NCBI RefSeq assembly: GCF_008107625.1
Contig: NZ_SDKK01000021.1
Coordinates: 52,989 to 85,501 of the forward strand
DNA: 32,513 bases
Source: Zoogloea oleivorans
GTDB lineage: Bacteria; Pseudomonadota; Gammaproteobacteria; Burkholderiales; Rhodocyclaceae
Direction of reading: 5' to 3'
A program made the translations under genes and the position numbers. Position 1 is the stretch's first letter, and each line of letters begins with the position of its first letter. The notes beneath the pieces were generated by a model. That model was not told where the DNA came from and did not search any database. It worked only from the letters and a program-made list of their open reading frames with translations. Positions 1-32,513 of the stretch are shown here, piece by piece.

Positions 1-1
1 C

Positions 2-1450
2 CGCCTGGCCGAACTGCGCGGCGCCCTCGGCACGCCGCAGGCGCCGCTGCTGGGCTGGGTGATGGAAGAAATCGCCACCCCGGAAGCCGCCCTCGACCTG
101 CTCGTCCGCGCCATCGCCCCCGAGCCGTCCACCGTGCTGCGTGACGGTGGTGTCATCGCCCAGGGCTTCGACGCCGACCTGGACGAACTGCGCGACATTC
201 AGACCAACTGCGGCGCCTTCCTGCTTGAGCTGGAAGCCCGCGAGCGGGAGCGCAGCGGCATTCCCAATCTCAAGGTCGAGTTCAACCGGGTGCACGGTTT
301 CTACATCGAAATCTCCGCCGCCAACGCCGCCAAGGCCGAGCTGCCCGACGACTACCGCCGCCGCCAGACCCTGAAGAACGCCGAACGTTACATCACACCG
401 GAACTCAAAGCCTTCGAGGACAAGGCCCTGTCGGCCCAGGAACGTGCGCTGGCCCGCGAAAAGCTGCTCTACGAGGAAGTGCTCGACCAACTCGCCGCCG
501 ACATTCCGCGTTTCCAGCGCATCGCCCGCGCCTGCGCGCTGCTCGACGGTCTGTCGGCCTTTGCCGAAGCCGCCGCCCGCTACAACTACGCGATGCCCCG
601 GTTCAGCGACCAGCCGGGCATCGAGATCGTCGCCGGACGCCATCCGGTGGTCGAACGCCAGGTGGAGAACTTCATCGCCAACGACTGCCGGCTCGACCCG
701 ACCCGCCGCATGCTGCTGATCACCGGCCCCAACATGGGCGGTAAATCGACCACCATGCGCCAGGTCGCCTTGATCGCCCTGCTCGCCCACGTGGGCTGTT
801 TCGTGCCGGCCACCTCGGCGCGCATCGGCCCGGTGGACGCCATCTTCACGCGCATCGGCGCCTCCGACGACCTCGCCTCCGGGCGTTCCACCTTCATGGT
901 CGAGATGACCGAAGCGGCCGCCATCCTGCACGGCGCCACCGATCAGAGTCTAGTGCTGATGGACGAAATCGGCCGTGGCACCTCCACCTTCGACGGCGTC
1001 GCGCTGGCGGTGTCCATCGCCCGCCACCTGCTCGAAAAGAACCGCTGCTGGACCTTGTTTGCCACCCATTATTTCGAGCTGACGCGCCTGGCCCAGGACT
1101 ACCCGGAGTGCGCCAACGTGCACCTCGACGCGGTTGAGCACAACCACGGCATCGTCTTTCTGCATGCGCTGGAAGAAGGCCCGGCCAGCCAGAGCTACGG
1201 GATCGAAGTGGCCGCACTGGCCGGCATTCCGACTTCCGTGGTGCGCGACGCCAAGCGCCGTCTGCGGGCGCTGGAGAACCGCGAAATCAGCGCCGGCCCC
1301 CAGGCCGACCTGTTCGCCAGCCTGCCCCCGGAAGAGCCCGATGCACCGGGCCACCCGGTACTCGGAGCCCTCGCCGCCATCGACCCGGACGCCCTGACAC
1401 CACGGGAGGCCCTTGAAGCGCTTTATGAACTCAAGCGCCTGACAGCCTGA
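2..1450 (+). CDS. mutS: DNA mismatch repair protein MutS, C-terminal part (5' end outside window)
   Basis: MutS recognises base mismatches and small loops and, with ATP, recruits MutL to start repair. The reading frame is open from base 2, so the gene begins outside the window; the ATG at 59 is internal. About 482 residues remain: the lever/clamp region (with a ...[11 protein letters not shown]... stretch) followed by the ABC-type ATPase. Walker A is GPNMGGKST (about base 725), the Walker B/signature segment is [15 protein letters not shown] (about 954), and the switch histidine lies in FATHYFELT. The C-terminal tail, ending ALYELKRL, matches the helix-turn-helix dimer end of the family. The stop is at 1448–1450 and a convergent small gene follows after 12 bases. 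Nothing suggests a pseudogene. Confidence 0.97.
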
Positions 1451-1462
1451 CCATTAAGACGC

Positions 1463-1765
1463 TTACTGTTGCTTCGGACGCATCCGCTCGCGGACACTCT
1501 GCAGTGCCTTGCGGACGCTTTCGGCAGCCACGTCCACACCTTCGGCAGCGGCAACTTCCGAGACCACGTGATAATGCAGAACCAACAAGCCGCGCATCTT
1601 TTCCCAGGCAATCGGATTGTCTGAAGAACACATGCTGCTATCGCCACGCAGCACCGCTTCGGCGACACCGGGCTCCAGCATGTGGACGCCGCACAGCTGG
1701 GCCAGACGGGCGATCTCCATGTCGATGGACGCCAGTTCGTGATCGTGGTTTTCAAAGGTCGCCAT
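1463..1765 (-). CDS. Small conserved-looking hypothetical protein (100 aa)
   Basis: I do not recognise a family. The protein is soluble and largely helical, with an acidic N-terminal half and a basic C-terminus (ERMRPKQQ); there is no signal peptide or membrane segment. Two His-rich patches (ENHDHE near the N-terminus, LHYHVVSE in the middle) and two Cys (one in QLCGVHM, one in SMCSSDN) could bind a metal, but this is speculation. The start at 1765 is preferred because AAAGGAATAG lies just upstream on the minus strand and translation would start in the 64-bp divergent gap shared with the spermidine-synthase-like gene. It converges on mutS. Length and codon use are gene-like; function unknown. 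Confidence 0.7.
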   Translation of the reverse strand: MATFENHDHELASIDMEIARLAQLCGVHMLEPGVAEAVLRGDSSMCSSDNPIAWEKMRGLLVLHYHVVSEVAAAEGVDVAAESVRKALQSVRERMRPKQQ

Positions 1766-1829
1766 TCATCTATTCCTTTATTTTCCTGAATCAATACTCT
1801 ACCGCGGTGCAGCATACACCCGTTTTTCC

Positions 1830-2582
1830 ATGACCATACCCATCGACATCAGCGAAGAATCCGGCGTCCGTTACCTCCACTTCGGGTCCGAGTGGGTGCA
1901 GGGCGCCATGCGTATCCGCAAGCCCCACGCCCTCGAACTCACCTACACCCGCGAGATGATGGCCGGCCTGCTGTTTCGTGGCGCCGCCTGGCCGCGCCGG
2001 GTGCTGCTCATCGGCCTCGGCGCCGGCTCCCTGGCCAAGTTTGTGCACCACAATCTGCCGGAGGCGCATACCACGGTGGTCGAAATCGCCCCCGAAGTGC
2101 ATGCGGTGGCTTACCAATACTTCAAGCTGCCGGAAGAGGACGAGCGCCTGCAGGTGGTGATCGGCGATGGCGCCGAGTTTATCGCCGGTGACAACAACCA
2201 GTGGGACCTGATCGCCGTGGACGGCTTCGACCGCAACGCCCGCGCCGGCGCCCTGGCCACCCAGCCGTTTTACGAAGCCTGCCGCGCACGCCTGGCAGAA
2301 GACGGCGTGCTGGCCGTCAATCTGTTCGGACAGCTACGCGGCTTCAAGACCCAGCTCAAGCGCATCGGCGACGCCTTCGACGGGCGCGTGCTGGCCCTGC
2401 CCGAAAGCGACAGTGGCAACGTCGTGGCCCTTGCTGCACGGGGCGAGGCAATGACACTCAGCACCACCGCCCTGCGGGAAAGAGCCATGCAGTTGAAGGC
2501 AGACACCGGGCTGGATCTGGTGCCAACGTTCAAGCGGCTGGAAAAGTCGGCCAGTTTCCTGGACGACAAGGTCACGCTGTAA
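1830..2582 (+). CDS. Spermidine synthase-like protein (SAM-methyltransferase fold)
   Basis: A 250-aa protein of the polyamine synthase / class I methyltransferase fold. Visible elements are the nucleotide loop [15 protein letters not shown] (about residues 56–70), the acidic end of strand 2 in [10 protein letters not shown], the GDGAEFI segment, and DLIAVDGFD followed by [21 protein letters not shown]. True spermidine synthases have GGGDGG in the first loop and a conserved Asp-rich catalytic site; here the loop is GLGAGS, so putrescine aminopropyl transfer is doubtful and a related transferase activity is equally possible. The stop codon overlaps the next ATG (TAATG at 2580–2584), so the two genes are probably translated together. 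It is divergent from the small hypothetical gene. Confidence 0.8.
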
Positions 2583-3721
2583 TGGAGCACGTCGACTGCG
2601 TCGTCGTCGGCGCCGGTGTGATCGGCCTGGCCTGCGCCCGGGCCCTCGCGCTGGCCGGACGTGACGTGCTGATCCTCGAGGCCGCCGACACCTTTGGTAG
2701 CGGAATCTCGAGCCGTTCCAGCGAAGTCATCCACGCAGGCCTCTACTACCCAACCAATTCCCTGCGCGCCCGCGTGTGCCTGGCGGGGCGTGAGGCCTTG
2801 TACACCTACTGCGCCGAACGCCACATCGCTCACCAGCGGGTGGGCAAACTACTGGTAGCCACCGACGAGGCCCAGCGCCCCCGGCTGGAAGCCATCGCTG
2901 CCCAGGCGCAGACCAATGGGATCAACGGCCTGCAACACTTGAGCGGTACCGAAGCCATGCTGCTGGAGCCCGCCTTGCGTTGCGTCAGCGCCCTCCTCTC
3001 GCCGGATACCGGGATTATCGACAGTCACGGACTGATGCTGGCGCTGCTGGGGGATGCGGAAGCCGCAGGTGCGACGCTGGTGACCCGGGCGCCCGTGACG
3101 CGCGTCGAATGTCAAGCGGACGGTTTTATGCTGGAGGTGGGTGGCGCCGAAGCGATGCACCTGCAGGCGCGGAGCCTGATCAACGCGGCCGGACTCGGCG
3201 CGGTGCCGCTGGCACGCCAACTGGCGGGCTTTCCAGCAGACCTGTTGCCCACCCATCATTACGCCAGGGGCAACTACTTCGCCCTGCAGGGGCGCTCGCC
3301 TTTCAGCCGGCTGATTTACCCGATTCCCGAAACGGCAGGCCTGGGTGTGCACTTGACCCTGGATCTGGGCGGCCAGGCGCGTTTCGGGCCTGACGTGGAA
3401 TGGATTGCCGAACCCGACTATCAGGTCGATCCGGCGCGGGCCGCGGCCTTCTATCCAGCGATCCGCCGCTACTGGCCAGATCTGCCCAACGGCGCGCTAC
3501 AGCCAGCCTATGCCGGTGTCCGGCCGAAAATCCATGGCCCCGGCGAAGCCGCCGCCGACTTCATGCTGCTCGGACCGCGGGAGCACGGCCTTGCCGGCCT
3601 CGTGCAACTCTTCGGTATCGAATCACCGGGCCTGACCAGTTGCCTGGCTATCGGGGATGCCGTCGGTACGGCACTGGCGTTCACACGTCACCGCAGGGCC
3701 CACCAAGCCAAACAGGTCTAG
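2582..3721 (+). CDS. FAD-dependent oxidoreductase, L-2-hydroxyglutarate oxidase (LhgO)-like
   Basis: A 379-aa flavoprotein of the DAO superfamily. The N-terminal Rossmann motif is [20 protein letters not shown], with the ribose-binding Glu in [11 protein letters not shown]. The following [15 protein letters not shown] and [11 protein letters not shown] segments are characteristic of the L-2-hydroxyglutarate dehydrogenase/oxidase group, which oxidises L-2-hydroxyglutarate to 2-oxoglutarate and passes electrons to quinone or oxygen. A C-terminal FAD-binding stretch ([24 protein letters not shown]) is present. The frame is open further upstream, but the ATG at 2582 gives the normal family N-terminus and overlaps the preceding stop as TAATG, indicating translational coupling. 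No signal peptide. Substrate assignment is family-level. Confidence 0.85.
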
Positions 3722-3790
3722 CGCCGCAACTGCAGCAGCGCAAAGTCATCTTGTCAGGGACATTATCCCTTCATTCCTCCCGGTCCAAGC

Positions 3791-4774
3791 TCAAGGCTTG
3801 AGCAAGGTCAGCGTTCGACGACTGTAGTCCCACACGGTGATGTAGTTTTTCAGAAAATGGTAACCCAGCCCAACCCGGTCTCGCGTTCCGCTTGTAAAAA
3901 GAAGGTTGCGGATTTCGCCCAGGGGTTGAGCGCTGTAGCTGAGCCCCTGCAAGGTGCCGCGCACACTCGCCTCATAGCTCCCATAGGTGTGATCGCTTGC
4001 GGTAAGCGTGAGCTTGCCCTTACGTTCCAAGGTGTTTTTCATGTGCTCCGTCAATTCCAGCGTGCCGGAGTTGCCGGTATCGAAAAAGGCGGTGAGGGTT
4101 TCATCACCGATCTGCATGTCGACTTCGGGCATTTTTCCATCCACCCCGGTAGGGGTGAAGTGGAGTGTGGCAAGCACGCGCGCCGGATCAATCACCCGGG
4201 CGAGCACACTTTCCTCCTGGTTCAGGGCATGGAAAGTGATCGTTTGCGCGTCGTAATCGACCACAAAAAGATAATTGCGATTGAAGCCGTGCCCGATGCT
4301 GCCAAGAAAGTGAGAGGTATAAGCCTGCTCAAGGAAACCCCAGTCGGCATGCAGCAGGGCCGGTACATTTTCAAACCGGATCTGGGCACCAATTTCAATG
4401 CTGGCGACAGGCTCTTTCTGCCTGTAAATCACAATGTCCTGCCCCGAAGCCGCGTGTCCCTGCCCGACGAGCTGATCTTTGGACAAGGGCAGGAAGTGGT
4501 TATTCAGCAAAAACGGGAACTCGGTCCCCGTATCGAACATGAACTTCCCGGGCCGGCCATTGACGGCACCATCGATCAGAATGTGGCCATTGAACAGGTA
4601 AAAGGGCAGCGTGAAATCAAGCAGACCAACCCGGTGACCGTTGGGCGTGAAGGTCGGAGACTGAGCACTCCCGGGGTCCGTCACGGGCTGATCGGCGGCA
4701 CAAGAACCCCATGAAGCAAAGCAGGCCAGGCTCGCTACAAACAGTGTCTTCGCTATATTCCGGATAGGGTCCAA
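3791..4774 (-). CDS. Exported retropepsin-like aspartyl protease with two DTG domains
   Basis: Two tandem retropepsin-like units are visible. Unit 1 has FMFDTGTE (Asp 81 in this numbering) and ends LGSIGHGFNRNYLFVVDYD; unit 2 has AFFDTGNSG (Asp 232) and ends VGLGYHFLKNYITVWDYS. Each keeps the D[T]G followed by the hydrophobic-G and DY strand pattern of bacterial aspartyl proteases. With both halves in one chain the catalytic pair could be intramolecular. An N-terminal signal peptide (IAKTLFVASLACFASWGSCA) points to the periplasm. The start is uncertain: the frame is open to an ATG at 4864 inside dnaQ, but TTG at 4774 sits 7 bases after the dnaQ stop and places the signal peptide at the N-terminus. 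A 7-bp hairpin (GCTCAAG/CTTGAGC, 3789–3803) spans the stop codon. Confidence 0.75.
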   Translation of the reverse strand: MDPIRNIAKTLFVASLACFASWGSCAADQPVTDPGSAQSPTFTPNGHRVGLLDFTLPFYLFNGHILIDGAVNGRPGKFMFDTGTEFPFLLNNHFLPLSKDQLVGQGHAASGQDIVIYRQKEPVASIEIGAQIRFENVPALLHADWGFLEQAYTSHFLGSIGHGFNRNYLFVVDYDAQTITFHALNQEESVLARVIDPARVLATLHFTPTGVDGKMPEVDMQIGDETLTAFFDTGNSGTLELTEHMKNTLERKGKLTLTASDHTYGSYEASVRGTLQGLSYSAQPLGEIRNLLFTSGTRDRVGLGYHFLKNYITVWDYSRRTLTLLKP

Positions 4775-4781
4775 AGGAAGC

Positions 4782-5501
4782 CTAACTTGCCACAACCGGA
4801 GCCGGCGGAGCCCACAGGCAGTGCCCTTTGTTGGCCTTGGAAATCTCGCCGAGTACCTTGTCATGATCAGTAAGCTCGGCGTCGCTGGCGCGCAGTACGC
4901 GCAACGGTGGGCGTTCGGTCAGACCGCCGCCCTCGCTGTCGTCCATCTGCGGCACCGGCTCTTCAAGCACCATGATCAGGCTTTCCTGACCACGGGTCAT
5001 GGCGAGGTACACATCGGCCAGCAGCTCCGCATCCAGCAGCGCACCGTGCAGGGTGCGGTGGGTGTTGTCGATCTCGTGGAAGGAACACAGGGCGTTGAGG
5101 GACGCCTTCTTGCCCGGATTCTGTTCCTTGGCCAGCTTGAGCGTGTCGATCACGCTCGGACAGATGGCCGCCAGGGTCGGACGGCCGAGCAGGCTGAGTT
5201 CGTTGTTGAGAAAGCCCACGTCAAAGGTGGCGTTGTGGATCACCAGCTCGCCACCGGCCACAAACTCCTCGAACTCCTCGACGATGTCCTTGAAGACCGG
5301 CTTGTCGACGAGGAACTCGTTGGTGATGCCGTGCACCGCCATGGCCCCTGGATCAATGGCCCGCTTGGGGTTGATATAGACGTGGTAATGCCGTCCGGTA
5401 AGCTTGCGGTCAAGTAGCTCGACGCAGCCGATTTCGATCACCCTGTCGCCGCTTTTCCAGTCGAGGCCGGTGGTTTCCGTATCCAGTACGATCTGTCTCA
5501 T
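4782..5501 (-). CDS. dnaQ: DNA polymerase III epsilon subunit (3'-5' proofreading exonuclease)
   Basis: Epsilon proofreads for the replicative polymerase. The 239-aa protein shows Exo[10 protein letters not shown] near the N-terminus, Exo[16 protein letters not shown] in the middle, and ExoIII-epsilon [15 protein letters not shown], so all four metal-binding acidic residues and the catalytic His are present. The C-terminal tail after about residue 190 is the variable segment that binds the alpha subunit. The start is the ATG at 5501, which overlaps the rnhA stop as ATGA; the longer open frame upstream to 5666 is low-complexity Arg/Gly shadow translation of rnhA. This rnhA–dnaQ adjacency, next to a methyltransferase and gloB, matches the E. 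coli gloB–yafS–rnhA–dnaQ neighbourhood. Confidence 0.95.
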
Positions 5502-5971
5502 GCCAGTTCTTCTCCTGCCTGCATGGGCTTGCCGGTCTTCTTCACGGCGTCCACGCCGCGTCGTGCCAGGGCGTCGGCCCGTTCGTTTTCCACGTGGCCG
5601 GCGTGACCCTTCACCCACAGCCACTTGACCTGGTGATGGGCGGCCACCGCATCCAGCGCCCGCCACAGGTCTTCATTCTTGACGGGCGCCTTGGCGGCGG
5701 TCTTCCAGCCCCGTGCCTTCCAACCCTGGATCCACTCAGAGATACCTTTTTGCACGTACTGGGAATCGGTATGCACCCGCGCCGTCACTGGGCGCTTGAG
5801 CGCTTCGAGGGCACGGATCACGGCCAGCAGCTCCATCCGGTTGTTGGTTGTTGCTGGCTCGCCGCCCCATAGTTCCTTCTCGTGCGGGCCGGCGCGCAGG
5901 ATGGCGCCCCAGCCCCCGGGGCCCGGGTTGCCGGAGCAGGCGCCATCAGTAAAAATATCAATCTCGTCCAA
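5498..5971 (-). CDS. rnhA: Ribonuclease HI
   Basis: RNase HI cuts the RNA strand of RNA–DNA hybrids. The 157-aa protein has the full active site at the same numbering as the E. coli enzyme: Asp9 ([15 protein letters not shown]), Glu47 (NNRMELLA), Asp69 (VHTDSQYV) and Asp133 (NERADALA), with the flexible-loop His in WVKGHAGH. The basic protrusion ([15 protein letters not shown]) is present. The start overlaps the end of the upstream methyltransferase by 14 bases and the stop overlaps dnaQ by 4, so the three genes form one tightly packed transcription unit. Confidence 0.97.
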
Positions 5972-6731
5972 AATTTTTCTCTGTCGTGGTTTGCTGCGAA
6001 CAGCCCTTCGAGGGGCGGCCCGTTTTCTGAATAAGGGGAGCCAGGGCGCGCGAGCGGGTTCTTCGGTCCCACTTTGGCATGATCAGCCGCATGCCCTGCA
6101 CCCGCTTGATGGCATGAATGATGTAAACCCCGCCGCCAATGGGCCACCAGCGCTCGCCGGCACGATCCATGAAATCCAGGCGCTCGATCCATTTTTGTTG
6201 CTCCATGGCCGGCACAAAGCAACCGGAGACATGGCAGTTGGCCTCGAAACTGAGCAGTGCCAGCCAGTCTTTGAGACGGCGCAAGGACAGGTATTGCCCG
6301 TGCCAGGGGTAAGCTCCGCACTCGCCGACGAGTTTGCGCCGCAGGCCGAAGAGGCTCACCGGATTGAAGCCGGCGATGACCACATGGCCTTCCGGCACCA
6401 GCACCCTCTCCACTTCCCGCAGGACCTGATGGGGGTTGGCGGCGAACTCCAGCACATGGGGCAGCACCACCAGATCGATACTGGCCGGTGCAAAGGGCAA
6501 TGCCGCGTAATCGGTTTCCACCAGCACCTGCCCTGCCCCACCCTTGAAACGGAAGGGCATGCGGTTGGCGCGCAAAAAATCGAACTCAGGGACACCAAGC
6601 TGCACCGCGTTGTAGCCGAAAATATCGGCCACCAATGTGTCGAAGCGCGCCTCTTCCCACGCCATCACGTAGCGCCCCAACGGGGTGTCGAGCCACGCGT
6701 GGAGGCCGGGAAAGGATTCGGGCTGGGACAT
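5958..6731 (-). CDS. Class I SAM-dependent methyltransferase (YafS-like)
   Basis: A 257-aa soluble protein whose middle carries a methyltransferase-11-type core: [26 protein letters not shown], then [26 protein letters not shown]. The usual Gly-rich SAM loop is degenerate ([15 protein letters not shown]), as is common in this subgroup found beside gloB/rnhA. Substrate is unknown. The C-terminus is basic and Ser/Thr/Gln-rich (residues after about 225) and overlaps rnhA, so part of the tail may be poorly conserved. It is divergent from gloB, with only 37 bases between the two start codons. Confidence 0.88.
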
Positions 6732-6756
6732 CGGATGCGAAGCGGAGGGAAGAAGC

Positions 6757-6762
6757 TACAAT
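6757..6762 (+). promoter_or_regulatory. Candidate -10 element of gloB
   Basis: TACAAT, within GCTACAATTG, ends 6 bases before the gloB ATG at 6769. If it is the real -10 box, transcription would start at or next to the A of the start codon. No convincing -35 hexamer is seen 16–18 bases upstream. Confidence 0.35.
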
Positions 6763-6768
6763 TGCGGG

Positions 6769-7524
6769 ATGCAGATTATCCCTCTTCCCGCGTTTCGCGA
6801 TAACTATATCTGGCTCCTCCGTGATGCCTCCCGTGCCGTCGTGGTCGACCCGGGCGATGCGGCTCCGGTGCTTCGCTATCTGGCCGCCGAAGGGCTGACG
6901 CTGGAAGCCATCCTGATCACCCATCATCACGCCGACCACGTCGGCGGTGTTGCCGAGTTGCTGGCCCACGCATCGGTACCTGTCTATGGCCCGGCCCGGG
7001 AGGATATCCCCGGCATGACCGATCCAGTGAGCGAGGGCTGCACGGTGTCGGTCCTGGGTACGGCGTTCCGCGTGCTCGACATTCCCGGTCACACCGCGGG
7101 TCATGTGGGCTACTACGGAGCCGACACACTGTTTTGCGGCGACACGCTGTTTGCCGCAGGCTGCGGACGGATCTTCGAAGGTACGCCGGCTCAACTGTTC
7201 GCATCGCTTGAAAAACTGGCCGCCTTGCCCGGCGACACGCAGGTGTATTGCACCCACGAGTACACCCTGTCGAATCTGGCCTTTGCGGCGGCAGTGGAGC
7301 CGGACAATACGGCAGTCAGGGAGCGGCTTGCCCACAGCCAGGTGCAGCGCGATGAAGGCCGGCCAACAGTACCTTTTCGCCTCGCAGGCGAAATGGACAG
7401 CAACCCCTTCCTGCGCAGCCGTGAACCCGCAGTAATCCGTCAGTCAGAAAGCCGGACTGGTCGGGCACTTGAAAGGCCGGTGGACGTGTTCGCCACCCTG
7501 CGGGAGTGGAAAAACAGCTTTTAA
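6769..7524 (+). CDS. gloB: Hydroxyacylglutathione hydrolase (glyoxalase II)
   Basis: Hydrolyses S-lactoylglutathione to lactate and glutathione, the second step of methylglyoxal detoxification. The 251-aa protein starts MQIIPLPAFRDNYIW, the normal family N-terminus. It has the metallo-beta-lactamase signature THHHADH (residues 51–57), IPGHTAGHVGYY with the next metal His, the bridging Asp in FCGDTLFAAGCGRIFEG, and CTHEYTLSNLAFA. The C-terminal helical glutathione-binding domain is present and ends FATLREWKNSF. The start is the ATG at 6769; upstream in-frame sequence overlaps the divergent methyltransferase and is not protein-like. It converges on the GGDEF gene with a 33-base gap. Confidence 0.96.
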   Translation: MQIIPLPAFRDNYIWLLRDASRAVVVDPGDAAPVLRYLAAEGLTLEAILITHHHADHVGGVAELLAHASVPVYGPAREDIPGMTDPVSEGCTVSVLGTAFRVLDIPGHTAGHVGYYGADTLFCGDTLFAAGCGRIFEGTPAQLFASLEKLAALPGDTQVYCTHEYTLSNLAFAAAVEPDNTAVRERLAHSQVQRDEGRPTVPFRLAGEMDSNPFLRSREPAVIRQSESRTGRALERPVDVFATLREWKNSF

Positions 7525-7557
7525 GAGACAAAGCTGTGCGGGCCCGTGCAGGGTGCG

Positions 7558-8514
7558 TCAGCCGCCCATGGCAACGGCTCCGGCGGCAATACGGTTTCGG
7601 CCAGCCTGCTTGGCTTGGTAGAGCGCATCGTCGGCTGCCTTGATAAGCCTGACCGAACCGGCATCACCGCGGCCGGGGATGACCGCCGCCGCACCAATAC
7701 TGATGGTCACTACACCATTCGCGCGGGAAAAACGGTGAGTGATGCGCAGGTTTTCCACGGCGGCGCGCATGCTTTCGGCTACCAGCAGGGCGCCGGTGAT
7801 GTCGGTATCCGGCAAAATTACCGCAAACTCCTCCCCACCGTAGCGGGCCACCAGATCACTCGGACGACGCAGGGTTTGCTGAAGGGTGCGGGCCACCGCC
7901 TTGAGGCACTCGTCGCCCACCTGATGCCCGTAGCCGTCGTTGAACTGCTTGAAGAAATCCACGTCGCACAGCAGCATCCCCATCGGCTTGCCCTGACGGT
8001 TGGCACGGCGCCATTCCCGCAGCAGGGTTTCGTCGAACTGGCGCCGGTTTGAAATCGCCGTCAGACCGTCGAGGGATGACAGGCGGGTGAGTTCCTGATT
8101 GGCTTCATCGAGCTTGCGGGTCAGTACCAGCAAGGAATAGCGCATCTGGGCGATGCGCTGCATGGCCCTGACCTTGGCCGCCAGAACCGTTTCGGATACC
8201 GGTTTGATCAGGTAATCGTCACCGCCGACGGAAATTCCCTTTTCGAGGTCCGCGTCGCCAGTGCGGGCCGTCAGGAAGATGATCGGGGTCCATTCGCCGG
8301 CCTGCTCGAGCTGGCGAATCCGTCGCGCCACTTCGAAGCCATCCATGCCGGGCATGATGATGTCGAGCAGGATGAGATCAGGCCGTTCCTGCTTGAAAAG
8401 CTCGATCCCCTTTTCCCCATCGCGGGCAAGGATGGGCTCGATGCCAATCTTGCGGAGTTGGTGGGACACCAAGGTGGCGCTGGTCAGAGTGTCCTCAATC
8501 AACAACGCTTTCAC
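7558..8514 (-). CDS. Response regulator with REC and GGDEF domains (diguanylate cyclase)
   Basis: A 318-aa protein. Residues 1–120 form a receiver domain with acidic pair E7/D8, phospho-acceptor Asp51 (LLDIIMPGMDG), Thr82 and Lys104 (YLIKP). A helical linker (about 120–145) leads to a GGDEF domain (about 148–310) with DGLTAISNRRQFDE, DVDFFKQFND and the active site GGEEF at 226–230. An inhibitory RxxD site (RPSD, 217–220) sits exactly five residues before it, so the enzyme should make c-di-GMP with product inhibition once phosphorylated. This is a single-REC relative of PleD. No partner histidine kinase lies in the window. It is divergent from mltD over a 221-bp gap. Confidence 0.93.
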   Translation of the reverse strand: MKALLIEDTLTSATLVSHQLRKIGIEPILARDGEKGIELFKQERPDLILLDIIMPGMDGFEVARRIRQLEQAGEWTPIIFLTARTGDADLEKGISVGGDDYLIKPVSETVLAAKVRAMQRIAQMRYSLLVLTRKLDEANQELTRLSSLDGLTAISNRRQFDETLLREWRRANRQGKPMGMLLCDVDFFKQFNDGYGHQVGDECLKAVARTLQQTLRRPSDLVARYGGEEFAVILPDTDITGALLVAESMRAAVENLRITHRFSRANGVVTISIGAAAVIPGRGDAGSVRLIKAADDALYQAKQAGRNRIAAGAVAMGG

Positions 8515-8674
8515 TGGATGGGTCTCGGCTTGGTGTTTTCGGGTTGATCAGGACTTCAATTTCTTGGCAGGCGGATTGTGCCCTAATTTGGGCTCTGGTT
8601 AACGGATTCCCGCGCCAACTGGCCATCTGCAGTGCGCTGCAGCGTTTTGTTTCTCTTTTCAGGCGCTTCCCGGT

Positions 8675-8704
8675 TTGACCCCCCGAGCCGCAGACAGATA
8701 AAAT
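8675..8704 (+). promoter_or_regulatory. Sigma-70-type promoter for mltD
   Basis: TTGACC (8675–8680), an 18-bp spacer, then TAAAAT (8699–8704). It lies 31 bases before the mltD ATG on the coding strand. Apart from this, the 8515–8735 divergent gap holds two short palindromes (GCCC/GGGC near 8582 and CTGCAG/CTGCAG near 8628) and nothing else I can name. Confidence 0.6.
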
Positions 8705-8735
8705 CCCGCCTTTGCTTTTCGCGCGACAAATCCTG

Positions 8736-10181
8736 ATGTTTCCGAGAGTTATCGCGCTTCTTCTTTCTTTTCTCTGTATCGACGTCGTCATGGCCGTCGA
8801 TACAGCCGATGCCCCCCTGCAGCTTTCGCAGGCCAGCTCGCTGCTCGACGCCGGCGGTTTTCAGGCACCACAGGCTTTTGAAGTCCGGGAGCAGCACGTC
8901 AAAGTGCCGACCATTGACCTGACCGTCGAACCGGACGATCTGTGGGAACGCATGCGCCGCGGCTTCTCGATGCCGGATCTCAACACCGATCTGGTCACTG
9001 ACCGGCAGATTTACTACATCAACCGTCCGGGTGCCCTGCGCCAGATCTTCACCCGCAGCCAGCGTTACCTCTATTACATCGTCGACGAACTCGAACGGCG
9101 CGGCATGCCCACCGAACTGGCCCTGCTGCCGATGGTCGAGAGTGCCTTCAACCCGATGGCACTCTCTTCCGCCCAGGCTTCGGGCTTGTGGCAATTCATT
9201 CCGTCGACGGGCAAGAGCTACAAGCTGGAGCAGAACTGGTGGGTCGACGAACGCCGCGACGTGATCGCCTCCACCAACGCCGCCCTGGATTACCTGCAGA
9301 CCATCTACGAAATGCACGGCGACTGGCAACTGGCGCTGGCTTCCTACAACTGGGGTGAAGGAGCCGTGGGCCGGGCTGTGGCCAAGAACCGGGCAGCCGG
9401 CCTGCCCACCGAGTACCAGTACCTCAACATGCCGGGGGAAACCCGCTACTACGTGCCCAAGCTGCAGGCGCTGAAGAACATCGTGGCACAACCCGAACTC
9501 TTCGGCATCACCCTGCCGCCGGTAGCCAACCGCCCTTACTTTGCCACCGTGGAAAGCCGGGTCGCTCTCGATCTGGCCACCGCGGCACGGCTGGCAGAAA
9601 CGCCGGTCGAAGAAATCCTGGCTCTCAACCCAGGCTACAAGCGCCCGATCCTGCCGGCCAACAGCAGCCAGTCGCTGGTGATTCCAGTCAACAAGATCGA
9701 AACTTTCCTGACCAATCTGGCCAAGCATGATCCAGCCAGTGGAAGCTGGCGAACCTACGAGCTGCGCGAGGGTGAAGGACTCGAAGGGGTGGCTGACCGC
9801 TTGGGCATTGCCGCCACGCGCCTGCGCCAGGTAAACGGCCTGTCGCCACGGGCACGTATCGGTAACGGTTACACGCTGATCGTGCCCTCGGAAAGCGAAG
9901 GCGAACGGATTTCCTTGTCCAACCTGATACCAACCCACCCCCAGGCCGGGGCCGTCGAACCTCCGCCGGTCATCATTCAACGCACCGTGGTACGCGGCCG
10001 CAACGGCCGACCGGTTGTCGTCGAGCGCAAGGTGCAAGTTGGCGCATCCTCGTCAGTGGCGAACAAGCCGGGGCGCAGTACTCGGGAAGCCGTCGAGGCG
10101 CCGGCCCGCCCGGCCCGTGGCAAGGGCACTACCAAGGCAGCCCCCCCTGCCAAGGCTTCCACGGTCAAAAAACAACGCTAA
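8736..10181 (+). CDS. mltD: Membrane-bound lytic transglycosylase D-type with LysM domain
   Basis: Cleaves peptidoglycan glycan strands with 1,6-anhydromuramic acid formation, in the periplasm. The 481-aa protein has a signal peptide (MFPRVIALLLSFLCIDVVMA) and an SLT family-1D domain with catalytic Glu135 in LLPMVESAFNP, followed by ASGLWQFIPSTGK and LALASYNWGEGAVGRA. One recognisable LysM-like repeat follows (YELREGEGLEGVADRLGI...NGYTLIVP, about residues 345–390), then a Pro/Ala/Lys-rich basic tail. E. coli MltD has two LysM repeats, so the C-terminus is simpler here. The signal peptide has no convincing lipobox. The ATG at 8736 is preferred over an in-frame TTG at 8712 because it puts the signal peptide first. 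Confidence 0.92.
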   Translation: MFPRVIALLLSFLCIDVVMAVDTADAPLQLSQASSLLDAGGFQAPQAFEVREQHVKVPTIDLTVEPDDLWERMRRGFSMPDLNTDLVTDRQIYYINRPGALRQIFTRSQRYLYYIVDELERRGMPTELALLPMVESAFNPMALSSAQASGLWQFIPSTGKSYKLEQNWWVDERRDVIASTNAALDYLQTIYEMHGDWQLALASYNWGEGAVGRAVAKNRAAGLPTEYQYLNMPGETRYYVPKLQALKNIVAQPELFGITLPPVANRPYFATVESRVALDLATAARLAETPVEEILALNPGYKRPILPANSSQSLVIPVNKIETFLTNLAKHDPASGSWRTYELREGEGLEGVADRLGIAATRLRQVNGLSPRARIGNGYTLIVPSESEGERISLSNLIPTHPQAGAVEPPPVIIQRTVVRGRNGRPVVVERKVQVGASSSVANKPGRSTREAVEAPARPARGKGTTKAAPPAKASTVKKQR

Positions 10182-10204
10182 AATCCCGGGCGCCGTCTGG
10201 CGCC

Positions 10205-12238
10205 TCAGTAGAGGTGACAGCGGACGATGCGGGTGGCCGACAGTCGGGTCTCTTCCGGATAGGTGGTCCGGCAGGTGTCGGTAGCCTCGCTGCAGCGAGG
10301 ATGAAAATGGCAGCCCGTCGGCGGATTCAACGGTGACGGCATGTCGCTGTGTATCGCCTGGCCAGACTTGCCTTCACCCGCCCGCCCTGCTTCGGTACCC
10401 ATCTCCACCCGCGGGACCGCAGCCAGCAACATACGTGTGTAGGGATGACGCGGGTCACGCAAAACCTCCTCGACACGCCCCCGTTCGACAATCCGCCCGA
10501 GATACATCACCGCGACGTGGTGGGCCAGGTAATCGACCACGGCCAGATTGTGGGTGATGAACAGATAAGACAGCCCATACTCGGCCTGCAACTCGCGCAG
10601 CAGGTTCAGAATCTGCGCCTGCACCGACACGTCGAGGGCACTGGTCGGTTCGTCGCAGACGATCAGCTTCGGGGATACGGCGAGCGCCCGCGCAATGGCA
10701 ATACGTTGCCGCTGACCGCCGGAGAACTCGTGCGGAAAGCGCTGGCGCATCGCCGGGTCAAGCCCGACCCGGCGCAGCAACGCATCCACCTTGGCGCCGC
10801 GCGCGGCGTTGTCCGGCTCCACGCCGAGGGACAGCATGCCTTCTTCCAGGATCTCACCGACCCGCATGCGCGGATTGAGGGAACTGAAGGGGTCCTGGAA
10901 AATCATCTGCAGATCGCGCCGCAGGGGCTGCCACTGGCTCGGCGAGAGGCTCAGCAGTTCATGCTCGCCGTAGCGGGCACTGCCGCCGGTGGCCGGCACC
11001 AGCTTGAGAAGCGCCTTGCCGGCGGTGGTCTTGCCGCAACCGGATTCGCCCACCAGGGCCAGGGTTTCCCCTGCCGGCACATGCAGCGACACGCCATCGA
11101 CCGCCTTTACCTGCCCGACCACCCGGCGAAACAAGCCCTTGCGCACCGGAAAGTGCACCTGCAGGGCTTGCACATCCAGCGCCTTGCCATCGATAAGCTG
11201 TCGGGCAGACAGCACGTCGTCGCTTTTGGGCTCAGCCACCCAGGCCATGCTCCCGGCCGGGTCGTAGATATGGCAGCGCACCGCCTGACGGCCGACGGCG
11301 TACATCGCCGGTTCGGTACTGCGGCACAGGGCCTGGACTTGTGGGCAACGCTCGGCAAAACGGCAGCCGTCGCGGCGTTCCCCGAGGCGGGGCACCTGCC
11401 CGACGATGGTTTCCAGCGCCTGACCACGCTGTGCCGGCGTCGGCAGGGCTGCAAAGAGCTTGCGCGAATAGGGATGCAAGGGGGCGCTGAAAAAGTCCTC
11501 CCGGTCGCCGGTTTCCACCAGCTCCCCGGCGTACATCACGCCGACCCGGTGCGCCATGCGGGCCACCACGCCCAGATCATGGGTGATCAAGAGCATACCC
11601 ATGCCGCGACGCGCCTGCAGATCGGCGAGCAGATCGAGAACCTGGGCCTGGATCGTCACGTCGAGCGCGGTAGTGGGCTCGTCGGCGATGAGCACCTTCG
11701 GATCGCCAGCCAGGGCGATGGCGATCATCACCCGCTGTTTCATGCCACCGGAAAGCTGAAAGGGATATTCGGAGAGACGACGCTGCGGGTCGGGGATGCC
11801 GACTGCATCGAGCAGGCGCTCGGACTCCTCCCAGGCCGGCTTGCCATGCAGGCTCCGATGACGCACCAGCACCTCGCCGATCTGGTCGCCGACAGTCATC
11901 ACCGGATTGAGGCTGGTAGCGGGCTCCTGGAAGATCATCGCCAGATCGTTGCCGCGGATGTCGCGCATGCGTGTCTCGGGCAGATCCTGCAAGGCTTCGG
12001 CACCGAGGCTGATGCTGCCGCCAACAATGCGACCACCCGCCGGCAAGAGGCGCATGCAAGCCAGAGCCGTCATCGACTTGCCGCAGCCGGACTCACCCAC
12101 CAGGGCCAGGGTGCGGCCAGCGGGCACATCGAAGCTGATGCCATCCACAGGGCGCACGGTCTTTCCGCCAGCCCCCAGTTCCACCTGCAACTGCTCTACC
12201 CGCAGCAGTGCCGGGCCTTGCTCGTCCAGTTTGATCAT
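10205..12238 (-). CDS. Fused double ABC ATPase, oligopeptide/dipeptide uptake type (DppDF/YejF/GsiA-like)
   Basis: A 677-aa cytoplasmic protein made of two peptide-transporter ATPases in tandem. Half 1 has Walker [10 protein letters not shown], signature [12 protein letters not shown] and Walker [13 protein letters not shown]; half 2 has [21 protein letters not shown] and [12 protein letters not shown]. Each half ends in the Cys-containing oligopeptide-transporter C-terminal motif ([15 protein letters not shown] and [15 protein letters not shown]). It would energise uptake of peptides, glutathione or a related solute, but no permease or binding-protein gene is near. The ATG at 12238 is chosen because it gives the family N-terminus; an open frame to 12307 would translate through a strong hairpin. 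A GGCGCC/GGCGCC stem (10189–10204) separates it from convergent mltD. Confidence 0.92.
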
Positions 12239-12241
12239 CGC

Positions 12242-12270
12242 AAAGAAAACGGACCGCCAAGCGGTCCGTT
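12242..12270 (-). terminator. Rho-independent terminator-like hairpin after slyD
   Basis: A perfect 10-bp stem (AACGGACCGC / GCGGTCCGTT, 12248–12257 and 12261–12270) with a CAA loop. On the minus strand it is followed by TTTTCTTT. It ends only 4–9 bases before the ATG of the fused ABC ATPase (12238), so it may also act as an attenuator or mask that gene's ribosome site. Confidence 0.75.
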
Positions 12271-12334
12271 CAAAATGACTCCGGTTGTGGCCGGCAACAA
12301 CAGGCAAAACCCGTCTCGCCAGCCAGTATGCCTA

Positions 12335-12814
12335 TCAGTGGTGGTGACCGCCGTCGCCATGCACGTGACCGTGGCCGATTTCTTCGGCGCTGGCTGCACG
12401 CACATCCTTCACGGTAACGTCAAAAATCAGTGCGGTGCCGGCCAGGGGGTGGTTGCCATCAACCACAACCTTGCCGTCGGCGATGTCGGTGATGCGATAA
12501 ACCATTTCTTCTTCGCCGTCTTCACCAACGCGCTCGAAGGACATGCCGACTTCGATGTTGTCCGGGAACAGGGAGGCCTCTTCGACCATCACCAGCTCTT
12601 CGTCGAACTCGCCGAAGGCATCTTCCGGCAGCAGCTTGACCTTCAGGTTTTCGCCGACTTTCTTGCCGTCCAGGGCTTCTTCGATCACCGCGAAGATGCC
12701 GTCGTAACCGCCGTGGATATAAACCAGCGGGTGCTGGCCGTCGTCGATCATGTTGCCATCCGGGTCGGTGACCGTGTAATCAAGCGTGACGACTGTGTTC
12801 TTGGCGATTTCCAT
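12335..12814 (-). CDS. slyD: FKBP-type peptidyl-prolyl isomerase, SlyD-like
   Basis: A 159-aa prolyl isomerase/metallochaperone. The N-terminus MEIAKNTVVTLDYTVTDPDG, the split FKBP part (HPLVYIHGGYDGIFAVIEEALDGKKVGE), the inserted IF chaperone flap (about residues 70–125) and NHPLAGTALIFDVTVKDVRAA are typical of SlyD. The C-terminal tail GHGHVHGDGGHHH is a short metal-binding His cluster, smaller than the long His/Cys tail of E. coli SlyD; it could deliver nickel. The start overlaps the 3' end of the upstream peroxiredoxin gene by 35 bases in another frame, so the two are probably co-transcribed. A strong terminator-like hairpin follows about 65 bases after the stop. Confidence 0.92.
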   Translation of the reverse strand: MEIAKNTVVTLDYTVTDPDGNMIDDGQHPLVYIHGGYDGIFAVIEEALDGKKVGENLKVKLLPEDAFGEFDEELVMVEEASLFPDNIEVGMSFERVGEDGEEEMVYRITDIADGKVVVDGNHPLAGTALIFDVTVKDVRAASAEEIGHGHVHGDGGHHH

Positions 12815-13367
12815 TTACATTCCTTGAGTTGAGTTGCTTTATCAGCTGAAAGACTTCGGCGGCATGGCCGCGCGGATTGATATCGTGCAGCACGTGCCTG
12901 AGCACCCCATCGCTGGAAATGATGAAGGTCGACCTGCGCACACTGCGCTTTACGACTCCGTCCACCACACCAGACTGCCACACTCCATAAAGCCTGCACA
13001 CTTCCCCATCCTCATCCGACAGCAACTCGACTGACAGGCCGTGCTGATCGCGAAAATCGGCATGCGTCATGCAGTCATCCGGACTTATGCCGACCACGAT
13101 GCATTTTTCCTGCTGGAAGTCGGCATCGTGATCGCTGAAGTCGATCGCCTGGCGGGTGCAACCGGGGGTGTTGTCACGGGGGTAAAAGTACAGGACCACA
13201 TGATGGGATCCCAGCACCGACGCCAGATCGAACATGCCCATATCGGCATCGGGCAGGATAAAGAGCGGAACAGGCTGGCCTTCGCAAGGCACCGCCGTCG
13301 TGGCTGCGGATTCTAACCGAGCCGCTTTGAGAACTCTACCCGAAGCGTGTTGGGGGCTGGCAAGCAT
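12780..13367 (-). CDS. Bcp-type (PrxQ) thiol peroxidase
   Basis: A 195-aa thioredoxin-fold peroxiredoxin that would reduce hydroperoxides. The active-site segment is LYFYPRDNTPGCTRQAIDF, peroxidatic Cys70. In E. coli Bcp the resolving Cys is five residues on; here that position is Ile75, so the protein is either 1-Cys or uses another of its Cys residues (89, 99, 124). The N-terminal about 25 residues precede the usual family start, but the ATG at 13367 has an excellent ribosome site (GGAGGAGATTTTTC), so this start is kept. The C-terminal about 12 residues overlap the slyD start and ribosome site. A 7-bp GC-rich hairpin (GGGCTCG/CGAGCCC, 13391–13409) lies in its 5' leader. Confidence 0.9.
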   Translation of the reverse strand: MLASPQHASGRVLKAARLESAATTAVPCEGQPVPLFILPDADMGMFDLASVLGSHHVVLYFYPRDNTPGCTRQAIDFSDHDADFQQEKCIVVGISPDDCMTHADFRDQHGLSVELLSDEDGEVCRLYGVWQSGVVDGVVKRSVRRSTFIISSDGVLRHVLHDINPRGHAAEVFQLIKQLNSRNVNGNRQEHSRHA

Positions 13368-13565
13368 GAAAAATCTCCTCCGGGGGCTATGGGCTCGTTT
13401 CCCGAGCCCTGCTGATTAGGCGGTTCGACTTTGTGCTGTTCTCTGTTCTTCTTTTTTGTACTTCCTTGAAGGGATAGCCCAACAATGAAGGTGGCTCAAG
13501 CCCTTTATAGCGCTAGTTTGAGGTTTGTCACAGGGACTAATGTGCTTGCTGAAGGGCCCGGCAGC

Positions 13566-13598
13566 TTGTCATTGCCAGGAAGCTGTATAAAATTACAT
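13566..13598 (+). promoter_or_regulatory. lexA promoter with SOS (LexA) box
   Basis: TTGTCA (13566–13571), 16 bp, TAAAAT (13588–13593). Overlapping the -10 is CTGTATAAAATTACAT (13583–13598), which matches the CTGT-N8-ACAG LexA box with one mismatch in the second half. This placement fits autorepression of lexA. GGAG lies 8 bases before the lexA ATG. Confidence 0.75.
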
Positions 13599-13618
13599 AC
13601 AAACCCACTGGAGCTCCC

Positions 13619-14221
13619 ATGTCCAACAATCTTACCGCCCGTCAGCAGGAAATTCTCCAGCTCATCCGCGACACCGTCGAGCAGGAAGGCCGCCCCCCTA
13701 CCCGGGCCGAGATCTGCACCGCTTTTGGCTTTCGTTCTCCCAACGCCGCCGAAACCCACTTGCGGGCCCTCGCCGCCAAAGGGGCCATCACCCTGGAAGA
13801 GGGCCGTGCGCGGGGTATCCGCCTGATGGAGGCCCTTGGCCTGCCCCTGATCGGGCGTGTTGCCGCGGGCAGCCCGATCCTCGCCGCCGAACACGTGCAG
13901 GGACGCTATCAGATAGACCCGGGTCTGTTCTCCCCCCGCGCCGACTATCTGCTCAAGGTGCGCGGCATGAGCATGCGTGACGCCGGCATCCTAGATGGCG
14001 ACCTGCTCGCCGTTCATCGCACCACCGAAGTGCGTAATGGTCAGATCGTCGTTGCCCGTGTCGAAGATGACGTCACCGTCAAGCGCCTGTCGCGCAAGGG
14101 CCCGATTGTCGAGTTGCAGCCCGCCAACCCGGATTTCGCGCCCATCGTCGTGGATACCCGCAATGCCCCGCTGGAGATCGAAGGTCTCGCCGTCGGCCTG
14201 ATCCGCAGCGACCCCCTGTAA
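13619..14221 (+). CDS. lexA: SOS response repressor LexA
   Basis: Represses SOS genes and self-cleaves when RecA filaments form. The 200-aa protein has an N-terminal winged helix-turn-helix (residues 1–65, [24 protein letters not shown] split across the recognition helices), the cleavage site Ala83–Gly84 (VAAGSP), and the catalytic dyad Ser118 ([10 protein letters not shown]) and Lys155 (VTVKRLS). All residues needed for autoproteolysis are present. It stands alone with its own SOS box upstream; a MATE exporter follows after 75 bases on the same strand with its own -10-like element. Confidence 0.97.
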
Positions 14222-14296
14222 ACCGCTTGCACAGAGTCTTTGACACACATGCTGGCTGGCAGCAACTGCACCCGGCCACGCTAAACTAGCGGCCCC

Positions 14297-15667
14297 ATGA
14301 GCGCTCAACCCTCTCTCTCCCGCCGCATTCTCGATCTCGCCTGGCCGGTACTCGTCGCCCAGTTGTCGTCCATGACCCAGATGGTCAGCGACACGGTACT
14401 GACCGGCCACTACGGCACGACAGACCTCGCGGCGGTGGCCGTCGGCAGCGGCATTTACATTTCAATCGTGATGCTGATGGTCGGCATCCTGCAGGCAGTG
14501 GCGCCCACCGTCGCCCACCACGTGGGAGCCGGCCGTACCGAGGCCATCGGCCCGTCGGTGCAACAGGGTTTCTGGCTGGCCCTCGCGCTGGCGATTCCTG
14601 CGGTGCTCTTTCTCCGCCAGCCAGACTGGCTGATGCAGCTCAGCGAAATGAGCCCCGAAGTGGAAGGCGGCGCCCGGGATTACCTGTCGACCATCGCCTG
14701 GGGCCTGCCGGCGGTGCTGCTGTATCGCACCTTCTATGCCTTCACCAATGCCCTCGGGCGCACGCGGGTGCTAATGGTGATCAGCCTGACCACCACGGCG
14801 GTACACATTCCCCTCTCCTGGGCGCTGATCAACGGGCACCTCGGTTTCGCGCCCCTCGGCGGGATGGGCTGCGCCGTATCAAGCGCGATCATCTGCTGGC
14901 TGGCCCTGTCGTGCGCGCTCGTGCACGTGCTTCGCAACCCGGCCTATGCGCCTTACCACCTGTTTTCCCATTGGCAACCCCCGCGCGCCGGGCCCATTGG
15001 CGAACTCCTGCGCCTCGGGATTCCGATGGGTTTCTCCAGCTTCGTGGAGATCACCGCCTTCACCCTCATCGCCCTGCTGGTGGCCAAGCTGGGAGCCACC
15101 GTGGTGGCTGGTCACCGCATCGTCGGCAATCTGTCGGCACTGATCTACATGCTGCCGCTGGCGCTGGCCATCGCCACTTTGGTGCTGGTCGGCCAGGCTG
15201 TTGGCGCGCGCGATGGCATCGGCGCCCGCCACGCGGCGAAGACCGGCATCCTCCTCGCCACGGGCCTGTCCACCCTGGTCAGCATCGCCATGTGGCTGGC
15301 CAGCGATGCCATTCTGGCGGCCTATACTTCCGACCCTGCCGTGCGCAAACTGGCCGGATCACTGGTGATCTACATCTGCCTGTACCAGTTCTTCGATGCC
15401 ATCCAGACCGTCGCCGCCCACGCCTTGCGCGGCTACAAGATCACCTTCGGGCCGATGCTCGTGCATACCCTGTGCTTCTGGGGCATCGGGTTGGCCGGCG
15501 GCTACTGGCTGGCTTTCTACGGGCTTGGCTCGGCACTGCCTCCACAGGGAGTAGCAGGTTTCTGGCAGGCTTCGGTACTCAGCAACGTAGCGGCTGCAGT
15601 ACTGTTTGGCGGCTACCTGCACATCGTGTCCAGCAATGCGAAACACGGGGCGCCAGCACCCGCCTGA
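14297..15667 (+). CDS. MATE family efflux transporter (NorM-like)
   Basis: A 456-aa inner-membrane protein with about twelve hydrophobic segments in two MatE halves. Half 1 begins ILDLAWPVLVAQLSSMTQMVSDTVLTGHYG, with the family Q/M-rich helix 1; half 2 begins about residue 235 (LRLGIPMGFSSFVEITAFTL). The second half contains AGHRIVGNLSALIYMLPLALAIATLVLVGQ, typical for MATE proteins. It would export cationic drugs or metabolites in exchange for Na+ or H+. The ATG at 14297 is preceded by CGCTAAACTAG, a probable -10 region (TAAACT at 14282–14287). It converges on the M61 peptidase gene with a 4-base gap, so no terminator space is available. Confidence 0.93.
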   Translation: MSAQPSLSRRILDLAWPVLVAQLSSMTQMVSDTVLTGHYGTTDLAAVAVGSGIYISIVMLMVGILQAVAPTVAHHVGAGRTEAIGPSVQQGFWLALALAIPAVLFLRQPDWLMQLSEMSPEVEGGARDYLSTIAWGLPAVLLYRTFYAFTNALGRTRVLMVISLTTTAVHIPLSWALINGHLGFAPLGGMGCAVSSAIICWLALSCALVHVLRNPAYAPYHLFSHWQPPRAGPIGELLRLGIPMGFSSFVEITAFTLIALLVAKLGATVVAGHRIVGNLSALIYMLPLALAIATLVLVGQAVGARDGIGARHAAKTGILLATGLSTLVSIAMWLASDAILAAYTSDPAVRKLAGSLVIYICLYQFFDAIQTVAAHALRGYKITFGPMLVHTLCFWGIGLAGGYWLAFYGLGSALPPQGVAGFWQASVLSNVAAAVLFGGYLHIVSSNAKHGAPAPA

Positions 15668-15671
15668 CCCC

Positions 15672-17453
15672 TCAGCCTTCCAGCCAGGCCTTGCGCTGCG
15701 CCTCTGCTGTCTTTGAGACGCGTGCCACCCACTCCAGCTTCGCCGTATCCGCTGGCGCAGCCTGCAGTGGCACCTCAAAACACATCAGTTCGTCCCGCCG
15801 GAAAGCGTGGATCTCGGCGCTGTCGCCGGCCACCCGACGAGCGAGGAGCTTGTCGAAATTGCCGCTCGTCACCTTCAGCCCGTCACAGGCAATGATCACG
15901 TCCCCCGCCGACAGCCCCGCAGCCTGGGCCGAACCGCCATCGAAGACGTTGGCGATTTTCACGCCCTCGGCTTCCGTCGTGGTGCGCACGCCAATGCCCG
16001 GCGCCGGGCTGGCCGCCTCCCAGGCGAGGCTCACGCCAAAACGCTTCAGCCACGTTTCCAGAGGGAGCTCACCGGTGCCTTCCACCAACTCCTGCAGCCA
16101 GCGGCCGACTGCCACCCCGCCGATCTCCGCCGCCAGGGCATAGAGACCGTCCTCGGCCACGCCAACACCCGTTTGCCCGTGGCGCAGCCACAGGGCTCGC
16201 ATCAGGTCGTCGAGGCTGCGCGTGCCCTTGCTGTCGGCCCGCAGGCGCAGATCGAGGAGCAGCGCCACCAGCGAGCCCTTGGTGTAGTAGCTGACGATGG
16301 CGTTGGGGCTGTTCTCGTCCTGCCGGTAATACTTGGTCCACGCCTCAAAGGACGACTCGGCGACACTTTGCTTCTGGCGACCACTGCCCTTGTGCACCTG
16401 GTTAATGGTCTTGGAAAGGAGCTTCAGGTAATCCTGCACAGTGATGCGGCCACTGCGGATCAGCACCAGATCATCGTAGTAAGAAGTAAAGCCTTCAAAA
16501 GCCCACAGCAAGCGCGTATAGCCCTCCTGGGACAGGTTGTAGGGCACAAAGGCGGCTGGCTTGATGCGCTTGACGTTCCAGGTATGGAAGTACTCGTGGC
16601 TGCACAAGCCGAGAAACTGGCGGTAGCCGTCCGACTGGGCCTCCATACCCGGGTAAGGCAGGTCGGCCCGGCTGCACAGCAGCGCCGTCGATGCCCTGTG
16701 TTCCAGCCCACCGTAGCCGTCGCCCACCGCCATCACCAGAAAAACATAACGATCCATCGGCGCCGGCTCACCGAACAAGCGGATCTGGTTTTCGCAGATC
16801 CGCTTGAGGTCTTCGACGAGGCGAGGCAGATCGCAATCATGGCGACCGGTGATGGCGACCGCGTGGGGCACACCGCAGGCATCGAACTCAGCCAGCGTGA
16901 ACGTGCCCATTTCGACCGGATGGTCAATCAGTTCATCGTAGTTTTCCGCCCGGTACCGCCCGAAACCGTAAGGCTCGGCGGCACCGTTTTCGCCTTCGGC
17001 CACTGAAAGACTGGTGGCAATCCGCCAACCTGCCTCCTCCAGGCCATGCGGCGGGCGGATATCCACAAGCTGGGGCTGGTCCTCGCAGCCATGAGCGCAC
17101 AGGAAAACACTGGTGCCATTGAAAAAGCCGTGGGTCGCATCAAGGTGCGCGGTGCGCACTGACAGATCCCACGCATACACCGTGTAGCGCAGCGTGACCG
17201 GCTCTTTCACGCCGGCCGGCAGGTGCCAGGTGTGCTTGTCGCTCTTGCTGACGGTCAGCACCTTGCCGCCAGCCTGTGCCGACAGGGTCACGATGTTTTT
17301 GGCGAACTCCCGGATCATGTAACTGCCGGGAATCCATGCCGGCAAGCTGAAAACCTGCCCGACCGGATCAGGCTCGGCGATGCGCAGGGTGACTTCAAAA
17401 AGGTGGGCGGCAGGCTGGATGGCCTGAATGGTGTAATGGACAGGGCAGGACAT
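15672..17453 (-). CDS. M61 family metallopeptidase (glycyl aminopeptidase-like) with PDZ domain
   Basis: A 593-aa protein. The N-terminal beta domain (about 1–170) includes AWIPGSYMIREFAKN, conserved in M61 proteins. The zinc site HEYFH (286–290) is followed by TWNVKRIKP, and the third ligand is likely the Glu in WAFEGFTSYYDDL. A PDZ domain (about 495–560, GVRTTTEAEGVKIANVFDGGSAQAAGLSAGDVIIACDG) lies near the C-terminus. Members cleave N-terminal Gly/Ala from peptides. No signal peptide is visible in this start, so a cytoplasmic location is likely. The open frame continues upstream to 17636, but that extension is not protein-like and the family N-terminus (CPVHYTIQ) begins at the ATG at 17453. 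Confidence 0.93.
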   Translation of the reverse strand: MSCPVHYTIQAIQPAAHLFEVTLRIAEPDPVGQVFSLPAWIPGSYMIREFAKNIVTLSAQAGGKVLTVSKSDKHTWHLPAGVKEPVTLRYTVYAWDLSVRTAHLDATHGFFNGTSVFLCAHGCEDQPQLVDIRPPHGLEEAGWRIATSLSVAEGENGAAEPYGFGRYRAENYDELIDHPVEMGTFTLAEFDACGVPHAVAITGRHDCDLPRLVEDLKRICENQIRLFGEPAPMDRYVFLVMAVGDGYGGLEHRASTALLCSRADLPYPGMEAQSDGYRQFLGLCSHEYFHTWNVKRIKPAAFVPYNLSQEGYTRLLWAFEGFTSYYDDLVLIRSGRITVQDYLKLLSKTINQVHKGSGRQKQSVAESSFEAWTKYYRQDENSPNAIVSYYTKGSLVALLLDLRLRADSKGTRSLDDLMRALWLRHGQTGVGVAEDGLYALAAEIGGVAVGRWLQELVEGTGELPLETWLKRFGVSLAWEAASPAPGIGVRTTTEAEGVKIANVFDGGSAQAAGLSAGDVIIACDGLKVTSGNFDKLLARRVAGDSAEIHAFRRDELMCFEVPLQAAPADTAKLEWVARVSKTAEAQRKAWLEG

Positions 17454-17525
17454 GGAGAGTCGCACGACGGGAATACGGGGAAGCGCCGATTCTACCCGCG
17501 CCCTCGCCAAACTGCGGCCTGCCTC

Positions 17526-17629
17526 ATTTTTAGGCAACGGCACAAAACCCTTACAGTTGAAGGCGTTGGCGACCAACCCCACAGTTTGTCCACACCCTTG
17601 CCCACCCCTGATGGGGGTAAGTCCAGGGT
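17526..17629. repeat. Non-coding direct repeat, copy 1, ending in a hairpin
   Basis: First of two related 104-nt elements in the 451-bp non-coding stretch 17454–17904. Shared blocks lie at a constant 265-bp offset: ATTTTTAGGCAAC (17526), AAAACCCTTA (17544), CCCACAGTTTGTCCACA (17578) and CCTTGCCCACC (17596). The copy ends in a stem: outer arms 17594–17600 / 17623–17629 (7 positions, one mismatch) and inner arms ACCCC / GGGGT (604–608 / 614–618 of the 17-kb block). Function unknown. Confidence 0.7.
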
Positions 17630-17859
17630 TTTGCACACCTTAGGTGCGCTGCACCATTTTGAGGCTTCAACACTTTACACAATAAAATCAATCATATGCC
17701 AGAGTGCCGCACAGCTTATCCACAACTTACCCCCAGTTTTGTGTGCATAGGTAAAAGTTATTGAGATTTTGCTTTGAACAGGACTGCTCTATTTTTAGGC
17801 AACCCGAAAAAACCCTTATGTGTCCGTTACATGACAGCCTCCCCCACAGTTTGTCCACA
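17586..17859. promoter_or_regulatory. Cluster of DnaA-box-like 9-mers
   Basis: One perfect TTATCCACA (17716–17724, plus). Four more match TTATNCACA with one mismatch: TTGTCCACA (17586–17594 and 17851–17859), TTTTGCACA (17629–17637), and CTATGCACA on the minus strand (17742–17750). AT-richer DNA surrounds them (17672–17700 and 17751–17775). This fills the centre of the gene-free stretch. It may be a DnaA-binding locus; the standard betaproteobacterial oriC neighbours (dnaA, rpmH) are absent here. Confidence 0.4.
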
Positions 17860-17894
17860 GCCTTGCCCACCCTGAATGTGGGTTGTTCAAGGCT
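17791..17894. repeat. Non-coding direct repeat, copy 2, ending in a hairpin
   Basis: Second 104-nt element, ungapped against copy 1 for about 80 nt. Its hairpin is better: outer arms AGCCTTG / CAAGGCT (17859–17865 / 17888–17894) and inner arms CCCAC / GTGGG (17866–17870 / 17878–17882). The second outer pair is G·C here and C·G in copy 1, a compensatory change. The hairpin ends 10 bases beyond the LysR stop codon and could terminate that gene, though no T-run follows. Confidence 0.7.
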
Positions 17895-17904
17895 GTAAAC
17901 CGCG

Positions 17905-18831
17905 TCAGGGGATAAAGGGCAAGTTGATCAGATCGCTGCGGGCGACCCCCGCGGTCATCTGCCGACACAGGGTGATGAATTCCCGCATGCCGGCGGTTAC
18001 ATACTTGCGCTTGTGGGTAACAAACTGGAACTGGCGACGCAGATCCAGCTCCGGCGTTTCCACCGCCACCAGGCTGCCGCGCCGGAAGGCCTCGCGCAGG
18101 GCCAGGCGCGAAATGCAACCGATGCCGAGGCCGCTTTCCACGGTGCGCTTGATGGCCTCGGTATGCTCCAGCTCGAGTCGCACCTTTAATTCTCCGGTGA
18201 AGTGACGCAGGGCCTGATCGAAAGTCTCCCGAGTGCCGGAACCACTCTCCCGCAGGATCCAGTCCTGCCGGGCCAGCGCCTCCATATCGGCCCGGCCGGC
18301 CTTGGCAAGGGGATGTTCCGGCGCGCAAAACACCACCAGTTCGTCCTCCACCCACGGCTCGACAATCAGGTCAGGGTGACGACAGCTGCCCTCGATGAGG
18401 CCCAGGTCCAGCTCGTAGTGAGACAGCTGATGAACGATGGTGGCCGAGTTGTGCACCGTCAGCTTGACCTGCGCACTCGGGTGACGGCGCAGGAAATCGG
18501 CGGCAATCAGCGTCGCCAGGTAGTTGCCAACCGTCAGCGTGGCACCGATCTGCAGGGGGCCGAAGTCGGTCTGGCGGGTCAGCAGGGATTCGATCTCGCG
18601 CGCGTGCTCGATCAGTTGCACCGCGTGGGGCAACACCACCTGCCCCTGCTCGTTGAGCCGCAGGGCCTTGCCAATACGATCAAAAAGCTGGGTGTCGAAC
18701 TGGCGCTCCAGCTCCCCCAGCGCCGTGCTGGTCGCCGACTGGGACAGGGCCAGCTCGTCGGCAGCGCGGGACACGCTTTCGTGACGGGCCACAGCCACAA
18801 AGATTTCAAGCTGACGAAGGGTGTATTTCAT
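17905..18831 (-). CDS. LysR-type regulator divergent from fpr (FinR-like)
   Basis: A 308-aa LysR-family regulator. The N-terminal winged helix-turn-helix reads MKYTLRQLEIFVAVARHES then SRAADELALSQSATSTALGELE (about residues 20–42). The effector domain starts about 90 (LQIGATLTVGNYLATLIAADF) and contains LDLGLIEG and GLGIGCISRLAL. In Pseudomonas putida the LysR regulator FinR is divergent from fprA and activates it under superoxide; the same arrangement here supports that role by context, not by direct proof. The start at 18831 is chosen because the family motif begins there; an upstream in-frame ATG at 18858 would add nine hydrophobic residues. A 100-bp AT-rich gap separates it from fpr. Confidence 0.92.
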   Translation of the reverse strand: MKYTLRQLEIFVAVARHESVSRAADELALSQSATSTALGELERQFDTQLFDRIGKALRLNEQGQVVLPHAVQLIEHAREIESLLTRQTDFGPLQIGATLTVGNYLATLIAADFLRRHPSAQVKLTVHNSATIVHQLSHYELDLGLIEGSCRHPDLIVEPWVEDELVVFCAPEHPLAKAGRADMEALARQDWILRESGSGTRETFDQALRHFTGELKVRLELEHTEAIKRTVESGLGIGCISRLALREAFRRGSLVAVETPELDLRRQFQFVTHKRKYVTAGMREFITLCRQMTAGVARSDLINLPFIP

Positions 18832-18868
18832 ATCTACAAAATAGAATATATATATCAATATAATCCAT

Positions 18869-18896
18869 TTTACAGATTTATCCGACTCGCTAAACT
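18869..18896 (+). promoter_or_regulatory. fpr promoter and LysR control region
   Basis: TTTACA (18869–18874), 16 bp, TAAACT (18891–18896), 35 bases before the fpr ATG. Directly upstream, 18838–18863 is almost pure A/T (ATATATATATCAATATAAT) with T-N11-A arrangements, a natural LysR-binding stretch shared with the divergent regulator gene. Confidence 0.6.
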
Positions 18897-18931
18897 AGGC
18901 ACATCCAAGCAAACCCAGCAGAGACGCCGCC

Positions 18932-19708
18932 ATGAGCAAACTGAGCACCCAAACCGTCCTTTCCGTCCGTCACTGGAACGACTCCCTGTTCAGCTTCAAG
19001 GTCTCCCGCGATGCCGGGTTGCGCTTCGAAAACGGTCAGTTCGTGATGATCGGGCTGGAAGTGGATGGCCGTCCGCTCACCCGCGCTTACAGCATCGCCA
19101 GCCCCAACTACGAAGAGCATCTGGAATTCTTCAGCATCAAGGTGCAGAACGGCCCCCTCACCTCGCGCCTGCAGCACCTGCAGCCGGGTGATCCGATCGT
19201 CGTGAGCAAGAAGCCCACCGGCACGCTGGTCCTGCATGACCTGCTGCCCGGCCGCAACCTCTACCTGTTCTCCACCGGCACGGGCCTGGCGCCCTTCATG
19301 AGCGTGATCCAGGACCCGGAAACCTACGAACGCTTCGAGAAGGTGGTGCTGCTCCACGGGGTACGTTACGTGTCCGAACTGGCCTACAGCGAGTTCATCG
19401 AGCAGGCCCTGCCGGAAAACGAGTTCTTCGGCGAGGAAGTGCGCAACAAGCTGGTTTACTACCCCACCGTGACCCGCGAGGAGTTTCGCAACCAGGGCCG
19501 CGTCACCGACCTGATCACCACCGGCAAGTTCTTCGAGGATACCGGGCTGCCGCCCCTCGACCCGGCGCTCGACCGGGCCATGATCTGCGGCAGCCCGGCC
19601 ATGCTCGACGACACCTGCAAGATGCTCGACGCACGCGGCTTCAAGATTTCCCCGCACATCGGCGCCCCGGGCGACTACGTGATCGAACGGGCCTTCGTCG
19701 AAAAGTGA
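18932..19708 (+). CDS. fpr: Ferredoxin–NADP+ reductase
   Basis: Transfers electrons between NADPH and ferredoxin/flavodoxin; in proteobacteria it helps repair Fe-S clusters under oxidative stress. The 258-aa protein has the FAD-binding RAYSIAS motif (about residue 51), a short phosphate-binding segment (GPLTSRLQHL), the NADP-binding STGTGLAPFMS, and the C-terminal ends of subclass I bacterial FNRs (CGSPAMLDDTCKML and YVIERAFVEK). It is soluble. The divergent LysR gene and the promoter between them suggest redox-controlled expression. A REP-like pair lies between its stop and the convergent depolymerase gene. Confidence 0.96.
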   Translation: MSKLSTQTVLSVRHWNDSLFSFKVSRDAGLRFENGQFVMIGLEVDGRPLTRAYSIASPNYEEHLEFFSIKVQNGPLTSRLQHLQPGDPIVVSKKPTGTLVLHDLLPGRNLYLFSTGTGLAPFMSVIQDPETYERFEKVVLLHGVRYVSELAYSEFIEQALPENEFFGEEVRNKLVYYPTVTREEFRNQGRVTDLITTGKFFEDTGLPPLDPALDRAMICGSPAMLDDTCKMLDARGFKISPHIGAPGDYVIERAFVEK

Positions 19709-19714
19709 TGGATC

Positions 19715-19783
19715 CTGTGGGTCGGACTTCAGTCCGACATCACGCGTTCAGTGTGCCTTGTCGGACTAAAGTCCGACCCACAG
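19715..19783. repeat. REP-like inverted pair (BIME-type)
   Basis: Two 25-nt units in opposite orientation (19715–19739 and 19759–19783) match with one mismatch, separated by 19 nt. Each unit contains its own small palindrome (GTCGGACT / AGTCCGAC) preceded by CTGTGG. The pair sits between the convergent fpr and depolymerase stops and can fold as one long stem or two small ones, so it may serve as a two-way terminator. Confidence 0.8.
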
Positions 19784-19792
19784 GAGATATGG

Positions 19793-20836
19793 TCAGCGCC
19801 CGGTGGATTCCGCCAGCCGGGCAATCATCTTGCGCACCGCCGTCATCTGCGGGGCGTTCTTGGTAGCGTAATCCGGCGAGCCGTAACCCCACCAGTCCCA
19901 ACAGCCCTTCGGGTTGTACACCCAGCGCATGGAGCCTGCCGCCAGACCGCTGCGGGCCACTGTCTGCGGGTAGAGCACGATCAGCCGGTTGCTCTCCGCC
20001 CAGGCGTTGTAGCCGGCACCTTCCACGAAGCGATGGCCAATCTGGTCTTCGCTCTGCCGACAGCCGTGAAAGGCCACGTGCACCTGACAGCCGCCCGTCC
20101 TGCAGCGGTCCGGCACATAGGCAAAACCCTGCTCAGCCAGGCTCACATCCGACGGCAGGCCGTTGATAAAGGGGCGCTGGTCAAAGGCAATCAGGGAAGC
20201 CGGTTTGCCTGCAGTCTTCGGCTTGAGCGGCCCGACCAGATGATTGAGCAGCTCGTAGGGCGCATCGAAATCGCCACAGCGGTTGATGAAGGGCGGCTCG
20301 GAAGTGTTGCAGGCGTTGGGCTTGGTGTCGGACACGGAAATCATCGCGTGACCGGCATCGGGCAAAGTCACCAGTTCGATCGCCGAGTCGGGTATCCACT
20401 GCTTGTAGAAAGCCACCAGCGCATCCACCACCGGGCGTTCGACGGTATGGTCGGCACTGCCGGTGAGTACCCACACCTTGTCATCGGCGAGAGCCGAAGG
20501 CGGGTCGATCAGCGCCAGGCGAGCGCGGGACTCCATGCGCGGCTTCACGTCTTCGGGCGTAGGGGGCTGGGCCCAGCTCTTTGGCGCCATGCAATGGCTC
20601 AGCGCACGCCAGGTGCTGCCTTCGGCGCAATCATAAGGACCTGCAGCAATGACTCCGGCGCCCTTCACCAGCTTTGAATAAGCCACCTGGAACTGCACTG
20701 CCATGTAGCCGCCGGACGAAACGCCGGACACCGTGACCGCGTCGCCCCGGGCCCCCAGCGCCGGCAAGGGCGGCGCGGCAAGACACGCGGCAGACAGCCC
20801 GAGTGCGCAGAAGGCCGGGATCGTCTTCAATTTCAT
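19793..20836 (-). CDS. Extracytoplasmic PHB depolymerase family esterase (type 2 domain order)
   Basis: A 347-aa exported hydrolase. A signal peptide (KTIPAFCALGLSAACLA) precedes the mature protein. The lipase box is GVSSG with Ser40; TGSADHTV probably holds the catalytic Asp, and the oxyanion-type VAFHGCRQS comes after the nucleophile. This order, nucleophile before oxyanion His, is the type-2 arrangement described for Rhodospirillum rubrum and Acidovorax-type depolymerases. Late WGYGSPDY and CWDWW segments are also family-like. It would hydrolyse poly-3-hydroxybutyrate or oligomers, but no separate substrate-binding domain is seen. Its ATG overlaps the stop of the upstream MAPEG gene as ATGA. 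Confidence 0.87.
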   Translation of the reverse strand: MKLKTIPAFCALGLSAACLAAPPLPALGARGDAVTVSGVSSGGYMAVQFQVAYSKLVKGAGVIAAGPYDCAEGSTWRALSHCMAPKSWAQPPTPEDVKPRMESRARLALIDPPSALADDKVWVLTGSADHTVERPVVDALVAFYKQWIPDSAIELVTLPDAGHAMISVSDTKPNACNTSEPPFINRCGDFDAPYELLNHLVGPLKPKTAGKPASLIAFDQRPFINGLPSDVSLAEQGFAYVPDRCRTGGCQVHVAFHGCRQSEDQIGHRFVEGAGYNAWAESNRLIVLYPQTVARSGLAAGSMRWVYNPKGCWDWWGYGSPDYATKNAPQMTAVRKMIARLAESTGR

Positions 20837-21240
20837 TTCATTGCTCCAATCAGATGCAGCAGGACACCGCCGCCTGCCACCAGGCCGAGGGCGCCAAAAG
20901 CCAGCGCACCGACCGTAAAACCACCGGCCCGCCGGGCCGGGTCCTGCGCGTAGCCAATGGCGTACCAGATGCGGCCGAACAGCCACACGCCCCCCAGGGC
21001 AGCAGCAATCGCATCGCTGACATAGGCCGCGCTGATCCACAAGCACGGCAGCATCATCACGGCCCATTCCAGGGTGTTCATCTGAACCCGGTACAAACGC
21101 TCGAAAACCGGGTGACCGGTAACGGCCGGCGCCTGCACGCCATACTTGTGGCGGCCCTTGCCAACGGCAAAACCCGTACCGAACATCAGAAGGACAATCA
21201 GCAGCGTAACCCCGGCTGTCAGGGGAGAAGATGACAACAT
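20833..21240 (-). CDS. MAPEG family membrane protein
   Basis: A 135-aa inner-membrane protein with four hydrophobic segments. The family signature is visible: FERLYRVQMNTLEWAVMMLPCLW, then RIWYAIGYAQDPARRAGGF. MAPEG proteins bind glutathione or lipids; bacterial members are poorly characterised, and some have glutathione transferase activity. The start is taken as ATG 21240 (MLSSSPLTAG); a longer frame to 21339 adds non-family residues that overlap the divergent promoter region. Its stop overlaps the depolymerase start, so the two are likely translated together, with a 97-bp divergent gap to the ABC exporter. Confidence 0.88.
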   Translation of the reverse strand: MLSSSPLTAGVTLLIVLLMFGTGFAVGKGRHKYGVQAPAVTGHPVFERLYRVQMNTLEWAVMMLPCLWISAAYVSDAIAAALGGVWLFGRIWYAIGYAQDPARRAGGFTVGALAFGALGLVAGGGVLLHLIGAMK

Positions 21241-21337
21241 GGCTGGAACATTTATGGGAGTCAGGAAGCCATAGCTTACCGGGCATTTGTGCATTGCACA
21301 TAGAATCCCCAACCACCTCCTCCCAGGCGCCCAATCC

Positions 21338-23074
<1,737 letters not shown>

Positions 23075-23098
23075 GCAGCGCGAACAACAAAATTCACT

Positions 23099-23112
23099 AT
23101 GACTTAGGTCAT
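23099..23112. promoter_or_regulatory. Palindrome resembling an FNR-family site
   Basis: ATGAC-TTAG-GTCAT is a perfect 5-bp inverted repeat with a 4-base spacer, the geometry of FNR/ANR sites (TTGAT-N4-ATCAA), but the outer T/A bases differ. It lies 150 bp before the FeeM-like start, in a 190-bp gap otherwise empty of recognisable signals. Confidence 0.25.
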
Positions 23113-23264
23113 TTTCATGTCGGGAGGTGATGACTTGCAGGGCATTGCCGTGATTTATTTCGCGGAAATCTGCTCAAAACGGGTGCAAGTTCCTTTTGCC
23201 GCAAGCAGAATCCGTGAAATTTTTCGCATTCGCAAAAAATGCACTTCGCGTTCGGCATTAAGCA

Positions 23265-23981
23265 ATGACACTAAACCGTGACCTGCCTGCGCCGAACGAT
23301 GAGATCGGCGGCAGGGACTCTCAAGGCTTTGCATCCACGCTCTCTGCATCCTATGTCGTGCAGTGTGCCGACCCCGACAGCCACGGCCACGCAGTACGGC
23401 TGTTGATCGAACGCCGCTACGCATGGCGCGGGCTGCATACCGGCGATGCGCATCACCAGCAATTGCGCCCGGACTGCATCACCCTGGTGGCATCCTGCGC
23501 AGACGAAATCTTCGGTACCGTAACCCTGCGCCTTGATGGCGACGAAGGGCTGCTGGCCGATACCCTTTACCGGGACGAACTCGCCTTTCTGCGCCGCCCC
23601 GATGCCCGCCTGTGCGAAATCACCAAACTGGCCGTGGACACTCACCACAATACCAAGGAAGTACTCGGCGCCCTCTTCCACCTCATCTACATCCACGGCC
23701 GGCTGATCCACGGCATGACTTCTGTGGTCATCGAAGTCCACCCGCGCCATGCCGGCTTCTATCGCCGAATGCTCGGCTTCACCACAATTGGTGAACAGAA
23801 GGCCTGCCCGCGGGTGAATGACGCCCCCGCCGTACTGCTGCACCTGGATCTGCGCCATGTGGATGAGCAGATCGCCCTTCTGGGTGGCCTGGGCTCCTGC
23901 CGGGCCCGTTCCCTCTACGCCTACTTTCTGTCCCGCGAAGAGCAGGACGAGATCCTGCGCGAGCTCTGCGGCAGCCACTGA
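23265..23981 (+). CDS. N-acyl amino acid synthase, FeeM-like (GNAT fold)
   Basis: A 238-aa cytoplasmic protein resembling the FeeM catalytic core, an acyltransferase related to acyl-homoserine lactone synthases that joins long-chain fatty acyl groups from acyl-ACP to amino acids such as tyrosine. Supporting segments are RLLIERRYAWRGL near the N-terminus, ADEIFGTVTLRLD, the motif CEITKLAVD (about residue 118), GALFHLIYIHGRLIHGMTSVVIEVHPRHAGFYRRMLGF, typical of the GNAT-like core, and NDAPAVLLHLDL. It stands alone; the acyl carrier protein and hydrolase genes that sometimes accompany feeM are not present. The start ATG lacks a strong ribosome site. Product and role are unknown here. Confidence 0.8.
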   Translation: MTLNRDLPAPNDEIGGRDSQGFASTLSASYVVQCADPDSHGHAVRLLIERRYAWRGLHTGDAHHQQLRPDCITLVASCADEIFGTVTLRLDGDEGLLADTLYRDELAFLRRPDARLCEITKLAVDTHHNTKEVLGALFHLIYIHGRLIHGMTSVVIEVHPRHAGFYRRMLGFTTIGEQKACPRVNDAPAVLLHLDLRHVDEQIALLGGLGSCRARSLYAYFLSREEQDEILRELCGSH

Positions 23982-24080
23982 GTGTCGGATCCGGCATCTT
24001 TGCCGGGCACGGCCGCCGCACGGGGCCGGCAAGTCGGGTAAAGTTGCGCCTTCGTTTTCAGCATCCCCGGAAAGTACTCC

Positions 24081-25745
24081 ATGGCTCAATACGTCATGTC
24101 CATGCTGCGCGTCAGCAAGGTCGTCCCCCCCAAGCGGCAGATCATCAAGGACATCTCCCTGTCCTTCTTCCCCGGCGCCAAGATCGGCCTGCTCGGCCTC
24201 AACGGCTCAGGCAAGTCCACGGTCCTGCGGATCATGGCCGGCGTCGACAAGGAATACGACGGCGAAGTCCAGTGGCAGCCCAACATGTCCATCGGCTATC
24301 TGCCCCAGGAGCCCCAGCTGGACGCCAACAAGACCGTCCGCGAGGAAGTCGAATCCGGTCTCGGCGAAGTCATGGAAGCCAAGCAGAAGCTTGAAGAGGT
24401 GTACGCCGCCTACGCCGAACCCGATGCCGACTTCGACAAGCTGGCCGAGCTGCAGGCCAAGTACGAGAACATCATTTCCACCAGCGGTGCCGACGTGGAA
24501 ACCCAGCTGGAAATCGCCGCCGATGCCCTGCGCCTGCCGCCCTGGGATGCCAAGATCGGCCCCCTGTCCGGCGGTGAAAAGCGCCGTGTGGCGCTGTGCA
24601 AGCTACTCCTGTCGCGCCCCGACATGCTGCTCCTCGACGAACCCACCAACCACCTTGACGCGGAATCCGTCGAGTGGCTGGAACAGTTCCTGGTGCGCTT
24701 TCCGGGTACCGTGGTGGCCGTCACCCATGATCGCTACTTCCTCAACAACGCCGCCGAATGGATTCTTGAACTCGACCGCGGCCACGGCATCCCCTGGAAG
24801 GGCAACTACTCCAGCTGGCTCGAGCAAAAAGAAGCCCGCCTGGAGCAGGAGTCCAAGCAGGAAGGCGCCCGCATGAAGGCCATGAAGCAGGAACTCGAAT
24901 GGGTCCGCTCCAACCCCAAGGCCCGCCAGGCCAAGAGCAAGGCCCGCCTGTCGCGCTATGAGGAAATGTCCAGCGTCGAATACCAGAAGCGCAACGAAAC
25001 CCAGGAAATCTTCATTCCCATCGGCGAGCGCCTCGGCGACAAGGTCATCGAGTTCACCGACGTATCCAAGGGTTTTGGCGACAAGCTGCTGATGGACAAG
25101 GTTAACTTCAGCATTCCGGCGGGCGCCATTGTCGGCATCATCGGCCCCAACGGCGCCGGTAAATCGACGCTGTTCAAGATGATCACCGGCCAGGACAAGC
25201 CGGACACGGGCGATGTAGTGATCGGACCCACGGTCAAGATCGCCTACGTGGACCAGTCCCGCGACTGCCTCGACGGCACCAAGACAGTGTTCGACGAGCT
25301 GGCCGGCGGCGCCGACATCCTGACCATCGGCAAGTATGAAATGCCCAGCCGGGCCTACATCGGCCGCTTCAACTTCAAGGGCGGCGACCAGCAAAAGCTC
25401 GTCGGCAATCTGTCCGGCGGCGAGCGCGGCCGGCTGCATCTGGCCAAGACCCTGATGGACGGCGGCAATGTGCTGCTGCTTGACGAACCGTCAAACGACC
25501 TGGATGTGGAAACCCTCCGCGCCCTCGAAGATGCGCTGCTGGAATTCGCCGGCTGTGCGCTGATCATCTCCCACGATCGCTGGTTCCTCGACCGCATCTG
25601 TACCCATATCCTGGCTGCGGAAGGCGATTCCCAATGGACCTTCTTCGCGGGTAACTATCAAGAGTACGAGGACGACAAGAAAAAACGTCTGGGTGAAGAA
25701 GGCGCCAAGCCGAAGCGCATCCGCTACCGGCCGATTGCCCGCTGA
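24081..25745 (+). CDS. ettA: Energy-dependent translational throttle protein EttA (ABC-F)
   Basis: A 554-aa ABC-F protein that binds the ribosomal E site and gates the first elongation cycle according to ADP/ATP ratio. It has two ATPase cassettes: Walker A GLNGSGKST and GPNGAGKST; signatures LSGGEKRRVALCKLL and LSGGERGRLHLAKTL; Walker B LLLDEPTNHLD and LLLDEPSNDLD. The inter-domain linker (about 240–310) is Lys/Glu/Arg-rich, and the EttA-specific arm region is in cassette 1. The N-terminus MAQYVMSMLRVSKVVPPKRQIIKDISLSF is the usual one for this family. It has no membrane segment. An IS3 element begins 11 bases after its stop. Confidence 0.96.
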   Translation: MAQYVMSMLRVSKVVPPKRQIIKDISLSFFPGAKIGLLGLNGSGKSTVLRIMAGVDKEYDGEVQWQPNMSIGYLPQEPQLDANKTVREEVESGLGEVMEAKQKLEEVYAAYAEPDADFDKLAELQAKYENIISTSGADVETQLEIAADALRLPPWDAKIGPLSGGEKRRVALCKLLLSRPDMLLLDEPTNHLDAESVEWLEQFLVRFPGTVVAVTHDRYFLNNAAEWILELDRGHGIPWKGNYSSWLEQKEARLEQESKQEGARMKAMKQELEWVRSNPKARQAKSKARLSRYEEMSSVEYQKRNETQEIFIPIGERLGDKVIEFTDVSKGFGDKLLMDKVNFSIPAGAIVGIIGPNGAGKSTLFKMITGQDKPDTGDVVIGPTVKIAYVDQSRDCLDGTKTVFDELAGGADILTIGKYEMPSRAYIGRFNFKGGDQQKLVGNLSGGERGRLHLAKTLMDGGNVLLLDEPSNDLDVETLRALEDALLEFAGCALIISHDRWFLDRICTHILAAEGDSQWTFFAGNYQEYEDDKKKRLGEEGAKPKRIRYRPIAR

Positions 25746-25756
25746 AACAGCAGGTT

Positions 25757-25784
25757 TGACCCGTCCTAACCCAGGTTGACACCT
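25757..25784. repeat. IS3 element inverted repeat (orfB-side end)
   Basis: 28-nt terminal repeat starting TGACCCGTCCT with a second conserved block GTTGACACCT. It pairs with 27071–27098 with five mismatches. Confidence 0.85.
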
Positions 25785-25804
25785 GTTGTGACGGATAAGC
25801 AGGC

Positions 25805-26641
25805 CTAACGGTTGGCCTGCAAAGACGCCCGATGAACTTCATCGGGCGTCTTCAATTGTAGCGAGCAATGCGGTCGCTCCGTGTTGTAGATGGCGATCGA
25901 CTGACGAACCATGTGCCGGGCCTGATTCAGATCGTCGGGCAGTTGGAGCAGAAACTCGTGCTTGAGAATGCCATTGACCCGTTCCGCCAAGGCATTCTGA
26001 TAGCAGTCGTAGCCGTCGGTCATCGAACAGATCAGTCCGTGTTTCTGGTGAATGGCCTGGTACTCATGGGCGCAGTATTGGATGCCGCGATCGGAATGAT
26101 GAACCAGCGGCTGCTGTCCCTGGCGCCCCTTGAGGGCCATCTTCAAGGCCTGGCTGACCTCGGCTGTGTGCAGGCTGTCATGGACGTGGTAACCGACGAT
26201 CTTGCGGGAGTAGGCATCGGTGACCAGGCTCAGGTAGGCGCAGCGCTCCCGGGTCGGCAGATAGGTGATGTCGGCGACCCAGACCTGCTCGCTGGCTTCG
26301 GCCTGAACCTGTTCCGGCCCCGCCTTAAGTAAATTCGGGTGGCGCCGGAAACGATGGTGACTGTCCGTCGTCTTGTGATACGCCCGCCGGGGCCGGACCA
26401 GCAGACGATTCCCGCGCAAGAGATCGAACAAGGCATCACGCCCGATGCCCAGGCCTTCGGCCATCAGCGCCGGGCGAATCAGGTGGTGCAGCTTGCGCGT
26501 GCCTAAGCGGGGCTGGCGCAAGCGCTTCTCCTTCACCAGGCCCACAATCCGTTCGTGCCGGGCTTCGTCGCACGCCCGACGGCGCTGCCATTGGTAGTGC
26601 GCCTGCCGGCTGATGCCCATGTAGCGGCAAGCCCTCGACAC
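25805..26641 (-). CDS. IS3-family transposase OrfB (integrase catalytic domain)
   Basis: The 278-aa OrfB carries the DDE integrase core: first Asp in VWVADITYLPT, second in VHHSDRGIQYC, Glu in NALAERVNGILKHEFL, all intact. N-terminal HTH_21-type segment: ACRYMGISRQAHYQWQRR. The first codon of this frame is GTG at 26641, but the frame is open upstream and joins orfA through the A6G site at 26686–26692, so the active transposase is most likely the OrfAB fusion. No stop or frameshift breaks the gene, suggesting a functional element. Confidence 0.93.
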   Translation of the reverse strand: MSRACRYMGISRQAHYQWQRRRACDEARHERIVGLVKEKRLRQPRLGTRKLHHLIRPALMAEGLGIGRDALFDLLRGNRLLVRPRRAYHKTTDSHHRFRRHPNLLKAGPEQVQAEASEQVWVADITYLPTRERCAYLSLVTDAYSRKIVGYHVHDSLHTAEVSQALKMALKGRQGQQPLVHHSDRGIQYCAHEYQAIHQKHGLICSMTDGYDCYQNALAERVNGILKHEFLLQLPDDLNQARHMVRQSIAIYNTERPHCSLQLKTPDEVHRASLQANR

Positions 26642-26643
26642 CT

Positions 26644-27045
26644 TCAGCCCTTCGACGGACTTTTGCGCGAGGACTTGCCCACAGGCTTTTTTACGACGTG
26701 CACCCCATAGTCCGTCTTCAGCACCTCGATCACCGCTTCAAAGAACCGGGATTTCTCCCGGGCCTCCTTGAGCTGGACTTCCAGTTCCTTGATCCGCTGC
26801 TCGGGCGTGAGCGTCGGGCTGTTCGGGCTTGGGTTCGGCTTACTCATGCGGCCGTAGTGTGCCATCGGCCCCCAGTTCTGGCGACCGTGCTTGCGTAGCC
26901 AGACCAGCACCGTTGATCGACCCTGGATGCCGTACCGGTCCTGCGCCTGCTTGTAGGTCAGTTCGCCTTTTTCCACTTGCTCGACCACCGCCAGTTTAAA
27001 AGCCAGCGTGTAGTCCTTCTGCGTCCTCTTGATCCCTGAGTCCAT
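26644..27045 (-). CDS. IS3-family transposase OrfA (DNA-binding)
   Basis: A 133-aa protein with an N-terminal helix-turn-helix (YTLAFKLAVVEQVEKGELTYKQAQDRYGIQGRSTVLVWLRKHG), then a leucine-zipper-like stretch (EQRIKELEVQLKEAREKSRFFEAVIEVL) typical for OrfA multimerisation. The ATG at 27045 follows GGGGAAG. Near the 3' end, A AAA AAG lies in the correct zero frame for a -1 slip, and the stop lies 13 codons after the slip site, 2 bases before the OrfB GTG. Confidence 0.93.
   Translation of the reverse strand: MDSGIKRTQKDYTLAFKLAVVEQVEKGELTYKQAQDRYGIQGRSTVLVWLRKHGRQNWGPMAHYGRMSKPNPSPNSPTLTPEQRIKELEVQLKEAREKSRFFEAVIEVLKTDYGVHVVKKPVGKSSRKSPSKG
26686..26692 (-). other. Programmed -1 frameshift heptamer (A AAA AAG)
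   Basis: On the minus strand the orfA codons are GTA AAA AAG. A -1 slip gives AAA AAA GCC TGT GGG ... which stays open into OrfB through KVSRACRYM. This is the usual IS3-family mechanism. Confidence 0.8.
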
Positions 27046-27070
27046 CTGACTTCCCCTCTCTTGACAGAAA

Positions 27071-27098
27071 AGGTGTCAACTTCTTTCAGGACGGGTCA
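27071..27098. repeat. IS3 element inverted repeat (orfA-side end)
   Basis: Reverse complement of the other end with 23 of 28 positions identical, ending ...ACGGGTCA at the element boundary, followed by the GTT target copy. Confidence 0.85.
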
Positions 27099-27107
27099 GT
27101 TGGAATA

Positions 27108-27139
27108 AAAAAGCCCCCGGTAAAAACCGGGGGCTTTTT
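27108..27139. terminator. Bidirectional rho-independent terminator
   Basis: 13-bp perfect stem (AAAAAGCCCCCGG / CCGGGGGCTTTTT) with loop TAAAAA. T-runs appear on both strands, so it can end the minus-strand electron-transfer operon (stop at 27156) and plus-strand transcription from the ettA side. The IS now lies between ettA and this hairpin. Confidence 0.92.
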
Positions 27140-27155
27140 CAAATCGGAAGCAGGC

Positions 27156-29363
27156 TTACGGCAGGGCGACGATATAGGTCGCGCCTACGTAGGTCACATT
27201 CTGATTGGGCTTGAGATAAACCGAGGTGTTGTCGGAATACGCGAAGGGTGTTCCACCGTAACCCCAGGTCCACTCGTTCATCTTGGTGTGTTGATGGATC
27301 AGGTCAAGGCGCACGGCAGAATTCTTCTGTAGCGCGTACTTGCCGAACATCTTGACCGTGAATTGCCGGAAGGTAACGTCCGGCAAACCACCCGATGTGG
27401 CCAGAAGGGTTTTGTTGGCCGCCGAAGCGGAGGCATCCAGACCCTGGTTGTACTCGTTCTTGTCGTCGGTGAGCGTCAAGTCGGCACCGATATCAAGACG
27501 ACTGGTGGGCTTGCCCTTCACACCGATCCCGTAGGTGTCGCTCAGGTTGCGCAGAGCGGCCATGTAGCCGGTGGAGTGATCCACGTGCATGGTCTGATCC
27601 CCACGTGACCAGTAACCCGTGAGCTTCCACGCATCCGAGAGAATGTAGGCCAGGTCCATGCCGTAGAACGCCATGTGGCTGCTGTTGAGCCCTTTGGTCG
27701 TCGGCGCGGAGAACTTGTCTTCACCCCATTCGATCATGAACTGTACGGACAGCTGTTCAGTGGCAGCCCAGTCGGCTGAGGCCTTCAACTTGTCCCGCTG
27801 GCGATCGACCATGGACATCGGGAAAATCGCCGTGCGGCTGTAAATGGCGGAGTTGGATGTTTCGGTGACACCAAGTTCCGAGTTGGGCTTGAGCCAGCCG
27901 GAACCGCTGCGGTTGCTGCTCTGGTAGCCGACCGCCCCCGTGAGGGTTTCACTCATGGAACGGCGCAGTTCCATGCGGTAGCCGCTTTCCTCGGTCTTCT
28001 GGCGCAGGCCGCTCAAACCCGCGACCGAATTGGTCGGGACGAAGGAGCTGCGATCCAGCGACTCGTAATCGGCACCAAGGGTGGCACGGTAGCCCGCGGG
28101 CAACTGGTAGGTCGCTTCAAGCTTGCCGTTCAGGCGCTTCGGCGAGTAGTTGCCGTTGGTGAAAATCTTCGTGCCTTCGATGTTGTAGTAGGCGATCGGC
28201 GTCTTGTCGTTACGGTCTTCATAACGAACATTGGCCAGCAGCGACAACTTGGGCATCGGTCGCGAAGTCAGCCCGAACTGGTACAGACTGGTGTCGATGG
28301 ATCCACCGAGGTTGGTCCGCCCGTTGGGCGCATTGCCAAAACTCGAATAGTTGTCCGTCTGCGAGGCGTGGGAATAGGCGTACTTGAAGTTCGCCCGGGT
28401 CGTCGGCGTGAAGGCGTAGTTGCCGGACAGGAAAACCTGGTGAGCCTGATTGTCCGGCGGCAAGGCGATGGGAAGCTGCAGGATGCTCCGCAAACCTGAA
28501 GACAGGCCTGCTCCCCCCATGGGTGCGCCCAGGGGGTTGTTGAGGTTGCCGTCCACGGTCGCCGACATCGAGGTGTACTCGTTGTTGTAGAACGAACCGT
28601 AGTAGCCCCCCGACAGCAGCAACTTGTCATTTGAATAGTTGAGGCGGGCATCGAACTGCTTGGTGGTCGAGTTGATTGGCTCGGGAAGCATCAACAGCGC
28701 CCACTGGTTGATGCCTGTGGCTGCAGTCGTGCAGGTAGGCGCCGGCGCAGCCCCCGAGGGGCAGTTGAAACCATTGCCAAACAGACGGGCGCCGTTCTTG
28801 TCCTCGTTCTTGAAACTGGCTTCAAACTGCAGCGACTTGCTCAGCCACTTCTCAACCGAAACGGTGACGTTCTTGCGCTTGAGATTCAGGTTCAGCTCGT
28901 CACCGGAGCCCACAGTCGCCAGCCGTGAGACCAGCGGACTCGTGGAACCAGCGCCGATCAGGCTGGTGTTGATGGTGCGCGGATCGTGGCGGACCATCTC
29001 GTTATATTCCAGCGAGTACTTCCAGTCCCCCTGCTTCTGCTGCCCAAACTGCACTTCTCGCGTATCCAGCCCCAGATCACGGCCCTGAAGGGTCGTCCAG
29101 GTGCCGGTGGCATCGTCGCGCTTGATGTAGTCCAGGTCGAGCAGCAGATAGGTATCGTTGCGACGCAGACCGTTGTACTGGCCAAAGAAGCTGCGCTCGC
29201 TGCTGGAACCGCTAAGACCGGCAACACCTACGGCAACGGAACTGTCGGGACGGGTCAGCGCAGCGATGTCTTCATCTTCTGCATGGGCTTGGCCAAATGC
29301 AGCAAACAGGGCCAGCGCAAGGAGCTTGAGGCTGAAACCCGGGAGTGCTTTCGAGGTTCTCAT
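27156..29363 (-). CDS. MtrB/PioB-family outer-membrane beta-barrel (decaheme-associated porin)
   Basis: A 735-aa exported protein. Signal peptide: residues 1–28 (LKLLALALFAAFGQAHA). The rest is a series of short amphipathic strands rich in Tyr/Asn/Thr/Ser with alternating hydrophobicity (for example LLLSGGYYGSFYNNEYTS and KLSLLANVRYEDRND), as in 26–28-strand MtrB/PioB porins that sheath a decaheme cytochrome across the outer membrane. It follows the decaheme gene by 19 bases, the pairing expected for an MtrAB/PioAB conduit. Unlike Shewanella MtrB there is no CxxC near the mature N-terminus; the only Cys pair lies in one predicted loop (NCPSGAAPAPTC). The C-terminus ends VALP rather than in an aromatic residue. 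Confidence 0.9.
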   Translation of the reverse strand: MRTSKALPGFSLKLLALALFAAFGQAHAEDEDIAALTRPDSSVAVGVAGLSGSSSERSFFGQYNGLRRNDTYLLLDLDYIKRDDATGTWTTLQGRDLGLDTREVQFGQQKQGDWKYSLEYNEMVRHDPRTINTSLIGAGSTSPLVSRLATVGSGDELNLNLKRKNVTVSVEKWLSKSLQFEASFKNEDKNGARLFGNGFNCPSGAAPAPTCTTAATGINQWALLMLPEPINSTTKQFDARLNYSNDKLLLSGGYYGSFYNNEYTSMSATVDGNLNNPLGAPMGGAGLSSGLRSILQLPIALPPDNQAHQVFLSGNYAFTPTTRANFKYAYSHASQTDNYSSFGNAPNGRTNLGGSIDTSLYQFGLTSRPMPKLSLLANVRYEDRNDKTPIAYYNIEGTKIFTNGNYSPKRLNGKLEATYQLPAGYRATLGADYESLDRSSFVPTNSVAGLSGLRQKTEESGYRMELRRSMSETLTGAVGYQSSNRSGSGWLKPNSELGVTETSNSAIYSRTAIFPMSMVDRQRDKLKASADWAATEQLSVQFMIEWGEDKFSAPTTKGLNSSHMAFYGMDLAYILSDAWKLTGYWSRGDQTMHVDHSTGYMAALRNLSDTYGIGVKGKPTSRLDIGADLTLTDDKNEYNQGLDASASAANKTLLATSGGLPDVTFRQFTVKMFGKYALQKNSAVRLDLIHQHTKMNEWTWGYGGTPFAYSDNTSVYLKPNQNVTYVGATYIVALP

Positions 29364-29382
29364 GATGGTTCTCCCACTACTC

Positions 29383-30375
29383 TCAACGCAGGTTGAACTG
29401 CGGAGTCGGATTGGTTGCGCTCGGATTGTTGCTGCCGTGCACCTGGGTGTGGCAGTTCATGCAGCCCCGCGCCTGGGTGTAGTTGATGCCCGACTTGCCG
29501 CTCGATGTAGCGGTCGGTACGGTCGGCAACTGGCCTTGCAACTGTCCAAGCTGACCGCCATGAGGCGTGTGGCACTGGTGGCACAGGAAAGGCGCACGCA
29601 CCTTCAGGAGGCTTTCGGCAACCGTGCCGTGGGGGTTGTGGCAGTTGCCGCAATCCTCGTTGACCGGCTCATGGCTATGCACGAAGGGGCCGCGCTTTTC
29701 CATGTGGCAGGTGTAGCAGGTCTCGACCACGCTATCGCGCTTGACCAGCTTCGGACCGACAGAGCCGTGGGCGTTGTGGCAGTCCGAGCAGGCAACCTTT
29801 CCTTCCAGCACCGGATGGTGGGAGGGCTTGCTGACCTGGGCGCGCTGCTCCTTGTGGCAGGTGAAGCACACTTCGGGCTGGGTGCGCTTGTCAGCGACCT
29901 TGTCCTTGGCGGTATGCAACTGGTGGCAGGACGTGCACGCCACATCGGCACGCTGGTGGGCACTGCCTTCCCAGTGGGAACGCTTGGAATCCTTGCGGTG
30001 ACAAGAGATACAGGACTCGTTGCGGGCCTCTACCGGAGTAGTGGTCCCCTTACTGAAGTTGCGGTCGGTGGCTGGACGCGCCTTCAGCTTTTCGGGATTG
30101 TTCGTGTGCTTGTCACTTTCACCGTGACAGTTGGTACAGCTGGGAGTACGACCATCGGCCACGGTGCCGTGCTTGGTCTTGCCGATGTGCAGCAGCCTGG
30201 GTTCATCTGCTTCGTCGTGACAGGTGGTGCACTTGGCATCCCCCTTCAGGACCAGATCCTTGGCGGGCGGCTTGGCGCCGGCGGTTGCAGGGGCATCGGC
30301 TGCCAGAGCAGCGGAAGTGCCGGCAAGGGCCCCGAGCAACGCGCACGAGGCGAACAACTGTCGCAAGAATTTCAT
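29383..30375 (-). CDS. Periplasmic decaheme c-type cytochrome (MtrA/PioA/DmsE family)
   Basis: A 330-aa cytochrome with a signal peptide (about residues 1–26, FASCALLGALAGTSAALA). Ten CxxCH sites are present in order: CTTCH, CTNCH, CISCH, CTSCH, CFTCH, CSDCH, CYTCH, CGNCH, CHQCH, CMNCH; first heme at residues 49–53. Spaced His residues (HGTVADG, HWEGSAHQR, HHPVLEG, HSHEPVNE) can serve as distal ligands. Length and heme number match the MtrA/DmsE family, which sits inside an MtrB-type porin. The start ATG at 30375 follows GGGAG and gives the signal peptide; the open frame upstream overlaps the monoheme gene and is not real. No dms reductase genes are nearby, so an extracellular electron conduit is favoured. 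Confidence 0.95.
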   Translation of the reverse strand: MKFLRQLFASCALLGALAGTSAALAADAPATAGAKPPAKDLVLKGDAKCTTCHDEADEPRLLHIGKTKHGTVADGRTPSCTNCHGESDKHTNNPEKLKARPATDRNFSKGTTTPVEARNESCISCHRKDSKRSHWEGSAHQRADVACTSCHQLHTAKDKVADKRTQPEVCFTCHKEQRAQVSKPSHHPVLEGKVACSDCHNAHGSVGPKLVKRDSVVETCYTCHMEKRGPFVHSHEPVNEDCGNCHNPHGTVAESLLKVRAPFLCHQCHTPHGGQLGQLQGQLPTVPTATSSGKSGINYTQARGCMNCHTQVHGSNNPSATNPTPQFNLR

Positions 30376-30443
30376 TTTTTTCTCCCTGATACTGCTTTCG
30401 GTATTGAGGGCGACCGGCAAGACGGCCCCCCTCTTCGACCTGT

Positions 30444-30794
30444 TTACTTGCCGAGTGAAAGAATCCAGTCCGTCAGATTCTTGATCGCGACCTTGTCCTT
30501 GGTCTTGATGACTTTGTGTTCCTCTTCCTTGCCGTCCTCGAACTTGACCTTTTCGCCCGAAGTAAGGTGGTGCAACAATTTGGCTTCGGCATCTGCCTTG
30601 CCCTTCAAGGACTTCGAGATTTCGGTGAGCGACTTGGCTTCCTTCTTTTTGTCCACCGCGTGGCACTTGAGGCAACCTTCCTTCTTGGCGAGGGCCTGAG
30701 CCTCGTCGGCGTCGAAGGCAAAGGCCTGCGTGGACATCAGCAGACCTGCAGCACACAGGCCGGACATCATTGCAGTCATAACTTTGGCATTCAT
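30444..30794 (-). CDS. Small monoheme cytochrome c (putative periplasmic shuttle)
   Basis: A 116-aa protein with a signal peptide (about 1–27, ending TQAFA) and one heme site CLKCH (41–45). The end NLTDWILSL is the C-terminal helix of class I cytochromes c. However, no Met occurs after residue 20, so the usual His/Met ligation is impossible; His75, His76 or His93 must be the distal ligand, His93 being near the place where Met normally sits. The mature protein is very Lys/Glu-rich. Good ribosome site (AAGGAGAG). It lies between the cytochrome b gene (45 bases) and the decaheme gene (68 bases), and by analogy with MtoD may carry electrons across the periplasm. Confidence 0.9.
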   Translation of the reverse strand: MNAKVMTAMMSGLCAAGLLMSTQAFAFDADEAQALAKKEGCLKCHAVDKKKEAKSLTEISKSLKGKADAEAKLLHHLTSGEKVKFEDGKEEEHKVIKTKDKVAIKNLTDWILSLGK

Positions 30795-30839
30795 ATCAAC
30801 TCTCCTTGAGGTCGTTTTTTCGATTTTGGGGGACGTAAA

Positions 30840-31454
30840 TCAGTGCTCGTACCAACCGGTAAACATCATCTTGAACAAGCTGGAAACTTTCGGACCCATG
30901 GTGCCCAGGTAGATGTGGCTCACCATGAACAGCAGGATCACAGCCGCGCCGAGGTAATGGACCAGGGCGACAGGCAGCAGGCCGTCGAGGCCGAACAAAC
31001 GGTCCGGAGCGAACTGGGGATACAGGAAGACCAGCCCGGTGAGGATCACGACCGGCATCACCAGATACATGATCGACCAGTAGGTGACGGCCTGCAGAGC
31101 GTTGAAGTTGACTTCCGGGGTGGGCGGGAAAGGTTCGGCCTCACCCTTGAAGATGCCCACGCCGTAGAACTGCATCTGCTTCAGGCAGCGCCCGATGATG
31201 CCGGGGGGCTTGGGTACGTATTGCCACCAGTTGCCGGTCAGGATGTTGCCGGTCACGAACACCGCGTACAGCACCGCAAGGCAGACACCGGCCACGTTGT
31301 GAACGCGCGCTGCCAGCGAGAACTCCACCAGAGGCAGGCTGGGATCGGCAAAGTGCAGGCTGATCCCGGTGATCGACAGCACGACGATCGCCAGGGCGTT
31401 GCTCCAGTGCCACAGGCGTATCCACAGGGGCAACATGAAAATGCGCTTAGTCAT
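30840..31454 (-). CDS. Di-heme cytochrome b, b561/FdhGamma type (quinone-interacting)
   Basis: A 204-aa inner-membrane protein with four main transmembrane helices (about 15–35, 48–72, 122–146, 160–184). Four His at 16 (RLWHWSN), 52 (ARVHNVAG), 166 (VHYLGA) and 180 (VSHIYLGTMG) are placed to hold two b-type hemes as in the cytochrome b561/Ni-hydrogenase and formate dehydrogenase gamma family. The ending GTMGPK...FTGWYEH resembles that group. It would exchange electrons between the quinone pool and a periplasmic partner. Its start overlaps the upstream heptaheme gene by 8 bases, strongly suggesting that the two proteins form one complex. Confidence 0.93.
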   Translation of the reverse strand: MTKRIFMLPLWIRLWHWSNALAIVVLSITGISLHFADPSLPLVEFSLAARVHNVAGVCLAVLYAVFVTGNILTGNWWQYVPKPPGIIGRCLKQMQFYGVGIFKGEAEPFPPTPEVNFNALQAVTYWSIMYLVMPVVILTGLVFLYPQFAPDRLFGLDGLLPVALVHYLGAAVILLFMVSHIYLGTMGPKVSSLFKMMFTGWYEH

Positions 31455-32418
31455 GGTTCTTGCTCCTGCGCAGACGAGTCGTAATGATGCGGACGAGGCC
31501 GTGACCGATCACGCCAACGACAGTGGCGACGAACAGGACGATGAGGATGAGGTCGAGGGACGGGTTGCGGGTTGCCCCCACCACGTAGGAATTGCTCAGG
31601 ATCACGCTGTTGATGAAGCCGTACTTGTTCTGCTCTTCAGTTTGCAGGTGACGGTAAAGACGGGCATTCAGCGAACTGTTGGCGGTGTGGCAACTCGCGC
31701 ACTTTTTTTCGGCCTTGTCCTTGTTCTGGATCTCGTGGGAGAGAGAAAGCTTGTCTTCAGTCGGTGTGTGGCATTCCACACAGCGCACGGCCTTCCAGTG
31801 CAGGCGGGTGTTGGGCAGCCAGTCGTGAATGTCGTCGATGGGCGGACGCTTTTTCTTGTCCGGCGCCATCTTGGCGAAGGCGATGTCGGAGTCGTGACAA
31901 TCCAGGCAGATCTTGTTGTCCTGGGCGACGATCTTGTGCGGGTCACGCAGCTTTGTCGCGACGGCCATCACGTGGGGGTCGTGGCAAGTGGCGCAGGTAA
32001 AAGTGTCACTGAGGTTCTCGGCATGCACCGACTTGTCGAACTGGCGTTCGATGCGCATGGCCTTGCGAGCGTGGCAATCCTGGCATTCGCTGATGCCTTC
32101 CCTCGCCTTCGCCGCGTGGGGATGTTCGTCGTAGCCGTCGCCATGACACTTGCTACAGGCCATCTGGCCGTGGTCGGATGCCGTAAAGGTATCCAGATGA
32201 ACCAGATGTTCGCGCAGCTTCTTGAGATCCATTCCTTCCTTGGGCGGTGCCTTCAGCCCTGCTTCGGAGTGGCATTTCAGGCATTCACCATTGGCGGCCC
32301 GAATTTTCACCAGCGCTTCGGGGGATGGGGGTGGATCGTCGGCAAAGACAGGCGCGGCGACCACGAAGGCCAGCAGCGCCAAAATCCCGCCAAAACGTTT
32401 TTTTATTTTCCCGAACAC
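31447..32418 (-). CDS. Heptaheme c-type cytochrome with C-terminal membrane anchor
   Basis: A 323-aa protein: signal peptide 1–26 (FGGILALLAFVVAAPVFA), seven CxxCH sites (CLKCH at 46–50, CSKCH, CQDCH, CATCH, CLDCH, CVECH, CASCH), then one transmembrane helix near residues 287–311 (LDLILIVLFVATVVGVIGHG) and a basic cytoplasmic end. Thus the hemes are periplasmic and tethered by the C-terminus, unlike NapC/CymA proteins, which have an N-terminal anchor and four hemes. Paired with the overlapping cytochrome b gene it forms a plausible quinol-oxidising or quinone-reducing module. The start is GTG at 32418, preceded by GAGGAA at good spacing. It is the first gene of the visible operon. Confidence 0.93.
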   Translation of the reverse strand: MFGKIKKRFGGILALLAFVVAAPVFADDPPPSPEALVKIRAANGECLKCHSEAGLKAPPKEGMDLKKLREHLVHLDTFTASDHGQMACSKCHGDGYDEHPHAAKAREGISECQDCHARKAMRIERQFDKSVHAENLSDTFTCATCHDPHVMAVATKLRDPHKIVAQDNKICLDCHDSDIAFAKMAPDKKKRPPIDDIHDWLPNTRLHWKAVRCVECHTPTEDKLSLSHEIQNKDKAEKKCASCHTANSSLNARLYRHLQTEEQNKYGFINSVILSNSYVVGATRNPSLDLILIVLFVATVVGVIGHGLVRIITTRLRRSKNHD

Positions 32419-32513
32419 GTGAATTCCTCGAATTTAACAACTGGAGAAATTATCGGCTCCCAACTTTTCACTAGAAGATTTTGATACGGTGAATCGTAAG
32501 CGTCCAGCCAAGT
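32419..32513 (-). other. Leader of the electron-transfer operon (to window edge)
   Basis: 95 bases upstream of the heptaheme GTG. It holds the GAGGAA ribosome site and an AT-rich stretch containing GATAAT; a promoter is plausible but no -35 can be assigned. An ATCAA half-site occurs near 32475 without a matching second half. Whether further operon genes lie beyond the edge cannot be seen. Confidence 0.4.

Follow-up and report, generated by a model that had tools for sequence, protein, structure and literature searches.

At the inner membrane of Geobacter sulfurreducens, CbcBA pairs a heptaheme cytochrome c with a separate di-heme cytochrome b, and Geobacter uses other conduits and menaquinone. 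CbcBA has a low-potential role, according to the accessible part of one report (PMC12307469). Among Mto systems the quinone-end module is already known to vary (excerpted text of PMC5566968), and a Zoogloea cluster of the make-up described below was reported in 2021, three of its genes being given there as lacking a characterised homologue (PMC8258643, likewise in part). The view in the original prediction that the locus is a distinct variant of the mto/mtr systems thus needs tempering as regards gene make-up and a variable quinone end; what we add is the co-occurrence of the genes called HEPTA and PORIN here, two versions of the outer portion at one slot, and an FNR-type site in 14/14 relatives.

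The window analysed here is a stretch of 32,513 nucleotides from Zoogloea oleivorans, in which five genes had been predicted in one orientation with short gaps or overlaps. All are found on the minus strand, and the block is real, with matches far above chance. In order of transcription these are HEPTA, a heptaheme cytochrome c (31447..32418; seven CXXCH motifs); CYTB, a four-helix b561-type quinone subunit (30840..31454; PF01292, 6e-24); MONO, a periplasmic monoheme cytochrome (30444..30794; one CXXCH, PF00034, 1.1e-4); DECA, an MtrA/MtoA/DmsE-family decaheme cytochrome with its start taken at an ATG (29383..30375; TIGR03508, 10 CXXCH); and PORIN, an MtrB/PioB outer-membrane barrel (27156..29363; TIGR03509). 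The successive gaps are -8, 45, 68, and 19 bp, the CYTB start overlapping the HEPTA stop by 8 bp, and the c hemes number 18 (7+1+10) rather than the 19 predicted. Downstream of PORIN is an intrinsic terminator (27108..27139, minus strand), made up of a perfect 14-bp stem and, after it, a run of T. The right edge of the window is the contig end, 95 bp upstream of HEPTA, so that the operon is complete and its promoter region is cut.

At the quinone end, HEPTA has a hydrophobic signal-like N-terminal stretch and a C-terminal membrane helix by hydropathy, and His306 within this helix is invariant in 16/16 aligned rows. The best solved match to HEPTA (query P0001, with V in place of the GTG start) is 28pb_A ('Cytochrome c', 3.6e-7); an AlphaFold2 model built from 12 rows had a mean pLDDT of 49.2, too poor to use, and no fold search was therefore made from it. 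CYTB has four helices by hydropathy and is expected to bind two b hemes; its candidate heme ligands H16, H52, H166, and H180 are invariant in 14/14 aligned b561 rows, and its best NCBIfam match, PRK15006 (thiosulfate reductase cytochrome b), scores 161.7 bits, below the cut-off of 204. Read across the two genes, the order is heme domain, membrane helix with a histidine, and PF01292-type b domain, as in MtoC/CbcL-type enzymes and in three one-piece 8-heme proteins encoded beside MtoAB (L109, L111, L112), in which a heme domain leads to a membrane helix with a histidine and then a b part. CYTB matches the b parts of these three proteins at E values of 1e-4 to 8e-4, in a 10-protein comparison with filters off in which c-heme matches are biased by repeats. 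Pfam scores PF01292 in two of them at 28.9 and 26.8 bits, below the cut-off of 30.1, and does not list it for the third. The sequence homology of HEPTA-CYTB to MtoC is thus weak, and the pair is set apart from MtoC/CbcL in that the multiheme c and b domains lie in two genes, not in one chain. Nonetheless, HEPTA and CYTB would be a split counterpart of the one-piece enzyme, presumably forming a complex, and no report of such a pair as an MtoC counterpart was seen among the matches listed in a search of the open-licence literature.

The outer components are more readily placed. MONO shares 44-55% identity with the monohemes next to the MtoAB pairs of five other genomes, and appears MtoD-like by this resemblance to monohemes of MtoAB-type clusters, as opposed to resemblance to a named MtoD. 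DECA scores 280.8 bits against TIGR03508 (cut-off, 192.2) and matches 6r2q_A at 1.2e-64, the query (P0002) in these family and structure searches carrying two extra residues ahead of the Met; 6R2Q is the MtrCAB structure and chain 6R2Q_A is MtrA (PMC12203936). A longer DECA frame, from a GTG at 30756, overlaps the MONO gene and is not needed. PORIN, 19 bp from DECA, matches TIGR03509 with 381 bits (cut-off, 240.05) and PF11854 at 3.7e-131, and is the sole MtrB match in the genome. By family criteria, DECA and the adjoining PORIN are predicted to form a porin-cytochrome conduit of the MtrAB/MtoAB/PioAB kind. The locus had also been predicted to include neither CymA nor an extracellular MtrC/OmcA. 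For the block itself this is correct, with no PF03264 match in any of the five proteins. MtrC/OmcA is also absent above cut-off from the whole genome (one 19-bit match falls below it) and is found in 0/23 genus genomes at E <= 1e-10, but two NapC/NirT (CymA-type) proteins are encoded elsewhere in the window's genome. One of these has neighbours that on visual inspection resemble a nap cluster.

Upstream of the operon, a scan with an FNR-type consensus (<=1 mismatch) finds a site starting at -98/-99 in 14/14 relatives, seven of them perfect; over the same 14 loci there are just 15 matches in 268,426 positions on one strand, 14 of which are these upstream sites. The site implies expression without oxygen, and the operon is likely under an oxygen-sensing FNR-type switch. 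A conserved -10-like GATAAT (32449..32454, minus strand) lies 31-36 bp before the GTG in 5/5 aligned upstream regions. The contig edge coincides with the end of a multicopy insertion sequence (32496..32513, minus strand) next to an 8-bp repeat, GATTCACC (32488-32495). This terminus has nine occurrences in the genome, at least six of which are no more than 120 bases from a contig end, and contig C53 has the same repeat at its end. In this strain, it appears, an unassembled insertion sequence lies between the FNR-type site and the operon. We note that FNR control is also compatible with nitrate-dependent Fe(II) oxidation.

The block occupies one chromosomal slot. HEPTA and MtrB are present in the identical 14/23 genus genomes, with one MtrB match per carrier, in agreement with the conserved linkage that the original prediction proposed checking. 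In 14/14 relatives a MOSC gene lies upstream, and in 14/15 rows (the exception being L007) one and the same ABC-F gene lies downstream. Among five block-less genomes examined, a clean empty slot is seen only in G014, where the MOSC and ABC-F genes are about 80 bp apart; the other four have the MOSC gene and no ABC-F match within the fetched stretch. HEPTA is found in 1/399 sampled genomes of the order at E <= 1e-30, this being the window's own genome, a sample that says little about the family because same-family genomes in it are known only as at least 12 listed besides the window's. In other genera of the family, strong HEPTA matches occur in 4/37 genomes, with weak ones in two more (G028, G039). 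In other genera, the monoheme-decaheme-porin core adjoins, in place of HEPTA-CYTB, either a one-piece 8-heme protein whose membrane part is b-type (L109, L111, L112) or a NapC/CymA-type tetraheme (L113, L114). The HEPTA-CYTB pair in turn adjoins a PhsA-like molybdoenzyme in G053, where a TorD-like chaperone is also present, and an MtrC-bearing cluster in G029; it is present in G047, which has no MtrB match, and no MtrAB is seen within the fetched stretches of the L019 and L020 loci.

The families and linkage support the original prediction of an Mto/Mtr-like route from the quinone pool to the cell surface, and the five-gene set probably moves electrons between inner membrane and cell exterior. 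CYTB and HEPTA would act as one inner-membrane quinone oxidoreductase, with electrons moving from quinol through the two b hemes of CYTB to the seven periplasmic c hemes of HEPTA; MONO would ferry them to heme 1 of DECA, which, sheathed by PORIN, would cross the outer membrane and expose heme 10 outside with no MtrC on top. An FNR-type regulator would turn the operon on without oxygen, and quinol electrons would most likely leave the cell for an electrode, a metal, or a humic-like acceptor at times when acceptors are scarce. We give a probability of about 0.65 to this overall reading, a Mto-type conduit with a split quinone enzyme, anoxic FNR-type control, likely export, and an outer unit exchanged at its slot. 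Export is favoured because a Zoogloea MAG that carries five clustered genes of the same make-up increased its share of the mapped reads on an anode from 0.01 to 7.2% (PMC8258643, accessible text), and because HEPTA-CYTB stands beside a PhsA-like enzyme in G053 and an MtrC-bearing cluster in G029.

Flow in the other direction, by an MtoAB-like route from Fe(II) or a cathode to ubiquinone via CYTB, with nitrate possibly the final acceptor, is a tentative and rather unlikely alternative. MtrC is missing from the genome and genus searches, a nap-like cluster (by eye) is present, and the genome has no MqnA/D and no MenD over cut-off (three matches fall below). Ubiquinol has little reducing power towards low-potential acceptors; with no menaquinone marker found, this speaks for an acceptor of high potential, a different quinone, or electron flow into the cell. 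Zoogloea makes rhodoquinone, and the matches listed in a search of the rhodoquinone literature do not mention Zoogloea. The nearest known layout, mtoABCD, is moreover assigned to Fe(II) oxidisers. The anode enrichment, however, and the company of a reductase-like molybdoenzyme in G053 argue against import and for the outward reading.

The outer portion of the conduit has a separate history. At the one slot, PORIN and DECA hemes 3-10 (27156..30075, minus strand) occur in two deeply different versions, whereas the inner-membrane genes and DECA hemes 1-2 (residues 1-100; 30076..30375, minus strand) track the genus, and the two histories are mismatched. Within DECA, the junction can be narrowed only to roughly residues 80-120. 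The DNA of L014 and L015 is 91-97% identical ahead of the segment and 95-99% identical beyond it, and 31-64% identical inside the porin. The HEPTA+CYTB tree included 20/22 rows (L019 and L020 left out) and the DECA part-trees left out 8/29 (L009 and seven far rows); the trees carry long-branch warnings, and in the tree of DECA residues 1-100 the genus is weakly supported as one clade (66/0), with the long row L056 beside it. Codon comparisons covered 12/15 loci (without L008, L009, and L011), with no MONO for L014 and with L015 HEPTA and L014 PORIN trimmed at the start. In L009, DECA is split in two frames. Together, the two outer versions and the genus-following inner genes and tip point to exchange of the outer-membrane wire in situ, with the native periplasmic tip kept: Zoogloea species would replace DECA hemes 3-10 and PORIN by recombination, and retain HEPTA, CYTB, MONO, and the DECA tip.

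An old tandem duplication with differential loss, in place of exchange between lineages, could also leave both outer versions in one slot, and donors of the outer unit are not identified at the species level. We nonetheless regard this as improbable, as every carrier (14/14) has a single MtrB match, the L014 and L015 DNA is closely similar around a segment so divergent inside the porin, and the decaheme tip still tracks the genus. It is least plausible that a soluble reductase or a detoxification enzyme in the periplasm is the partner of HEPTA-CYTB-MONO, with MtrAB a mere neighbour, as the G053 molybdoenzyme and chaperone and the lack of MtrB in G047 might suggest, given the perfect co-occurrence and contiguity of HEPTA and MtrB in the genus and the MONO relatives that accompany MtoAB in other genera without HEPTA. 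The original prediction had named a constant tie to such a reductase, or lost linkage between the b/heptaheme and decaheme-porin pairs, as evidence against itself; linkage is kept in the genus, and it is outside it that G053 and G047 partly depart.

Returning to exchange at the slot, we think it likely that the Zoogloea outer half is a replaceable cassette joined inside the decaheme at about hemes 2-3, such that a new barrel and wire would arrive fused to the resident tip and remain compatible with the quinone enzyme and FNR-type switch already in place. If true, this would amount to modular engineering of an electron conduit by nature, with shifts in the substrates outside or phage pressure on the barrel as the drivers. 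It suggests a natural cut point in an MtrA-type wire: on one side the periplasmic tip retains the partners it docks with, and on the other the barrel and the hemes inside it change. For attaching outer-membrane conduits to other hosts, this would be a direct design rule that can be tested. The operon also makes oxygen-switched extracellular respiration plausible in a common wastewater genus, in whose genome here two menaquinone marker families were not found. The spread of mtrCAB has been described as modular and horizontal, and a joint inside MtrA is not mentioned in the available part of that account (PMC8805035); a weak search of the open-licence literature on chimeric MtrA proteins or the swapping of MtrAB units listed matches nearly all of which were off topic.

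Compared with described systems, the block shares the MtrA and MtrB families with MtrCAB of Shewanella, but is without MtrC and CymA. HEPTA-CYTB and CbcBA are alike in layout, and CbcBA is a candidate for the nearest architecture. CymA-MtoABD of Sideroxydans lithotrophicus ES-1 has the same decaheme-porin pair and monoheme shuttle, whereas its quinone end is a NapC-type tetraheme that is absent from the Zoogloea block (PMC5566968, in part). The mtoABCD cluster of Dechloromonas aromatica, as given in the text available, likewise brings together MtoA, MtoB, a monoheme MtoD, and a multiheme-b quinone enzyme; its MtoC is one polypeptide, however, whereas Zoogloea has two genes and seven c hemes, a comparison drawn through the relatives L109, L111, and L112. 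The EET cluster of the anode-enriched Zoogloea MAG has the same five-gene make-up, likened by make-up and not by sequences, and the accessible portion of that paper (PMC8258643) names neither a slot nor an exchange nor a regulator and assigns no quinone end, the features by which we describe the locus here.

The five-gene operon lies on the minus strand near the right edge of the window, where contig C73 of the 5.68-Mb genome ends. It runs HEPTA (a heptaheme c cytochrome), CYTB (b561-type), MONO (monoheme, MtoD-like), DECA (an MtrA/MtoA/DmsE-family decaheme), and PORIN (an MtrB/PioB barrel), the successive genes being spaced by -8, 45, 68, and 19 bp, and closes with a terminator whose 14-bp stem is perfect. 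The predicted block is real, intact, and kept in part of the genus Zoogloea; the 19 c hemes of the original prediction were a slip, as motif counts (HEPTA 7, CYTB 0, MONO 1, DECA 10) give 18, to which two b hemes are expected to be added in CYTB because four histidines are invariant. DECA scores above the curated cut-off of TIGR03508 and PORIN above that of TIGR03509, and DECA matches structure chain 6r2q_A at 1.2e-64. CYTB belongs to PF01292; its best NCBIfam model, thiosulfate reductase cytochrome b, scores under its cut-off, and HEPTA has generic multiheme matches only. At this locus the closest named relative is a Zoogloea oleivorans MAG (HEPTA identity 92%). Going by its described genes, a five-gene cluster of like make-up is reported in PMC8258643 for a Zoogloea MAG whose share of mapped reads on an anode climbed from 0.01 to 7.2%; that paper gives no characterised homologue for the b-type and the two c-type cytochromes. 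The gene cluster itself is therefore already known; what is new and testable is a probable exchange of its outer unit (DECA hemes 3 to 10 plus PORIN), with the joint within the decaheme.

The type comparison set the window beside 14 relatives (15 rows in all). Identity to the window is 81 to 93% for HEPTA and CYTB and, where listed, 69 to 87% for MONO; DECA-PORIN splits into two types, with porin identities of 70 to 100% (5 rows) versus 31 to 32% (10 rows). Both types occupy one chromosomal slot flanked by MOSC and ABC-F genes (locus L007 is without the latter). In the porin tree, type I groups with genomes G073 and G039 and type II with UBA1934 (100/100 each). In the HEPTA+CYTB tree the genus forms one clade (96/99) within which the types are intermixed, with three changes, at least two of them forced by well-supported branches, and the AU test rejects type I as monophyletic (p 0.0001). 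That tree pairs locus L014, of type I, with L015, of type II, as sisters (100/99); DNA identity between the two is 91 to 97% until the DECA start, 64 to 85% across DECA, 31 to 64% in PORIN, and again 95 to 99% in the ABC-F gene. Same-type pairs lack such a drop, with porin DNA at 69 to 89% (L014-L007) and 56 to 82% (L015-L010). The ABC-F gene follows the porin in 13 of the 14 relatives; in the window, an element classed by eye as IS3-like (25757-27098), with ORFs at 25805-26641 and 26644-27045 and terminal inverted repeats of 34 nt that are 79% complementary, sits between terminator and ABC-F gene.

Within DECA, residues 1 to 100 (hemes 1 and 2) are 83% identical between types versus 85 to 86% within, and from residue 101 the values are 59% versus 90 to 92% (means from 12 of the 15 rows, over 32 between-type pairs and over 28 and 6 within-type pairs). 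A type I clade is rejected for residues 1 to 100 (p 0.006), and a genus clade for residues 119 to 330 (p 4e-9). This points to a joint within DECA: the periplasmic tip is kept, and the in-barrel wire and barrel are swapped. Retention of the tip would leave docking to MONO or HEPTA intact.

HEPTA occurs in 14 of 23 genus genomes, and MtrB in the same 14 with a single match each; the other nine have neither, and five of those nine have a listed completeness of 92% or more. Of 37 genomes from other genera of the family, four have strong HEPTA matches (G029, G033, G047, and G053) and two have weak ones (G028 and G039). MtrB adjoins HEPTA in G033, lies ~2.6 kb off on the opposite strand with MtrC in G029, is on another contig in G053, and was not found in the G047 genome. 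UBA1934 (L016) has all five genes, ordered DECA-PORIN-HEPTA-CYTB-MONO, and Propionivibrio dicarboxylicus has two partial copies, both at contig ends. The linkage proposed for checking thus stands firm within Zoogloea and is loose beyond it, as G029, G047, and G053 illustrate. At L047:8377-18999, HEPTA-CYTB-MONO, the same inner module as in Zoogloea, faces a divergent MtrB-MtrA-131 aa-MtrC cluster and is so paired with a full MtrCAB. A Bacteroidetes MAG (L019:9989-11946) has HEPTA (33%), CYTB (30%), and a monoheme-type neighbour, and MtrAB was not observed within the stretch covered. L009 DECA and L015 HEPTA show apparent frame breaks (assembly error or decay).

A TTGATNNNNATCAA site (the FNR consensus) with at most one mismatch starts 98 or 99 bp ahead of the GTG in all 14 relatives and is perfect in seven. 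Those 14 are among only 15 such sites in 268,426 one-strand positions of the relatives' loci, and eight upstream stretches from outside the genus gave a lone single-mismatch site (L047). The sequence that ends at the window's contig edge has a terminus present nine times in the genome, and a similar terminus lies at the end of contig C53, together with the same 8-bp repeat and the MOSC gene. Since joining the C53 and C73 flanks at the repeat restores a perfect site at -100, an insertion sequence, whose ends resemble those of IS66, probably parts operon from site in this strain, at a junction left unassembled.

As to direction, we favour export from quinol to the outside (probability roughly 0.6 to 0.65), because of the anode enrichment (PMC8258643), the reductase-like partner in G053, and, in G029, the pairing with MtrC. 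Import, with Mto-like inward flow from Fe(II) or a cathode to ubiquinone, is less likely; in its favour, the window genome gave no MtrC match over the cut-off and neither of two menaquinone markers, and the operon resembles mto operons. FNR control fits export and import alike.

The quinone end looks like a general module, because in G053 the HEPTA-CYTB pair adjoins a PhsA-like molybdoenzyme that scores 267 bits against a cut-off of 694, along with a diheme protein and a chaperone of TorD-like type. At L050:8366-14487, the PhsA-like molybdoenzyme beside HEPTA-CYTB has a Tat-like signal, and the TorD-like chaperone and the diheme protein are there too, possibly as a periplasmic reductase system of its own. 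L042 and L043 hold nine-heme HEPTA relatives with a histidine-bearing C-terminal helix and a b561 gene alongside, which gives the family another split multiheme-b pair. L125:4352-6836 has a second NapC-type tetraheme, a candidate alternative quinol donor; it lies outside the nap-like cluster, and its neighbour is a 461-aa protein that has one CXXCH.

Five other genomes share the MONO-DECA-PORIN core and differ at the quinone end, having either a one-piece protein that joins 8 hemes to a b-type membrane part (L109, L111, and L112) or a NapC-type tetraheme (L113 and L114); such variation is already described for Mto systems in PMC5566968 and PMC6295460. The one-piece proteins run from heme domain through a histidine-bearing membrane helix to the b part. 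HEPTA-CYTB appears laid out like MtoC split into two genes, because the histidine of the HEPTA C-terminal helix is invariant (16/16 rows) and CYTB starts just ahead of the HEPTA stop. The sequence link to these one-piece proteins is weak (PF01292 is under cut-off in two of three and unlisted for the third). The Zoogloea operon, a cluster seen before, varies an established type of conduit.
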